A stretch of 64,000 nt of DNA, taken from contig NZ_CADAJR010000006.1 in the NCBI RefSeq assembly GCF_902788255.1, positions 1-64,000 on the forward strand, written 5' to 3'. Shown one piece after another: positions 1 to 64,000 of this stretch. A program made the translations under genes and the position numbers. Origin of the DNA: an uncultured Methanobrevibacter sp. (lineage in GTDB: Archaea > Methanobacteriota > Methanobacteria > Methanobacteriales > Methanobacteriaceae). The notes below the pieces were generated by a model that was not told where the DNA came from, did no database searches, and saw nothing but the letters and a program-made list of their open reading frames with translations. Positions within the stretch are counted from its first letter, which is position 1. Every line of letters starts with the position of its first letter.

Positions 1-120
1 CATAAATGGTTGTTAAACCGATGTTTCCGCGGGGATAGCCTAGAAAATACTCAATAAACGATTGAGCAATAAAAATAAAACTCTAGGAATCCTCACCTTT
101 TATAAGGCGAGGTTGTTCAA
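1..120 (+). mobile_element. Right end of an IS200/IS605-family (TnpB-type) element
   Basis: The sequence ends in a stem-loop (91-99 paired with 104-112) followed by GTTGTTCAA, with TCAA at 117-120. IS200/IS605 right ends typically carry a subterminal hairpin close to a TCAA cleavage sequence. Any transposase or TnpB gene would lie to the left of the window. An open frame from base 1 to the TAA at 55-57 could be the last codons of tnpB, but it is too short to identify. The boundary at 120 is inferred. Confidence 0.5.
39..120 (+). ncRNA. omegaRNA-like scaffold of a TnpB element
   Basis: Three stems can be drawn. CCTAGA (39-44) pairs with TCTAGG (82-87) and encloses a 6-bp hairpin, CTCAAT (50-55) with ATTGAG (61-66). 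A 9-bp hairpin follows (91-99 with 104-112, one A/C mismatch). Nested stems ending at the transposon right end match the known layout of omegaRNAs, the guide RNAs of TnpB nucleases. The guide would then be the host DNA right after 120. This is a structural inference; expression and a partner TnpB are not visible. Confidence 0.45.
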
Positions 121-227
121 ACAAATATTTTGAATTAATATTCATGAAAAGAAAAAGTAGCTATTAATTATATATAACTTAAAAATTAAATCATTAATTA
201 ATTAAAATTATTTTGGAGAGAGATTAT

Positions 228-578
228 ATGAAAGGAGATGTATATTACGGAAAAGGAATTAGGGAACTTGAAGGAGAGTATCCTGATTTGTATAAACTGG
301 TATCTGACTTGAACAATACTGTTTGGGACGGTAAGGTCATTGACTATAAAACCCAAAAATTGATCGCTATTGGAATTACAGCATCACGTGCAGATCCAAG
401 GGCTACCAAAAAGCAAATGAGAAGTGCAATTGAAGTACTGGGCATCACAAAAGACGAAATCGTTGATGTTTTAAGAGTAGTTCTTCTAACTTCAGGTATG
501 CCTGCATTTTCCAAATCACTTCAAATCTTGAATAGTGTTGTTGAGGCTATTGAAGAGGAAAGAGAAGATAAATCCTAG
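228..578 (+). CDS. Carboxymuconolactone decarboxylase (AhpD-like) family protein, no CxxC
   Basis: A 116-residue, mostly helical protein of the carboxymuconolactone decarboxylase/AhpD fold. The family features visible are the short helical layout and the middle helix beginning KLIAIGITASRADPRATKKQ. Redox-active AhpD members carry a CxxC in this helix; here there is no cysteine at all, so a peroxidase-reductase role is unlikely. I start at ATG 228, preceded by TTGGAGAG at 213-220; an upstream in-frame TTG at 213 is part of that ribosome binding site. A TATA-like run lies near 164-176. The substrate is unknown. Confidence 0.7.
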   Translation: MKGDVYYGKGIRELEGEYPDLYKLVSDLNNTVWDGKVIDYKTQKLIAIGITASRADPRATKKQMRSAIEVLGITKDEIVDVLRVVLLTSGMPAFSKSLQILNSVVEAIEEEREDKS

Positions 579-613
579 TTTTTCTCTTTTTTTTATCTTT
601 TTTTTTACTTAAA
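579..613. terminator. Poly-T tract between convergent genes
   Basis: Two runs of eight or more T follow the 228-578 gene immediately, the usual archaeal intrinsic terminator. The convergent gene on the minus strand ends a few bases later. Confidence 0.5.
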
Positions 614-619
614 TAATAT

Positions 620-1516
620 TTAGGCTAATATTTGACGCAATATCTCAAATATAAAGAATCCAATAAAACATACCATCCCATAATTTAGGAATATTGTCTT
701 TAAGGGCAGTTCTGTTTTTTTCGGTCTGAATTTGGCGATACCGTAAAAACCGATTATTAATGTTATGAAAATTATCAGTAGGTAACCCATAATCAGTGAT
801 GCGTCTAAGAGTGTGCCTCCTGTTTGCAGGTGCATTGCGGATTGTCCAACAAATAGGCTCACAACCGAACCCATAAAATTCACGATTCCATGCAGTATAA
901 TTGAATATTTGATGTTTCCTGTTTGTGTATATACATATGCCAAAAATCCTCCAAGAAGCAATGCATAACAGAATTGGTTCAGGTTTCCATGGAAAAGTGC
1001 AAACAGCACTGCGGACAATACAATTGAAACATTTGCTCCGTATTTTATTGTTCTGTCAATCAGGATCTTTCTGAAAAACAGCTCTTCAAATATTGGGGCA
1101 ATTATGCTTATTATTATTAGATTAAACCAGATGTTAGTATTGTTTATGAGATTTTGAACTGGATTTGCAATGTTATTGTGGATTGCACCACTTAACAGGT
1201 CTGTAATGAATAATCCCACGGTATTTCCAACCCACATCAGGCTCAATGCAATCCCTGCATATAATATGAATGTTTTTATGCTTAGGGTTTGTTTTTCCAT
1301 ATTTTGTACTTCTATCTTTTTCATTAGCCAGTAGAATATTGGAAACGGCAGTAGATAATTGCAGACTGATGTTATGGCGGTTAGGATGTTGATGTCCTGT
1401 AGGACAGTCGGATTTGTTAAATGTATGATGTTGACTATAATTATTTGACATATTATTGCAACTATTGCCATTGTCAGATAATTAAATCCTATTTTTGAGA
1501 AAACATTGTTGGTCAT
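620..1516 (-). CDS. CPBP family intramembrane metalloprotease (Abi/CAAX-like)
   Basis: A polytopic membrane protein of about 298 residues with the three motifs of the CPBP/Abi (type II CAAX prenyl endopeptidase) family: EE followed by R in APIFEELFFRKIL, FALFHGNLNQF, and HGIVNFMG. The glutamates and histidines are the expected metal and catalytic residues. Archaeal members may process prenylated or other membrane peptides, but no substrate is evident. The start is uncertain: ATG 1516 has AGGTG 11 bases upstream, TTG 1522 has better spacing, and ATG 1549 adds an 11-residue charged extension. It is divergent from the ferredoxin gene at 1662. Confidence 0.82.
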   Translation of the reverse strand: MTNNVFSKIGFNYLTMAIVAIICQIIIVNIIHLTNPTVLQDINILTAITSVCNYLLPFPIFYWLMKKIEVQNMEKQTLSIKTFILYAGIALSLMWVGNTVGLFITDLLSGAIHNNIANPVQNLINNTNIWFNLIIISIIAPIFEELFFRKILIDRTIKYGANVSIVLSAVLFALFHGNLNQFCYALLLGGFLAYVYTQTGNIKYSIILHGIVNFMGSVVSLFVGQSAMHLQTGGTLLDASLIMGYLLIIFITLIIGFYGIAKFRPKKTELPLKTIFLNYGMVCFIGFFIFEILRQILA

Positions 1517-1586
1517 TTCCAATTTTTCACCTTTTGTTTTTTTAATCATTATTTTACATTAATCTATATAAAAGTGCCTATTAAAT

Positions 1587-1642
1587 TTTTAGGCATACCA
1601 AAATATTTATATATCATATGGCATAAAGTTAGGTATACCTAA
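1587..1642 (+). promoter_or_regulatory. Promoter with two AGGYATRCC-type palindromes before the ferredoxin gene
   Basis: A near-palindrome with core AGGCATACCA lies at 1587-1603, a TATA box (TTTATATA) at 1606-1613, and a perfect 14-bp palindrome TTAGGTATACCTAA at 1629-1642. The second covers the expected transcription start, where a bound repressor would block transcription. The same core recurs at 2209-2218. The form resembles sites of DtxR/MntR-type metal regulators, which is inference only. Confidence 0.6.
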
Positions 1643-1661
1643 AAATTGGAGGATTGTATTT

Positions 1662-1940
1662 ATGGGAAGACATGGTAGGGGACATGGATCTATCGGATTG
1701 GAATTGGGAATGCACTTGTTTTCTGAATTTTTGAAATCATCACATAAGTCTCGCTGGCGTATCGGCAATGATATAAAAAGATGCACATTGTGCGGTAAAT
1801 GTGAATTTGTGTGTCCTGTAAATGCGATAACAGTCAGTGTACACAATAAAACATGGACTTTAAACAACAGAAGATGCACACAATGTCTGAAATGTGTAAT
1901 GAAATGTCCGACCCGTTGTCTTGACCAGGTTCGACTATAA
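1662..1940 (+). CDS. Small 2x[4Fe-4S] ferredoxin with His-rich N-terminus
   Basis: A 92-residue protein. It starts with a Gly/His-rich stretch (MGRHGRGHG), then carries two clusters of ferredoxin cysteines: CTLCGKCEFVCP near residue 44 and CTQCLKCVMKCP near residue 74, each CxxCxxCxxxCP, enough for two [4Fe-4S] clusters. A good GGAGG lies at 1648-1652. The extended N-terminus resembles ferredoxin-like subunits of larger complexes more than a free ferredoxin, but no hydrogenase genes are nearby. It probably carries electrons in the cytoplasm; the partner is unknown. The promoter palindromes suggest metal-dependent control. Confidence 0.75.
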   Translation: MGRHGRGHGSIGLELGMHLFSEFLKSSHKSRWRIGNDIKRCTLCGKCEFVCPVNAITVSVHNKTWTLNNRRCTQCLKCVMKCPTRCLDQVRL

Positions 1941-2297
1941 TTATTTTTAATGAAATATTTTTTTGGCATCACTAAAAATTATTTTGATGCACGTAAATTA
2001 TTTTTGTATTTAACTCCATAATTATTCTTTGATTTACCTAAAAATATCTTAAAAACGAATACTTTAAATATAATGAATTATTTAATACCTATTGTCTGAT
2101 AACTAATGTAAATCGCAATTATTTTTTAGGTTTGCATAAGTTTTGAGATCAGGTTCAAATATCTTCTAGTTGAGCGGAAGTTTTTGTTTCCAGCAATAAA
2201 AATTTTTTAGGTATGCCTAAAATTATATATATATTTAAAAACAAATATTGAAGATGCTGAGTAATTCAATTTTAAAAAATTATTAGGAGAGTATAAA
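1941..2297. other. Intergenic region with one AGGTATGCCT palindrome and a promoter
   Basis: This 357-base AT-rich gap holds no convincing gene. At 2205-2222 an AGGTATGCCT core is flanked by four T and four A, matching the elements at 1587-1642. A TATA box (ATTATATATATA) follows at about 2223-2234 and GGAG at 2286-2289 precedes the next ATG. A looser AGGTTTGCAT copy lies near 2128-2137. The rest shows no structure I can support. Confidence 0.5.
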
Positions 2298-2564
2298 ATG
2301 TTAAGAGACGATATTTTAAAAACTTGTACAGAACATAAACATGCTTTAATATTTGCAGCAGGAGTTGCAACCGCTTTAGTCGGAACCAAAATTATTAAAT
2401 CCAAAGCTTTCAAAGATGCAACAACCAAAGGAATGGCTACTGTAATGTCTGCTAAAAAAGATGCTGAAGAATGCTTCCAGGACATGAAAGAAAACGCTGA
2501 AGACATTGTTGTTGATGCAAACGCTGAAACCAAAAAAGAAATCTACGTTGAATCAAAAGAATAG
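2298..2564 (+). CDS. Small membrane-anchored protein preceding the P-type ATPase (DUF6110-like)
   Basis: An 88-residue protein. Residues about 14-33 form a weak hydrophobic segment (HALIFAAGVATALVGTKII); the rest is a charged helix rich in Lys, Glu and Ala. It contains two cysteines but no metal-binding pair. It resembles the small DUF6110 proteins that I recall sitting beside heavy-metal ATPases; that family name is from memory and unchecked. The gap to the ATPase is 43 bases, so the two are probably cotranscribed from the palindrome-bearing promoter. It may be an accessory or chaperone for the pump. Confidence 0.6.
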   Translation: MLRDDILKTCTEHKHALIFAAGVATALVGTKIIKSKAFKDATTKGMATVMSAKKDAEECFQDMKENAEDIVVDANAETKKEIYVESKE

Positions 2565-2607
2565 ATAAGTTCTTTCATTAAATTTTATTTTTTCTTAAGT
2601 GGTAAGA

Positions 2608-4755
2608 ATGAAATATAAAGTAATGCATGATAATGGCTCTCGTTTAAGAGTCCGTGCCGGCCAATGGGCCTTCACCAAGGAGGAAGGTTATGGTCTCGCT
2701 TCATTACTTTTAGACCAAGGTTTTATCCATGAGGTATTCACATCCCATAGGAATGGTAGTATCTTAATTTACTATGATGGAAGCATTGAAAACAAGCAAA
2801 AGATTTTTGATATCTTGGATTCAATCACTCTTGATGATTTGTTTGAATCCGAACCGACTCAAACTCAGGTTTCAAAGGAAATCAGTGAAGACTTCTATCT
2901 AAGGCTGACAAAAATGATCTTGCATAGGGGAGTATATAAGCTATTCCTGCCAATGCCTATCAGAAATGCTTTAACAATTTACCATGCTATGGAATATGTC
3001 TGGCACGGATTGGACAGCTTGACCAGTTTCCGTGTTGATGTGGCCTTACTTGATGGAGCAGCAGTTGCTGGTGCATTATTACATAAACAGTATCAACCGG
3101 CAAGTTCAATGATGTTCTTATTGTCCATCTCCGACGCTTTGGAAGATTATACAATACAAAAAGCCAAAAGCACATTGAAAGACAGTTTGGCTTTAAATAT
3201 TGATGCTGTCTGGGTAGTCGGAGAAGATGGTGAGGAAAAACAATGCCCTGCTGTAGACATCGACAAGGGTGATAAAATCAAAGTCCATATGGGAGATGTA
3301 ATTCCTGTGGATGGTAAAGTAGTTGAAGGAGACGGAATGGTTAATGAGGCTTCAATGACAGGAGAACCATTGGCAATCCATAAAAGCCCTGGTAAAACAG
3401 TTCACGCAGGAACTGTTATAGAAGAGGGTAATCTGATTATTGAAGTCTACTCAATGAACAAGGAAACAAGATTGAATAAAATCATCGACTTGATTGAAAA
3501 TTCAGAGGAGCTCAAAGCTGAAACACAAAGTAAGGCTGAAAAACTCGCAGATTCAATCGTGCCGTACAGTTTCCTTGCAACAGCGCTGACCTATCTGATT
3601 ACCAGAAACCCAACCAAGGCATTGTCTGTTCTGATGGTTGATTTCTCATGTGCAATCAAGTTGACAACTCCATTGTCAATCATATCTGCAATGCGTGAGG
3701 CATCAGACAACAGGATGATGATTAAGGGTGGTAAATTCCTTGAGGCATATGCAAATGCCGACACAATCGTATTCGATAAGACCGGAACATTGACCAATGC
3801 AACCCCTAAGGTTGTTGAAGTCATTCCAATGTCCAAAAGATATGACCGTGATGAAATCCTTAGAATGGCAGCATGTATCGAGGAGCATTTCGCACACAGT
3901 ATTGCAACAGCAATCGTGAAACAGGCTGAAGAGGAAGGCCTCAAGCATGAGGAGGACCACAGTGAAGTACAATATATTGTGGCTCACGGTATTGCAACAG
4001 AATACGATGGAAAACGTGCCGTAATCGGATCCAAGCACTTCCTGTTCGATGACGAGAAAGTCAAGATGACCAAGACTCAAGAGAAGAAAGTCGAAAAAGA
4101 AGCAAAAGAACACTCTGTTGTTTACCTGGCAATTGACGGAAAACTTGAAGGACTCATCTGCATCGATGACCCTGTGCGTGAAGAGGCAAAATATGTCATC
4201 GAGGAGCTCAGGAGCTTGGGCATTGAAAATGTCATAATGCTTACAGGTGACAGTGAAAGCGGTGCCAAGGCCGGAGCTAAGGCATTAGGAATCACTGAAT
4301 ACAGATCACAGGTACTTCCTGAAGACAAATCAAGAATTGTTGAAGAGCTTAAGGCTGAGGGTAAAACTGTAATCATGGTTGGAGACGGTATCAATGATTC
4401 TCCTGCACTTGCAGCCGCTGATGTGTCAGTTTCAATGAAAAACTCATCAGACATTGCACGTGAAGTTGCAGACATATCCCTGCTTTCAGATGACTTATAC
4501 GACCTTGTAACCTTAAGGAAACTAAGTACAGGAATGTTGGATAAGATCAACACCAACTACCGCAACATTGTGGCCGTTAACGGTTCACTTTTAGTGCTTG
4601 GTGTGGTAGGTTTGATTTCACCGTCAACATCATCAATGATACATAACCTGTCTACAATGATGTTCGGTGCATTGAGTACAAGATCTGTACTTAAGGACAG
4701 AGATTTTACAAATGACATTGAAGTAGAGGCCGTTGAAGTGGCTGACGCTTCATAA
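2608..4755 (+). CDS. P1B-type metal-transporting ATPase with SCAIK in place of CPC
   Basis: A 715-residue P-type ATPase that should pump a metal ion across the membrane. Visible motifs: TGEP near residue 251, the phosphorylation site DKTGTLT at about 390, and GDGINDSPALAAADVS at about 592. The membrane metal-site motif, normally CPC, reads DFSCAIK at about 345-351, so the metal is not the usual Cu, Zn or Cd. The N-terminal 80 residues look like a metal-binding-domain fold without CxxC. ATG 2608 is preferred; an upstream GTG at 2599 adds three residues. The context of metal-type palindromes favours Fe, Mn or a related ion (inference). Confidence 0.85.
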   Translation: MKYKVMHDNGSRLRVRAGQWAFTKEEGYGLASLLLDQGFIHEVFTSHRNGSILIYYDGSIENKQKIFDILDSITLDDLFESEPTQTQVSKEISEDFYLRLTKMILHRGVYKLFLPMPIRNALTIYHAMEYVWHGLDSLTSFRVDVALLDGAAVAGALLHKQYQPASSMMFLLSISDALEDYTIQKAKSTLKDSLALNIDAVWVVGEDGEEKQCPAVDIDKGDKIKVHMGDVIPVDGKVVEGDGMVNEASMTGEPLAIHKSPGKTVHAGTVIEEGNLIIEVYSMNKETRLNKIIDLIENSEELKAETQSKAEKLADSIVPYSFLATALTYLITRNPTKALSVLMVDFSCAIKLTTPLSIISAMREASDNRMMIKGGKFLEAYANADTIVFDKTGTLTNATPKVVEVIPMSKRYDRDEILRMAACIEEHFAHSIATAIVKQAEEEGLKHEEDHSEVQYIVAHGIATEYDGKRAVIGSKHFLFDDEKVKMTKTQEKKVEKEAKEHSVVYLAIDGKLEGLICIDDPVREEAKYVIEELRSLGIENVIMLTGDSESGAKAGAKALGITEYRSQVLPEDKSRIVEELKAEGKTVIMVGDGINDSPALAAADVSVSMKNSSDIAREVADISLLSDDLYDLVTLRKLSTGMLDKINTNYRNIVAVNGSLLVLGVVGLISPSTSSMIHNLSTMMFGALSTRSVLKDRDFTNDIEVEAVEVADAS

Positions 4756-4842
4756 TTTTTTTCTTTTTTTCAAAGTTTTCATACTTTCACAAAATACAAA
4801 TTATATTTCTAATCTTAAATCACATATTTTAATCTATAAAAG

Positions 4843-4923
4843 ATGCATGTAAGTGCTTACTTGCATAATTCTTTAATAAATAGTTTATTCAAAAAATAAG
4901 GTGCAAGCAAGTGCTTACTTGCA
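4843..4923 (+). promoter_or_regulatory. Two long TGCAAGYAAG palindromes upstream of the ABC importer
   Basis: Two near-perfect 22-24 bp palindromes, 4843-4866 and 4902-4923, both have the form TGCA-n-GTAAG or GCAAG arms around a GTGCTTAC centre. They are 58 bases apart, about five to six helical turns. A TATA-like TATAAAAG (4835-4842) touches the first. The 327-base gap (4756-5082) contains no gene; a second TATA-like GTATAAAA lies at 5056-5063. Two equal sites suggest cooperative binding by an unknown regulator of the importer at 5083. Confidence 0.6.
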
Positions 4924-5082
4924 AAAATACTTACAAATTTTCCAAAAAAGCCATTATTTTTTTGATTTTCAATCCCATTTTTCTACAAGATGTGAATTTC
5001 AAATTATTACCTCACAACTATAAATTATAAAAAGCAGTAAGTCATAATTATTAATGTATAAAAATTTTAATTAAGTGATTAG

Positions 5083-5832
5083 ATGTTAAAAAATTATAAT
5101 AATAAGTTTATTCCATTAATTTTACCAATATGTTTAATCATTTTTTGGTATTTAATAACTGAAGGATTAGGCCTTGTCAATCCATATATTCTACCTGGTC
5201 CAATAACTGTTGTTGAATCAGCATGGACCCTAATATTAAATGGAAAGCTTCTCACAAATACCTTGGATACTTTATACAAAGTGTTTGGAGGTTTAATATT
5301 GGCATCTGTTGTAGCTATTCCGCTGGGTATACTGCTTGGTTGGTATAAGACTTTAGAGGATATTGCTACTTTGGTTATCAGTATTTTGAGACCGATTCCT
5401 CCTGTTGCATGGATTCCATTTTCAATTTTATGGTTTGGTATAGGAATGTTTCCTGCGGTATTCATTATTTTCATGGGTTGTGTATTCCCGATATTGGTTT
5501 ATACAATTGATGGAGTTAAAAGAACAGATAAGGTTTTAATTGAATCTGCTCAGACACTGGGAGCAAGTGATTGGAATGTTTTAAGAAGGGTAATATTGCC
5601 TTCAACAGTTCCATACATCGTTTCAGGTTTGAAGGTTGGAATAGGTATTGCATTGATGTGTACAATTTCAGCTGAGATGGTTGGTTCAAGCAGTGGTTTG
5701 GGTTATATGATTTTAACAGCTACAAGTTTATTTGATCCAGGTACAACTGTAGTCGGTATGTTAGATATTGGTATAATTGGTATTGTATTTGATTATGTGT
5801 TTACCAAAGCACAAGATAGGATATTCTGGTAG
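5083..5832 (+). CDS. ABC transporter permease, SsuC/TauC/ThiX-like
   Basis: A 249-residue inner-membrane protein with about six hydrophobic segments and the permease EAA loop (ESAQTLGASDWNVLRRVILP, near residues 160-179) that contacts the ATPase. It belongs to the nitrate/sulfonate/taurine/thiamine-precursor importer group. The gene for the matching ATPase begins 8 bases after its stop. No substrate-binding protein is encoded nearby, so the solute cannot be assigned. thiD lies 1.2 kb downstream on the other strand, which makes a thiamine precursor possible but weakly supported. Confidence 0.85.
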   Translation: MLKNYNNKFIPLILPICLIIFWYLITEGLGLVNPYILPGPITVVESAWTLILNGKLLTNTLDTLYKVFGGLILASVVAIPLGILLGWYKTLEDIATLVISILRPIPPVAWIPFSILWFGIGMFPAVFIIFMGCVFPILVYTIDGVKRTDKVLIESAQTLGASDWNVLRRVILPSTVPYIVSGLKVGIGIALMCTISAEMVGSSSGLGYMILTATSLFDPGTTVVGMLDIGIIGIVFDYVFTKAQDRIFW

Positions 5833-5840
5833 GTGTTATA

Positions 5841-6593
5841 GTGTCAATTGAGGTAAAAAATATTAACAAATCATTCAAAAGTAAAAAAACCAATCAATTA
5901 TCTGTTTTGGAAAATATTAATTTAACCATTGATGACGGCGAATTGGTCTGTCTTTTAGGTCCTTCCGGATGCGGTAAAACAACTCTTTTGAGACTTATTG
6001 CTGGTCTTGACCAGCCTACTTCCGGTGAGATCGTTGCAAATGGGGAAGTTGTTGAAAAGCCGTCCGGTGACAGGGCAGTTATTTTTCAGCAGTATTCACT
6101 ATTCCCATGGCTTACTGTATTGCAGAATGTTACCTTCGGTTTGGAGATGACAAAGAAGGGTTCCAAGGAAGAAAACATTGCTGCCGCTGAAAGATATTTG
6201 ACAAGTGTCGGTTTAATTGACTTTAAGGATAGCTATCCGCATGAACTTTCAGGTGGTATGAAGCAGAGGGTTGCAATTATTAGATCTTTGCTTAATCATT
6301 CACCAATCTTGCTCATGGATGAACCGTTTTCTGCATTGGATATGCAAAATAGACATAAGCTTCAGGAACAGCTTATAGGGGTTTGGAAAAGATTTGAAAA
6401 CACAATCGTTTTTGTAACTCACGATGTCGATGAGGCGGTATTTCTTGCGGATAAGATTGTTATTCTTGACAGGAACCCTGGAAGAATAGCAAATATAATT
6501 GAAGTGGATATTGAAAGGCCAAGAAAAAGAGACTCTCCGGAGTTTATTGCCCTTCAGGAATCCATTGTTGAGAATTTGGATATGGGAGATTAG
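5841..6593 (+). CDS. ABC transporter ATP-binding protein, SsuB/TauB/ThiZ-like
   Basis: A 250-residue ATPase that powers the permease encoded just upstream. It shows a Walker A (GPSGCGKTTLL, near residue 40), Q-loop region FQQYSLFPW, signature LSGGMKQRVAI, Walker B LLMDEPFSALD and the switch HD in THDVDEA. Length and motifs match the sulfonate/taurine/thiamine-precursor group. It starts with GTG at 5841, with AGGTG at 5831-5835 overlapping the permease stop, so translation is likely coupled. Confidence 0.88.
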   Translation: MSIEVKNINKSFKSKKTNQLSVLENINLTIDDGELVCLLGPSGCGKTTLLRLIAGLDQPTSGEIVANGEVVEKPSGDRAVIFQQYSLFPWLTVLQNVTFGLEMTKKGSKEENIAAAERYLTSVGLIDFKDSYPHELSGGMKQRVAIIRSLLNHSPILLMDEPFSALDMQNRHKLQEQLIGVWKRFENTIVFVTHDVDEAVFLADKIVILDRNPGRIANIIEVDIERPRKRDSPEFIALQESIVENLDMGD

Positions 6594-6610
6594 TTTTGTA
6601 ACTAATTTTC

Positions 6611-6988
6611 TTAAATTTCTTTTTTTATTTTTAATATTTCATTTTTAACAATTTCAACGCATTTTTCATCGTTTTCATTTAGTCTTACAGTATTTTCGGC
6701 TTGCATATCATGCTTTTTTAATAATTCGAAAACATTTAAGTTGTATTCTACACTTGCATCCTTTGTTTTCAGTATTGTTTCGGGACAGCAGTTGTCACAA
6801 CCGTTGACTGCAATAACTGTGTTTTGACGGGCCAAATCTATGAATTTCTTGAAGTTTCCGCCACTTGCAACAACACAGCAGTATTCAATGTCATCGTTTT
6901 CAACACTTAAATCGTAGACGCTTGCACGTGAAACCTCACCTCGTGGGTTCATTCCGCTGCATGCGCATAAAACTGTTTTTTCACTCAT
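6611..6988 (-). CDS. DGC-domain putative zinc-binding protein
   Basis: A 125-residue cysteine-rich protein. Cysteines at CACSG (residues 8-10), YCCVVASGG and NGCDNCCPETIL fit the small DGC-domain proteins (COG4273-like), described as putative zinc-binding proteins of unknown role. It is the last gene of the minus-strand run proS-cofC-thiD-DGC, 7 bases after thiD, so probably cotranscribed. The family name comes from pattern recognition; no reaction is known. Confidence 0.6.
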   Translation of the reverse strand: MSEKTVLCACSGMNPRGEVSRASVYDLSVENDDIEYCCVVASGGNFKKFIDLARQNTVIAVNGCDNCCPETILKTKDASVEYNLNVFELLKKHDMQAENTVRLNENDEKCVEIVKNEILKIKKEI

Positions 6989-6995
6989 TCTATCA

Positions 6996-7730
6996 CTATA
7001 ATTTGGCTATTAATGTTCCATGATTTCCGTTTTTTATTCCTTCATAGACATAGTCAAGTGCCTTTTGAATGGATGTGTGCAAATCATTTTCTTTTGAAAG
7101 GTAGGCGACGATTGCAGCTGAGAGATTGCAGCCGGTACCATGGAGGTTATCGGTTTCAATAAGTTCCTGCTTTTTAAAGGTGGTTTTGCCGTTGATGTTG
7201 ATGGTGTTCCATCCGTCTAGATGTCCTCCGGTAATCAGGCTGTCACATTTAATCATTTCGGATGCCTTTGCTGCATCCTCCTTATTTTCAATTTTTATTC
7301 CGCTTAGCTTTTCTGCTTCAGAAACGTTGGGTGTGGTAAGGATGGATTTTGGAAGAAGATATCTGTTGAATGCGTCGGCAATGTCCTCTTTTGTCAGGTT
7401 TCCTCCGGATGTTGCAACCATAACAGGATCAACAACTGCCTTCAGGTTGTATTCCTTGATCTTTTTTGACACTAACCTGATTATTTCAGGTGAGTAGAGC
7501 ATTCCTGTTTTTATGAATTCAACATCATATGAATCGAGAACGGCATCAATCTGTTCTGAAATGTAATCCGAATGCACAGGTTCTGTTGAAAAGAATTTAT
7601 AGGGATTCTGTGCAGTAAGGGCAGTTACAATGCCCGTACCGTAAACTCCTATTGCCTGGAATGTTTTCAAATCTGCAAAAACCCCTGCTCCTGCAGACGG
7701 GTCAACCCCTGCGATGCTCATCACAATCAT
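6996..7730 (-). CDS. thiD: Hydroxymethylpyrimidine/phosphomethylpyrimidine kinase
   Basis: A 244-residue ribokinase-fold enzyme that phosphorylates HMP and HMP-phosphate for thiamine synthesis. Visible features are the N-terminal SIAGVDPSAGAGVFADLKTF, the mid-region DPVMVATSGG, and the C-terminal NLHGTGCNLSAAIVAYL, which holds the catalytic Asp/Gly anion hole region (GTGC). Length fits a single-domain ThiD without the ThiN fusion seen in some archaea. It lies 1 base after cofC and is part of the same operon. Confidence 0.9.
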   Translation of the reverse strand: MIVMSIAGVDPSAGAGVFADLKTFQAIGVYGTGIVTALTAQNPYKFFSTEPVHSDYISEQIDAVLDSYDVEFIKTGMLYSPEIIRLVSKKIKEYNLKAVVDPVMVATSGGNLTKEDIADAFNRYLLPKSILTTPNVSEAEKLSGIKIENKEDAAKASEMIKCDSLITGGHLDGWNTININGKTTFKKQELIETDNLHGTGCNLSAAIVAYLSKENDLHTSIQKALDYVYEGIKNGNHGTLIAKL

Positions 7731-7731
7731 A

Positions 7732-8403
7732 TTATCCTCTTGTAACGTTTATTCTTGTGATTTCTCTTGAGGGTTCAAACTGCACCTTAAGCTCTTTAAG
7801 GTATTTTCTGGTGTGTGTTTTTTCACCATGAATCATGATTTCTCCCAGATCTTCAGCGGTATTGACATCCAATGCCATAAAGAATGAATCATGCACCTGA
7901 GGGTTTAATTTTTTCCTTTCGGCGGCCTGCACATGTTCCTTATAGCTGAAACCTTCATATCTTGTATGGATTGCCATAGGCTTCATGATTATCATGTTTG
8001 TTCCTCCCCCTTTGGCCGGAACAATGATGAAATCCAGATTTTTTGAAGCGTCAATCAGTATTTTTATATTTGTCTTGCCGATTAGCGGGATGTCTGACGG
8101 GACAATCATTATTTTTCTGGTCTTTCCCTTGCAGTATTTCATTGCCTGTGTCAATGCCTTGTTCAGGTTTGAATTTTCATTTTCAAGGATTGTGTCCACA
8201 TTAAGCTTTTTGGCGTAATCCAGCACGTCCTCATCCCTGCTGATTATGAAAATTTTGTCAACATGTTTTTTCAGGGCATCAGTTACGTCCTGAAGCATTA
8301 CCTTTAATAGTTTTTCCCTTTCATCGGGTGATAAGAATGGGGATAATCGAGTTTTAGCATTTTTGAACTGTGTTACTGGTATTATTGCATAAATGTTATC
8401 CAT
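7732..8403 (-). CDS. cofC: 2-phospho-L-lactate guanylyltransferase
   Basis: A 223-residue nucleotidyltransferase that joins GTP to 2-phospholactate to give the LPPG precursor for coenzyme F420. It has the expected start AIIPVTQFKNAKTRLSPFLS (nucleotide loop with Lys/Arg), IMIVPSDIPL and PAKGGGTNMI. Length and order match archaeal CofC. It lies between proS (7 bases) and thiD (1 base) on the minus strand. F420 is the main hydride carrier of methanogens, so the gene fits the organism. Confidence 0.9.
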   Translation of the reverse strand: MDNIYAIIPVTQFKNAKTRLSPFLSPDEREKLLKVMLQDVTDALKKHVDKIFIISRDEDVLDYAKKLNVDTILENENSNLNKALTQAMKYCKGKTRKIMIVPSDIPLIGKTNIKILIDASKNLDFIIVPAKGGGTNMIIMKPMAIHTRYEGFSYKEHVQAAERKKLNPQVHDSFFMALDVNTAEDLGEIMIHGEKTHTRKYLKELKVQFEPSREITRINVTRG

Positions 8404-8410
8404 ATTATCA

Positions 8411-9814
8411 CTAGTAAGTTTTAGCTATCAGTGCAATGTATTTGGCATCCTTTCCGCTGGCTATACATTTGCCTTCAGAGACTTCCTCCTGAATACCCAA
8501 TACGTCATATCCTGTTTTTTCCTCGATTTCATGGCCGACTTCCTCTTCACCGCACCAGTAGAATCTGACTACATTTCCTGATTCTACAAGTTCAGGAATT
8601 TCTTCAAGGGTGTTTGCGAATTTAACATGTTCCGCCTGGAAGTCCCATGATTGTTTGGAAAGGCTTTCGGATGATTGTTCTAATAAATCAATAACGTTGT
8701 CAGCGAGATTGTCATCCAATGCAAGTTCTATTTTCTCTTCAATGTCCCTTTGCATGGCAACTGTGATGTTGTTTTCCAAATCCCTTGGACCCAATTCAAG
8801 TTTGATTGGTGTTCCTTTAAGTTCCCAGTCATTGAATTTTTTACCAGGTCTGATGTCACGGTCATCGAGATTTACTCTCAGACCTTTTGCTTCAAGTTGC
8901 TCCTTGATTTCAGCGCATTTTGCAAGAACTTCCTCTTTTCCTTTTTTAAACAATATAGGAATGATTGTCACTTGATTTGGTGATACTTTAGGTGGCAGGC
9001 GCAATCCTTTATCGTCCCCGTGCATTCCGATGACTGATGCGATTACCCTGTCGGATACTCCTGCACAGGTTTGATAGACAAGTTTGTGCTCTCCGTCCTT
9101 GTCCTCAAAGGTTATGTCAAATGTTTTTGCAAAGGTTTGACCTAGATTGTGGATTGTACCAATCTGAAGTGTTTTACCGTTTGGCATGATTACATCAAAA
9201 GCCATGGTGTAGTCTGCACCTGGGAACTTGTCCCATTCAGGTCTTTTGGAAATCAGATATGCAATGCCCAAATCATCAAAGAATTCCTTGTAAATTTTAA
9301 GGAAGTCTTCAACTTGTTCGTCTGATTCCTCTTTTGTAGCATGAGCTGTATGCGCTTCCTTGAATGTTGTGATTTCACGGACCCTTATTAATGGTCTGGT
9401 GTGTTTTGTTTCGTATCTGAAAGTGTTGACGATTTGATACATTTTGATTGGCAAGTCAATGTGGGTTCTAATCCATAATGAGTACATAGGATAGATTGCT
9501 GTTTCACTGGTAGGTCTGAGTGCAAGGTGTTCGTTCAAGTCCCTTTGGCCTCCTTTGGTTACCCAGTATACCTCGTCTTCAAATCCCTTAACATGTATTC
9601 CCTCTTTTGCAAGTTCACTTTCAGGAACAAGCATTGGGAACAGCACTTCATCATGGTCCTTGTCCAATAATTTTTTTATAATGTTCATGGAATGTTTTCT
9701 TATCTGAAAACCGTATGGTCTCCAAACTGCCATTCCTTTAATAGGATATCTTGAATCTGTTATATCTGCTTGTTCTAAAATATCATGAAACCATTCATCA
9801 AAATTTTCCACCAT
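8411..9814 (-). CDS. proS: Prolyl-tRNA synthetase (archaeal/eukaryal type)
   Basis: A 467-residue class II synthetase charging tRNA-Pro. The class II motif 2 region [19 protein letters not shown], the motif 1 region and the C-terminal archaeal extension ending in Tyr (IALIAKTY) are visible, and there is no bacterial editing insertion. It leads the minus-strand operon proS-cofC-thiD-DGC. The start ATG at 9814 follows AGGTGAT with very short spacing; the GTG one codon later is an equal alternative. It shares a 127-base divergent promoter region with egsA. Confidence 0.93.
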
Positions 9815-9941
9815 ATCACCTAAAATATTTTTATAATATTAAATATTCTGTTTTTAATAAGTATTAAAGTTATTTAAAGAAAAGTTATTTATAACTACTT
9901 TTTACATATATATTAATGTATAATTTTTTTTAGGAGATAAT

Positions 9942-10988
9942 ATGAGCAATAGGAAAATACAAATGCCTCGTGAAGTTTACATCGATCCGGGTATTATAAA
10001 GGATACCGCTGAGATTTGTAAGAATCTACGTTTGGATAAAAAGATTTTAATTGTTACAGGCAAGCATACCTATGATGTAGGGGCCATGCCTGTGATGGAA
10101 AGCCTTGAAAGGGCAGATATTGAATTTGATGTTACAACAGTGGACAGGGCAACCTATGAATCAATATCTGAAGTCGAAGAACTAATCACACCCGACACCA
10201 CCGTTTTGGGAATTGGTGGCGGAAAGGTCATTGATGTGGCCAAGCTGTCTTCACACAATCAGGGCGTTTACTTCGTATCCATGCCTACAACCGCTTCACA
10301 TGATGGAATTGTATCTCCTTTAGCTTCAATAAAAAATCCTAATACTTCAACTTCCGCCAAAGCTCAGTCTCCAATAGCGGTAATAGCAGATACCGAAATC
10401 ATTGCACAGTCTCCTTTCAGACTGTTGTCTGCAGGATGTGCGGATTTGATTGCAAACTTTACTGCAATTAAGGATTGGGAATTGGCCCACAGGCTAAAGC
10501 ATGAGCCGATAAGTGAATCCGCAGCCGCATTGTCAATAATGTCAGCTCATCTGATTACCGATAATGTTGCAAACATCAAGCCGAACCTGGAGGCCAGCGC
10601 AAGAATTGTCATGAAATCCCTTTTCAGCGGTGGAATGGCAATAAGCATCGCAGGTTCATCAAGGCCTGCAAGCGGATCCGAACATCTCTTTTCACATGCA
10701 TTGGATAAGATTTTGGATAAGCCTGCCCTGCATGGTGAGCAATGTGGTATTGGTACCATACTGATGATGTACCTTCATGGCGGTGATTGGAAGGCAATAA
10801 AAAGGGCACTTGAAGCTGTACAGGCTCCAACTACTGCCAAAGAAGTTGGAATTAGTGATGAGGATATTATTGAGGCATTGGTGATGGCTCATAAAATCAG
10901 GCCTGAAAGATACACAATACTTGGAGACAATGGAATTTCAAAAGAAGCAGCATATGAATTGGCTCAAAAAACAGGGGTGATTGAATGA
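9942..10988 (+). CDS. egsA: sn-glycerol-1-phosphate dehydrogenase
   Basis: A 348-residue NAD(P)-dependent, zinc-containing enzyme that reduces dihydroxyacetone phosphate to sn-glycerol-1-phosphate, the backbone of archaeal lipids. It shows the nucleotide loop VLGIGGGKVIDVAKL, TTASHDGIVSPLASI with a metal Asp/His region, and HALDKILDKPALHGEQCGIG with further metal histidines. TAGGAG precedes the ATG. The stop overlaps the next ATG by 4 bases, indicating an operon with UPF0179 and rpiA. Confidence 0.94.
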   Translation: MSNRKIQMPREVYIDPGIIKDTAEICKNLRLDKKILIVTGKHTYDVGAMPVMESLERADIEFDVTTVDRATYESISEVEELITPDTTVLGIGGGKVIDVAKLSSHNQGVYFVSMPTTASHDGIVSPLASIKNPNTSTSAKAQSPIAVIADTEIIAQSPFRLLSAGCADLIANFTAIKDWELAHRLKHEPISESAAALSIMSAHLITDNVANIKPNLEASARIVMKSLFSGGMAISIAGSSRPASGSEHLFSHALDKILDKPALHGEQCGIGTILMMYLHGGDWKAIKRALEAVQAPTTAKEVGISDEDIIEALVMAHKIRPERYTILGDNGISKEAAYELAQKTGVIE

Positions 10989-11422
10989 TTACATTAATAG
11001 GAAAAGATTTAGCGAAAGAAGGTCAGGAATTTGTATTTCTGGGTCCTGCTGATGAGTGTGAAAACTGTAGATTCAAATCATCCTGTATTGGAAACTTGGA
11101 GCCTAACCGCAAATATGTCGTTAAGGAAGTTAAGGAAAACGAACAGAACTGCCCAATACACTCTCAGGGTAAAGTAATACCTGTAAGTGTGGATTTGGCA
11201 CCAATCGATTTGCTTACAACCTCTAAAAATATTTTCGAAGGATCAACATTTACATATAATGCTCCAGATTGTGATGAAAAATGTGATTTTCACGATTTGT
11301 GTTTCCCTGATGGATTGATCGAAAACGACAAGTGCATCGTTTTGGACAATCTGGGAAAACATGAGGGTAAATGTAAAAAAGGATATAAACTCAATAAGCT
11401 TACTTTAGGATTTGTGATTTAA
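10985..11422 (+). CDS. UPF0179 family cysteine-rich protein
   Basis: A 145-residue archaeal protein of unknown function. Cysteines are arranged as [10 protein letters not shown] near residue 26, then [15 protein letters not shown] and a single C near the C-terminus, suggesting a bound zinc or iron-sulfur centre. It overlaps egsA by 4 bases (ATGA) and is followed 1 base later by rpiA. Order and composition match the UPF0179 family of methanogens. Confidence 0.8.
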
Positions 11423-11423
11423 G

Positions 11424-12110
11424 ATGAAAAATACCAGTAGTAATAGTTCCAGTAAGAAAAATGCAGGGTATAAGGCTGCAGAATATGTTGAAGATGGAAT
11501 GGTTTTAGGTCTCGGTACCGGTTCAACCACACATTTTTTCATTGAAAAAGTCGGAATGCGTATTAAAGAGGAAGGCATAAAAGTAATGGGAATTCCAACA
11601 TCTTTCCAGTCATTGTTAATCGCTAAGGAATGGAACATTCCAATTACCACTCTTGAAGAGCATGACATCGACCTTTCAGTTGACGGTGCAGACGAGGTTG
11701 ACAGTGAATTCAACCTGATTAAAGGTGGAGGGGCAGCACATACCAAGGAAAAAATCGTTGATTATGCTGCAGATAAATTCATAGTCATTGTGGATGAGTC
11801 CAAAGTCGTTGATGAACTCGGAACATTCCCTGTGCCTGTAGAAGTATTGCCTGATGCGTCCCGTATGGTAATGAAGACTCTCGAGGATATGGGTGCCACT
11901 TGTGAGATAAGGATGGCTCAAAGAAAGGATGGTCCCGTAATCACCGATAACGGAAATTTCGTCATTGATGCCAAGTTTGATGAGATTGAATCACCTGCCC
12001 ATTTGGAAATTGATTTGAATTCAATTCCAGGGGTTGTTGAAAACGGAATATTCTCACAGATGGTTGATAAGGTAATCGTTGGAACTGATGACGGCACAAA
12101 AGAGTTATAG
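11424..12110 (+). CDS. rpiA: Ribose-5-phosphate isomerase A
   Basis: A 228-residue enzyme interconverting ribose-5-phosphate and ribulose-5-phosphate. It carries [13 protein letters not shown] (phosphate-binding), DGADEVD (catalytic acidic residues) and [12 protein letters not shown] (catalytic Lys region). It starts 1 base after UPF0179 and is followed by a small membrane protein 7 bases on, so it belongs to the egsA operon. In archaea this supplies ribose via the ribulose monophosphate route. Confidence 0.93.
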
Positions 12111-12117
12111 TGATATC

Positions 12118-12333
12118 ATGAACATGTTCATTCCTCCTGAATTGAAGGATATGTTATATAAAATCGCAATCGTCTTCGGTGCTTTGATAGTGCTTTATGG
12201 TGTGTTGTGGTTACTTGTTACATTGGGAATAATTCCAGCTCTTATTGCAGCCATATTTCCACAGATAGTTCTCATAATCATAGGATTATTCATAATCTAT
12301 GCTGCAATGGAGAGAAAAAACAAATATTATTAA
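12118..12333 (+). CDS. Small two-helix membrane protein
   Basis: A 71-residue protein with two hydrophobic helices (residues about 14-35 and 38-62) and a charged end MERKNKYY. I recognise no family. ATG 12118 has GTGAT directly upstream, 7 bases after the rpiA stop, so it is the last gene of the egsA-UPF0179-rpiA unit. A hairpin terminator follows. Confidence 0.6.
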   Translation: MNMFIPPELKDMLYKIAIVFGALIVLYGVLWLLVTLGIIPALIAAIFPQIVLIIIGLFIIYAAMERKNKYY

Positions 12334-12355
12334 TTATTTTTTAAAAAAAAATTTA

Positions 12356-12383
12356 AGAAGAGAATTGATCTCTTCTATTTTTT
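12356..12383 (+). terminator. Hairpin terminator of the egsA operon
   Basis: AGAAGAGA (12356-12363) and TCTCTTCT (12369-12376) form a perfect 8-bp stem with a 5-base loop, followed by ATTTTTT. Confidence 0.6.
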
Positions 12384-12442
12384 AACTAACTTTTTCCTTT
12401 TTTCTTTTTTTATTTATAATACTTTTTACAGATTATTAATTA

Positions 12443-12844
12443 ATGATAATTCAAAAATCTTTAAAATTAAACACTTCTAAAAACTTTGAAATAATCGACA
12501 TTACCTCCGCAATCAACGATCTAATAGATATAGACAACGGAATCATATCAATTTTTTCAAGGCATTCCACAACTGCCATTGTCGTAAATGAAAATGAAAG
12601 TGGCCTTTTAAGCGATTTTGAGTTCATGCTGGAGAATCTGGTGCAGGATAAGTTCACCTATGAGCATGACAGGATTGACAATAACGCACGTTCTCATCTG
12701 AAATCATTTCTTTTGTCATCAAGTGAGTGTCTGCCTATTAGAAATTCCAGACTTGATTTGGGCACCTGGCAGTCAGTGTTTTTCGTTGAACTTGACGGAC
12801 CCAGAAGCAATCGAACATTAAGTTTAACTATTATAGGAGAGTAA
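12443..12844 (+). CDS. YjbQ/UPF0047 family protein
   Basis: A 133-residue beta-rich protein of the widespread YjbQ (UPF0047) family. Family signatures visible are FSRHSTTAIVVNENE near residue 38, the AHxH-like stretch NNARSHLKSFL and the C-terminal LDLGTWQSVFFVELDGPRSNR. YjbQ proteins have been linked to weak thiamine-phosphate synthase activity, so the annotation 'secondary thiamine-phosphate synthase' is sometimes used; the true role is unsettled. It stands between a terminator and a small regulator gene 36 bases downstream. Confidence 0.83.
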   Translation: MIIQKSLKLNTSKNFEIIDITSAINDLIDIDNGIISIFSRHSTTAIVVNENESGLLSDFEFMLENLVQDKFTYEHDRIDNNARSHLKSFLLSSSECLPIRNSRLDLGTWQSVFFVELDGPRSNRTLSLTIIGE

Positions 12845-12880
12845 TATATTAATAATGTGTGAATAAATGGAAGTGGTATT

Positions 12881-13144
12881 ATGGTAGATGATGATGTATT
12901 AAAGGTATATGGCTATATATTGAGCTCTTCTTATAGGAGCAAATCTGTAAAATCTCTCAGCAAATCCGATAAAATTCCAACGGAATTGGCTCATGATATT
13001 GGAATAAGATCCAATCATATATCTAAGGTTTTGCATGAACTGAAGGATTGTGGTGTTGCCGAGTGCATCAATGAGGAAAAACGCAAAAACAGAATATACA
13101 AGCTGACACCTAAGGGTGAAAGTATAGCTAAACTCATTGAATAA
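12881..13144 (+). CDS. Small winged-helix transcriptional regulator
   Basis: An 87-residue winged-helix DNA-binding protein. The recognition helix region reads ELAHDIGIRSNHISKVLHEL, followed by a basic wing KRKNRIYKLTPKGE, as in ArsR/MarR-like regulators. It is a close paralog of the protein at 36820-37107: both share SNHISKVL or TNHISKVL, the phrase ECINEE and a LT-GK wing end. No ligand domain is present, so it may act with a partner or respond through its short N-terminus. The target is unknown. Confidence 0.72.
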   Translation: MVDDDVLKVYGYILSSSYRSKSVKSLSKSDKIPTELAHDIGIRSNHISKVLHELKDCGVAECINEEKRKNRIYKLTPKGESIAKLIE

Positions 13145-13173
13145 CCTTGTTTTTTTCAAGTGGTGATGAGAAA

Positions 13174-13314
13174 TTGAGGCGATGGACAATAATTCTAATA
13201 CTTTTCATAGTATTTCTACTAATTCTGATATTTCTTTTCAATAATTATGATGCCTCGCCTACAGTTGACCATTACTCATATATGGATACCCAAATGAGAA
13301 AATTGTGGTATTGA
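13174..13314 (+). CDS. Small single-helix membrane protein, TTG start
   Basis: A 46-codon frame starts with TTG 13174, with GGTGAT at 13162-13167 upstream, and ends at TGA 13312-13314. It encodes RRW followed by a strongly hydrophobic helix (residues 5-23) and a short polar tail ending LWY. Basic N-terminus then hydrophobic core suggests an N-in single-pass protein or signal anchor. It lies 29 bases after the regulator gene and may be cotranscribed. No family is recognised, and expression is unproven. Confidence 0.4.
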   Translation: MRRWTIILILFIVFLLILIFLFNNYDASPTVDHYSYMDTQMRKLWY

Positions 13315-13322
13315 AAAAGAAT

Positions 13323-14981
13323 CTATTTGTTGATAAATTCAATTTCAAAAGCAATTACCGGATATTCCAATGTGAAATTGCTGATAACTTCAGGGGATAC
13401 CTCACCAAAGAAACCTTCAATCCTACCGTTTAAGGCTTCACCTGCAACGTCGGCAGCTCTTCCTTCAATGAATGTCATGTTTTCACTGTCACTGATTTCC
13501 ATACTGTATCCAAGATTGGACAATATGCTTGTAACGACAGACTTGATTTCAGTAAAGTTTGCAGTTGAGTGACAAATTAAACCTGCTAATTTTTTGGATG
13601 AAACGGTCTTGTTTTCTTTTGTTTCATCAAGATATAAGACATCTCCGATTTCAAATATCTTTTGAGGCAAGTCCTCATGCTTGTTGTCCTCTAAAAATTC
13701 CATAAGGCTATTGATCAGACTTGTTCTAATCATTGTTCTGTCGATAGTGATTGGTTTTGCAACCTGCACGTGAGGCTTTTCTTCCTGATTCATTTTGGTG
13801 TAGTGTGCATCCTCACTGGTAAGCATCAGACTCATTACTTCCTGGAATCCCATACCAATCATTACTTCACGGATTGTTGATTCTGCACTAAACCAGTTGT
13901 TTTCATAGGCTACTGTATTGATGTTTGGAAGTTCAGCTTCAATTGCATTGATGTGGTACTGAACCGCAATGTTTTCGACGATATCGACTTCATGAAGAAT
14001 GTCTACCCTGTAGGCAGGTATGATTGCCTTTACCTCATTGTCGTTTAAGATTTCAGCATCGAAACGTGCCTTTTCAAGCAGTCCTTTTATGTCTTCTGCA
14101 GTCAATTCGGTTCCGCCAATCAATTCATTGGCTGTATCAACATGAACGTTCATCTCTTGAGGGGTCAAATCTGGACTTATGATTGTCTTGTCTTCATATT
14201 TGACTTCCATACTTTTTATCTGACCTCCAACTTCAGCAAATGATGAACAGATGATGTTTAAAGCCTGGTTGACTGCTCTTTCATCAGTACCGGTTACATC
14301 AACAATGATGTTATGGGTGTCTTCCTTGATTTTGGTAAGTTCACCGTTGATGATTGGTGGCATGGACAATACCTGATCGTCCTTGTCCAGAATTAATGGA
14401 TACTTGTCAAAGTTTTCAATTAAATGAGCGTAATCCTTACCTTTGTCATGTTCGGTTAGGATTTCATCAGGAGTCATTTCGCTGTCCTTTTCTAATGGAA
14501 CAAATGCATTTGCGTCTTTTGGAGTTGCAATGTATTTGAATGGAGCGTTAACAACATCTGCATTGTGGATACCGATTGCAACCTTTTTCCTGTCTCTTCC
14601 GATAACCCAATGGAGGTTTTCCTGGAAATCCATAATGTATTTTAATTTATCGCCAGTGAAGTCAACATTATCAATTTTTGCAAATGCAATATATGGTCTG
14701 ATTTCGGCAACTTCCGCTTCAACAATCACTTCCTCATTGGAAGGCACTACCTTATAGTCTGGAAGTCCTGTTTCCTGACCGATAAAACCTTTAAAAGATC
14801 TAGCCACACCTTCAACGGACAGGTTGTCCGGACGGTTTGGGAAGAATTCGACCTTGATTTCCTCATCGTCGAAATCCTCGATATCACTTGACATCATAGG
14901 TAAAGTGTCTATCAGTTCATCTTTTTCCATATCTATTCCTAAATCTTTTAAATCTTCGTATTTGAATGTTATAACTGGCAT
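13323..14981 (-). CDS. pheT: Phenylalanyl-tRNA synthetase beta subunit
   Basis: A 552-residue protein of the archaeal/eukaryal PheRS beta type, the larger tRNA-binding subunit of the alpha2-beta2 enzyme. It starts [18 protein letters not shown] as archaeal homologues do, contains the B3/4 editing-type domain ([13 protein letters not shown] onward), B5 domain (residues about 270-350) and a catalytic-like C-terminal domain ([12 protein letters not shown]). The alpha gene pheS is not in the window. The next gene upstream (14999) is on the same strand 17 bases away. Confidence 0.92.
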
Positions 14982-14998
14982 TTAATAACTCCATTAAT

Positions 14999-15355
14999 TT
15001 ATAATCCATATATTAAAATGAAAAATAGAGATTCAACTACAAAATGAAGGGCTCTATGTTCCAACTCGCCCATGTCCCTTATGAGGATGGTGTGAGTTAC
15101 ATCTATAAAAAAGTGAATGAGAGCTGCAAGAATTCCTATGGTCGGATTGAGGAAAACTATGGATACAACTATGAAATGAAATCCTGCTTCCATCAATTCA
15201 TGGGATACCCAAGTTTGCCATGTTGAATGGGTAGATTGCTGAATCAAACCACCTAGGATAATGTAGAAGTTATTGAAGACTTTCCACATTAGTGTGGTGT
15301 GCAATACATCACTTATAGCCAATACAATGGCAACATAAAACCATATTAAGTTCAT
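14999..15355 (-). CDS. Conserved membrane protein, four helices
   Basis: A 118-residue protein with about four membrane helices. Histidines and acidic residues lie along the helices: SDVLHTT, SHELMEAGFH, HFFIDVTHT and MGELEHRALHF. Charged residues within hydrophobic segments could bind a metal or cofactor. I do not recognise the family. It precedes pheT by 17 bases on the minus strand, so the two may share a transcript. Confidence 0.55.
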   Translation of the reverse strand: MNLIWFYVAIVLAISDVLHTTLMWKVFNNFYIILGGLIQQSTHSTWQTWVSHELMEAGFHFIVVSIVFLNPTIGILAALIHFFIDVTHTILIRDMGELEHRALHFVVESLFFILIYGL

Positions 15356-15546
15356 TTTAAACAGTCCTCTATAGATTTATAATATTAGTATTATGATTTT
15401 GATATATAATATAGTTAACTATTCAATTTAAAATTGTTTTCATTTCATATAATTTCTCGATTTCTTGAATTTTCAATTAATCTTTTAAATAATAAAAGAC
15501 ATATCTAATAATATTATTTTTACTTACTTTAACTAGGAGAAAATAC

Positions 15547-18261
15547 ATGTCAAAAGAAGAAATTCCTAAAGACTATGACTTTAAAAAAGAAAAAGCATGG
15601 GAGCAAAAATGGGAAGATGAAGACATCTACAAATACATTGGAGATGGCTCTCGTCCTAGATACATTATTGACACTCCCCCACCATACCCAACAGGTTCCA
15701 TTCACTTGGGACATGTCTTAAATTGGGTTTACATTGATATGAATGCAAGATACAGAAGACAAAAAGGTAATGATGTGCTGTTCACCCAGGGATGGGACTG
15801 CCACGGTCTTCCAACTGAAGTAAAGGTTGAAGAAACTCATGGAATTAAGAAAAATGATGTTTCAAGAGCAAAATTCAGAGAGTTATGTGTGGATTTGACC
15901 ACAGAAAACATTGCAAAAATGAAATTCCAAATGAGGGCAATGGGTTATTCACAGGACTGGACCCGTGAGTTCGTAACAATGACTCCTGAGTACATGAGAA
16001 AAACTCAGTATTCCTTTTTGAAGATGTATGAGGAAGGACTTATTTATCAGGGAAAACACCCTGTAAACTGGTGTCCTCGTTGTCAGACCGCTATTGCATT
16101 TGCTGAAGTTGAATACTCAGACAATATCACATTCCTGAATTACGTTAATTTCCCTCCTGCTGTGGAGGATTCATATGATGATATTGCATCATCACAGGCA
16201 TCAGGTAAACAGGCTGATCCTAAAGAGGAAGGAATTCTGATTGCAACAACAAGGCCAGAACTCATGTCTGCATGTGTGGCCGTTGTAATCCATCCTGAAG
16301 ATGAAAGATACGCTCATCTTTTAGGAAAATACGTTGAAGTTCCTCTATCACATCAGAAGGTTAAAATCATTGCAGATGAAGAGGTTGACCCAGAATTCGG
16401 TACAGGTGCAGTAATGATTTGTACTTTTGGGGACAAGACTGACGTAAGCTGGGTTCAAAAGTATGACCTTGAAGTCATTGATGTCATGGATGATGCAGGA
16501 CTCTTGACCGCAGCTGCCGGAAGATATGAAGGAATGGACCTGCAATCCTGTAAAAAACAGACAATCGAAGACCTGGATGAAGAAGGATACCTCTTAAAAC
16601 AGGAACAGGTCGACCAAAATGTCGGTCAGTGCTGGAGATGTAAGACTCCTGTTGAAATTCTTTTAAAAGAGCAGTGGTTTGTAGCGGTACGTGATTTAAT
16701 CGAAAAGACCAAAACTGCAGCTGATGAGATGAAATGGGTGCCTGAACACATGAAATCCCGTATGGTCAACTGGGCGGATTCAATGGAATGGGACTGGTGT
16801 ATATCAAGACAAAGGATATTTGCAACACCGATACCTGTATGGTACTGTAAGGACTGCGGTAAAGTGATTTTGCCTGATGTGGAAGACCTGCCAATCGATC
16901 CAACTGTCGATAAGCCTAAACATGCATGTGAATGTGGCTGTGAAGAATTCATTGGCGAAGTGGACGTGCTGGATACCTGGATGGACTCATCAATTTCACC
17001 TCTATCAATTGCAGGATGGCCTGATGAGGATTACATTAATCATTTCCCATCAAATATCCGTCCGCAAGGACACGACATCATCCGTACATGGGCATTCTAC
17101 ACCACACTTAGATGTATAGCATTAACCGGTCAAAAACCGTTTGACGATATTGTAATCAACGGTATGGTATTCGGGGAAGACGGAAACAAGATGTCCAAGT
17201 CAAGACCTGAATTTGTTGTCGGACCTGAAGAGGTAATCGAAAAGTATGGTGCAGATCCTTTAAGAACATGGGCTGCAAACAGCGTACCTGGTTCTGACGT
17301 AATATTTGACTGGAAAGACATCAAGCACGGATACCGTTTCTTAAGAAAATTCTGGAACGCTTTCAGATTCATAAGCATGCAAATCTTTGATGAAGAGGTA
17401 AGCTATGAAGAGGTTAAGGACAATCTCGGACCATTGGACCATTGGATTTTGTCAAAATTGAACAACTTGAACAAAACAGTTGACAACGCATTTGCAGAAT
17501 ACAACTTTGCTCAAACAATCACTCCAATCGAAAGGTTCTTCTGGCACGATTTCTGTGACGAGTACATTGAAGCTGTAAAATACAGATTGTACACCGATGT
17601 TTCAGATGAGTCAAGACGTGCAGCTAAATATACCTTAAGGACAGTAGTGGAGACTTCTTTAAAATTGCTTGCTCCAATCGCACCGTTCTTTACAGAAGAG
17701 GTATACCAATACTTCTCAGATGAATCAATCCATACCACACTATGGCCTGAAGTGTATGAAGAGCTTATCAGTGAAGAGATGGAAACCAAAGGTGAAACAA
17801 CCGTTGAGCTGATTGATGAGGTCAGAAGGTTCAAGTCAGCATCCAAAATCCCATTGAATGCAGAACTTGCAGAAGTGAACGTATACACTTCAGATGATGA
17901 TTTGGTTGATGTATTCAATCAGTTTGATTCAGACATCAAAGGTACATTGAAGATTAATGATTTGAATATCAGCTCAGGAAAACCTGAAGTTCATGAAAAA
18001 ATCATTGAAGTTGAACCTGACATGTCACAAATCGGACCAACATTCAAAGGCGATGCCGGTAAAATCATCGGATACTTAAAATCCACTGATATTGATGAAA
18101 TCGGTTCCGTTTTGGATGAGAATCATGAACTTGCAATCGGTGATATTGTAGTTCCTGAAGATATGTTGAATATTAAAAAGGAGATTGTTGGAGCATCCGG
18201 TAAAAAGGTTGACATCCTACAATCCGAAAACTTAGATATGATCGTGGAAGTAATTAGATAA
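15547..18261 (+). CDS. valS: Valyl-tRNA synthetase
   Basis: A 904-residue class I synthetase charging tRNA-Val. It has the HIGH-type motif [16 protein letters not shown] near residue 45, KMSKSRPEF near residue 550, a CP1 editing domain with TTRPEL, and zinc-type cysteine knuckles ([20 protein letters not shown]). The archaeal anticodon-binding domain follows. GGAG precedes the ATG. Convergent with the TPR gene at 18292; a T-rich stretch (18275-18290) separates them. Confidence 0.94.
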
Positions 18262-18291
18262 TTACTTCACAAATTCTCTTTTTTTTTAAAT

Positions 18292-19494
18292 TTAAATGTT
18301 GTAAATGTTTACTGCATTCATTTTAACTTCATCTTTCTTTTTGTCATATCCTTCCTCGAGATAGAAGCTAACTTTAATTCCTTCCCTATATTTATTTGGA
18401 TCTCCCTTAAACTCAAAGCCGTTAAAGAAGAAGTCTTCACCATCGTCACGTTTGATGAATCCTGTTTTTCCATGAGGCATTATACGTTTAATGGTTCCGT
18501 AGTTTGGCTGTTGGGTTTTGAATTTCATTTCCTTCCAGAAACTTTTAAGTTCCTTTTCAATTTTCCAGTATTCTGTATTTTCCATGTCAAAACCTGCAGA
18601 GGAGATTTTTTCTTCCAAATCATCTTCAATTCCCCATTCGTTATGCAGTCTGATTGAATAGATTAGGTAGGAATGTTTGAGGGCAATTTCCGGATAGTCA
18701 TCTTCAAGAAGATCCTCAAGAAGGGAATACAATTTGATTTTTTTGTCACTGTCGCCACGGCTTAAAGCAGCGGATATTGCATATTCGAGTGATTTTTCAT
18801 TGTCTCCATTGAAGAAGTAGTTTTCAGCAATTTCCCATTGGATATACCAGTCTTTTTTGGTTTTGAATATGTCTTTGAGGCATGATATTGCTTCATCATA
18901 TTCTCCGATTTCCCTTAATGACCTTGCAATTCTCCATTTAAACCAGATGTCGCTGTTGTTGGTGAAGTTTGTAAGTTCCTCAAGTGCCCTTTTGGAAATT
19001 TCAAGGCATTCATCAAAGTCTTCAACTTCATAATATGATTTTGAAACCCAGTTGTAATATTTTTCCCTGTTTGAGGCCATTGTAACTTCACGGCCGTCAG
19101 CAGTGGTGAATTTTGATGTTTTTGTACTTAAAAAGTTGGGATTTAATCTGTCCGCCCATACCAGGAGGTTTGCATAATCATTTTTCTTGTACAGGTAATC
19201 CATGAGTTTCATCATGGACATTGTATATGCACATACTCCGTCTTTTTTAGAGTGGTCTTCTTGCGGCACCAGTTCTGTAATTAGATCCACAGCTTCGAAC
19301 AAATCTGTTTCATCTTCAGGAGTCTTAACGTATAATTGGTATAATGCCCAGCTGTAGAATCGCTTGTCCCAGATTGTAAATGCCTCTGGCTTTTCATCGT
19401 AGACTTTTTCATATGTCTCTTTTGCATCCACATAATTTTTGCTTTGATAGTTCTTTTTTGCTTGAGCCAAATCCTTTTTGATGTCTTCACTCAT
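18292..19494 (-). CDS. TPR-repeat protein with C-terminal cold-shock-like domain
   Basis: A 400-residue protein. Residues about 5-300 are helical repeats of the TPR type, for example AKKNYQSKNYVDAKETYEKV and CLEISKRALEELTNF. The last 70 residues form a small beta domain beginning YGTIKRIMPHGKTGFIKRDDGEDFFFNGFEF, which matches the cold-shock/OB pattern (GxIKR, GFI, DxFFF). A protein-binding scaffold fused to a nucleic-acid-binding domain suggests an RNA-related role, perhaps in translation. The start ATG 19494 has GGTGAT upstream; two in-frame ATG/GTG codons lie within 12 bases before it. Confidence 0.65.
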   Translation of the reverse strand: MSEDIKKDLAQAKKNYQSKNYVDAKETYEKVYDEKPEAFTIWDKRFYSWALYQLYVKTPEDETDLFEAVDLITELVPQEDHSKKDGVCAYTMSMMKLMDYLYKKNDYANLLVWADRLNPNFLSTKTSKFTTADGREVTMASNREKYYNWVSKSYYEVEDFDECLEISKRALEELTNFTNNSDIWFKWRIARSLREIGEYDEAISCLKDIFKTKKDWYIQWEIAENYFFNGDNEKSLEYAISAALSRGDSDKKIKLYSLLEDLLEDDYPEIALKHSYLIYSIRLHNEWGIEDDLEEKISSAGFDMENTEYWKIEKELKSFWKEMKFKTQQPNYGTIKRIMPHGKTGFIKRDDGEDFFFNGFEFKGDPNKYREGIKVSFYLEEGYDKKKDEVKMNAVNIYNI

Positions 19495-19785
19495 TTTCAT
19501 CACCATGAACTCTATGTGTATAAGTTGTTATGACAATTATTTAAATGTTTATATTGTTTTTTATTATCTTAAAGCAATATTGTAATGGCTTTGTTTTTAT
19601 TTAAACTCAAGTAAATATTGTTATTTGCTTATTAAAACTATATATATGACTAGTTAGATAATTAGTAAGTGGAGATGAGAAAAAGTTTTTTTTCAGTTCA
19701 TTTTAGGAATTTAATGTTGGTTTTCATAGGTTGTTTTTAAAATTAGATTCCTTCATCACTTCTTTATCATTATCTCATCTTCATT

Positions 19786-20352
19786 TTATTCCAAATCATT
19801 TTCAATTTCCCTTATCACCTTTGCCGGAACTCCAACGGCCAGGCTATTGTCTGGAATGTCCTTTGTAACCACCGCACCGGCACCAACGACGACATTGTTT
19901 CCTATAGTAACTCCAGGTAAAATCACAACGTTGGCTCCCAGCCAAACATCGTTGCCGATTCTTATTTCGCTTGCTTGTCCTAGATGTTGTCTTCTTTTTT
20001 TGGGGGATAATGGATGGCCGACAGTTGTGATGGTGGTGTTTGGACCGATCATGACATTGTCTCCGATATGGACTTCATTAATGTCAAGAATGGTCAGGTT
20101 AAAGTTTCCTGTAAAATTGTTTCCAATGAAAATGTTTTTTCCGTTATCAAAGCAGAATCGTTTGGCAATCCAAACCTTTTCACCAATTGAACCTAAAATT
20201 TCACTTAAAACCTCATGCTGTTTGTCCAAATCATCTTCGGGAAGAGAATTGAATATGTTGGCATTTTCAATTGCATCTAGTTTCATCAGTGAGATTTCTT
20301 CATCGTCATAGCAGTATTCAAGTCCTGCCAGCATTTTGTCAAATTCTTTCAT
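19786..20352 (-). CDS. Hexapeptide-repeat acetyltransferase, maltose/galactoside O-acetyltransferase type
   Basis: A 188-residue left-handed beta-helix acyltransferase. An N-terminal helical domain (MKEFDKMLAGLEYCYDD) is followed by hexapeptide repeats and the family signature of IGNDVWLGANVVILPGVTIG and VVGAGAVVTKDIPDNSLAVG. The catalytic His is in TTVGHPLSP. Relatives transfer acetyl from acetyl-CoA to sugars. The gene stands alone, so the acceptor is unknown; cell-surface or exported sugar is possible. Confidence 0.88.
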   Translation of the reverse strand: MKEFDKMLAGLEYCYDDEEISLMKLDAIENANIFNSLPEDDLDKQHEVLSEILGSIGEKVWIAKRFCFDNGKNIFIGNNFTGNFNLTILDINEVHIGDNVMIGPNTTITTVGHPLSPKKRRQHLGQASEIRIGNDVWLGANVVILPGVTIGNNVVVGAGAVVTKDIPDNSLAVGVPAKVIREIENDLE

Positions 20353-20407
20353 AATTAATTATTTGTTTTATATTTAAAAAATATTTGATGATAATGTGGC
20401 ATGTTCT

Positions 20408-20830
20408 TCAGTCAATCAGATTATCAATCTTGTCGAATATTTCCTTGTAGTTTTTGAATATAACTCTGTTTTCATCCTCATTTTTTGACATCAATGTCAT
20501 TTTAAGCTGATTGTCGCTTTCAGTGATTTTCACAAGATCGTCTTCGGATGAATTCTTAATCAATGATTTGATTTCATTGTAGTTGTCTTCGGTTAGATTG
20601 TATCTTCTGAGATGGTTAAAAACATCCATTGCATGAATGAGTCCATTTTCCGGTCTGTCAATGCATGATGAGAGTTTGATTTTTGTTACCATATAATACG
20701 GAGCTTCGATTTTGTCCCTGCGAAGCACGATTGAAATTTTTGAAATCACATGGTCATCACTGCAGTTTTCATTAATGAATTTAAGCAGTTGAAACTGTTT
20801 TATATTTGCATCATCGTTCATGAAAGTCAT
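20408..20830 (-). CDS. Hypothetical cytoplasmic protein
   Basis: A 140-residue soluble protein of mixed charge, with no signal peptide, no membrane helix and no recognised motif. Three cysteines are scattered. It could be alpha/beta with a helical C-terminal half (NYNEIKSLIKNSSEDDLVKI). The start is either ATG 20830 or ATG 20821; neither has a strong ribosome binding site. It lies 55 bases upstream of the acetyltransferase gene on the same strand. Confidence 0.5.
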   Translation of the reverse strand: MTFMNDDANIKQFQLLKFINENCSDDHVISKISIVLRRDKIEAPYYMVTKIKLSSCIDRPENGLIHAMDVFNHLRRYNLTEDNYNEIKSLIKNSSEDDLVKITESDNQLKMTLMSKNEDENRVIFKNYKEIFDKIDNLID

Positions 20831-20965
20831 GATATTATATTCTTTTTGAAAATATTTAAGTGTTGAATTTTTTAATTTCCATAAATTTAATTAACTAAGG
20901 AATTTAAATCTTATTACATAAAAGTTAGAAGAGAAAGGATAAGTCATAATCTTTGGTAGGATAAA

Positions 20966-22288
20966 ATGATTCTTAAGGTAAAAAATATTTCAGAAATCGG
21001 TGGGGTTGTTAAGGCGCCACCGTCTAAAAGCTATTCTCACAGAGCAGTAATTCTAGCCAGTTTGGCTAATGGAACATCAAAATTATATGATATGCTATTT
21101 TCAGAAGATACCTTGGCATCAATTAGGGTATGTGAAGCGTTAGGTGCTAAAATCAATAGAACTGATGATTATCTTGAGGTAATTGGAACCGGAGGTAAGT
21201 TGCATAACTCCTGCGATGGTCCGATTGATCTTGCAAACTCAGGAACAACATTGAGACTGATGACCAGTGTTTCCGCATTGTCTGACAATGAGGTAATTTT
21301 AACAGGTGATGATTCTCTTCAAACCCGTCCAATGGGGCTTTTAATGGACGCTTTAATACCTTTGGGTGTGGAAACGGAATCATTGAAGGATAATGAAAAA
21401 GCACCAATATTGATTAAAACGGGTTATTCTGGTGGGGAAACAAACATTATGGGAAATGTGAGTTCACAGTTCATCTCATCAATCATTATATCTTCACCAT
21501 TGTCCGATAAGGGTGTTACATTATATGTCTTGCCGGAATTCAAATCAAAGCCTTATGTTAATATGACTTTGGACATCATGAGGAAATTTGGAGTCAAGGT
21601 GCTGAAAGGTTATTATTTGAAGCATGAGTCCTGTGATAAGACACATCAGAGTTGCCGAATTGATGAGTTTAAGATTTTAAAACAGAATTATGATGCATGT
21701 GATTATACTGTTGAAGGAGATTATTCCTCCGCTTCATATCTGTTGGCATTGATAGCAATTAATGGGGGACAGGCCAAAATCAGGAATCTGTTCCGTGATT
21801 CAAAACAGGGTGATAAGGTCATTTTGGATATTCTGCAGAAAATGGGTGCTACAATTGTTCGTGGAGATGACTACGTTGAAATTGCATCAGAAGGTAATCT
21901 CAAGGCCATTGATGTTGACTTGTCAAATGCACCGGATTTATTGATTACAGTTGCGGTTTTGGCAGCAATGGCTGAAGGAACTACAAATATCACTGGTGTT
22001 GCCCATGCAAGGGTTAAGGAAACCGACAGGATTGATACCACTTGCCGTGAATTGGAAAAATTGGGATGTAAACTCATAGAAAAAGAAGATGGAATGAGCA
22101 TCACTGGTGGTGTAACATCAGGTACTGTGGATTCCCATGGCGATCACAGGTTGTCTATGGCATTTAGTCTTATCGGCCTTAAACATGACATTAAGATAAC
22201 AAATGGGGAAGTATTTGATGTGTCCTTCCCTAATTTTATTGAAGCGATGAGCGAACTTGGATTTGAATTGGAGCTAGAAGATGAATAA
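20966..22288 (+). CDS. aroA: 3-phosphoshikimate 1-carboxyvinyltransferase (EPSP synthase)
   Basis: A 440-residue enzyme of the shikimate pathway that joins phosphoenolpyruvate to shikimate-3-phosphate. Visible motifs are [11 protein letters not shown] (substrate Lys/Ser/Arg), [21 protein letters not shown] and the C-terminal [10 protein letters not shown]. Length fits the family. Its last 8 bases overlap nth. The aroD gene of the same pathway is at 51303, far away. Confidence 0.93.
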
Positions 22289-22910
22289 GGAAGAACGTGT
22301 AATTAAGCTGATTGAAGAGTTGGAAAGTGTTTTTACAATCAGGGTCTTTCATGACCATGACCCTTACAAGGTGCTGATTAGGACAATACTGTCCCAAAGA
22401 ACCAGGGATGAAAATACCGATCAGGCAGCCAACAATCTCTTTGACAAGTATCCTGATATTTATGCAGTTGTTGATGCCCCGATTGAGGATGTAAAAAAGC
22501 TCATCAAACCTGCTGGTTTTTATAATGTTAAGGCTTCCCGTATTCAGGAGGTTTCACGAATCTTAATTGACCAGTATGGTGGTGAGGTGCCTGATACCGT
22601 TGAGGAAATGATTAAGCTTCCGGGTGTAGGCAGAAAGACTGCAAATTGCGTCATGGTTTTTGCCTTTGAGCTTCCGGCTATTCCTGTTGACACTCATGTT
22701 CACAGGATTTCCAACCGTCTGGGACTGGTTGATACTAAAAATCCTGATGATACTGAAGTTGAATTGTGTAAAATTGCTCCAAAGGATTTGTGGATTAAAT
22801 TGAATGATTTGATGGTTCAGTTTGGTCAAAACATCTGCAAACCAACATCTCCTCAGTGTGAAGTTTGCCCATGCACAGAAATTTGTGATTATTTTGGTGA
22901 AAATGTTTAA
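22281..22910 (+). CDS. nth: Endonuclease III (DNA glycosylase/AP lyase)
   Basis: A 209-residue base-excision repair enzyme removing oxidised pyrimidines. It has the helix-hairpin-helix [14 protein letters not shown] with the catalytic Lys in GVGRKT, the catalytic Asp in [14 protein letters not shown], and the [4Fe-4S] loop C-x6-C-x2-C-x5-C at the C-terminus ([18 protein letters not shown]). It overlaps aroA by 8 bases. Confidence 0.93.
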
Positions 22911-22933
22911 TTAATTATTTTAAGGAGATTTGA

Positions 22934-23165
22934 TTGAATTATGGTGGTTTAATGAGATCTCAAAATTCTAATTTAAGATTGGATATAGGAAATCATGTTA
23001 AATTCTATAAGACATGACCATTCCAGTGTAGCAGCATATCAAAATATGATTGACCAGTTTAAGATGATTGGGAATCTTTTGCCAATAATATTTTTTAATA
23101 TTTGTTGTGTCAGTTGCTGTAAATCTGTATTTCTATTTCAAGATCCGGAAATTGGATATGGTTGA
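22934..23165 (+). pseudogene. Possible frameshifted small gene after nth
   Basis: AAGGAGAT (22922-22929) precedes a TTG-started frame 22934-23017 of 27 codons. A second frame, 22995-23165 of 56 codons beginning MLNSIRHDHSSVAAYQNM, overlaps it in another register. Together they look like one short gene split by a frameshift, ending just before a hairpin. No family is recognised. The rest of the 457-base gap 22911-23367 holds this hairpin and the cysK promoter. Confidence 0.25.
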
Positions 23166-23178
23166 CACGCTTAAGGTA

Positions 23179-23207
23179 TTGGAATAATTTTATTCCAATT
23201 TTTTTTC
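23179..23207 (+). terminator. Hairpin plus T-run
   Basis: TTGGAATAA (23179-23187) and TTATTCCAA (23190-23198) form a 9-bp inverted repeat, followed by a run of T. It ends whatever is transcribed after nth and insulates the cysK promoter. Confidence 0.6.
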
Positions 23208-23230
23208 TTTTTTGGTATTGGTATTATGAG

Positions 23231-23301
23231 TTTTTAGGATACCAAAACATTTATAAATAAAAACATTGTTATATAACAATAGTTATTATAACATATGTTA
23301 T
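23231..23301 (+). promoter_or_regulatory. cysK promoter and GTTATATAAC operator
   Basis: ACCAAAACATTTATA (23241-23255) contains the BRE and TATA box. Downstream come a perfect 16-bp palindrome ATTGTTATATAACAAT (23265-23280) and a perfect 14-bp palindrome ATAACATATGTTAT (23288-23301). The first lies about 25 bases after the TATA box, on the expected transcription start. The same 15-base promoter block and the GTTATATAAC motif recur before metY; the motif also recurs before cysE. Binding would repress by occlusion (inference). Confidence 0.7.
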
Positions 23302-23367
23302 TTTAACTTTAAAATTAACCCCTTTAAATATGCCTAAAAACAAATTAAATAATAAGGAGAAAAAATC

Positions 23368-24315
23368 ATGGCAAATATTCCAGAATTAAAAAGAGGAGTA
23401 CTTGATAGCATTACCGATGCTATTGGAAACACTCCAATCGTAAGATTAAATAATTTGACTGAAGGTTTAGAGGCTGAAGTGGATGTAAAAATCGAATCAT
23501 TCAACCCAACCGGAAGTGTAAAAGATAGAGTTGCAGTAGCAATGATCGAAGATGCAGAAGAAAAAGGTTTATTAAACGAAAATTCCGTTATCATCGAACC
23601 GACCAGTGGAAACACCGGAATTGGACTTGCATTTGCATCAGCCGCAAAAGGCTACAGGTTAATCTTGACCATGCCTGAAACAATGTCCGTTGAAAGAAGA
23701 AAATTCCTAAGTGTTCTTGGAGCCGAACTGGTATTGACTCCTGGTGCTGATGGAATGGGTGGAGCTATTGCAAAGGCAAAAGAACTAGAAGAAACAACTG
23801 ATGATGCAATCATTTTAGGGCAATTCGACAACCCTGCAAATGTAAAAATCCATGCAGAAACCACCGCTCAGGAAATATTGAGGGATACTGATGGTAATGT
23901 GGATATAGTTATTGCGGGTGTTGGAACCGGAGGAACCATTACAGGAATCGGTAAGGTTTTGAAGGAAGCTGTTCCTGATGTTAAAATAGTGGCAGTTGAA
24001 CCGAAAGATTCCCAAACATTGGCAAAAGGTGAAAAAGGACCTCACAAAATCCAGGGTATCGGTGCAGGATTTGTTCCATCAATCTATGATGCTGACGTCA
24101 TTGATGAGATTATTCCTGTCGAAAATGAGGATGCGGGCAATACATTAATTGCACTTGCAACTAAGGAAGGTATTTTTTCCGGTATCTCATCAGGTGCAGC
24201 AACTTGGGCGGCCTTGGAATTAGCTAAAAAAGAAGAAAATAAAGGTAAAAGGATAATTGCAATATTGCCTGATAACGGTGAGAGATATCTCTCTGTTGAC
24301 TGGTTATTTGATTAA
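23368..24315 (+). CDS. cysK: Cysteine synthase (O-acetylserine sulfhydrylase)
   Basis: A 315-residue PLP enzyme making cysteine from O-acetylserine and sulfide. The PLP lysine is in NPTGSVKDRVAVAMI (near residue 50), the substrate loop is PTSGNTGIGLAFA, and the phosphate loop is GVGTGGTITGIGKV. Length and motifs match CysK/CysM. AAGGAG precedes the ATG. With cysE next, this is a bacterial-type cysteine route; many methanogens instead make cysteine on tRNA. The promoter carries the GTTATATAAC palindromes. Confidence 0.93.
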   Translation: MANIPELKRGVLDSITDAIGNTPIVRLNNLTEGLEAEVDVKIESFNPTGSVKDRVAVAMIEDAEEKGLLNENSVIIEPTSGNTGIGLAFASAAKGYRLILTMPETMSVERRKFLSVLGAELVLTPGADGMGGAIAKAKELEETTDDAIILGQFDNPANVKIHAETTAQEILRDTDGNVDIVIAGVGTGGTITGIGKVLKEAVPDVKIVAVEPKDSQTLAKGEKGPHKIQGIGAGFVPSIYDADVIDEIIPVENEDAGNTLIALATKEGIFSGISSGAATWAALELAKKEENKGKRIIAILPDNGERYLSVDWLFD

Positions 24316-24333
24316 GAATAATTATATATACAT

Positions 24334-24360
24334 AGTGTTATATAATTACTATATAACACT
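24334..24360 (+). promoter_or_regulatory. cysE operator: 10-bp arms, 7-base spacer
   Basis: AGTGTTATAT (24334-24343) and ATATAACACT (24351-24360) are perfect inverted repeats around AATTACT. A TATA-like ATTATATATA (24320-24329) lies just upstream and GGTGAT directly downstream, so the repeat covers the predicted start site and leaves almost no leader. The half-site matches those at cysK and metY. Confidence 0.7.
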
Positions 24361-24369
24361 GGTGATTAA

Positions 24370-25095
24370 ATGAGTATGATTAGTAGGTTGAAAAATGAGA
24401 TAAACACTATCAAAGAAAAGGATCCTGCTTTAAGGTCAACAATTGAAGTTTTCTTTTGTTATCCTGGGTTTTATGCCATTGTATTTCATAGAATAAATCA
24501 TTACTTATGGAATCATTCTTTGAAGTTTTTTGCTCGTTTACTTTCAACTATTAGTCGTTTTCTCACAGGTATTGAAATACATCCCGGAGCCCAATTGGGT
24601 GATAGGGTATTCATCGACCATGGTATGGGTATTGTTATTGGAGAAACCGCCATTGTCGGCGATGATGTATTGATTTATCAGGGAGTGATCCTTGGAGGTA
24701 CAACAACCAAAAAAGTCAAAAGACATCCGACCGTTGAAAAGGGTGTTGTCATTGGCGCAGGCGCTAAAGTTATGGGTAATATCACAATTGGTGAATACTC
24801 TAAAATTGGTACCGGTGCCGTTGTGCTTAAGGATGTCCCTCCTGAATCAACTTGTGTAGGAGTTCCTGGAAGAATTGTTAGATGTAAAAATCAAAGTCAT
24901 GTTGTTGATTTAGAACATAATAAATTGCCGGACCCTGTTGCAGCAGCAATAAGACGTTTAGAAAAACAAATTGAAGACAATGAAAAACTTATTGAAATTC
25001 TTCTTGATAAGAATGGAATATGTTTGACAGATGACCAAATTGAAGATGAACTTCGTTTTGGAGGTCTATTAGGACGTGATGGTGATAAAAAATGA
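24370..25095 (+). CDS. cysE: Serine O-acetyltransferase
   Basis: A 241-residue hexapeptide-repeat enzyme acetylating serine to O-acetylserine for CysK. The helical N-domain (residues 1-65) includes CYPGFYAIVFHRINHYLW; the beta-helix has IDHGMGIVIGETAIVGDDVLIYQG with the catalytic Asp/His pair, then GAGAKVMGNITIGEYSKIGTGAVV. A C-terminal tail of about 60 residues is longer than in the shortest (EpsC-like) forms. It overlaps the following regulator by 4 bases. Confidence 0.92.
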   Translation: MSMISRLKNEINTIKEKDPALRSTIEVFFCYPGFYAIVFHRINHYLWNHSLKFFARLLSTISRFLTGIEIHPGAQLGDRVFIDHGMGIVIGETAIVGDDVLIYQGVILGGTTTKKVKRHPTVEKGVVIGAGAKVMGNITIGEYSKIGTGAVVLKDVPPESTCVGVPGRIVRCKNQSHVVDLEHNKLPDPVAAAIRRLEKQIEDNEKLIEILLDKNGICLTDDQIEDELRFGGLLGRDGDKK

Positions 25096-25466
25096 AACCA
25101 CCTTGTGAAATTGTAGTTTGGTATGTTATACCTGCTATTAGATCAGAATTAGCAAAAGAACTATTAAACTTGGGTATGAAACAGAAAGATGTTTCTGAAC
25201 TTATGGATATAACTCAGCCTGCTGTTTCTCAGTACATCACTGATAAACGTGGAAGCGGAATAAAACTTGATGATGATGTTAGGGCAATGATACATGAGTT
25301 TGCTCGTCAATTATCTGAAGGGGAAGCTACCAAAGCTGATTTGATTCCGAGAACCTGTGCAATCTGTAAAAATGTCAGAACAGTTGATGTTTTAGAACAG
25401 CTTAATATTGATAAGTCTGACCTTGGAGATGATTGTCAATCATGTTTGGGTTCCGAAGCGGAATAG
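25092..25466 (+). CDS. HTH regulator with C-terminal cysteine pairs (COG2522-like)
   Basis: A 124-residue protein. Residues about 18-70 form an XRE-type helix-turn-helix (ELAKELLNLGMKQKDVSEL, then ITQPAVSQYI). The C-terminus has two CxxC pairs, CAICKNVR and DCQSCLG, suited to zinc or an iron-sulfur cluster. It resembles the archaeal COG2522 predicted regulators. The ATG overlaps the cysE stop (ATGA), so it is made with CysE and is the natural candidate to bind the GTTATATAAC sites and sense sulfur, cysteine or redox state. That link is inference. Confidence 0.75.
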   Translation: MKPPCEIVVWYVIPAIRSELAKELLNLGMKQKDVSELMDITQPAVSQYITDKRGSGIKLDDDVRAMIHEFARQLSEGEATKADLIPRTCAICKNVRTVDVLEQLNIDKSDLGDDCQSCLGSEAE

Positions 25467-25539
25467 TAAAATATTGGAAAAAATAGTAAAGTATTTAAAC
25501 TATAAATGACCAATATTTTATTATACTTTTAATTTTAGT

Positions 25540-25610
25540 GGCAAGTTTACCGAGTGGCTAGGTGTGTGGCTGCAGACCATAATACGGGGGTTCAAGTCCC
25601 TCACTTGCCT
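25540..25610 (+). tRNA. tRNA-Cys (GCA)
   Basis: The acceptor stem GGCAAGT (25540-25546) pairs with ACTTGCC (25603-25609). The anticodon loop reads CTGCAGA, anticodon GCA for cysteine, and the T-arm is GGGGG-TTCAAGT-CCCTC. Discriminator T at 25610; CCA is not encoded. It lies between the cysE-regulator genes and cysS, an unusual and meaningful location. Confidence 0.93.
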
Positions 25611-25641
25611 TTTTAATTACTTTTTTTCGAGGTTTTTATTT

Positions 25642-26988
25642 ATGGACGTTTATTCAACTTTAACTCGTAGTAAAGAGAATTTTGTGACTATTAATAATAA
25701 CAGAGTTAATTTATTCGTATGTGGTCCAACTGTATATGATGATGCACACATTGGACATGGAAGGACATACATTTCTTTTGATACCATAAAAAGATATCTG
25801 GAATATAAGGGGTATGCTGTATTTTATATCCAAAACATTACAGATATTGATGATAAGATTATCAACAGGTCAAAGGAAAGCGGAATTCCCGCACATGATC
25901 TGGCTCGCAAGTATGAAAAACGTTATCAGGAGGACATGCATAAATTAAATGTCAATGGCGTTAATTTATTTGCAAGAGCAACCGACCATGTTGATGAAAT
26001 ATTGGACCAAATTCAAAGATTAATAGATAAAGGTTTTGCTTATGAAACCGAAGATGGAGTTTACTTTGAAATAGACAAATTCCCTGAATTCGGTAAGCTA
26101 TCAAACAGAAACATTGAAGAGCTTGAATCCCACAGGGACTTGGCCGATACAACAAAGAAAAATCCACAGGACTTTGCGCTTTGGAAAAAACGTGAAGGTG
26201 TAGATGAACCTACATGGCCATCTCCATGGGGAGACGGAAGGCCTGGATGGCACATAGAAGATACTGCAATAACCGAATACTACTTCGGACCTCAGTATGA
26301 TGCCCACGGTGGAGGTTTGGATTTGATATTCCCTCACCACGAAGCGGAAATTACTCAGATGGAAGCGGTATCAGGAAAAGCTCCAATGGTCAAATTCTGG
26401 TTGCACACTGGATTTTTAAATGTTAACGGGGAAAAGATGTCAAAATCCCTTCATAACTTCATTACAATCCGTGAACTGCTTGAGGATTGGGATGCTGAAA
26501 CTTTCAGATTCTTTGTATTGTCAACTCATTACAGAAGCCCTATTGACTTTTCAAAAGATTCACTTCACCAGTCTGAAAAAAGCCTGGACAGAATCAGGAA
26601 ATATTACGAGCTTTTAGATGTTGATGTTGATGAGGAAAAATACGAATCAGATGTATTGGCACCTCATAAGGAAGAATTCTTCAACAGTATGGATGATGAC
26701 TTCAATACTCCAAAGGCTATTGCGGCAATCTTTGGATTAATCAATGACACCAAAAACGATTTGGATAATTTATCCGATCAGGATAAGATTGCCATCAAGG
26801 CATTTCTTGATGATGCGGCACATATTTTTGGTGTTAGCTTTGAAATTCAGGAAGTTAATGCAGGTTCAGATGACTTGCTTGACTTGATTGGTGAAGTCAG
26901 ATCAGAGCTAAGAGCCAACAAGCAATATGACTTATCCGATAAAATCCGTGATAGTTTACAGGCTTTAGGATACGAAATCAACGATTAA
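25642..26988 (+). CDS. cysS: Cysteinyl-tRNA synthetase
   Basis: A 448-residue class I synthetase. HIGH-type motif: CGPTVYDDAHIGHGRTY near residue 28; KMSKSLHNF near residue 270. In the zinc site, the bacterial GWHIEC is GWHIED here, so one Cys ligand is Asp, as I recall for some archaeal enzymes; HHEAE supplies the other ligands. I start at ATG 25642; an upstream in-frame start would overlap tRNA-Cys. Its presence means Cys-tRNA is made directly rather than only via phosphoseryl-tRNA. Confidence 0.94.
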   Translation: MDVYSTLTRSKENFVTINNNRVNLFVCGPTVYDDAHIGHGRTYISFDTIKRYLEYKGYAVFYIQNITDIDDKIINRSKESGIPAHDLARKYEKRYQEDMHKLNVNGVNLFARATDHVDEILDQIQRLIDKGFAYETEDGVYFEIDKFPEFGKLSNRNIEELESHRDLADTTKKNPQDFALWKKREGVDEPTWPSPWGDGRPGWHIEDTAITEYYFGPQYDAHGGGLDLIFPHHEAEITQMEAVSGKAPMVKFWLHTGFLNVNGEKMSKSLHNFITIRELLEDWDAETFRFFVLSTHYRSPIDFSKDSLHQSEKSLDRIRKYYELLDVDVDEEKYESDVLAPHKEEFFNSMDDDFNTPKAIAAIFGLINDTKNDLDNLSDQDKIAIKAFLDDAAHIFGVSFEIQEVNAGSDDLLDLIGEVRSELRANKQYDLSDKIRDSLQALGYEIND

Positions 26989-27258
26989 GGGAATTAATTT
27001 CTCTTCTTTTTTTTATTATTTTTTTGCTGTTTTTTTACATTTTTTAATTGTTAATGTAATATATTTTTAACAAATTTAACAAACTAAAAACAATATTGAT
27101 TTGAGCTTATTTTTTTCTAAACCGACCTAAATATTGTTTTAGACTCATATAGAAAGATTTATATTCTTTTTTAATCTAATTGAATATTGCAAAATAAAAT
27201 TTTTAGAAAATACTTGATTTAAGGGATTTTGTATTTTTCAAAAATTGGAGGAAAAATA

Positions 27259-27837
27259 ATGTTTGGCATATATTCTAATCAAAGATTAAGTGAAAATGAA
27301 AGACGCTTGCTGAATTCCAATCCTGATGATTTAAACTGGTATTGTGTAATTGTGCAGACAATATTCAAGGACCGCAGAGTTTTCCAGATCAGACAGGACA
27401 TTGAACTTCCGCAAGATGATGATGACAACGGTGTTGTTTTGATGTTTGAAGATTCTGACGTGGTTTACTTGAAAAGCATTGAAGGGGAAGTTACTCAGGA
27501 TGATTTTCAGTCTATTACGAAAGTTTGCACTTTTTTGGCTGATAAATTCAAACGTCCCATAAGTGCTTATATTCCATGTGCCCCTTTTAAGAATCTGGAT
27601 TTTGATGTGGAAAAAAATGGCAGGGAAATTACGATGTTTTTCAGCTGTTTGGATGTGGATGATGGTGAGGAAATAATCGACAGATTGGAAACCAAACTTA
27701 AAAATCATGAGGAGTTCACAATTCATGATTCAATCGAACATATGCTTCTTCCCTACAGGGGCTACAAGGATAGGGATGTCTTTTATGAAAAGCTTCACCA
27801 TTACAGGCAACTAATAGAGGAATTTGATTTTGATTGA
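27259..27837 (+). CDS. Unknown protein A of a tandem paralog pair
   Basis: A 192-residue acidic soluble protein with no recognised family. It resembles the protein encoded 13 bases downstream: both have a central V-C-x-FL helix (KVCTFLADKF against EVCKFLQESF), a following PC- or CEP segment, then a beta strand with FFSC or TFSS, and an acidic-basic helix ending in FTIHD or FTIDD followed by LPY or LPF. ATG 27259 has GGAGG at 27247-27251. It may be part of the sulfur region only by position. Confidence 0.55.
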   Translation: MFGIYSNQRLSENERRLLNSNPDDLNWYCVIVQTIFKDRRVFQIRQDIELPQDDDDNGVVLMFEDSDVVYLKSIEGEVTQDDFQSITKVCTFLADKFKRPISAYIPCAPFKNLDFDVEKNGREITMFFSCLDVDDGEEIIDRLETKLKNHEEFTIHDSIEHMLLPYRGYKDRDVFYEKLHHYRQLIEEFDFD

Positions 27838-27850
27838 TTGGAGTGATTGT

Positions 27851-28459
27851 ATGTTTAAATATGAAAAGGAAAACTATGAAGTAAAAGATTTGGAAGACCG
27901 GCTATACTATGAGGTAATGTTCGGTAAGGTTTGTGGGGTGTACTCACCTTTTGAAATAGATAATGATGTTGAATTTCCACACAAGGAAAAATTAGGAGGC
28001 ATCATATTGAAGTTCATTGGAGGGGGAGCAGGATTTTTTAAGGTACAGCGTGAAATGCCTTGTGAAGATGAAGTTGAGAACATATATGAGGTCTGTAAGT
28101 TCCTGCAAGAATCCTTCGGACAATATGTCGTTGCACATATAGTGTGTGAACCCCATATTGAAATCAGGGATATTGAAGTTCCTGGTGATGAGAATATCAG
28201 CATTACATTTTCTTCATCAAGAAAAAATGACGGTGACGCATTGCTGGACGATTTGACTAGAAAGATTGAAATGGGTAAAAAGTTCACCATTGATGATTTT
28301 CTTTTGAAGTTCACTCTCCCGTTCATGTCCCGCAGCAACAATGATGAATTTCAGTCAAGATTCAACCGGTTGGTTGATTTGTACAATAGAAGTGGCATGG
28401 AAGTTCCAAGCTATAAGGATATCTCCAAGTCCAATACCACTTTTAATCGTATATATTAG
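27851..28459 (+). CDS. Unknown protein B of a tandem paralog pair
   Basis: A 202-residue soluble acidic protein, paralogous to the preceding gene product over most of its length, probably from a tandem duplication followed by strong divergence. A Gly-rich stretch GGGAGFFKV replaces the DDDDN region of the partner. It has four cysteines, not arranged as a metal site. No family is recognised. ATG 27851 follows GGAGTGATTGT. A hairpin terminator follows the stop. Confidence 0.55.
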   Translation: MFKYEKENYEVKDLEDRLYYEVMFGKVCGVYSPFEIDNDVEFPHKEKLGGIILKFIGGGAGFFKVQREMPCEDEVENIYEVCKFLQESFGQYVVAHIVCEPHIEIRDIEVPGDENISITFSSSRKNDGDALLDDLTRKIEMGKKFTIDDFLLKFTLPFMSRSNNDEFQSRFNRLVDLYNRSGMEVPSYKDISKSNTTFNRIY

Positions 28460-28490
28460 GAGAGTTTACTCTCTTATTATTTTTTTTAGA
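28460..28490 (+). terminator. Hairpin terminator after the paralog pair
   Basis: GAGAG (28460-28464), loop TTTA, CTCTC (28469-28473), then a T-rich run ending in eight T. Confidence 0.55.
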
Positions 28491-28556
28491 GATTCAAAGT
28501 GATGTAATATAATTTGATATTTTTCAACCGTTTTTTCATTATTTTCAAGAAAATAT

Positions 28557-28690
28557 AACAATGTTTATATACTATTATAACTTATGTTATATTTGTATAA
28601 CAGTGTTTTATCTCAATGTTATATTTTATTTTTGGGTAGACCAAAACATTTATATATAAAAAATAACTATTGTTATATAGTAATATAACA
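28557..28690 (+). promoter_or_regulatory. metY promoter with repeated ATAAC/GTTAT operators
   Basis: ATAACTTATGTTAT (28577-28590) and further GTTAT or ATAAC half-sites lie upstream. ACCAAAACATTTATA (28640-28654) is identical to the cysK promoter block. TGTTATAT (28671-28678), spacer AGTA, ATATAACA (28683-28690) forms an inverted repeat on the expected start site. Layout is the same as at cysK: TATA box, then palindrome. The multiple upstream half-sites suggest cooperative binding. Confidence 0.7.
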
Positions 28691-28732
28691 CGTGATATAT
28701 TTACTAAATTCAATAATAAAGGTGATTATAAA

Positions 28733-30031
28733 ATGACAAATAATAAGAATTACGGATTAGCAACACTAGGTGTTCGTGCAGGACAAAGTCCTGATCCAGC
28801 AACCGGTGCTCAAGCAGTACCAATTTATCAGACTACTTCATATGTATTTAAAGACTCAGATGAAGCTGCAAGGAGATTCGCCCTTCAAGAGTTTGGACAA
28901 ATATATTCCAGACTCACAAACCCTACCAGTGATGTATTTGAAGCAAGAATTGCTGCTATCGAAGGCGGTAACTCAGGAATTTCAACATCAAGTGGTCTTG
29001 CGGCTATTACATATGCAATTTTGAATGTAACTGAACCTGGAGACAATATTGTATCTGCAGACAACCTTTATGGAGGAACATATCAGCTCTTCAACTACAC
29101 ATTTAAGGATCTTGCACGTGAGGTCAAGTTTGTGGACTCACAGGACCTTGAAGCATTTGAAGCGGCTATTGACGATAAAACCAAAGCAATATATGTTGAA
29201 TCAATCGGAAATCCAAAACTCGACGTACCAGACTTTGAGGCACTCTCTGAAATTGCACACTCTCATGACATACCATTGATTGTGGACAACACCGTCGGTG
29301 TCGGACTTGTAAGACCTCTCGAGCATGGTGCAGATGTCATTGCGTCATCAGCAACAAAATATGTGGGAGGACATGGTACAGCAATCGGAGGATACATTGT
29401 TGATTCAGGTAAATTCAACTGGGGAAACGGAAAGTTCCCAAACTTCACAAAACCTGATCCAAGTTACCATGGACTGGTATTTTGGGACACATTCGGAGAT
29501 GTGCCTGAACTTGGAAACCTTGCATTCACATTAAGAATCAGAGCAAGACTTTTAAGAGATATTGGAGCGACTCTGGCACCAGTACACAGTTTCCTATTCC
29601 TACAAGGACTTGAAAGCCTTGATGTACGTGTCAAAAGACACTCCGAAAATGCATTGAAGGTTGCAAAGTTCCTGGAATCACACCCAAAAGTTAAATGGGT
29701 AAACTATCCTGGACTCGAATCCCACCCAACCTATGAAACCAATAAGAAATACCTCAAAGACCACTTTGCAGGAATCTTAGGTTTCGGTGTTGAAGGAGGA
29801 GAGGAAGCTGGAAGAAAGGTAATTGAAAAACTTGAACTGTTCTCAATACTTGCAAACATCGGTGATGCAAAAAGTTTGGCAATACATCCTGCAAGTACAA
29901 CACACCAGCAGTTGACTCCGGAAGAACAGGAAGCAACAGGTGTAACACCTGACTTCATCAGATTGTCCATCGGACTTGAAGATGTGGATGATTTGATTGA
30001 AGATTTAAGTCAAGCTTTAGATAGTATCTAA
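28733..30031 (+). CDS. metY: O-acetylhomoserine aminocarboxypropyltransferase
   Basis: A 432-residue PLP enzyme of the Cys/Met metabolism group that makes homocysteine from O-acetylhomoserine and sulfide. The PLP lysine is K209 in [16 protein letters not shown]; also visible are [14 protein letters not shown], the substrate region [11 protein letters not shown]-like [10 protein letters not shown] and the C-terminal [10 protein letters not shown]. Length (about 430) favours MetY over the shorter cystathionine enzymes. I start at ATG 28733 (GGTGAT at 28721); an upstream frame would read through the operator. Confidence 0.9.
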
Positions 30032-30081
30032 TTACTATCTAATTTTTATATTTAAAATTAAAAGACAATTGGGAGATAAAA

Positions 30082-31290
30082 ATGTATTTAGATAACTCAG
30101 CAACTACTCAAGTTAGCCAAGAAGTTTACAAAGAAATGGAACCATATTTCATTGAGGAGTTCGGTAATCCGTCAACTCTTTATGGAATTGGCCGTGAATC
30201 TAAAAAGGCATTAAATCTAGCTCGTCAAAGAGTGGCGGATGCAATTAATGCAAAACCGGATGAAATAATCTTTACAAGCGGAGGGTCAGAATCTGATAAT
30301 CTTGCCATTAAGGGTATTGCATTCAAATTAGCTAAAAAGGGCAAACATATTATTACCACCAATATTGAACACCCTGCAGTTAAAAATACATTGGGATTTT
30401 TAGAATCACTTGATTTTAAGGTAACCTACCTGCCAGTCAATGAGGATGGTGTAATTGAAATCGAAGATTTAAAAGAGGCAATCACCGATGAAACCATATT
30501 GATTACTGTAATGCATGCTAACAATGAAATCGGAACCATTCAGCCTATCGGGGAAATCGGTAAAATTGCACGTGAAAAAGGAATCAAATTCCATGTTGAT
30601 GCTGTACAGAGTTTCGGTAAAATTGAAGTGGATGTTGAGAAATTAAACATCGATTTGCTCTCATTGTCTTCACATAAAATCAATGGTCCAAAAGGTGTTG
30701 GAGCACTTTACATTAAAAAAGGAACTCGTGTCGTGCCACTCATTCATGGTGGTGGTCAGGAAAAAGGAATTAGGGGAGGAACTGAAAACGTTCCAGGAAT
30801 TGTCGGATTTGGTAAGGCATGTGAAATTGCAGCTGCCAAATTGGATGAACATTACAAAAAACTATCCTCAATTCGTGATGAACTCATTGACAAGGTATTG
30901 TCCACCATTCCTGAAGCATATCTGAACGGTGGTCTTGAAAACAGATTGCCTAACCTTGTTAACTTCCGCTTCAAAGCTATTGAAGGTGAATCCTTAATTC
31001 TGTTGCTTGATGCTAAAGGTTATCAGGCTTCAACCGGTTCCGCCTGTTCCTCAAATACCTTGGAGGCATCACCGGTACTTACCGCTTTAGGACTTGATCC
31101 TGTTGATGTTCACGGATCACTTAGGATATCACTAGCACCTGAAAGTGATACTTTCGATGTTGATGAATTCGTAAATACCATAGCGGAAGCCGTTAAAAGG
31201 CTAAGGCAGATGTCACCATTATGGAATCAGGAACTAGATTATGACAATATAATGTGTAAAAAACATGAAGACGGATGTAGGAAGTGTTAA
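30082..31290 (+). CDS. nifS: Cysteine desulfurase, NifS/IscS type
   Basis: A 402-residue PLP enzyme releasing sulfur from cysteine for iron-sulfur clusters. K199 lies in SLSSHKINGPKG and the active-site cysteine is C322 in STGSACSSNTLE. Other motifs: LDNSATTQVS at the start and GGGQEKGIRGGTENV. The C-terminus has an extra Cys-rich tail (MCKKHEDGCRKC) that may carry sulfur or metal. GGGAG precedes the ATG; the next gene, the scaffold, begins one base after the stop. Confidence 0.92.
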   Translation: MYLDNSATTQVSQEVYKEMEPYFIEEFGNPSTLYGIGRESKKALNLARQRVADAINAKPDEIIFTSGGSESDNLAIKGIAFKLAKKGKHIITTNIEHPAVKNTLGFLESLDFKVTYLPVNEDGVIEIEDLKEAITDETILITVMHANNEIGTIQPIGEIGKIAREKGIKFHVDAVQSFGKIEVDVEKLNIDLLSLSSHKINGPKGVGALYIKKGTRVVPLIHGGGQEKGIRGGTENVPGIVGFGKACEIAAAKLDEHYKKLSSIRDELIDKVLSTIPEAYLNGGLENRLPNLVNFRFKAIEGESLILLLDAKGYQASTGSACSSNTLEASPVLTALGLDPVDVHGSLRISLAPESDTFDVDEFVNTIAEAVKRLRQMSPLWNQELDYDNIMCKKHEDGCRKC

Positions 31291-31291
31291 A

Positions 31292-31663
31292 ATGGATTAT
31301 TCAGAAAAAGTTATGGATCATTTCGCAAATCCAAGAAACTGCAGAATGATGGAAGATGCAAATGGAGTGGGAACCGTTGGTAATCCGACCTGTGGTGACC
31401 TTATGACAATATACATTAAAGTTGAGGACAATGTCATCCAGGACATTTCTTTTCAGACTTTCGGTTGTGGAGCCGCAATTGCAACAAGCAGTATGATTAC
31501 TGAAATTGCAGTTGGTAAAACTCTTGAAGAGGCATTGGAAATCTCCCGTAATGATGTTGCAGAGGAATTGGATGGTCTTCCACCAATCAAGATGCACTGT
31601 TCCAACCTTGCAGCTGACGGACTTCAAGCGGCAATACAAAATTATTATGAAAATAATCAATAG
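31292..31663 (+). CDS. Iron-sulfur cluster scaffold, IscU/NifU-N type
   Basis: A 123-residue scaffold protein on which clusters are built from sulfur supplied by the desulfurase. The three ligand cysteines are in GNPTCGDLM, TFGCGAAIA and MHCSNLA, and the usual beginning MDYSEKVMDHFANPRN is present. ATG 31292 is preferred because homologues begin there; an upstream in-frame ATG would overlap nifS. Coupled with nifS. Confidence 0.92.
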   Translation: MDYSEKVMDHFANPRNCRMMEDANGVGTVGNPTCGDLMTIYIKVEDNVIQDISFQTFGCGAAIATSSMITEIAVGKTLEEALEISRNDVAEELDGLPPIKMHCSNLAADGLQAAIQNYYENNQ

Positions 31664-31721
31664 TAATAAATACTTTGATGGATAAAATATCTTTAACCTA
31701 AATATTAGGAGATGTTTTATT

Positions 31722-32087
31722 ATGGCAAAAATTTTAAAATGTGATGACTGCGGAAGCATCATTCAAGTATTGTCTGAAGGCGACGGAAAAGTATGCTCAG
31801 ACCACATGCTTGAATTCCCAGTCCAAACCGAAGGAGAAAAAGCTCCAAAACACAAACCCGTAGTTGAAATCGATGGTGACAAAGTAACCGTAAAAGTCGG
31901 TGAAGCAGCTCACCCAATGGATGATGACCATTACATTGAATTTGTCATCGTTGAAGCAGGCGCTGAACAATATGCAAAATGCTTCAAACCAGGAGATGTT
32001 GCAGAAGCAACTTTTACAGTAAACTCAACTGATGATGTAAAAGCATTAGCATTCTGTAACCTACACGGACTATGGTCCAGTGAATAA
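31722..32087 (+). CDS. Superoxide reductase / desulfoferrodoxin-like protein
   Basis: A 121-residue protein that should reduce superoxide at a non-haem iron. Iron-site motifs are KHKPVVE, AHPMDDDHYIEF and FCNLHGLW. The N-terminal desulforedoxin part has CDDCG and one further Cys (VCSDHM) where two adjacent cysteines are usual, so its extra iron site may be incomplete. AGGAG precedes the ATG. It follows the nifS-scaffold genes by 58 bases and fits oxidative protection of sulfur proteins in an anaerobe. Confidence 0.87.
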   Translation: MAKILKCDDCGSIIQVLSEGDGKVCSDHMLEFPVQTEGEKAPKHKPVVEIDGDKVTVKVGEAAHPMDDDHYIEFVIVEAGAEQYAKCFKPGDVAEATFTVNSTDDVKALAFCNLHGLWSSE

Positions 32088-32165
32088 GTTTAAAAATATT
32101 TTTTTTAAACTTTCTTCTTTTTTTCATAATAACTTTTAATAATATCTTTTTATATAATTTAATAC

Positions 32166-32672
32166 GTGTCTAATTATATTAAATTGATAATTTTTATTGT
32201 AGTTTTACTTTTGATTTCTGTCGCTGTCGTTTATATTGACAGTTCTGTAGAAAATATTAATCAATCAATGCCACAAATCAGTGATAGCATTCATCAAGGG
32301 GATATAGATTACAATGAATCCGTTGAATTATTGAATGAGCGGTCCTTTGATGAGGCCAGCCAGAAGGCTCAGTCTGCTGGAGATAACTATAATAACAGTT
32401 TAAATAAGCTTTCAAGAATCAAGGAAAAATATAATAAGGATCTCCATGAGGTTCACAAAAACTACATTGACACAACAAGAAAGGAATTGGAATACAAATT
32501 AAAAGCCGTAGAGGAGCTTAAAGAGTCAATATACTATTTGGGAATGTATTATAATTATACCGGATCAACTCACGGAACAGAGGCCAATGATTTAATGGCC
32601 GATGCGGTAAGAATCCAGAATGAAAGAAATGAGATTATAAGTGAGAATCCGAATTTATTCACGATAACATAG
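32166..32672 (+). CDS. Membrane-anchored coiled-coil protein
   Basis: A 168-residue protein with an N-terminal membrane helix (residues 5-24, IKLIIFIVVLLLISVAVVYI) and a long, mostly charged helical rest with probable coiled coil (LNKLSRIKEKYNKDLHEVHK). Most of it is likely outside or on the membrane surface. No family is recognised. It starts with GTG 32166; a TATA-like TTTTTATATAAT sits at 32147-32158, close to the start, so the messenger could be leaderless or the start further in. Nine bases separate it from the DHH gene. Confidence 0.5.
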   Translation: MSNYIKLIIFIVVLLLISVAVVYIDSSVENINQSMPQISDSIHQGDIDYNESVELLNERSFDEASQKAQSAGDNYNNSLNKLSRIKEKYNKDLHEVHKNYIDTTRKELEYKLKAVEELKESIYYLGMYYNYTGSTHGTEANDLMADAVRIQNERNEIISENPNLFTIT

Positions 32673-32680
32673 GTGATTTA

Positions 32681-34942
32681 ATGAAAACAAAATGTCCAAA
32701 ATGTAATGGAATAGGTTCAGTTGTAGTGGACTATAAGGAATGTGAAGCCTGTGGAGGAACAGGCTATGAAGATGATGTTTTTGATATAGGAAATCATTTT
32801 AAAGGAGTCAACAGCAAGGCACGTGACAAATTTGACCTTGGAGGAGAAGAAGATATTCCATGTGAAGCATGTAACGGTAAGGGACAGGTGGAAGTATATG
32901 AAGAATGCCCTCATTGTCATGGAACAGGTCAAATAAACGTTTGCCGTGACTGTGGAAAAATTTTAGATGAGAAATATGATTTATGTCATGAATGTGGTGA
33001 GAAAAGAAAGGCGGAAAAGGCAAAGCATGATGAATATGAAGCACGCCGAAAACAGGTTCGTGACGTTTATGTATTGGATTCCCTGTGCAAAATGAAGGAT
33101 ATAGACAGGGACAAGTTATATAAGGGTAAAATCACAAGGATTGAAAGATATGGTGCATTCGTTTCACTCAACAATAACGTTTGGGGTCTCATGAGGGGAG
33201 ATGTCTCCGAATATAATGTGGGTGAAGAAATTGTCGTGTTTGTAACATCAATCAAGTCAAGGGAAGGAAAAATCGATTTTGCTCCTGCTTACGTTGAAAC
33301 ATATAACCTCAAAAGGCTTACCAAGTCAGTTCCACGTACTCTAATTGGTGAGCTTGAAGAGAAGAAGGGTAAAATGGTTAGAATTGATGGTATGGTGCAG
33401 CAAATTCAGCAGACTTCAGGCCCTACTATCTTCATCATAAGTGATGAGAGCGGAACAACCGAAATTGCCGCCTTTGACAAGGCCGGTGAAAGGGCATATC
33501 CTGAAGTCGAGCTTGACGATGCCGTTCAGGTAATCGGTGAGGTCAACGAACACGGTGGAAAGACACAGATTGAGTCATCATCAATGGTAAAACTTGACAG
33601 CGAAAGCACTGCCAAATTAAATAAATTAATTGACGATGCATTAAACAGGAAAGCTCAACCTCAAGATGTTGATTTCTTGGTCAAGAGTGATGTTTTAAAC
33701 AGGTTAAGACCTAAGATGTATGAAGCTGCACAAAAAATCAGAAGGGCAATACTTGACGGAAGGACAATTCTTTTAAGACACCACAACGATGCGGACGGTA
33801 TCGTGTCAGGTGTTGCAATGGAAAAGGCAATTGTTCCTCTTATACAGAAACACAATCCAAGCAATGACGCTGAATACTACTACTTCAAAAGATCACCAAG
33901 TAAGGCACCATTCTATGAGCTGGAAGACGTGGTAAAGGATTTGTCATTTGCCCTTGAGGACCAGGAAAGACACGGTCAGAAACTTCCTCTTATAGTTCTT
34001 TTGGACAACGGTTCAACAGAAGAGGACATCGTTGCACTTATGCAGGCTAAAATCTATGATATAGAGGTTGTTGTTATTGACCATCACTCCCCTGGAGAAT
34101 TATTGACAAAAGTCGAGGAGGATGGTGTAATATATGGTGCAACAGTGGCTGTTGATGAATATGTTGACACACATGTAAATCCATACCTTGTCGGAGGGGA
34201 TTCACAGCTTACAGCAGGCTGTCTTGCAACTGAAGTGGCCCATATCATAAACCCTGAAGTGGAGGAATTAATCAAGCATCTTCCGGCAATAGCCGCACTT
34301 GGAGACCGTGCCGAATGTGGTGAAGTGTACCAGTACCTTAAACTTGCTGCTCAAAAGGGATTCACACAGGAACATCTCGCAAAAGTTGCCGAATGTGTGG
34401 ACTTTGAAGCATACTTCCTAAGATTCATGAACGGTAGAGGAATAATGGATACTATACTTGCGGTAGACAATTTCGATAAGCACAGAAAGATGATTGATGC
34501 ATTATACAAGGAATATCAGAAAAGAATCGACACTCAACTCAGGGCTGTTCTTCCTAACATAAAACAGACCAAGCTTGAAAATGGAATATACTTCAATCTT
34601 TTGGATGTTGAGAAATTTGCACACAAATTCACTTTCCCTGCACCTGGAAAGACCTGTGGATTTGTGCATGATCATGTAATAAACGAATTGGGACCGGACA
34701 AGCCTATTGTGACCCTTGGTCATGGACCTGACTTTGGTGTGTTCAGGGCAACAGATGCCGTAAACGAACAGTATGGATTCAATGTCAATGAGATAGTGAC
34801 AAAAATGATTGAAAGAGTTCCACAGGCAGGTGTTGATGGTGGTGGGCATGAATGTGCGGGATCCATCAAATACATTGAAGGACTGGGTCAGGACGTTCTT
34901 TTCAAGGTTGTAGAGGAAATACAATCATTATCTAAAAAATGA
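32681..34942 (+). CDS. DHH-family phosphoesterase with DnaJ-type zinc fingers, S1 and OB domains
   Basis: A 753-residue RecJ-like DHH enzyme. Order of parts: DnaJ-type zinc fingers with CxxCxGxG repeats (CPKCNGIG, CEACGGTG, CEACNGKG, CPHCHGTG; residues 4-90), an extra CRDCG/CHECG ribbon, an S1 domain (KGKITRIERYGAFVSL), an OB-fold (near 235-310), the DHH core (LRHHNDADGIVSG near 365; VVIDHHSPG near 465) and DHHA1 (GGGHECAG near 720). It probably is a single-strand nuclease acting on DNA or RNA. Confidence 0.82.
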   Translation: MKTKCPKCNGIGSVVVDYKECEACGGTGYEDDVFDIGNHFKGVNSKARDKFDLGGEEDIPCEACNGKGQVEVYEECPHCHGTGQINVCRDCGKILDEKYDLCHECGEKRKAEKAKHDEYEARRKQVRDVYVLDSLCKMKDIDRDKLYKGKITRIERYGAFVSLNNNVWGLMRGDVSEYNVGEEIVVFVTSIKSREGKIDFAPAYVETYNLKRLTKSVPRTLIGELEEKKGKMVRIDGMVQQIQQTSGPTIFIISDESGTTEIAAFDKAGERAYPEVELDDAVQVIGEVNEHGGKTQIESSSMVKLDSESTAKLNKLIDDALNRKAQPQDVDFLVKSDVLNRLRPKMYEAAQKIRRAILDGRTILLRHHNDADGIVSGVAMEKAIVPLIQKHNPSNDAEYYYFKRSPSKAPFYELEDVVKDLSFALEDQERHGQKLPLIVLLDNGSTEEDIVALMQAKIYDIEVVVIDHHSPGELLTKVEEDGVIYGATVAVDEYVDTHVNPYLVGGDSQLTAGCLATEVAHIINPEVEELIKHLPAIAALGDRAECGEVYQYLKLAAQKGFTQEHLAKVAECVDFEAYFLRFMNGRGIMDTILAVDNFDKHRKMIDALYKEYQKRIDTQLRAVLPNIKQTKLENGIYFNLLDVEKFAHKFTFPAPGKTCGFVHDHVINELGPDKPIVTLGHGPDFGVFRATDAVNEQYGFNVNEIVTKMIERVPQAGVDGGGHECAGSIKYIEGLGQDVLFKVVEEIQSLSKK

Positions 34943-35829
34943 TGCAAATGGATGCGGGCAATTATTGTAGGAAATGCGGTCATAGAATACTTCCAAATGA
35001 ACCGTATTGTACAGGATGCGGTGCTAAAACAGGTCGTGATGCGAGCAGTGACACTTGTGTTTTAACACCACCAATCCATAATATTGGTTTTTTCAACTTT
35101 TTAATAGACTTTTCACCATATATAAACAGAAATATCGATTTCAAATATGAGTTATGCTCCTGCGGATACATTAATGATGTAAACAATGAATACTGCTATA
35201 TGTGTGGAGCAAAGAGATCCCAAAGCAAGCTGGCTAAAATTTTAAAAAGAAAATCCAAACCGAAGTTTTCCGTTGACAATGTCCTGTGTGAGTGCGGGGC
35301 CGTCAACTCACGTGAAAACATTTATTGTGAGATGTGTGGAAGGCAGCTTAAGGAGGAAGCTGAAAGATTTGACAACTACAGCAACTTTAATATTGAGTTT
35401 GGGGATTCCATATTTTGCTTTTGCGGCGAGGAAAACGAAAAGTTCTCACAGTTCTGCAGAAACTGTGGCCTTCCATTGACCAAGTATGGAAACATTGGTC
35501 AGATGGCAATACTGTGCACATGTTCAACTCTCAATGAGGTCACCTCTGATTTTTGCATTGAATGCGGGAACAATCTGAAAAGAGAGGATATAAAAATCGT
35601 TTGCGTTTGCGGACATAAGAATTCGAAACATCTCAAGTTCTGTGAAGAATGTGACAGGCCGTTGAACCCTCAAAGAATGATTAAAACAAGGGTAGTGTGT
35701 TCATGCGGTGAGGTGTTGTCATGGGACACTGAATACTGTCCGCACTGCGGCAAAAATGTTAAAAAAAGAATCGTTCAGAAAAATTCGATTAATAAGACAG
35801 TAAAAAGCCTTAAGGACAGGTTTAGGTAG
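34939..35829 (+). CDS. Protein with seven zinc ribbons
   Basis: A 296-residue protein built almost only from zinc-ribbon modules. I count seven, each ending C-x2-C: CRKCG to CTGCG; CSCG to CYMCG; CECG to CEMCG; CFCG to CRNCG; CTCS to CIECG; CVCG to CEECD; CSCG to CPHCG. Six of seven open with C-x-C rather than C-x2-C. No other domain is present, so it is likely a binding or scaffold protein. The start overlaps the DHH stop by 4 bases. Confidence 0.7.
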   Translation: MMQMDAGNYCRKCGHRILPNEPYCTGCGAKTGRDASSDTCVLTPPIHNIGFFNFLIDFSPYINRNIDFKYELCSCGYINDVNNEYCYMCGAKRSQSKLAKILKRKSKPKFSVDNVLCECGAVNSRENIYCEMCGRQLKEEAERFDNYSNFNIEFGDSIFCFCGEENEKFSQFCRNCGLPLTKYGNIGQMAILCTCSTLNEVTSDFCIECGNNLKREDIKIVCVCGHKNSKHLKFCEECDRPLNPQRMIKTRVVCSCGEVLSWDTEYCPHCGKNVKKRIVQKNSINKTVKSLKDRFR

Positions 35830-35837
35830 GGATTTTG

Positions 35838-36815
35838 ATGAGACCATGTGATATTTGCGGAACACTTAACTTCAAGGAGAATAACTATTGCACACACTGC
35901 GGAAATAAGTTGATATTGGAGCATATCTGTCCTTTTTGTGGTGAGAGCAATGGAGACCTTGCAACATACTGCATCAAATGCGGAAACCAGATGAATCCTG
36001 TAACTATAGATGATTTCGATACACTTTTTAGTGAGTTCAACCAGAACCTTCTGGAAAATGCCCATATATCTAATGAGGATTATCTTCAGATTTTATCAAA
36101 CATTTTCATTCGGGCCGATTATATTGATGTATGGGGAGATTCAATCAAAAACAAGATTTTAAACCTTGCAAGCATATTTACCGTATGCAAGCCAAAGGCA
36201 AGGGGTTATGAAAGGGGATATATATTCCTTGGAAATGGGATATATTATGATGACAGACTTGATGATTCAGTACAGGTTGCCACTATAATCCATGAATTGG
36301 GGCATTTTTTCATGTTCAGCATCATTGAAAGTTTATTATGTCATGTTTTCAAAGTAAGACCCTCATCAACCCTTCAAAGTTTTGTCTGGTTTTTTTTAAA
36401 GCTTCCCGAATTTGAAATAATGAGCGAATACTGTGCCCATACCGTTGAGGGCAGATTCATACCATACGGCTATCAGAATTATGGATCTTTCAATCTATTG
36501 GTTGAAAACACACCAATTGATGATGAGTCATTGAATATAATGATTAAATTGGGCAATTCCTTTGCAAATGAGATAATTGTATATCTGGAAAAATATATTG
36601 ATGATGAGTTAAGAAATGAAATAAAGTTACAGTACAGAAAGGATCTGACTCCGCCAACGCATGAATCAATATTTACGGAAACTGATAAATGTGTATCAAT
36701 AGAAATTAAAAATGAGCTTTTATTAAAAATGTTGTCTGAAATTTTAAAAGAAGTTCCAACCACTGATGATTTGGAAGAATTGGAAAGTATAAAAGAAGGA
36801 ATTGAATTAAGTTAG
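35838..36815 (+). CDS. Zinc-ribbon protein with HExxH (zincin-like) domain
   Basis: A 325-residue protein. Two N-terminal zinc ribbons (CDICGTLNFKENNYCTHCG and CPFCGESNGDLATYCIKCG) are followed by a domain with IIHELGHFFMFSI near residue 150, the HExxH of metallopeptidases. A possible third zinc ligand is in MSEYCAHTVEG downstream. The ribbons resemble those of the preceding protein, so the two could act together. The start ATG 35838 is preferred over TTG 35835. Protease activity is not proven. Confidence 0.65.
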   Translation: MRPCDICGTLNFKENNYCTHCGNKLILEHICPFCGESNGDLATYCIKCGNQMNPVTIDDFDTLFSEFNQNLLENAHISNEDYLQILSNIFIRADYIDVWGDSIKNKILNLASIFTVCKPKARGYERGYIFLGNGIYYDDRLDDSVQVATIIHELGHFFMFSIIESLLCHVFKVRPSSTLQSFVWFFLKLPEFEIMSEYCAHTVEGRFIPYGYQNYGSFNLLVENTPIDDESLNIMIKLGNSFANEIIVYLEKYIDDELRNEIKLQYRKDLTPPTHESIFTETDKCVSIEIKNELLLKMLSEILKEVPTTDDLEELESIKEGIELS

Positions 36816-36819
36816 ATTC

Positions 36820-37107
36820 CTACTCCTCGCTATCTTTCTCATTGATGTTTTCTAATACATCTTTGCCTGTATCAGTTAATCTGTATAACCTGCCTTTACG
36901 GGCTTCTTCATTAATACATTCAACAATGTCTTTACTTTTTAATTCGCTTAGGACTTTTGAAATATGATTGGTTCTGATTCCACTGTCTTGAGCAATTTTT
37001 GTTGGTATTTTAACATCGTCTCCAATTGATTTCAACGTTTTCTCCCTATATTTGGAAATTTGAACATATGAAGTTAATTTCAAAAGTTCATCGTTCTCTT
37101 TTACCAT
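36820..37107 (-). CDS. Small winged-helix regulator, paralog of 12881-13144
   Basis: A 95-residue winged-helix protein with recognition region KIAQDSGIRTNHISKVLSEL and wing ARKGRLYRLTDTGKD, very close to the 12881-13144 product (ECINEE and similar spacing). It is convergent with the zincin gene, with 4 bases between stops. Its own target may be divergent 37258 promoter, which lies 150 bases away. Confidence 0.72.
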   Translation of the reverse strand: MVKENDELLKLTSYVQISKYREKTLKSIGDDVKIPTKIAQDSGIRTNHISKVLSELKSKDIVECINEEARKGRLYRLTDTGKDVLENINEKDSEE

Positions 37108-37257
37108 GATTACTTATATGGTTGTTTATAATATAAAATAGTTTATAACATTATATAATTAAATTATGCACCTGTTAGGTAATTAATTTAAAACGATTAA
37201 ATACATATATATCTTGTGTTAAACATAGTATTGATTAATTATAATTAATTGATTGTT

Positions 37258-37902
37258 ATGAAATGTAGTAAATGTGGTTTTGAAAATAAAGACAAGGCAA
37301 AGTTCTGTACAAAATGTGGGAATTCATTGGCTGTGGAAGAGCCTCAACCTACCGCCAGCAGTTCTGGCAATTCAAAGATGATTATTTTTGCACTTATTGC
37401 CATTATAATCATTTTGGCAGGTACAATTGGCTACTTTGCATTGAGTTCAAACTCAGGCAATGTTCAAAGCGATGATGCTTCACAAAGTGCAGGTTCCAGC
37501 GAAAACAAGTCTGTAGACAATTCTGATGACAAGGATGATGAATCTGATTCAGCAAAGACAACTACTGTATCATCATCAAAATCTTCATCATCTTCCAGTG
37601 ATTCAAAGGATTGGGTGTCAATAGGAAGCTATTCCGGTTCAGGATCAGGTTCTCAAACTATTAATGTTCCTGCAGGAAAGATTATGGTAAAACTTTCAGC
37701 ATATCCGATTAAAAACTATGCAACTAACCATTTGTACGTTTCAGGTTCCAATGGTCAGTCTGGTGGAGTTGATTGGGGATCCAAAAGTGCAGTTGAAACC
37801 AGATCTGATTCATTTACATTCACCTCATCATCTGAAGAGGTATTTACTATAGACTATTATGAAACAGTAAGCTGGGAAGTTGAATTCTTTAGATATCAGT
37901 AA
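37258..37902 (+). CDS. Zinc-ribbon membrane-anchored protein with Ser/Asp-rich linker
   Basis: A 214-residue protein. A zinc ribbon (CSKCGFENKDKAKFCTKCG, residues 3-21) is followed by a membrane helix (about 40-62), a long Ser/Asp/Lys-rich linker (about 65-120), and a C-terminal beta domain with a G-S-G motif. The topology implies a cytoplasmic ribbon and an exported C-terminal domain. The start ATG 37258 is chosen over TTG 37249. A TATA-like ATACATATATAT begins at 37201. Confidence 0.6.
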   Translation: MKCSKCGFENKDKAKFCTKCGNSLAVEEPQPTASSSGNSKMIIFALIAIIIILAGTIGYFALSSNSGNVQSDDASQSAGSSENKSVDNSDDKDDESDSAKTTTVSSSKSSSSSSDSKDWVSIGSYSGSGSGSQTINVPAGKIMVKLSAYPIKNYATNHLYVSGSNGQSGGVDWGSKSAVETRSDSFTFTSSSEEVFTIDYYETVSWEVEFFRYQ

Positions 37903-37935
37903 GTGATTTAATATCACTTATCTTATTTTTTTTTG
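37901..37935 (+). terminator. Hairpin terminator
   Basis: AAGTGAT (37901-37907), loop TTAAT, ATCACTT (37913-37919), followed by a run of T. The stop of the preceding gene is part of the first arm. Confidence 0.55.
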
Positions 37936-37972
37936 CATAATTATTAATACATAAAATTATAGATTAATTACT

Positions 37973-38683
37973 ATGTTTTTTGATTTAAACGTTAAGGGTA
38001 GTGGCCTTGAAAATAATATAAAAATGGCCAAACAGGCTTCTGATTACGGTTGGGAGCATATTAACTTTTCTTATGGTCAAAATGATTTTCGTGATGCCCT
38101 GGATTTAAAGGATGAATTAAATGATAATTTGGATGGTATCATCGATTTTGACTATACTCTGGAGGTTAAATCAACAAACATTAATGAAATCAGAAAGGCT
38201 GTAAACAAATTCAGGGACAAGGCATTGTGCATATCTGTTGTTGGAGGCGATTTGAAGGTCAACAGGGCCGTTTTGGAAAACATCAGAATTGACGTGCTCT
38301 CACGCCCGTATCTTAAAAGACACGATTCCGGTTTGAATCATGTGCTGGCTAAGGAGGCCCTTAACAATAATGTTGCAGTTGAGGTGTGCTTCAATGATAT
38401 TTTGAAAAGTTATCTGACTCCAAGGGCCAAGGTTATTTCAAACTTTAGGGATATCTACACATTATACAGGAAATTCGATTTTCCACTAGTTTTATCCTCA
38501 GGTGCACGGTCCATTTTTGATATTAGAACCACCCATGATTTTATGGCGGTATTCAGACAGACAGGATTGTCTGATGATGAGATTGAAAAGTCATTCAACA
38601 CCTCTCATGATATTCTAAAAAACAATAAAAACAGGTCTGATCTTATTTTCAGAGGTGTCAGGAGGGTTGATGATGAAGCTTAA
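37973..38683 (+). CDS. rnp3: RNase P protein component 3 (Rpp30)
   Basis: A 236-residue TIM-barrel-like protein of archaeal/eukaryal RNase P, which trims the 5' end of tRNA precursors. It has the expected opening MFFDLNVKGSG, a mid-region LSRPYLKRHDSGLNHVLAK, and VLSSGARSIFDIRTTHD. It overlaps rnp2 by 11 bases, the usual pairing (Rpp30 and Pop5 bind each other). Confidence 0.9.
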   Translation: MFFDLNVKGSGLENNIKMAKQASDYGWEHINFSYGQNDFRDALDLKDELNDNLDGIIDFDYTLEVKSTNINEIRKAVNKFRDKALCISVVGGDLKVNRAVLENIRIDVLSRPYLKRHDSGLNHVLAKEALNNNVAVEVCFNDILKSYLTPRAKVISNFRDIYTLYRKFDFPLVLSSGARSIFDIRTTHDFMAVFRQTGLSDDEIEKSFNTSHDILKNNKNRSDLIFRGVRRVDDEA

Positions 38684-39029
38684 GGTCCTTCCACCTACAC
38701 TGAGAAAAAACAATAGATATCTGACACTGGATATCAAATGCGATTCAGAAATTAACAAGGATGAACTTGTCGGCCTTGTGTGGGACACCTGTGTTCGATT
38801 TCAGGGTGAATGCATGACTTCCAATTTTAATTTATGGGTGATGAGATTCTATGAATTTGAAAAGAATGATGATTATATCCATTACAAATCAATTATCAGA
38901 TGCCAAAGGGATATCACTGATGAGGTCCGATCTTCACTAGCATTGGTTAGGAAATACAACGGCAAACTGATTTCCATCACTACCATAGGAATGTCCGGAA
39001 CAATAAATGCATCACAAAAATTCATTTAA
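38673..39029 (+). CDS. rnp2: RNase P protein component 2 (Pop5)
   Basis: A 118-residue protein beginning MKLKVLPPTLRKNNRYLTLDI, typical of archaeal Pop5, and containing RCQRDITDEVRSSLALV. ATG 38673 is preferred; ATG 38670 is one codon earlier. CAGGAGGG lies just upstream. It forms a heterotetramer with Rpp30 in the enzyme. The proteasome-exosome genes follow on the same strand after a 215-base promoter region. Confidence 0.9.
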   Translation: MKLKVLPPTLRKNNRYLTLDIKCDSEINKDELVGLVWDTCVRFQGECMTSNFNLWVMRFYEFEKNDDYIHYKSIIRCQRDITDEVRSSLALVRKYNGKLISITTIGMSGTINASQKFI

Positions 39030-39244
39030 TTACTTTTAGTTAGAAAAAAATAGAAAACTTTATTAATTAATATCTTTATAAATACTATTGGATTTATGGA
39101 AAAAAGAATAAAATAATAATTTTAATATTCTTTCTTCAAGAAATTAAAATTAAAAATTTGCCTTTTCATGGAAGATTTGGGTTTATTTTTTTTAAGTTGT
39201 CGAAATTAAATTATGATATTTATAAAAAAATATGAGGTATAAAT

Positions 39245-40021
39245 ATGCAACCTTTACAAAATGCTGGATATGATAGGGCTATTACTGTATTTAGCCCAGA
39301 TGGAAGACTTTTCCAAGTAGAATATGCAAGAGAAGCTGTAAAAAGAGGAACAACATCAATAGGTGTTAAAAGTTCAGAGGGTATTGTTTTAGCTGTCGAC
39401 AAAAGAACCACCTCTAAACTGGTGGAAGCATCATCTATCGAAAAGATTTTCAAAATAGATGAACATATTGGAGCAGCTACTTCTGGTCTTGTTGCAGATG
39501 CAAGAGCATTAGTTGAAAGGGCAAGAGTTGAAGCACAAATCAATAAAATTACCTACTCAGAACCAATTCGCGTAACAAGCCTGTCCAAGAAGTTATGTGA
39601 CATGCTTCAGTTATATACTCAAAATGGTGGAGTAAGGCCATTCGGTTCCGCTTTAATCATTGGTGGAATATATAACGGAAAATGCAAACTCTTTGAAACC
39701 GATCCAAGTGGAGCATTAATTGAATATAAGGCAACTGCAATCGGTTCAGGAAGATCCGCTGCAATGGACATCTTTGAAGAAAAATATGAAGATGACCTTT
39801 CATTAGAGGATGCTATCAAATTAGCATTGACCGCTATCAATGAAGCAACCGACCATGAAACCACTTCAAACAATGTGGAAATTGCAGTAATTAAACTTGA
39901 AGATGAAAAATACGAAAAACTCGCTCAAGATGAAGTTCAAAAATTCATCGATGAAGTAATTCCTAAAGAAGAGGAAGAAGAAAGCGAAGAAGAATCTGAA
40001 GAGGATTCCGAAGAAGAATAA
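39245..40021 (+). CDS. psmA: Proteasome alpha subunit
   Basis: A 258-residue alpha-type subunit forming the outer rings of the 20S proteasome. The opening [24 protein letters not shown] is the alpha signature that gates the pore. The C-terminal tail is unusually acidic (about 20 residues, mostly Glu). ATG 39245 follows GAGGT. It heads the gene run psmA-sdo1-rrp4-rrp41-rrp42, tying protein breakdown to RNA processing. Confidence 0.93.
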
Positions 40022-40054
40022 TTATTTTCTAATTAATTGTTGGGAGATGCTTTG

Positions 40055-40756
40055 ATGGTAAATGTTGATGAAGCTATTATCGCTAAATATGAGTACATGG
40101 GTGAACACTTTGAAATATTGGTTGACCCGGACTTAGCAGCAGATTTTCGTAATCCTGATGGCCCAGATGTTGCCATCGAAGATCTTTTGGCTGTTGAAGA
40201 AATTTTCAAAGATTCCAAAAAAGGAGATAAGGCTTCCGATGAAGCTATGAATAAGATATTCGAAACTACAGATCCTATTGAAGTTTCTAAAATCATACTT
40301 GAAAAGGGAACTGTACAACTGACTGCCGACCAGAAAAGAAAGATGCAGGAGGATAAAAGAAAACTTGTTATTAATAAGATTGCCCGTGAAGCAATCAATC
40401 CTCAAAATGGACTACCTCATCCGGTTCAAAGAATTGAAAATGCCTGTGATGAGGCCAAGGTAAAATTTGATCCATTCACATCAGTAGACCAGCAAGTTCA
40501 GTCAGCGCTAAAAGCCATCAAACCACTTATTCCAATCCGTTTTGAAAGAGTTAAAGTTGCCGTAAGACTTCCGGGTTCAGCAGCAGGAAGCGCTTATAAT
40601 GTAATCCATGGATTTGGAGAAATCATCAATGAGGAATGGCAACAGGACGGCTCATGGATAGGTATTATTGAAATGCCTGGTGGTCTTCAAAATAATTTTG
40701 CTGCAAAGATGGCTGAAATTTCAGGCGGAGAGGCAGAAACCAAAACAATTAATTAA
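40055..40756 (+). CDS. sdo1: Ribosome maturation protein, SBDS/SDO1 family
   Basis: A 233-residue homologue of human SBDS, which helps release a maturation factor from the large ribosomal subunit. Recognised parts are the opening [25 protein letters not shown], the helical mid-domain [24 protein letters not shown] with PHPVQRIE, and a ferredoxin-like C-terminal domain. ATG 40055 has GGGAGATG upstream; homologues match this start. Second gene of the superoperon. Confidence 0.92.
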
Positions 40757-40781
40757 ATCAATTTCATTTTAATGGGATATT

Positions 40782-41708
40782 ATGATACATGTGGAAAATA
40801 AAGATTTAGTTATTCCAGGTCAAATATTGGCCGATGACGAATACTATTCAGGAAGAGGTACCTTTAAGGAGAATGGTAAAGTTTGCTCTTCTTTATTAGG
40901 TCGTGTTTCTTTAAGGAATAAGAAAATTAGAGTTATTCCTTTAAAAAGCAAATATGTTCCTAAGAAAGGAGATGTCGTAATCGGTAAGATTAAAGATGTA
41001 AGATTTTCAATGTGGGATGTAGACATCAATTCACCATATTCCGGAATTTTACCTGCCTTTGAAGTGTTTGGACGTGAGAAAAAAGAACTCAACAAAGTAT
41101 TTGATGTTGGGGATGTTCTATTTTTAAGAGTTGTCGAAGTTGATGAAATCAAAAAGGCAAAACTCGGTTTGAAAGGTAGAGGAATGGGTAAATTCAAAGG
41201 AGGAATAATCGTAGACATTGCTCCAACCAAAGTTCCTAGATTAATCGGTAAGAAAGGCTCCATGATCAACATGATTAAAGACAAGACAAAATGTAAAATC
41301 GTTGTTGGTCAAAATGGACTTGTTTGGGTTAAAGGAAATGAAGATATGGAACAACTTACCCGTGATATAATTCATTTAATTGAAGCTGAAGCTCATACTT
41401 CCGGTTTAACTAATAAAATTAAGAACAAATTGTACTTAGCTATTGATGGAGAATTGCCTCCTGAAGAGGTTGAAGAAGCTGAAGAAGAATTTGTTTTAGA
41501 AAAACCTACACTTCAAAATTTTAAAGAAGAATTAGAACAAGAAGAAAGAGAAGCTGAAGAAAAAGCTGCGGAAGAGAAAAAAGAGAAAAAAGAAAAACCA
41601 GATATTGGTGAAGTTATAGAAGAATTTAAAAGAAAAAATAAAAGCAAAGATGGCTCATTATCCTATGGGGATAACTCCAATAACTCTTTTATATTAAACA
41701 ATAAATGA
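40782..41708 (+). CDS. rrp4: Exosome RNA-binding subunit Rrp4
   Basis: A 308-residue cap protein of the archaeal exosome with an N-terminal domain ([17 protein letters not shown]), an S1 domain (about 65-135) and a KH domain ([19 protein letters not shown]). The C-terminal 70 residues are a Glu/Lys-rich tail longer than usual. Rrp4 threads RNA to the Rrp41 site. It lies in the expected order before rrp41. Confidence 0.93.
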
Positions 41709-41733
41709 TTCTTCAAAAATAGAGGTTGATATG

Positions 41734-42426
41734 ATGTCAGATTTAATAAGAGATGATGGTAGGAAATTTGATGAATTACGTCCTATTAAGATTGAAGCTG
41801 GAGTTTTAGAACGTGCAGATGGTTCAGCTTACTTGGAAGTTGGTGGAAATAAAATATTAGTTGCAGTTTATGGTCCTAGAGAATCATACATTAGAAGATT
41901 ACTTGAACCAAATACCGGTGTTATCAGATGCAGATATAACATGGCACCGTTTTCTGTAGATGACAGAAAAAGACCTGGTCCTGACAGAAGGTCTTCTGAA
42001 ATTTCCAAAATCACCGCTGATGCATTAAGGCCAGCTTTAATGTTGGAAAATTATCCAAGATCAATGATTGACGTTTATATTGAAGTAATTGAAGCGGAAG
42101 GTGGAACCCGTTGTGCAGGTATTACCGCTGCTTCCGTTGCGCTTGTCGATGCAGGAGTGCCTATGAAAGATATCGTAGTGGGCTGTGCTGCAGGTAAAGT
42201 TTATGATGAAATTGTTCTTGACTTATCTGAAAAAGAAGATAAGGAAGGTCAGGCTGATGTTCCAATAGCTATGATGCCAAGAACCGGTGAAATCACATTA
42301 CTGCAAAGTGACGGTGACTTGACTGAAGAGGAATTTGCAAAAGCAATCGATTTGGCTATGGAAGGATGTCGTAAAGTAAACGAGATTCAAAAAGAAGCCT
42401 TAATGAAAAAATATTCTATTGAATAG
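41734..42426 (+). CDS. rrp41: Exosome catalytic subunit Rrp41
   Basis: A 230-residue RNase PH-like subunit holding the phosphorolytic active site of the exosome. Recognised: [40 protein letters not shown], and [22 protein letters not shown]. The codon pair ATGATG gives two starts (41731, 41734), with GAGGT upstream favouring the second. Followed 12 bases later by rrp42. Confidence 0.93.
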
Positions 42427-42438
42427 GGGGTGGAAGAT

Positions 42439-43224
42439 ATGGAGATAGTACCAGAAATTACAAGAAGAAGTATTGTAAATCTTGTCCGCAATGATAAAAG
42501 AGAAGATGGCAGAGCACTTGATGAATATAGGGACATTTCTATTGAAACTAATGTTATTTCTAAAGCTGAAGGTTCCGCTCGTGTAAAACTTGGAGGAACT
42601 CAAGTTATTGTAGGTATTAAACCACAAATTGGAAGTCCCTTCCCAGACACTCCGGATGTAGGGGTATTAATGACCAACTGTGAAATGTTGCCAATGGCTG
42701 ACCCTACCTTTGAACCAGGACCACCTAGTGAAGATTCAATCGAACTTGCGCGTGTAGTCGACAGGGGTATTCGTGAAAGTGAATTGGTGGAATTGGACAA
42801 ATTATGTATTGAAGAAGGAAAACACGTCTGGATGTTATTCATTGATTTACACATTATCGACAACTGCGGTAACCTTTTCGATGCATGTGAATTGGCTGTA
42901 ATGGCTGCTTTAAAATCCACAAAATTGCCTGTTGCAACTATTGTCGATGAAGAAGTTGTCGTCAGTGAAGAAGAAACCTTCGACTTACCGATCAATAATG
43001 AATTGGCTTTATGTACTTTCGTTAAAATCGGTGATAAGATGGTAATCGACCCAACATTATCCGAAGAAAGAGTAGCTAGTGCACGTTTAAATGTTGGTGT
43101 CACAAAAGATGGTCACATCTGTTCCATGCAGAAAGGTGGACAGGAACCATTAACCAAAGACGATATTTTATTCGCTGTCAATAAGGCAGTAACAAAAACA
43201 AAAGAGTTAATAGAACATCTTTAA
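42439..43224 (+). CDS. rrp42: Exosome subunit Rrp42
   Basis: A 261-residue RNase PH-like partner of Rrp41 in the hexameric ring; it lacks its own activity but completes the site. The opening MEIVPEITRRSIVNLVRNDKRE matches archaeal Rrp42. ATG 42439 is preferred over GTG 42430. Its last 4 bases overlap the convergent mobA, so the ribosomal/RNA polymerase genes that often follow are absent here. Confidence 0.93.
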   Translation: MEIVPEITRRSIVNLVRNDKREDGRALDEYRDISIETNVISKAEGSARVKLGGTQVIVGIKPQIGSPFPDTPDVGVLMTNCEMLPMADPTFEPGPPSEDSIELARVVDRGIRESELVELDKLCIEEGKHVWMLFIDLHIIDNCGNLFDACELAVMAALKSTKLPVATIVDEEVVVSEEETFDLPINNELALCTFVKIGDKMVIDPTLSEERVASARLNVGVTKDGHICSMQKGGQEPLTKDDILFAVNKAVTKTKELIEHL

Positions 43225-43850
43225 ATGTCCTCTGGACGATTAAGATTTCTAAATTCTTTTTTTTCTATTTTTTTATTATCAATCAAGACAAATTTTGTAT
43301 CTATTTTTTCAATGAGTCCCTTTATGTGAAGAATGTCCTGTGATATCAGACCTTCAATTTCGGGAATGATGTTTTTGCTGTAGATTGAATGCAGTGGCTC
43401 GGATGTTTTCAATTTGTTTTCGCTGTCGTGGTATGGCACAACTGCATCGAAGGATTCATCGATTTCATTAAAAATAGTGCTTATATAGGATGCTGATACA
43501 TATGGGCTGTCACATGGAAGTACCAGTGAATATTTTCCGGTGATTTGGGCGAGTCCGGTAAGTATTCCAGGCATGGGGCCCTTATCTTTGATTTTGTCCT
43601 CAACAAATCTGATGGTATAGGTGTAATCTGAAGGGTCAATAAACTTACTATATTTCGCAATCCTTTCAGGGTTGTTTAAAACGATGATGGCTTCAGAAAT
43701 TTGATGGTTTAAAGTAGTAAGAATATGTTTAATCATAGGTTTATTTTGAATAATCATAGATCCCTTGTCCTGACCCATTCTACTACTTTTACCTCCACAT
43801 AATATTATGCAAGATTTAATATTTTCACCATTTTCAATATCGTTACTCAT
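43221..43850 (-). CDS. mobA: Molybdenum cofactor guanylyltransferase
   Basis: A 209-residue nucleotidyltransferase that adds GMP to molybdopterin for Mo/W enzymes such as formylmethanofuran dehydrogenase. The signature is CGGKSSRMGQDKGSM near residue 18, then LPCDSPYVSASYI. It ends overlapping rrp42 by 4 bases and is transcribed alone on the minus strand. Confidence 0.88.
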   Translation of the reverse strand: MSNDIENGENIKSCIILCGGKSSRMGQDKGSMIIQNKPMIKHILTTLNHQISEAIIVLNNPERIAKYSKFIDPSDYTYTIRFVEDKIKDKGPMPGILTGLAQITGKYSLVLPCDSPYVSASYISTIFNEIDESFDAVVPYHDSENKLKTSEPLHSIYSKNIIPEIEGLISQDILHIKGLIEKIDTKFVLIDNKKIEKKEFRNLNRPEDI

Positions 43851-43867
43851 ATTAAATCCTCCAAAAT

Positions 43868-44626
43868 CTATTTTACGTATACATCTGCGTCTTCGTCAAA
43901 CGGATTTGTACGAATGATTAATGCAATCATGTATGGATGATGTTTATACAGGTATCTTAAATAATAAACCCATTCATAAACCAGTTTGTTGTATACTCTT
44001 TGCATATCTCCATTTAAATGACCAAAATCGGCATCATTGACCAATGCAAGATCGGTTCTGTGTTCCAATTCTTCATCAAGGTGAAGAATGGCATTTATTA
44101 AACCAGTAAACTCTTCTTTTTCAAGCAGGTTTGGATTGTTGATTAGATTGATGATGAATTCTCTTTTGCCAACAAGCAGGGTTCTTAAGTTTTCCAAAAA
44201 CTCTTCCCTTTCTTCAGGTGCAATGTCTGCCTGGAAATCAATGGAAGCGTTTTTAAGTTCATCCAGTTTTGCATCAAAGTCCTTTTCATCCCAATTTTTA
44301 ATGGATTTCAGGGTTTGGGTATCTGCATTATATTTGTTGACAGCACTTAACTGTCCAATCAAATCGTTTCCAAGTTCTGAAAAGAAAGTGCTCATAAGCA
44401 TGTCCAATTTTTCAAGCATGGCTTCTTTTTCTTTTCTTTCAATAATTTCATCAAGTAGGAACGCTACAATAAGTATGTCCACAGGAATGAATCCCAAATG
44501 TGTCCATATATATGAAATAATATGTTCCGCATCACCTAATACAAGGTAATTTGACCCATATATGATTATTATCAGTATAACCATCAGTATGGAAAATTTT
44601 GCTTTCCAGCTTAAACGTTTGCTCAT
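43868..44626 (-). CDS. Hypothetical two-helix membrane protein
   Basis: A 252-residue protein with two membrane helices (about 11-28 and 42-58) and a long helical cytoplasmic part with coiled-coil character. No motif or family is recognised. It lies between mobA (17 bases) and cbiT (14 bases), all on the minus strand. The role is unknown. Confidence 0.6.
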   Translation of the reverse strand: MSKRLSWKAKFSILMVILIIIIYGSNYLVLGDAEHIISYIWTHLGFIPVDILIVAFLLDEIIERKEKEAMLEKLDMLMSTFFSELGNDLIGQLSAVNKYNADTQTLKSIKNWDEKDFDAKLDELKNASIDFQADIAPEEREEFLENLRTLLVGKREFIINLINNPNLLEKEEFTGLINAILHLDEELEHRTDLALVNDADFGHLNGDMQRVYNKLVYEWVYYLRYLYKHHPYMIALIIRTNPFDEDADVYVK

Positions 44627-44640
44627 TTTATTGTCTCCAA

Positions 44641-45204
44641 TTATCTTTTTTTAGCAGTAATGATAGCTATTGGGTTTTCACTGATCATTAGAACTCCTCT
44701 GTCAAGAATTCTTCCGTTTGAAACATTAACTTCCATTAATTTAGGGTTATAACCTAAACTTTTGAGCTTGTTGACTGCTTCAACCTTTGTGTCAACCAGA
44801 ATAGCTGTTATGAGTATTCTGCCCTTTGAATTTAGTTTTTCATCAACGATATCGAGAATATTTTCAAGCTGCTTGCCGCTGCCTCCAACAATGGCAATGT
44901 CAATATCGTCTATATCTTTAAGAGCATTTGCCCCATCATCGTTGATTAGTGTGACATTGTCTCCAAGTCCGAATTTCTTAAGATTTTTACCGGTCACTTC
45001 AATCGCTTCCGGATTGGTGTCGATTGAAATCACTTCACGGGCTCTCTGTGAAAATTCACAGGTAATGCCTCCGGTTCCACATCCGCAATCCACAACCTTG
45101 TCGCTTGAAGTCACTTCTGATTTGTATAAAAGTATGGCTCTTATGGCCTCTTTTGTTGGCCCTGGAACGTCACAGGATTTGATAAAGTCCTTATCATCTA
45201 ACAT
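44641..45204 (-). CDS. cbiT: Cobalt-precorrin-6B/8W C15-methyltransferase (decarboxylating)
   Basis: A 187-residue methyltransferase of vitamin B12-type corrinoid synthesis. The SAM site VVDCGCGTGGITCEF is near residue 38; SIDTNPEAIEVTGKNL is motif II. The single-domain form is typical of archaea. It begins one base after the preceding ubiX-like gene's stop. Corrinoids carry methyl groups in methanogenesis. Confidence 0.9.
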   Translation of the reverse strand: MLDDKDFIKSCDVPGPTKEAIRAILLYKSEVTSSDKVVDCGCGTGGITCEFSQRAREVISIDTNPEAIEVTGKNLKKFGLGDNVTLINDDGANALKDIDDIDIAIVGGSGKQLENILDIVDEKLNSKGRILITAILVDTKVEAVNKLKSLGYNPKLMEVNVSNGRILDRGVLMISENPIAIITAKKR

Positions 45205-45753
45205 TTACTCCCACCTTTTAAATAAATCATTTTCGATTTTCAAGGAGTCTAAAATCTTTCCGACAATGAAGTTTATCTGGTCGTCAACTGTATCGTGTGT
45301 TGAGTAAAATCCTGGCATTGCAGGTAAAATTATAGCTCCTTCTTGTGATAATGTTAGCATATTCTGTAAATGGATACTTCTCAGAGGGGTTTCACGTGGC
45401 ACAATAACGGTAGGTCTTCTCTCTTTTAAACTTACATCCGCCACTCTTGTTATCGTATTTGCACCATAGCCGTTTGCTATTGATGATAATGTCTTCATTG
45501 AACATGGTGCAATTACCAGTGCCTCTGCCTTAAATGATCCGCTGTTGATGGATGATGTCAGGTCATTGAAGTCATAATATTTGTCTGCAATCGCTATGAC
45601 ATCTTCCACTTTGTATTCTGTTTCTGATTCAATAACTATCTTTGCGGTATCGCTTATTACCAATCCGCTTTCTATATTTAATTTCTTTAGGGTTTCAAGG
45701 AGTCTTATTCCATATATTACTCCACTTGCTCCGGTTATTCCAACTACTATCAT
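45205..45753 (-). CDS. ubiX: Flavin prenyltransferase, UbiX family
   Basis: A 182-residue enzyme that joins dimethylallyl phosphate to FMN, giving the cofactor of UbiD-type decarboxylases. The flavin-binding opening GITGASGVIYGIRLLETL, the middle segment ALVIAPCSMKTLSSIANG and RETPLRSIHLQNML are visible. The partner ubiD gene is not in the window. It is cotranscribed with the HD-domain gene (8 bases) and cbiT. Confidence 0.9.
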   Translation of the reverse strand: MIVVGITGASGVIYGIRLLETLKKLNIESGLVISDTAKIVIESETEYKVEDVIAIADKYYDFNDLTSSINSGSFKAEALVIAPCSMKTLSSIANGYGANTITRVADVSLKERRPTVIVPRETPLRSIHLQNMLTLSQEGAIILPAMPGFYSTHDTVDDQINFIVGKILDSLKIENDLFKRWE

Positions 45754-45761
45754 TTTATCTC

Positions 45762-46988
45762 CTAGAACAATTTGATTTGGTCATAGTGTATTCCGTGGAA
45801 TTTTTCACGGTCAATTTCAGGTAAATCAAGATAGTGCTCTATTTTGAATTTCTCGAATTTTGATTTTTCATCTTCCGGAACATATACGCTGATGTCTGGT
45901 ATGTTGAATCTTGCTTTGCTCAATGCTCCTATGATATTTGATATTTCAGTCAATGGGTATAGCTTGCCATCTACGCTTACCTGTGTTTTCATCTCATCGA
46001 AACGTGGGTATTCCGCAATGTTTATGAATACATAATCCTTGTCAATTTCGTAATCTTCACTTATTTCCTCTTCGGCTTTTCTGAGTTCTTCAGGATTGAT
46101 TTTATACATTTTTTCCGGGAACTTGAAATTGTCCAGTCTGATGGTTTTGACTCTTTTTGGAATGATTCTGTTGTCAAGTCTGTGCATTATGTCATTTGCA
46201 TATTCATTTTCACAATGCCTGAATGTTGCGATGATGTCGGAATCGTCATACTTGTATATTTCATTCTCGTTGATTACTCCCTCATTGATTATCTTTTTAA
46301 GTGCTCTTCTAAACATTGTGTTGACGATTCTTGTTGTGTGGTGCTGATATACGCTCGGATACATGAAGTATCTTGATACCAATGCCCCCTCAGCTGCCTG
46401 AACACCTTTAATGTCTAGAATCAGTCCATCGTCCAATGTCAAATTTGAAATCAGCCTTTCATAATCAATCTTACCGTAGGACACTCCGGTATTGTGGGAA
46501 TCCCTTAACAGATAATCCATCCTGTCGACATCCAGCTCTCCGGATACGATCGGTCCGAGATATCCTTTTCCGTTGATTATGTCCACGATTTCATTTACAT
46601 CGAATTTCTCTTCAAGCAAGTCTCTCATGGAGGTTTTGGTAATGACGTATTTTGAAAGTTCCTCATGGGGAACACTCAACACTCCCTCGGATACATGTGA
46701 GAACGGTCCGTGGCCGACATCGTGCAGGAGGGCTGAAGCCCTGACCAGTTCAATTTCATCAGATGTCAGTTCAAGCTCTTCGGAAAGCTTTGATCCCAGA
46801 TTCATTGTTCCTATACAATGTTCAAATCTTGTATGGGTCGCTCCAGGATAAATAAGGCTTATTAATCCAAGCTGTTTTATGCGTCTTAAGCGTTGGAATT
46901 GAGGCATGTCCATAATTCTTAATTCAAAGCCGTCAAGGGTGATGTCTCCATAAACGCTGTCTCTGATAAACTTCTTTTTGCTTTTCAT
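45762..46988 (-). CDS. HD-domain phosphohydrolase
   Basis: A 408-residue HD-superfamily hydrolase similar to dNTP triphosphohydrolases. The metal site shows RFEHCIGTMNL and HDVGHGPFSHVSEG near residue 70-80, then DRMDYLLRDSHNTG near 165. The start ATG 46988 overlaps the upstream stop (ATGA). It may act on nucleotides; the substrate is unproven. Confidence 0.85.
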   Translation of the reverse strand: MKSKKKFIRDSVYGDITLDGFELRIMDMPQFQRLRRIKQLGLISLIYPGATHTRFEHCIGTMNLGSKLSEELELTSDEIELVRASALLHDVGHGPFSHVSEGVLSVPHEELSKYVITKTSMRDLLEEKFDVNEIVDIINGKGYLGPIVSGELDVDRMDYLLRDSHNTGVSYGKIDYERLISNLTLDDGLILDIKGVQAAEGALVSRYFMYPSVYQHHTTRIVNTMFRRALKKIINEGVINENEIYKYDDSDIIATFRHCENEYANDIMHRLDNRIIPKRVKTIRLDNFKFPEKMYKINPEELRKAEEEISEDYEIDKDYVFINIAEYPRFDEMKTQVSVDGKLYPLTEISNIIGALSKARFNIPDISVYVPEDEKSKFEKFKIEHYLDLPEIDREKFHGIHYDQIKLF

Positions 46989-47308
46989 AGTCCGTCCTCG
47001 ATGAATTCTTCTATATTTTCCCATCCGTAGTCAGTATCATTTGAGTCTACCGTATCTTCAATGTCATAAGTTATATTGTCATTTGAAGTGCTATTGGTGG
47101 CATTGGTGGTATTTGTGTCATTTTTTGGAATAATTGTTGGCACATAGTCCACTTCTGCAGGTTCAAAACTTTCATTGCTTAATGCGATTAGCTTATATGA
47201 ATCATAATCATCGTGTATTGTCATAGAAGCAACTGCAGTGCTTACACAGAATGCAGCAACTGCAATTATTAGGAAAACTATCAAATTCGCTTTTTGTGAA
47301 CCTCTCAT
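46985..47308 (-). CDS. Small membrane-anchored acidic protein
   Basis: A 107-residue protein with one N-terminal membrane helix (residues about 8-28, IVFLIIAVAAFCVSTAVASM) and a Thr/Asn/Asp-rich, acidic tail. Basic residues before the helix suggest the tail faces outside. No family is recognised. Its stop overlaps the HD start. Confidence 0.5.
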   Translation of the reverse strand: MRGSQKANLIVFLIIAVAAFCVSTAVASMTIHDDYDSYKLIALSNESFEPAEVDYVPTIIPKNDTNTTNATNSTSNDNITYDIEDTVDSNDTDYGWENIEEFIEDGL

Positions 47309-47459
47309 AATAACACTTTCATATTTATACTATTATTATTTATATAAAAGGTTAATATTTAATTGTTTCTTTGAAATTAGGGTTTTTTTAAGTTTTTTTT
47401 CAATTTTTCTTACATTTCTTCAAAACGTTTATATAGGAGTTTGACAAATTATTATATAT

Positions 47460-47475
47460 CGGAAGTATACTTCCG
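47460..47475 (+). promoter_or_regulatory. NrpR-type operator before amtB
   Basis: A perfect 16-bp palindrome CGGAAGTATACTTCCG fits the NrpR consensus GGAA-N6-TTCC, the site of the euryarchaeal nitrogen repressor, which releases on 2-oxoglutarate. A TATA-like TTTATATA lies at 47429-47436, about 25 bases before it, so the palindrome covers the expected start site. Confidence 0.85.
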
Positions 47476-47534
47476 ACATATCATTGCCGACAAGATGGTG
47501 ATGTTATGAAATAAATTATTATGAGTTAGATAAA

Positions 47535-48749
47535 ATGGTTATGTTCAATGCAGGTGACACCGCATGGATACTTGTATGTACCTTACTGGTGCTTTTGATG
47601 AGTATTCCGGCTGTCGCATTTTTTTATGGAGGATTAAGCAAACGTAAAAACGTATTAAATACAATATTTCTAACTTTCATTGCATTTTCAATAATCAGTG
47701 TAATATGGGTAATATTTGGTTATCAATTTGCTTTTGGAAGTGATATTCACGGATTGATAGGATCACCGACCAATTTCTTCTTGCAGGGAATCGGTCTGGA
47801 TGATTTGAAGGGAACAATTCCAACATTGCTGTTTGTAATGTTTCAGTGTGCATTTGCAGGTCTGACCTGTGCAATCATGTCTGGTGCTTTGGTTGGAAGG
47901 ATGAAAACAAAAGCATGGGTAATATTTGTTCCTTTATGGGCAGTTTTGGTCTACATCCCTGTCGCCCACTGGGTATGGGGTGGAGGATGGTTGATGCAGA
48001 TGGGTGCACTTGACTTTGCTGGTGGTGCGGTTGTACACATTAATTCAGGTATCTCAGCACTTGCAGTGGCATTGGTTTTAGGAAAAAGGAAAGATACCTC
48101 ATTAATCCCTCACAACCTGGGTTATGCAGTACTTGGGGCAGCATTACTATGGTTTGGATGGATGGGATTCAATGGAGGATCAGGTCTTGCAGCAGACGGT
48201 CTTGCTGCTAATGCAATAATCGTTTCAAATGTCTCAGCAGCTACCGGGCTGATAGTGTGGACAATAATAGATACAATGGTTGTGGGAAAACCGACAGTTC
48301 TCGGTGCAATATCCGGTGCAGTTGCGGGTTTGGTAGGAATTACTCCGGCTGCAGGTTTTGTTGATGTGCTGGGAGCATTGGCAATAGGTGTTGTGGCTCC
48401 ATTGATTTCATACTTCGCAATCTATTATCTAAAACCGAAACTTGGCTATGACGATGCTCTGGATGTATGGGGAATTCACGGAATGTCAGGAGTATGGGGA
48501 GCAATAGCAACAGGAATATTTGCAGTGCCTGCTGTCGGTGGTGTTGCAGGACTATTCTATGGAAATCCTAACCAGGTGATAATCCAGATAATCAGTGTAA
48601 TCGCAACAATAATATACTCATTTGCAATAAGCTATATATTGGCTAAGGTATTAGACAAGGCTATGAATGGAATAAGAGTCGAAGATCATGAAGAGATTGG
48701 TGGACTTGACAGCAATCTTCACAAGGAATCCGCATATAACTTGAATTAA
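47535..48749 (+). CDS. amtB: Ammonium transporter
   Basis: A 404-residue membrane protein with about 11 helices, forming an ammonium channel. Family motifs include [15 protein letters not shown] at the start, [17 protein letters not shown] with the pore His, and [20 protein letters not shown]. The end carries a cytoplasmic tail where GlnK docks. It is preceded by an NrpR-type operator and followed by glnK after 15 bases. Confidence 0.93.
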
Positions 48750-48758
48750 TGGAGGTAG

Positions 48759-49103
<345 letters not shown>

Positions 49104-49125
49104 ACTAAATATTTGATAACTCCCT

Positions 49126-49163
49126 GGAAAATGATGCTTATGCATCATTTTCCTATTTTTTTT
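49126..49163 (+). terminator. 12-bp hairpin terminator after glnK
   Basis: GGAAAATGATGC (49126-49137) and GCATCATTTTCC (49142-49153) form a perfect 12-bp stem with a 4-base loop, followed by TATTTTTTTT. Confidence 0.8.
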
Positions 49164-49266
49164 ACAGACTCTATTTTTATGATATTTTTAGCATTTTTAA
49201 CAAACTTTTAAATATTACAAAATACTACTGATTTTTAACTAATTATTTGGCACTTAAGAGATTTTT

Positions 49267-49434
49267 ATGATAGTAAAAGATTGGTGCTCATTCTGCGGAG
49301 AATGTGCAGGAGTATGTCCAAGAAATTTGATTCAAGTTAGAGAATATTCATTAGTCTTTAACGATGGCGACTGTAAAGATTGTGATACATGCATTAAAGC
49401 ATGCCCTATTGATGCTTTAGAAAAAGAGGAATGA
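49267..49434 (+). CDS. Ferredoxin, 2x[4Fe-4S], partner of the reductase
   Basis: A 55-residue protein with CSFCGECAGVCP and CKDCDTCIKACP, each CxxCxxCxxxCP, for two [4Fe-4S] clusters. It is encoded 4 bases before the geranylgeranyl reductase; in Methanosarcina the equivalent reductase takes electrons from a ferredoxin encoded directly upstream. The start ATG 49267 is clear; it is an easily missed short gene. Confidence 0.88.
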   Translation: MIVKDWCSFCGECAGVCPRNLIQVREYSLVFNDGDCKDCDTCIKACPIDALEKEE

Positions 49435-49438
49435 TTAT

Positions 49439-50617
49439 ATGATTGAAACTGATGTAATAGTTGTTGGTTCTGGACCTGCAGGTTCCAGTGCAGCAAAACA
49501 CGCTGCATTAGGTGGAGCAAAAGTTATTTTAATGGATAAAAAATCTGAAATAGGTTCACCGAAAAGATGTGCTGAAGATATACCTGTTAAAGGTCTAGAA
49601 AAATTGGGAATCGAACTTTCCCCTCTTTGGATTGCCAAAATAATAGGCGGTATAAGAATTCAGACACCTGACGGAACAGACCTCTGGTTACCAAAAGATA
49701 TAACAAATCTTTCTGAAGCAGATTGTGTCCTTGAAAGAAAAGTATTCGATAAACACATGGCTATGGATGCCGCAAGAGCAGGTGCCGAAATCAGAATTAA
49801 AACTTTAGTGACTGATATTGAAAAAATTGAAAACGGTTTTATTGTTGAAACAGAATCCATGGGTAAAAAACAGGATTTCAAATGTAAAATACTGGTTGCA
49901 GCTGACGGTGTTGAAGGACATGTCGCAAGATGGGCAGGTCTTAGACCCGCTGCAAAAGCAAAAGAAATGGGATCCTGTGTACAATATGAAATGTGTAATG
50001 TTGAATTTGAAAAACAGGGTTTTATTGAATTTTATTTTGGGTCATGTGCTCCTGGTGGATACGCATGGATTTTCCCTAAAGGAGATGACATTGCAAATGT
50101 CGGTTTAGGGCTTTTTTCTCACAAAGCAGAAAAATCAGCTAAAGAATACCTGGATGATTTTGTCGCCAAGTCTCCATACTTAAAAAATGCTCAAGCTGTT
50201 GAATTAAATGTTGGAGGAGACCCTGCTGGGGGAATGATTGAAAAACTTTATGACGACAATATTATGGTTGTCGGAGATGCAGCAGGTCAGGTAAACCCAT
50301 TAACTGGTGAAGGAATTATTCCTGGTATGATTGGTGGAATGTGTGCAGGTCAGGTAGCCGCTCAGGCTATTAAAGAGGATTGCTCTAAAAAATTCTTAAA
50401 ATTATATGATGAAATGGCTCGTAAAGAACTTGACTATGAAGATAAAGGATATAAAAAAGTGCAGGAATATGTATATTCCCTGTCTGATGAAGAATTGGAT
50501 GAGATTGGTCATGCACTTGAAAAAGAAAGCTTTGATGAGGCTTCATCTGCTGAAGTGGTTAAAAAATTAATTGAAATATCTCCAAAAGCTTCACGTTATT
50601 TAGGAAAACTCGTATAG
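49439..50617 (+). CDS. Digeranylgeranylglycerophospholipid reductase
   Basis: A 392-residue FAD enzyme that saturates the isoprenoid chains of archaeal membrane lipids. The FAD site VVGSGPAGSSAAKHAA is at residue 7, the conserved YxWxFP-like GGYAWIFPKGDD is near 205, and the second FAD motif VVGDAAGQVNPLTGEGI is near 278. The upstream ferredoxin is its probable electron donor. Confidence 0.9.
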   Translation: MIETDVIVVGSGPAGSSAAKHAALGGAKVILMDKKSEIGSPKRCAEDIPVKGLEKLGIELSPLWIAKIIGGIRIQTPDGTDLWLPKDITNLSEADCVLERKVFDKHMAMDAARAGAEIRIKTLVTDIEKIENGFIVETESMGKKQDFKCKILVAADGVEGHVARWAGLRPAAKAKEMGSCVQYEMCNVEFEKQGFIEFYFGSCAPGGYAWIFPKGDDIANVGLGLFSHKAEKSAKEYLDDFVAKSPYLKNAQAVELNVGGDPAGGMIEKLYDDNIMVVGDAAGQVNPLTGEGIIPGMIGGMCAGQVAAQAIKEDCSKKFLKLYDEMARKELDYEDKGYKKVQEYVYSLSDEELDEIGHALEKESFDEASSAEVVKKLIEISPKASRYLGKLV

Positions 50618-50695
50618 AGTTTTTGATTGGGATGGTTAATTGAAGTCATGGCAATTTCAATTTCTCCAGTTAAAAAGTTTCGGTATTGATTATAA

Positions 50696-51298
50696 TCAGT
50701 AACTGATTACAACCCCACCAATATCTGAGGTGTCAACCCATGTGGTAATGCCTGAGATTTCATATAAATCACCATTGATGTATTCATAGGAGATTTCCTT
50801 GTTGTCGCTTACCAAATGAATCTGGTTTTCGTTGATCTCATCAACCCTTTTGATGATTCCGCCATATTCGTCACTCTCTGCAATGACTATGTCACCAACT
50901 TTAACGTCATGTGTCTTGTTTACAAGGACTTTCTGTCCGTCAAGCAATGTTGGAAGCATTGATGTTCCGTCAACATTAACGATGAGGGGAATTTGGTCAG
51001 GTCCGATTGATGAGTCAAGATTGATTTTAGGATCCTTCAAACCGTACTGCATACAGATGTTTTTAACGTTCTGTTTGTATTTTGGGATGTCTGTGGTTGT
51101 ATCGTTCATGACTTTCAGTGTATAATCGCATATATCTCTGGTCAGACCTGTTCTGTCGATATCTGAAAATGTGGTTGTTTCAACGGTAACGTTTTCCCCA
51201 TCAATGTAGATGTCAATGGTATCTCCACCGAATAGGGCGATTCCACAGATTATGATTAAAATAAGAATAAGCAATGCTAAAATTATTTTTTTAGCCAT
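50696..51298 (-). CDS. Signal peptidase I-like (S26/S24) membrane protein
   Basis: A 200-residue protein with an N-terminal membrane helix (residues 4-24) and a C-terminal domain of the S26/S24 peptidase fold: Ser in DGTSMLPTLLDGQ near residue 110 and Lys in GGIIKRVDEI near 150 form a likely Ser-Lys pair. The middle (about 30-100) is unlike standard signal peptidases. It may be a specialised peptidase. It is encoded upstream of nothing on its strand, just after aroD (4 bases). Confidence 0.65.
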   Translation of the reverse strand: MAKKIILALLILILIIICGIALFGGDTIDIYIDGENVTVETTTFSDIDRTGLTRDICDYTLKVMNDTTTDIPKYKQNVKNICMQYGLKDPKINLDSSIGPDQIPLIVNVDGTSMLPTLLDGQKVLVNKTHDVKVGDIVIAESDEYGGIIKRVDEINENQIHLVSDNKEISYEYINGDLYEISGITTWVDTSDIGGVVISY

Positions 51299-51302
51299 AA
51301 AA

Positions 51303-51980
51303 TCACTCTTCCATGATGTTTAAATCCATGTTGAGAAGTGCCTTCATTGTTTCAATGTCAATCTGGCCCGGTGCTGTAACATCGGTTCCGGCGGCAAATG
51401 TAATTGGTGAGTCGAATTTTGACGCCATGACACGTGTATAGCTTCCCAAATCACCCATGGAAATTGCAATGGTGTTTTCACAGTGGGACAATACTGCAAG
51501 TATGGTCAGTGTGTCCTCCAAATCCTGCGGCATGAATGCAACCTTTGCAATGTCTCCCAATTCCTGTTCCTTGGAAACGATATACATTATTTCGTTCAAA
51601 TCCGGTGTCTTTTCAAAGTCATGGTATGAAACGATGGTTTTGACTCCAGTATCATGAATCTTTTTTATGTACTCGTCATCGCATTGAAGCTCAATATCCA
51701 CGTAGTCAACCAAATCGCAGCATTCATAGAGTATGTTGAATCTTTCCTCTTCAGTTCCCTTAAATGATCCTCCTTCTGAGGTGATTCTGTTGGTTGCAAT
51801 CATTGGAAAATTGATTTCGGCAATTGTATCCTTGATTTCTGTGATGTTTGGGTTTTTAAGCGCATCTATTCTGAACTCCAATACGTCCGCACCCTTGTCG
51901 ATACAATCTTTTGCAACTTCAATAACGTCTTTGCAATTTTCCTGAAAAATTGGAATTGCAATCTTTGTTTGTGAATACAT
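51303..51980 (-). CDS. aroD: 3-dehydroquinate dehydratase, type I
   Basis: A 225-residue Schiff-base enzyme of the shikimate pathway. Conserved parts: VLEFRIDALKN near residue 35, the catalytic His in IVSYHDFEKTP, and the lysine in IAKVAFMPQDLED. The end SPITFAAGTDVTAPGQIDIE is typical. It works in the same pathway as aroA at 20966. Confidence 0.9.
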   Translation of the reverse strand: MYSQTKIAIPIFQENCKDVIEVAKDCIDKGADVLEFRIDALKNPNITEIKDTIAEINFPMIATNRITSEGGSFKGTEEERFNILYECCDLVDYVDIELQCDDEYIKKIHDTGVKTIVSYHDFEKTPDLNEIMYIVSKEQELGDIAKVAFMPQDLEDTLTILAVLSHCENTIAISMGDLGSYTRVMASKFDSPITFAAGTDVTAPGQIDIETMKALLNMDLNIMEE

Positions 51981-52107
51981 TATTTAAATATATAAATTAG
52001 GTTATTTATTAAGCTTTCTTAATGTTTATATAAATTGAAAAACATAATATATACCAATAAAATTTAAAATTTTATTAGTTTATTAATTGATTATACAAGG
52101 TGTTAAT

Positions 52108-52833
52108 TTGAAAATTACAGCTATAGGTGCGGATATATCAAAAAATGATGTGTCATGCAGTTCTAAGCTAGTAGCAACTATTGAAAAGAACCTTCAAAGT
52201 GTAAAAGAATTAGGTGCAAGGGATGTTGGTCTTACAAATGTGACAGGTGACGATGTTGTTGTCAGTGCATTTGTAGAGGACGATTTACTTGAAACTGTCA
52301 ATGAAGGTTTGGTTAATGTTTTAAAGATGAGTGCAGAAAATTTCGGCGATTTGTCTGGAATTTCCGATAATCCTGATGATGCGGGGGAAGGAATTTCATA
52401 TGCCGAAGCAAGCATAAGAAAAGATTTCTATCCTGATGCAATTGTTTTGGGATTTGATACATATGGCGGTGAGCCGTTTGTTGGTGATGTTGCAAACTCT
52501 GCAATCGAGGCGGCACGTGGAATGAAAAACTGTACCGATGTGTCAGACTACATTGAGCCTAAAACAAGAAAGATACCTGGTGTCGGATATGTTTCACCTG
52601 AAACCGATGATCCTGTGGTCGTTGCAACTGTTGAAAACATTGAGTCAGTTGGAGTAATTGCAGGGGCAATGATTGGAGCTGCACTTGGAAATAAGAACGT
52701 TTATCTAGTTAAAAGAGGAACAACTTGTAATGTATTGCCCGGTAGTGTAATATTCTCAGCTACCGCATTCATGAATGGGAATATAATAGATTTAGCTGTT
52801 CCATTTGAAAATAAAACTCGAATATTAAGGTAA
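52108..52833 (+). CDS. Conserved methanogen protein of unknown function beside sucD
   Basis: A 241-residue protein rich in Gly, Ala and Val, with an alpha/beta core ([20 protein letters not shown]), and near the C-terminus a Gly/Ala-rich hydrophobic stretch ([18 protein letters not shown]). No family is recognised. I start at TTG 52108, which has AGGTG five bases before it; the earlier TTG at 52087 lacks one. It ends 14 bases before sucD and is probably cotranscribed, hinting at a link to CoA or succinate metabolism. Confidence 0.6.
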
Positions 52834-52847
52834 TAGGGGGTAATTTT

Positions 52848-53711
52848 ATGATTTTATTAAATGAGGATACAAAATGTTTAGTTCAGGGAATAACCGGTAA
52901 GCAAGGTTCATTCCATACAGAACAGATGCTTAAATATAATACAAATATTGTTGCAGGTCTAACACCTGGAAAAGGAGGTCAAAAGTTCCTTGATCAGGTA
53001 CCTATTTTCAATTCAATGGAAGAGGCTGTAGAAGAGGTAGACATCAACGCTTCCATAATATTTGTGCCTGCAAGATTTGCAAAGGATGCTGCATTTGAGG
53101 CAATAAGACACTTGGATTTGGTTGTTATTATTTCAGAGCACATTCCAGTACATGACAGTATGAAAATCATGGCATATGCAAAACAGATGGGAACCACAAT
53201 TATAGGTCCTAACACTCCGGGAATCATATCTCCTGGTGTCGGTAAATTAGGAATCATGCCTACACATATCTTTTCTGAAGGAAATGTGGGTGTAATTTCA
53301 AGAAGTGGTACATTAACCTATGAAATTGCAAGCGAACTTACAAATGCAGGAATAGGTCAAAGTACTGCAGTAGGTATTGGTGGAGACCCTGTAACCGGTG
53401 ACAATTACGTTGACATTCTTAAAAGGTTTGAAAAAGATGATCAAACCGAAGCTGTTGTCTTAATCGGTGAGATTGGAGGAACCGCTGAAGAAAGAGCAGG
53501 TAAATACATTGCTGATGAGATGTCAAAACCAGTTGTATCATACATTGCAGGAAGGACAGCACCTCCGGGCAAAAGAATGGGACACGCTGGAGCTATCATT
53601 CAAGGATCATCCGGTACTGTAGCAAGTAAAACCAAAGCCCTGAATGATGCTGGTGTGGAAGTGGCTAAAAAACCATCTGAAATTGTAGACTTACTTAAAA
53701 AGGTTATGTAG
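52848..53711 (+). CDS. sucD: Succinyl-CoA ligase alpha subunit
   Basis: A 287-residue subunit holding the catalytic histidine. Recognised parts: CoA-binding [26 protein letters not shown], and the phosphohistidine loop [17 protein letters not shown]. The beta subunit gene is not in the window. In methanogens this enzyme feeds the incomplete TCA cycle. Its stop directly abuts the hmgA ATG. Confidence 0.93.
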
Positions 53712-54914
53712 ATGACAAATCAGGAAATTATTGATAAATTATTGAACGGCGAAATGAAGCTTTATCAGGTTGACAAGGAAGTTGATGCAAAGACTGCAAC
53801 CGATATAAGAAGGGAATTTCTCGAACAGAAGTATGATTTGCAATTGCCGAACATCTCCAATTACACTTTGGACATGGAAAGGGCATCAGCAAGAAACATT
53901 GAAAATTCAATCGGAGTGCTGCAGTTGCCTATGGGTATTGCAGGACCATTGAAAATCAATGGTGAATACTGTCAAAGGGAAGTTTTCGTTCCGCTTGCAA
54001 CCTCAGAAGGGGCACTTGTAGCATCAATTAACCGTGGAGCATCAACAATTACCGCATCCGGCGGTGCAAATGCAAGGGTTGTTTCCGATTGCATGACCCG
54101 TGCACCGGCAATCAAATGTGAAAATGCAGTTGATGCCATTAAAATCAAACAATGGTTTGTTGATAATTTCGATGAGTTAAAAGAGCTTGCAGAAAGCACA
54201 ACCTCTCATGGTAAACTGATTAAAATCGATCCTATATTAATTGTTGGAAGCTATGTGTATCCTAGATTTGTATTTTCAACAGGAGACAGTATGGGAATGA
54301 ATATGGTAACAATAGCTTCTGAAAAAATCTTAGATAAACTTGCAGAAGAGACCACTGCAACCCATATTGCATTAAGCGGAAACGTATGTGTGGATAAAAA
54401 GCCTGCAGCTATAAACATTGTTGAAGGAAGAGGAAAAAGTGTAGTTGCAGATATACTGATACCTGAAGAAATCGTTGAAAAGAAACTCAAGACCACAGCT
54501 GATGCAATCGTTGAAGTAAACACTGCCAAAAACCTAATCGGTTCAGCTGCAAGTGGAGCAATGGCATACAATGCCCATTATGCAAACATGGTTGCTGCAA
54601 TATTCTTGGCAACCGGCCAGGATGCTGCACATGTCGTTGAAGGATCCCTCGGTATCACAACAGCGGAAAACAGAAACGGCGACTTATATTTTTCAGTGAA
54701 CTTGCCTGACCTTCCGGTTGCAACCGTAGGTGGAGGAACAAGTCTTGAAGTTGCTCAGGAAGGATTGAGCATATTGGGTGTTGCTGGCTCAAATCATGCT
54801 AAGGAATACGCAGAAATTGTTGCTTCAACCGTTTTAGCAGGTGAATTGTCACTTGTAGGTGCATTGGCTGCAGGACACCTTGCAAGAGCTCACCAGGAAC
54901 TTGGAAGAGGATAA
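53712..54914 (+). CDS. hmgA: HMG-CoA reductase (NADPH)
   Basis: A 400-residue class I enzyme committing acetyl units to mevalonate and so to archaeal lipids. Catalytic residues are in SEGALVAS (Glu), NIVEGRGKSVVADI (Lys), GQDAAHVVEGS (Asp) and GHLARAHQELGRG (His). The ENSIGVLQLPMGIAGPL and GDSMGMNM stretches bind CoA and NADPH. It starts at the base after the sucD stop. Confidence 0.94.
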   Translation: MTNQEIIDKLLNGEMKLYQVDKEVDAKTATDIRREFLEQKYDLQLPNISNYTLDMERASARNIENSIGVLQLPMGIAGPLKINGEYCQREVFVPLATSEGALVASINRGASTITASGGANARVVSDCMTRAPAIKCENAVDAIKIKQWFVDNFDELKELAESTTSHGKLIKIDPILIVGSYVYPRFVFSTGDSMGMNMVTIASEKILDKLAEETTATHIALSGNVCVDKKPAAINIVEGRGKSVVADILIPEEIVEKKLKTTADAIVEVNTAKNLIGSAASGAMAYNAHYANMVAAIFLATGQDAAHVVEGSLGITTAENRNGDLYFSVNLPDLPVATVGGGTSLEVAQEGLSILGVAGSNHAKEYAEIVASTVLAGELSLVGALAAGHLARAHQELGRG

Positions 54915-54915
54915 A

Positions 54916-55119
54916 ATGGATGATTTAGATAATTTATTATATCCTGAAATCACTCTTGAAACTGATGATATTGTAATGACAATTTCCGTTAAGAAAGATT
55001 ATTCCCAAATTGAAGATTTGGATGAGCGAAAAGAAGAATTCATTAATGATTTGAACGATTTCATTAAGGAATTCAGTGAAACACCTGAATCTCAGGAATT
55101 CATGGAATATTTTGATTAG
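54916..55119 (+). CDS. Small acidic protein after hmgA
   Basis: A 67-residue acidic protein (about one third Asp and Glu), probably helical at its end (NDLNDFIKEFSETPESQEF). No family is recognised. ATG 54916 comes one base after the hmgA stop, so it is made with the enzyme; an in-frame start inside hmgA is less likely. Confidence 0.5.
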   Translation: MDDLDNLLYPEITLETDDIVMTISVKKDYSQIEDLDERKEEFINDLNDFIKEFSETPESQEFMEYFD

Positions 55120-55315
55120 TATTAAATCTAAATCAAAATATTATTCATTCTATTTTTTTTAGTTCACTGATTTTATTTTTATTTCTATTTTTACTTATAA
55201 TCTATTAAAATTGTCTAATTATTGTGTATTAAGATTTACACTTGAAATTTCACATCGATTAGAAAAAATAAGCAATATATAATTATATATAGTAAAATGG
55301 AGAATAAATATTAAT

Positions 55316-56344
55316 ATGAAATGCGAAAATACCTATTCTCCAATTAGTTGTTTGTTTTCAAAGCAATTAAATCTTTAGGATTTTGGTTTTGAAAAGCCTG
55401 CACTCAAAAAAATCAAAGAAATTAACAAGGACATTAAGCCAAATAAACTGTTGAAATTCATTAAATATGTGTTTAAATACTCAAAAATCGTGTTAAATAA
55501 GTATTCAAGCCATTTTTCAAAGCATGATTTCACACAACCTGCATTATTCACACTTTTAGCAGTGAAAATATATACTCGAAGCACCTGCAGACAAATAACA
55601 GATTTATTGGAGTTATCTGATACCATACAGAAATATTTACACTTAAAAAAGATTCCACACTACACAACACTCCAGAAATTCTTTCAAAGACTTCCAACAT
55701 CAATATTGCAAGAATTAAATAAACAAATATTATTAAATCATGAAATAAATGGCGAAATAATTGCTTTAGATGGAAGTGGATTCACTAACGACTGCGCAGA
55801 CAAATATTACGCAATAATCAGACGAAAAGAAAGAAAAAGCTACGTAAAAAACCATATTTCAATCGATGTAGACAGCAGATTAATACTTCATTATGCAGCC
55901 CAAAGAGGTCCAAAATTCGATACACGCTTTGCATTAGCAACAATAAGAAATATAAAGAAATATAAACCAAAATACATCTTAGCAGACAGAGCATATGATA
56001 CAGAACCCATCAGAAAATGAATAAACGAAGAAGCAAAAGCAGAAGATCAAATACCACTAAAAACCAGAGCAAAAACAGGACATTATCGACTAAAAAGTAA
56101 AAAACAATTCAACCAGGAAATATATTCAAGAAGAAATAACGTTGAATCAATATTTAGTGTAATAAAAAGAATATTCAACGGAACAAACCGAAGTAGAAGC
56201 CTACAATTATCAAATAAAGAAACAAAACTCAAAAATACAATCTACAACATCTATATCGATCAACTCAAATTCAATAAAAATGAGGATTTCTACAAAGCCA
56301 AGATTTATATAAATGGTGAATATATTATACATTGGAGGGTTTAG
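55316..56344 (+). pseudogene. Inactivated IS4/IS5-type DDE transposase
   Basis: One 342-codon frame with two internal stops, TAG at 55376-55378 and TGA at 56018-56020, and a final TAG at 56342. The DDE residues are visible: ALDGSG, LADRAYD, and RRNNVESIFSVIKR. The TGA sits where RK-W-INEEA would be natural, one base from TGG. A helical N-terminal domain precedes. No terminal inverted repeat is clear. The element is a remnant; nothing nearby depends on it. The flanks 55120-55315 and 56345-56489 hold nothing else I can support. Confidence 0.8.
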
Positions 56345-56489
56345 TTTAATTTAAAATTTTCAATGATAAATTTTGAAGGATGCATCTTATTTTTGCGACA
56401 ATTGAAGTGTTGGTCTCACATCATATGTTTTTGGTGATAGCGTTCACTATAGTAAGAAAAATATCTCAAAAAGATTATATTAGGTTAGG

Positions 56490-57131
56490 CTAGTATTTTG
56501 AATCAATTTTTTCAATTACCTTTTTAACATTCACTTTTGTTTCAAAACAGCCTGTTTTTTCAAGCAATACTCCTTGAGGGTAAAAATCAGACAGTAACAT
56601 CATCATCTGGTTTAGGTCCTCATGACAGGCAACGCCAAGAACAGTCTGGAACTTGTTTTCCATCACTATTTTTTTAACGAAACTGGAACCTGGAACGATG
56701 TACATTTTATATCCTAAAGGTTCTGCTTTTTTCTTTATTACACCGATTGAGCATAATCCGCATTCAGTGCAGTTCAATCCTTCCTTTTGAAGTGTTGCAG
56801 GACAATCTTTATGCCTGAGACAATGTGGTAGGAATATCAATGTCTTTTCAGCGGGGATTCTGTTGTACTGCTCCTTGTTCAAATCGTTTCTCACCTTGAT
56901 TGCAATGTCGTCAATCAGATTGTCGTCAAGTTTTAGAAAATGAGCTATTGTTTTCAGGGGTGAGTAGAGAAGGTCAACTATGTATAGCAGGAATCTTGGA
57001 AACTTTATCTGGTTTTTCTTGGCTATCAAAAGGCCCAGTATAAGGAATATGATCAGCAATATTATGATTATTCCCACTATAAGCACTACCAATTGGCCTA
57101 AGAACATGTAAAAAGAATCAATGAACAACAT
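56490..57131 (-). CDS. DUF116 membrane protein with cysteine cluster
   Basis: A 213-residue protein with an N-terminal membrane helix (about 10-35) and a DUF116-type domain: LIFLPHCLRHKDCPA, then CTECGLCSIG, and GVACHEDLN. The cysteine pattern suggests an iron-sulfur or zinc site. The family is widespread in methanogens but has no known reaction. The next gene upstream is 9 bases away. Confidence 0.8.
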   Translation of the reverse strand: MLFIDSFYMFLGQLVVLIVGIIIILLIIFLILGLLIAKKNQIKFPRFLLYIVDLLYSPLKTIAHFLKLDDNLIDDIAIKVRNDLNKEQYNRIPAEKTLIFLPHCLRHKDCPATLQKEGLNCTECGLCSIGVIKKKAEPLGYKMYIVPGSSFVKKIVMENKFQTVLGVACHEDLNQMMMLLSDFYPQGVLLEKTGCFETKVNVKKVIEKIDSKY

Positions 57132-57140
57132 TATTTCAAC

Positions 57141-57593
57141 CTAAAACTCTTCAATGGTGTAATTGTCAAATTCCTTGTTCAGTCTAACTCCTGTTGGTGT
57201 TTTTACAATTTCAAGTCCGGACAGGCTGTCGCATGAGCACAGCACGTTCTGTTCGGGATGTGTTCCGGGAGTGATGTTGCAGTTTAGGTTTACTTCATCT
57301 CCGATTGATATGACTGTTTCCAATCGTTTTGTTGATGGATGGTCCTTATTTAAAATCACCAAGGGTGAGGACTCTTCACGGCTGAGGTAGGCTTGTGACC
57401 TTATTGCACGCTTGTCCTTTTTGAAGTTTGAAACGGCGATTATGTCATCTGATTCTAAAAACTGGACTATTTCCTCATTGTCCTGTGTTGCGATAAATAG
57501 CATCTTGTTTTCATAGGCCACTTTTACAACGCCAACCATTCCGGTTTCACCTTCAAGAAATAGTATTTCATCATCTTTAAAATCAATATTCAT
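57141..57593 (-). CDS. Hypothetical beta-rich protein
   Basis: A 150-residue soluble protein with many short beta strands (EGETGMVGVVKVAYENKMLFI) and a run of polar residues later; two cysteines (LCSCDS) are present. No family is recognised. It precedes the DUF116 gene by 9 bases on the minus strand, so the two are likely cotranscribed. Confidence 0.55.
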   Translation of the reverse strand: MNIDFKDDEILFLEGETGMVGVVKVAYENKMLFIATQDNEEIVQFLESDDIIAVSNFKKDKRAIRSQAYLSREESSPLVILNKDHPSTKRLETVISIGDEVNLNCNITPGTHPEQNVLCSCDSLSGLEIVKTPTGVRLNKEFDNYTIEEF

Positions 57594-57603
57594 GTTATCA
57601 CAA

Positions 57604-57639
57604 AAAAATAAAAAAAGAGAGTAAATGGGAATTTACTCT
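57604..57639 (-). terminator. Hairpin terminator of the zinc-ribbon gene
   Basis: On the minus strand AGAGTAAAT (57639-57631) pairs with ATTTACTCT (57626-57618), loop TCCC, then a T-rich run. The arm includes the stop of the preceding gene. Confidence 0.6.
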
Positions 57640-57788
57640 GCAAGTTCCACATTGTCGCTTTGACAAGATGGACAAACAACTTTTTTTCCAAGTCCTTTAA
57701 AGGAATTTCCACAGTCTTTACAGTGATATTTTTTGGTTTTTAATTTTTTCAAATCAATATCAGCCATTGGGCCTCCACTTGAACACAT
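57633..57788 (-). CDS. Small zinc-ribbon protein
   Basis: A 51-residue protein with one zinc ribbon, CKDCG then CPSCQ about 15 residues later, and a basic N-terminal half (KKLKTKKYHCK). GGTGAT precedes the ATG on the minus strand. Short zinc ribbons of this kind bind nucleic acid or join larger complexes; the partner is unknown. It ends in a hairpin terminator. Confidence 0.7.
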   Translation of the reverse strand: MCSSGGPMADIDLKKLKTKKYHCKDCGNSFKGLGKKVVCPSCQSDNVELAE

Positions 57789-57851
57789 TTTAAATCACCT
57801 ATATAATAATATATTATAATCTATTTTTAAATGTATTGTAAAAATGATTAA

Positions 57852-58862
57852 TCAAAGCAACTTTTGAGTATCCTGAATTTGTTTTAGTGTTTGTGAATCA
57901 TTTGTCAGGTCAAATTTCAACTCCAGGAAGTAAAGTAACTGGTTATACAATTTGTTTTGGTCATATTCCTTAATGAATTCGTCCAATGTTTCTAAAATGA
58001 AAGGATTTGGGCCAATCTGAATTTTTTTATCTTCAATAATCTTTATGCATTCATTCAACGGCAATTCCATATTGTCATTTTTTGATTGGATATATTTGAT
58101 TTCGGTGTATGCAACGGGACTTGCCTCATACTCCATGCTGTAGATGAAAAGTGCCATTGCTGTTTTCATCTGGTTTTCCTCGATGTAGTAGTGCCCGAGG
58201 TTTCTGTAGCATCTTGCAATGTCCTGTGGATAATAGGCATATTGCAGTGCATCTGTTGTTCGAATGAAGTATTCGTTGTAGTTGTAGGTATGTATCCTGT
58301 AGATTTCGGTAAGCTCAAGGATGATTCTTGCAGAAACCGGATTTATCTTATTGGCCTTTTTAAGGTACTTTTCGGCATTGTCATAATCCTTTGTTTCAAG
58401 AAGCAGGAATCCGTAGACATAGTACAAATCAAGCAGTGGCTGATCGTCGGGAATGTATCTCAACTCCTTTTTGGCACCGATGTATTTTCGAAATAGTATT
58501 TCCTCCAGGGGATTTGTGAAATAGTGGTATTCGCTAACCTTGTCGTCTTCGAACATTCCAGGAAATGTTTTCATGAATTCATTTAGCTTTTCCAATGGTT
58601 TTTCATAGTTTCCATTTTCAATGTCATAATAAATATCGTTTAGAATGTCCATTATAGGATTTTCCTCATTGGAAATGTCAATATATTCCTGTTTTTCATC
58701 TTCGCTTAAGCAATCCCACATAAGACGTGATATTTCCTTGATTATCTCCTTGTTGTATGGATGATCCTGGTAGACTTCTATTTGGCTTGACAGGTACTGC
58801 CTGTTTAAATCTTTGTTTGAACCAAGATTGGATTTGATTTCTTTTATTATATCTTCGTACAT
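57852..58862 (-). CDS. TPR-repeat protein
   Basis: A 336-residue helical protein with several tetratricopeptide-like units, e.g. LETKDYDNAEKYLKKANKIN near residue 155 and the stretch DIARCYRNLGHYYIEENQMK near 215. No enzyme domain is visible; it likely binds other proteins. ATG 58862 follows GGTG at good spacing. It diverges from the thermosome gene. Confidence 0.65.
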   Translation of the reverse strand: MYEDIIKEIKSNLGSNKDLNRQYLSSQIEVYQDHPYNKEIIKEISRLMWDCLSEDEKQEYIDISNEENPIMDILNDIYYDIENGNYEKPLEKLNEFMKTFPGMFEDDKVSEYHYFTNPLEEILFRKYIGAKKELRYIPDDQPLLDLYYVYGFLLLETKDYDNAEKYLKKANKINPVSARIILELTEIYRIHTYNYNEYFIRTTDALQYAYYPQDIARCYRNLGHYYIEENQMKTAMALFIYSMEYEASPVAYTEIKYIQSKNDNMELPLNECIKIIEDKKIQIGPNPFILETLDEFIKEYDQNKLYNQLLYFLELKFDLTNDSQTLKQIQDTQKLL

Positions 58863-58978
58863 TAACACACCAAAAGTTACTTTAATGGGTAAGGTTTTTA
58901 TATTACCTCTTACCTATCTAAATATGTATAAAAACTTATTTTTATATTTAATTTAAAAAATTTTAAGGTGATTATTAA

Positions 58979-60628
58979 ATGGCAAATCAACCAATATTTA
59001 TCCTTCCTGAAGGAACTGAAAGATATTCAAAAAGAGACGCTTTAAGAATGAATATCACAGCTGCTAAAGTATTAGCAGGTATTGTAAGAACTACATTAGG
59101 TCCTAAAGGTATGGACAAAATGTTAACCAATTCATTAGGTGATGTTACAGTCACCAACGATGGTGCAACCATCATGCAGGAAATGGAAATCAACCAACCT
59201 GCAGCTAGAATGTTAGTGGAAACCGCTAAAAAACAAGAACAAATCGTCGGAGACGGAACCACATCTGTTGTTGTTATTGCTGGTGAATTATTGGCAAAAG
59301 CTGAAGAGTTACTCGAAGACGGAATTGCAACATCCGTTGTAGTAAAAGGTTACAGAAATGCTACCAAAAAGGCTGTTGAATTATTAAAAGACATCGCAAT
59401 TGATGCCGATGATGAAGAAACTCTTAAAAAAGTTGCTGTAACTGCTATGAGTGGTAAAGGTTCAGACTATGCAAAAGAACACTTAGCAGATTTAGTTGTA
59501 AAAGCAGCATTAAGAATCAAAGAGGATGGAAAATCCGATATCGATAATATTAACATCCAAAGGGTTTCAGGAGACTCTGTGGAAGATTCATTTTTAGCAG
59601 AAGGTATCATCATTGATAAGGCACCTGTTTCCAAAAACATGCCTAAGGATGTTGAAGATGCAAAAATTGCTATCATGAAATATCCTATTGAGTTAAAAGA
59701 CATCAATACTGATACCAAAATAGACATTACAAGTCCTGACCAGTTTGAACTATTCCTCAAACAGGAAGAAGACATGATTAAGGAGTTAGTGCAAAAAATC
59801 ATCGACTCCGGTGCTAATGTACTGTTCTGTCAAAAAGGTATTGACGACATGGCTGAACACTACCTTAAAAAAGCAGGAATCATGGCTTTCAAACGTGTTA
59901 AAAAATCTGATATGGAAAGAATCGCAAAAGCTACCGGTGCTAAACTTGTAACCGACATTGAAGATTTATCTGAAGAAAAATTAGGTAAAGCAGGTCACGT
60001 ATATCTTGATAAAATATTTGATCACGAATTAACCTTAATCGAAGAATGTGACAACCCTAAAGCATCCTCAATCGTTTTAAGAGGAAGTACCCGTTATGTA
60101 ACCGAACAAATCGCAAGGGCACTTGATGATGCATTAGGAGTAGTTGCAGCAACCATTGAAGAAGGTAAAGTTCTCATTGGTGGTGGAGCATGTGAAATCG
60201 ATTTAGTAAAACAATTAAGGGAATATGGTGAATCCGTAAGTGGAAGAGAACAATTAGCTATTTTAAAATATGCTGAAGCTCTTGAAGTTATTCCAAGAAC
60301 CTTAATTGAAAATGCAGGTCTTGACACCATTAACCTGATTGCAGACTTAAAAGCTGCTCATGAAGAAAATCCATTCATCGGAATCAATGTATTTGAAGGT
60401 AAAGTAGTTGACATGAAAGATGCAGGCGTAATCGAACCGTTAAGAGTTAAAATCCAAGCTCTCCAATCCGCTGGAGATGCTTCTGAAATGATCTTACGTA
60501 TTGACGATATGATTGCAGCAAGAAATGCACTCAACTCAACCGGACCTGATGAGTCTGGAAACGATGCAAGTGGTATGCCTCCAATGCCAGGTGCTGGCGG
60601 TATGGGCGGAATGCCTCCAATGATGTAA
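58979..60628 (+). CDS. ths: Thermosome subunit (group II chaperonin)
   Basis: A 549-residue chaperonin subunit that folds proteins using ATP. It shows [12 protein letters not shown] (near residue 40), [12 protein letters not shown], the ATP loop [15 protein letters not shown], and GGGACEIDL. The C-terminal tail is Gly/Met-rich ([10 protein letters not shown]), as is typical. Promoter: TATA-like stretch near 58925 and GGTGAT before the ATG. Confidence 0.94.
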
Positions 60629-61046
60629 AATTTTTGAATATTTTACATTTTTTTCTTTTTTTATTTCTAAAGCTTATTTTTTAATATACACTCTTAAACA
60701 TGTTGTTTTTTAATCTAGATAAACTTAAATCAATGGTTTATACTTAAATAACTTTAAAACATGTTCTGTTTTATATGATAACTACTAAAATTACTGTTAT
60801 AATTTTAATATGGTTAAGTCACTTTAAAAATTATTTCACATAGTTAAATCATTTTACACTATAATTCAAAAAGATATTTACTTTAAACTTAATTTTCACG
60901 ATATTTTAAACTTATTTTTTAAAATTAGACTTATTTCATCGGATTTAGTAAATAAAAAGGTTTATATAAGATATTTATAATAAATATCTTTACAGTGCAA
61001 TTCAGTTTGCACGTTGTTTAAAAAATTGTTATGGAGGTAAATTATT
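60629..61046. promoter_or_regulatory. AT-rich upstream region of the surface-protein gene, with palindromes
   Basis: This 418-base gap has no gene. Near its end are a TATA box (TTTATATA, 60961-60968), then a perfect inverted repeat with 11-base arms around one base (60968-60990: AAGATATTTAT, A, ATAAATATCTT), then GTGCAA (60995-61000) and TTGCAC (61007-61012) six bases apart. GGAGGT (61033-61038) precedes the TTG start. The upstream part also has repeated TTAAA(A)CATGTT words near 60693 and 60750. The palindrome overlaps the likely start site. Confidence 0.6.
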
Positions 61047-64000
61047 TTGAACAATAAAATATTGCTCACTTTTTTGGTATTGCTCATGGCCGTTTTGGCT
61101 GTCGGCGCAGTATCAGCTAGTGATGTAAATGTTACAGATTCAGATGCTATTGGCTTAGTAGATGACACATCAGATGTTTCAGTCCCACTGGAGAATACTG
61201 CTGACTCATCAGAAATTTCTGTATCAAGTGATTCAAATGTTGATAATGATTCATCTAAAGTTTCTCTATCAAGTGAAGAAGTTTTAGAATCTGCAGATTC
61301 AAATACTTTATCAACTAACTCAAACAATAATGATTCTTTAGATAGTGATGATGGGATTACTGTTCTTTCCGAATCAAGTGCTGAATTGACAAATGACAGT
61401 AATAATTCTTCAAAAATTATTGTATCTAAGACAATCACTGCAAAGAACATTTCTAAATATTATAAAGGATCTACTCAATATACTGCAACTTTCTTAGATG
61501 CTTACGGTAATGTTTTGAATAATACTGATGTAAAGATTACCGTTAACGGTGTTACATACACCAAAAAAACAAATGCAAATGGGGTAGTTTCCTTAGCGAT
61601 AAATCTTAAGCCTGGAACATATAAGGTGGTTGCCGTTAATCCGGTTACTGGCTATAGTCTGACAACAACCTATAGGATATTGTCAACAATTACCGCAAGC
61701 AATATCAATAAGGTTTATACCGACGCCAGAAAGTTCACCGCAACATTCTATAAGAGCAACGGTAATGTATTGGCTAAAAAGACAATCAAGTTTAAGATTA
61801 ATGGAAAAACTTACAAAGTGAAAACTAATAGTAAAGGAGTGGCTAGTTTATCATTAAAAACCCTTAAAAAAGGGACTTACAAAATTATATCTTATAATAC
61901 AGATGGTTTGACAAAAACCAATACTGTTAAAGTAGTTAAATCAACTACTTCTTCTTTAACAACTTATACTTATACATTCCTTAAAAGCGATACCAAAAAG
62001 ATTAAGGTAAGATTGCTTAATAAATTTGGTTACGCTCCGGGAAGCGGAAAAATTATTAAAATCAAGATAAACGGTAAGACATATTCTAAAAAGACTAATT
62101 CAAATGGTTATGCAATATTGAACTTGCCGTCCCTTAAGGTAGGAACATACACTGTTAAATATTCCTTTGCAGGAAACAGCTTCTATAAGAAGTCCAGTGC
62201 AAGCAACAAAGTATATATAATTCCTACAAAAAATCCTACTTTCACAGTAAAAAGTACAAAAACATTTGGTCATGGTGCAAAAACAGCATTTCAGGTGGCT
62301 TTGACCTCTGGAAGTGTTCCTTTGGTTAAAAGAACTGTGACACTTACTGTTGATGGTAAATCTTATACAAAAACCACTAACAGCAACGGTATTGTTGCAT
62401 TAACAATCAATCTGGATGTCGGTAAATATACAATCACATACAAAAACAATGCTGAATCTAAAGTAAATTCAAAAACAGGTTCAACTGAAATAACAGTTAA
62501 GGAAAGAACTCCAACAACTGTTACATGGAAGAGTGGAACTTCTTTCTATCAGGGATCTCAATCATATAAGGTTTTATTGAAGGATTCCTCAGGTAAGGCT
62601 TTGGCAAATAAAATTGTTAAATTGACCGTTAACTCTAAAACATATTCCGCCACAACATCCTCAAGTGGTTATGCAACATTTAGCGTCAATGTCGGTCCTG
62701 GAAACTATACTGTTTCATATAATTTTGAAGCAAGCGGGGACAATGATTATGCTCCGTCATCAGGATCTACAAAGATTTCAGTTGCTAAAAAGGATACCAC
62801 CGGATACGGATATTGGCTATTTGGAGGGGATATGAAGAGTGTTAACCTTAAATCATTGGCAACACAGGGAACCAGTGACATATTCCTCAACTACTATGCT
62901 CTTGAGGCACATGGTCAGTCTGCTGTAGAGTCATGGATTGCAAGTGCCAATAAAGTAGGAATTAGGGTTCATATTTGGATGCAGACATTCTACTCAGGAG
63001 GTAGTTGGGTAAATCCAGTTAAAAATGGTGCAGTAAATACTGCATTCTTTAACCAAAAAATATCCGAAGCTCAAAAGTATGCTAAAATAAAAGGAGTTGC
63101 AGGTATACATCTTGACTATTTAAGATATCCTGGAAATGCATATAAAACCTCTGGTGGTACCGCCGCTATCAGTGAATTCACAAGGCAGGTTGCAACTGCT
63201 GTGCATAATATTGATTCCGGTTTAATCGTATCATGTGCTATGATGCCTGAAACAACCAGTAACGCATATTATTACGGACAGGATATTTCAGCACTCAGTA
63301 AATATCTGGACGTTATTATTCCAATGATTTACAAAGGAAATTATGGAAAGACCTCCTCATGGATTACAACCACTACAAAATGGTTTGTACAACATTCCAA
63401 CGGAGCTAAAATCTGGGCAGGATTACAAAGTTACAAGTCAGATGATGATGTTACAAAACTCTCCGCATCTGATCTCAAAAAGGATACCCAGGCAGCACTT
63501 AACGGTAATGGTGATGGTGCAATCATATTCAGATGGGGAATTACAAACTTCATTAATTTCAATTCCCTAACTGATTTGTCCACATCCCCTTCAACTACAG
63601 GTTCTGCATCAATTTCAGATATTGTTGCTGCGGCATATAACTTGAACAATACCATCAAATCAACAGGATCAATTCCAACATCTGTAAGTGTTGGTGGTGC
63701 AACTTATTCCACAGCACAGTTCCTGTATATGATGACTAAAGCTGTAGAATATATCAATTCTGGTAAAACTTCTGAAATTTTACCAATATCTGTAGAGGTA
63801 GCTGCTAATCCTGATAGCACTGCAAAATCAGGTCAATTGAGTATGGATGAATATCTTGATTTGGCGTCAAGAGTAAGTTCATTCATTTCATCAAATAAAT
63901 TAGCTCCAAATTATGCAAGCTCCTCATTGGGTAATATCAAGTATCAGTCTTTAGTTGATACATTTGCAAGAATTGTTGCTTTCTATAAGGTGTATTCAAG
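61047..64000 (+). CDS. Adhesin-like surface protein with Ig-like repeats, GHL10-type barrel and pseudomurein-binding repeats (partial)
   Basis: The frame runs off the window (984 codons seen). A TTG start has GGAGGT upstream. A signal peptide (MNNKILLTFLVLLMAVLAVGAVSA) leads to an acidic Ser/Asp/Asn stretch (25-127), then about five Ig-like beta repeats (128-583, each with KTNSNG-like turns and PGTY or KGTY). A TIM-barrel-like domain (about 585-830) with GIHLDYLRYP (Asp about 690) resembles GHL10-type glycosidases. Two pseudomurein-binding repeats (about 850-908 and 930 onward) with SISDIVAAA and STAQFLYMMTKAVEYIN follow. It is probably exported and wall-bound; it may cut wall or host glycans. 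Confidence 0.8.
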   Translation, partial: MNNKILLTFLVLLMAVLAVGAVSASDVNVTDSDAIGLVDDTSDVSVPLENTADSSEISVSSDSNVDNDSSKVSLSSEEVLESADSNTLSTNSNNNDSLDSDDGITVLSESSAELTNDSNNSSKIIVSKTITAKNISKYYKGSTQYTATFLDAYGNVLNNTDVKITVNGVTYTKKTNANGVVSLAINLKPGTYKVVAVNPVTGYSLTTTYRILSTITASNINKVYTDARKFTATFYKSNGNVLAKKTIKFKINGKTYKVKTNSKGVASLSLKTLKKGTYKIISYNTDGLTKTNTVKVVKSTTSSLTTYTYTFLKSDTKKIKVRLLNKFGYAPGSGKIIKIKINGKTYSKKTNSNGYAILNLPSLKVGTYTVKYSFAGNSFYKKSSASNKVYIIPTKNPTFTVKSTKTFGHGAKTAFQVALTSGSVPLVKRTVTLTVDGKSYTKTTNSNGIVALTINLDVGKYTITYKNNAESKVNSKTGSTEITVKERTPTTVTWKSGTSFYQGSQSYKVLLKDSSGKALANKIVKLTVNSKTYSATTSSSGYATFSVNVGPGNYTVSYNFEASGDNDYAPSSGSTKISVAKKDTTGYGYWLFGGDMKSVNLKSLATQGTSDIFLNYYALEAHGQSAVESWIASANKVGIRVHIWMQTFYSGGSWVNPVKNGAVNTAFFNQKISEAQKYAKIKGVAGIHLDYLRYPGNAYKTSGGTAAISEFTRQVATAVHNIDSGLIVSCAMMPETTSNAYYYGQDISALSKYLDVIIPMIYKGNYGKTSSWITTTTKWFVQHSNGAKIWAGLQSYKSDDDVTKLSASDLKKDTQAALNGNGDGAIIFRWGITNFINFNSLTDLSTSPSTTGSASISDIVAAAYNLNNTIKSTGSIPTSVSVGGATYSTAQFLYMMTKAVEYINSGKTSEILPISVEVAANPDSTAKSGQLSMDEYLDLASRVSSFISSNKLAPNYASSSLGNIKYQSLVDTFARIVAFYKVYS

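Follow-up and report, generated by a model that had tools for sequence, protein, structure and literature searches.

A conserved ATAAC-N4-GTTAT operator and a candidate cysteine-rich HTH regulator of a genome-wide sulfur regulon in the Methanobrevibacter/Methanosphaera family

In the window (the whole stretch of 64,000 nucleotides analysed here), the promoters of cysK, cysE and metY carry inverted repeats directly after their TATA boxes, as the first-pass annotation had pointed out (cysK, GTTATATAAC at 23268-23277; cysE, 24337-24357; metY, 28672-28689). Do these repeats belong to an operator, which genes does it serve, and which protein reads it? The answer that we favour, with a probability of about 0.72, is that a sulfur regulon extending over the whole genome, shared by the Methanobrevibacter/Methanosphaera family, has its core in the window, and that a dimer of a 124-residue HTH protein would read the operator, repress its targets and sense sulfur status. 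The features concerned are compiled in Table 1.

Table 1. Promoter elements, operators and genes of the sulfur loci in the window
Feature	Position	Strand	Description	Basis
cysK TATA box	23250..23259	+	BRE-like ACCAAAACA just before	sequence
Degenerate operator half	23259..23272	+	AAAAACATTGTTAT; supplies, with its GTTAT, the left arm of the palindrome GTTATATAAC noted earlier	sequence
cysK operator 1	23273..23286	+	ATAACAATAGTTAT	pattern match
cysK operator 2	23288..23301	+	ATAACATATGTTAT	pattern match
cysK	23368..24315	+	cysteine synthase A	TIGR01139
cysE TATA box	24322..24330	+		sequence
Degenerate cysE operator	24328..24341	+	ATACATAGTGTTAT; 2 mismatches, overlaps TATA box	
Weak second cysE operator	24353..24366	+	ATAACACTGGTGAT; 1 mismatch	
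cysE	24370..25095	+	serine O-acetyltransferase	TIGR01172
Candidate regulator	25092..25466	+	XRE-type HTH and C-terminal Cys-rich part, 124 residues	Pfam HTH_3, alignment, AlphaFold2
tRNA-Cys (GCA)	25540..25610	+	between regulator gene and cysS	
Upstream metY operator	28555..28568	+	ATAACAATGTTTAT; 1 mismatch	
Upstream metY operator	28577..28590	+	ATAACTTATGTTAT	pattern match
metY TATA box	28649..28658	+		sequence
Main metY operator	28663..28676	+	ATAACTATTGTTAT	pattern match
Second metY operator	28685..28698	+	ATAACACGTGATAT; 1 mismatch, 22 bp downstream register	
metY	28733..30031	+	O-acetylhomoserine/O-acetylserine sulfhydrylase	TIGR01326
nifS/iscS	30082..31290	+	cysteine desulfurase, directly 3' of metY	TIGR03402

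The repeats are genuine and far above chance, and the unit that stays constant differs in register from the one first reported. It is the 14-mer ATAAC-N4-GTTAT, lying mostly within a longer ATATAAC-WATW-GTTATAT. The earlier palindromes are junctions, in which the right half of one 14-mer meets the left half of its neighbour, and this accounts for their different spacers (0, 7 and 4). GTTATATAAC was rejected as the operator, since half-sites in that order are spaced by 0, 1 or 3-12 bases whereas ATAAC-N4-GTTAT is fixed. A search of the full 2.2 Mb assembly gave two exact copies of GTTATATAAC, one at cysK and one within an ORF, and three of GTTATAT-N0-10-ATATAAC, one each at cysE, metY and within an ORF; the 7-base-spaced palindrome of cysE is not kept in many relatives.

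In the window we found four exact copies of ATAAC-N4-GTTAT against 0.12 expected, a number reached in none of 100 shuffles, and 11 copies with at most one mismatch against 2.98 expected. We then compared spacings among 80 named related loci, together 668 kb, where four bases between ATAAC and GTTAT occurred 172 times and other spacings rarely (N2, 1; N3, 10; N5, 0; N6, 2). Of the 172 N4 sites, 159 are found no more than 250 bp upstream of the sulfur-gene starts that were tested (cysK, metY and one cysE). Among these relatives, an exact N4 site was present in 43 of 49 upstream regions of cysK, 31 of 32 of metY and 1 of 56 of cysE. Random occurrence at unrelated TATA boxes was checked with the control upstream regions of cysS and endonuclease III, which had none (0/54 and 0/41). 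Moreover, of 103 ATAACNWWNGTTAT sites counted over ten genomes, 97 are not within any ORF, and they recur before the same sulfur genes; across 83 genomes exact ATAACAATWGTTAT was counted 377 times against 33 for the reversed control. The N4:N3:N5 pattern counts of the whole source genome (18:4:5) are not relied on alone, because an excess of N4 over N3 and N5 is also seen in regulator-free genomes, such as G133 with 10:3:2 and mostly G+C-containing spacers; spacer identity, intergenic position and orthologous promoters were used instead.

Operators are single or arrayed, and most of them adjoin the TATA box or follow it closely. The two cysK operators keep a 15-bp register whose spacing is conserved in 24 named relatives, and the TATA-to-operator distance at cysK is 30 bp. 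At metY, the first T of the TATA box lies 21 bp from the operator centre, as in 24 named relatives, and the second operator reads ATAACRCGTGA in 26 of 32 relatives. The degenerate cysE operator takes the form ATACC/T-ATAT-GTTAT in relatives. A degenerate site is all that cysE has in spite of its coupling to the regulator, and this counts against the favoured reading. The feoB and distal metY operators are remote from the proximal promoter or precede it, an arrangement unlike simple start-site blocking. The desulfurase gene behind metY is probably cotranscribed with it.

A sulfur regulon with an ATAAC-N4-GTTAT operator is strongly supported by these data. The regulon had been described as local; it is genome-wide instead, in every family genus sampled in detail, and N4 sites precede many further sulfur genes in addition to cysK and metY. 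Conservation at orthologous promoters had been set beforehand as a test, and the sites are indeed kept there, for example at moaE, cysK and metY. At moaE the site is found in all 30 Methanobrevibacter genomes examined, with perfect half-sites and variable spacer and flanks. The genomes examined add further targets, namely metX, glutamate-cysteine ligase, larE, thiI/thiF, comA, pdxS/pdxK, nifS, metK and feoB, and in Methanosphaera the operator lies in the divergent cysK/cysE promoter. A few sites in the source genome have no sulfur gene nearby. A site of that assembly before a second cysK was dropped because its contig, 92-98% identical to genomes of the Methanobrevibacter olleyae type, is probably contamination.

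The HTH/Cys-rich gene behind cysE had been proposed as the regulator, and co-occurrence, linkage and sites before some copies of its own gene favour this proposal. It was also said to be fused in translation to cysE. The two genes share the ATGA at 25092-25095, in which the start codon of the HTH gene and the stop codon of cysE overlap; this means translational coupling and not a protein fusion. The gene was found in 125 of 139 family genomes. For 13 genomes outside the family, the search found nothing in 12 and a weak, partial match in one, and all had zero sites; G133 lacks the regulator and a CysK orthologue and likewise has zero sites. The outgroup genomes sampled are richer in G+C than the family, which limits the comparison. 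The gene is linked with cysE in Methanobrevibacter, stands before glutamate-cysteine ligase in Methanosphaera and lies near homoserine dehydrogenase elsewhere, and in two genomes a perfect site is upstream of its own unlinked gene.

The Pfam HTH_3 match of the protein is marginal (23.1 bits against a cut-off of 23.0). In an alignment of 22 homologues the HTH is near-invariant, with an invariant ITQPAxSQY, and five cysteines are invariant (C5, C89, C92, C115 and C118). The AlphaFold2 model is all-helical, with H31-38 and H42-49 as the putative HTH and a pLDDT of 81 (above 80 for most of the protein). The model had no Foldseek match in the PDB at E <= 0.001, a sequence comparison with the PDB revealed no relative, and the C-terminal Cys-rich domain had no Pfam match.

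The protein encoded at 25092-25466 probably reads ATAAC-N4-GTTAT, most likely as a dimer, with ATATAACAATAGTTATAT as its putative binding sequence. The likely sensor is its set of C-terminal cysteines, which would respond to sulfur or Fe-S/thiol status. The site adjoins the TATA box, which suggests repression: when sulfur is sufficient the regulator would occupy the start-site region, and under sulfur limitation it would release the operator.

Could the element be something other than a DNA operator? A TATA-like or initiator sequence that is palindromic by chance would suit upstream regions that are very A+T-rich and half-sites that contain TAT. We consider this close to impossible, as the spacing is exactly four, the C and G are invariant and the control promoters have none, and the shuffle tests and the reversed-pattern control contradict it. 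An RNA hairpin (AUAAC-loop-GUUAU) in 5' leaders is scarcely more credible. The 18-mer does fold to a 7-bp stem of about -3.3 to -3.9 kcal/mol, but this stem is weak, and some sites precede the TATA box or lie in divergent promoters, as between cysK and cysE of Methanosphaera. We reject it because compensatory changes are absent: the half-sites at moaE, located by protein search, are identical in every letter in all 30 genomes.

The other two alternatives accept the operator and concern its reader and its effect. Another transcription factor of the same distribution might read the sites, the HTH gene being a target or having another role. The link between protein and site is indirect, the regulator gene often lacks an upstream site, and two genomes (G101 and G120) possess the protein and cysK yet have no site before cysK. 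We nevertheless think this unlikely, given that the HTH gene is linked in three different sulfur contexts, shares its presence/absence pattern with the site, has sites before some of its own unlinked genes, and keeps its recognition helix almost unchanged across the range in which the site does not vary. Rather less improbable, although still doubtful, is that the same protein and site activate, or repress and activate by position, with cooperative arrays. This would fit the 4-5 near-sites of metY, 20-23 bp apart, the feoB sites upstream of a probable TATA box and iron-box-like repeat, and SurR, a known archaeal sulfur regulator that both activates and represses (PMC12162507). Against this, operators most commonly stand directly 3' of the TATA box, and a protein bound there should obstruct RNA polymerase; we retain repression by the HTH protein as the preferred reading.

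We also lean, somewhat less firmly than for the regulon reading as a whole, towards a new archaeal master regulator, made up of an XRE-type HTH and a sensor of five cysteines, that would govern the making of cysteine/methionine, gamma-glutamylcysteine and coenzyme M, cofactor/tRNA sulfur transfer, PLP supply and iron uptake throughout the family. In the open-access literature we found no earlier description of the motif, of COG2522 or of a sulfur-assimilation regulator in methanogens, and few methanogen transcription factors have known operators. Here one 14-bp operator, one candidate protein and a target list converge in the archaea that are chiefly responsible for methane in human and ruminant guts. 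The regulon ties cysteine synthesis to coenzyme M, molybdopterin, Fe-S/PLP supply and a glutathione-like thiol, and predicts a response of gut methanogens to sulfide or cysteine. If true, the dominant gut methanogens would have a single sulfur/Fe-S homeostasis system, and the candidate Cys-rich regulator, if it is the reader, would give them global sulfur control.

Among known systems, SurR of Thermococcales is an ArsR-like winged HTH protein with the motif GTTn3AAC or GTTn3AACn5GTT, and it resembles the present case in being archaeal, in its sulfur-related genes, in a short palindromic site near promoters and in a CxxC motif (PMC12162507). It differs in its HTH family, in carrying CxxC in the N-terminal DNA-binding domain whereas the CxxC pairs here are C-terminal, in a GTT/AAC site with 3-base spacing where ATAAC-N4-GTTAT is conserved here, and in governing S0 reduction and hydrogenases, not cysteine synthesis. 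HTH_3 was the only HTH found in the candidate, which has no ArsR-like winged HTH and no N-terminal CxxC. That match, just over the cut-off, is its likeness to the XRE/HTH_3 proteins of the lambda/434 Cro-CI type, from which it differs by the added C-terminal Cys-rich domain. The operator of the 434 repressor is a 14-bp dyad, like the one described here. CysB (LysR), CymR and IscR (Rrf2) belong to other families, and searches of the candidate against Pfam and NCBIfam gave no LysR or Rrf2 domain. Bacterial CysB, CymR and the Fe-S regulators IscR/SufR control analogous regulons, comprising cysteine synthesis, sulfur transfer, transport and Fe-S supply.

The inverted repeats reported by the first-pass annotation at the cysK, cysE and metY promoters are all present in the window sequence. 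In our own assembly (2.2 Mb, 69 contigs, with the window in contig C6), exact GTTATATAAC is found genome-wide only at cysK and in one copy within an ORF, and GTTATAT-N0-10-ATATAAC is limited to cysE, metY and a single copy within an ORF. However, the half-site register of the GTTATATAAC type has to be corrected, as the upstream regions of relatives show the opposite constant unit, ATAAC-N4-GTTAT. At metY this unit (ATAACTATTGTTAT) adjoins the TATA box and is almost invariant across the genus; at cysK the units stand in tandem, and in other genera they abut (ATAACaattGTTAT-ATAACaatgGTTAT), so that GTTATATAAC arises at the junction. The reported spacers of 0, 7 and 4 differ because each palindrome joins the right arm of one unit to the left arm of the next. 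The window contains four exact N4 sites versus 0.12 expected, and 11 versus 2.98 when at most one mismatch is allowed (0 of 100 shuffles in both cases). The extended profile from 97 intergenic sites is ATATAAC-WATW-GTTATAT, in which the search pattern fixes the half-sites and leaves flanks and spacer unconstrained.

Among 80 named loci (668 kb), which were chosen by the regulator gene and therefore inform placement and not co-occurrence, and which come from related, not independent genomes, spacings of N2 to N6 occur 1, 10, 172, 0 and 2 times, respectively, and 159 of the 172 N4 sites lie at most 250 bp upstream of tested starts. An N4 site precedes 43 of 49 cysK and 31 of 32 metY genes, versus 0/54 for cysS and 0/41 for endonuclease III. 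Only one of 56 cysE genes has an exact site; the degenerate cysE form, ATACC/T-ATAT-GTTAT, overlaps the TATA box, and the best match to the N4 unit at cysE has 1–2 mismatches in 37 of 39 Methanobrevibacter loci, while the cysS control has 3–4 in all 39. As an independent test, moaE upstream regions were collected by protein search, which leaves spacer and flanks unconstrained, and all 30 carry a perfect site, whose left arm, but not its right, partly overlaps the upstream gene's stop codon.

The product of the HTH gene is the candidate regulator that likely reads this operator. It has an XRE-type HTH (Pfam HTH_3 score barely over the cut-off), a near-invariant recognition segment, ITQPAxSQY, and invariant cysteines C5, C89, C92, C115 and C118; its AlphaFold2 model is all-helical (pLDDT 81), with no significant match in the PDB. 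The protein is present in 125 of 139 genomes of the family containing Methanobrevibacter and Methanosphaera (77 of the 78 high-quality ones) and absent from 13 genomes of other families, bar one weak partial match. In 83 regulator-bearing genomes ATAACAATWGTTAT occurs 377 times versus 33 for the reversed control, and it is absent from all 13 outgroup genomes and from G133, the sole high-quality family genome without the HTH protein, which also lacks a close CysK. Genome G138, whose regulator gene has an in-frame stop after residue 63, has neither a close CysK nor a site. The exceptions are G101 and G120, where HTH protein and cysK are present and cysK has no site.

Gene order in the window is aroA, endonuclease III, cysK, cysE, HTH gene, tRNA-Cys, cysS, two paralogues, metY and nifS (cysK, cysE, metY and nifS named via NCBIfam models; aroA, endonuclease III and cysS by eye from translations). 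Its nearest named relatives are Methanobrevibacter MAGs, many of them ruminant-derived. The neighbouring paralogues are 27% identical and match nothing in Pfam or NCBIfam; their relatives precede metY in several related genomes. A second metY-like gene (61% identical), on contig C7, lacks the operator upstream.

Locations of individual features
Feature	Location	Locus
HTH gene, overlapping the cysE stop	window 25092-25466 (+)	
Two paralogous ORFs, cysS-metY interval	window 27259-28459	
TTTAGG-N4-CCAAAA, window copy	window 28630-28648	
Second metY-like gene	C7:58279-59541	L135
Operator without following ORF	C9:31035	L127:2536
G138 regulator gene with in-frame stop		L066:1425

The regulon, described as local at first, extends well beyond the window, since N4 sites also precede sulfur genes elsewhere in this genome and in ten further ones (five of the genus, five of other genera). 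Our assembly has 18 N4, 4 N3 and 5 N5 sites, and the intergenic N4 sites beyond the window include those before rnc-metX, moaE, pdxS, an MFS transporter, a class-II glutamine amidotransferase with glutamate-cysteine-ligase-like genes, and a larE operon, which shares its site with an ATP-grasp gene. Another precedes a second cysK on contig C44, which is probably contamination, because its aroA-endonuclease III-cysK segment (L134) is 92–98% identical to Methanobrevibacter olleyae-type genomes. Targets recurring in the ten genomes are cysK, metY, moaE, amidotransferase/glutamate-cysteine ligase, larE, thiF, thiI, an NMT1-type substrate-binding protein, comA, feoB, pyridoxamine kinase, metX and nifS; TusA-like, metK, NifB-like and rubrerythrin genes were met once each. 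With the corrected operator, the sulfur regulon is real, conserved and genome-wide. In Methanobrevibacter the regulator gene is linked with cysE, in several Methanosphaera genomes it stands immediately before glutamate-cysteine ligase, and in two other genera it is close to homoserine dehydrogenase; where unlinked, its own upstream site is perfect in two cases, has one mismatch in four and is missing in most. Methanosphaera G109 has two exact sites in tandem in its divergent cysK/cysE promoter and its regulator gene elsewhere, which argues for action in trans.

Other elements accompany some of these promoters. TTTAGG-N4-CCAAAA immediately precedes the TATA box of 24 of 32 metY promoters and is found in none of 54 cysS promoters, and fuller TTTAGGYNNRCCTAAA repeats at three feoB promoters (L142, L168, L197) resemble a DtxR/IdeR-type iron box. 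In three Methanobrevibacter genomes (L131, L159, L163) another conserved dyad, GGAAAAAA ... TTTTTTCC, flanks the operator upstream of larE. One perfect operator on contig C9, which sits behind a TATA box and a TTTAGGCAAGCCTAAA repeat, is followed by no open reading frame and may point to a small RNA or an orphan promoter.

Counted from the first T of the TATA box, the centre of the operator is 21 bp away at metY (24 of 28 measured relatives) and 30 bp away at cysK (23 of 24). The archaeal start site is expected downstream of the TATA box, and at these distances the operator therefore covers that region. Sites in the metY arrays are mostly 20–23 bp apart, those in the cysK arrays mostly 15 bp. 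The best reading of these sequences is a dimeric repressor that would bind cooperatively; activation is conceivable at some promoters, namely feoB and the distal metY sites. As for the signal, the conserved cysteines and the target genes suggest that the putative repressor senses Fe-S, thiols or metal, or else O-acetylserine/cysteine. A description of this regulator or operator was not found in the open-access literature searched, and the features tested set the candidate regulator apart from SurR, CysB, CymR and IscR.
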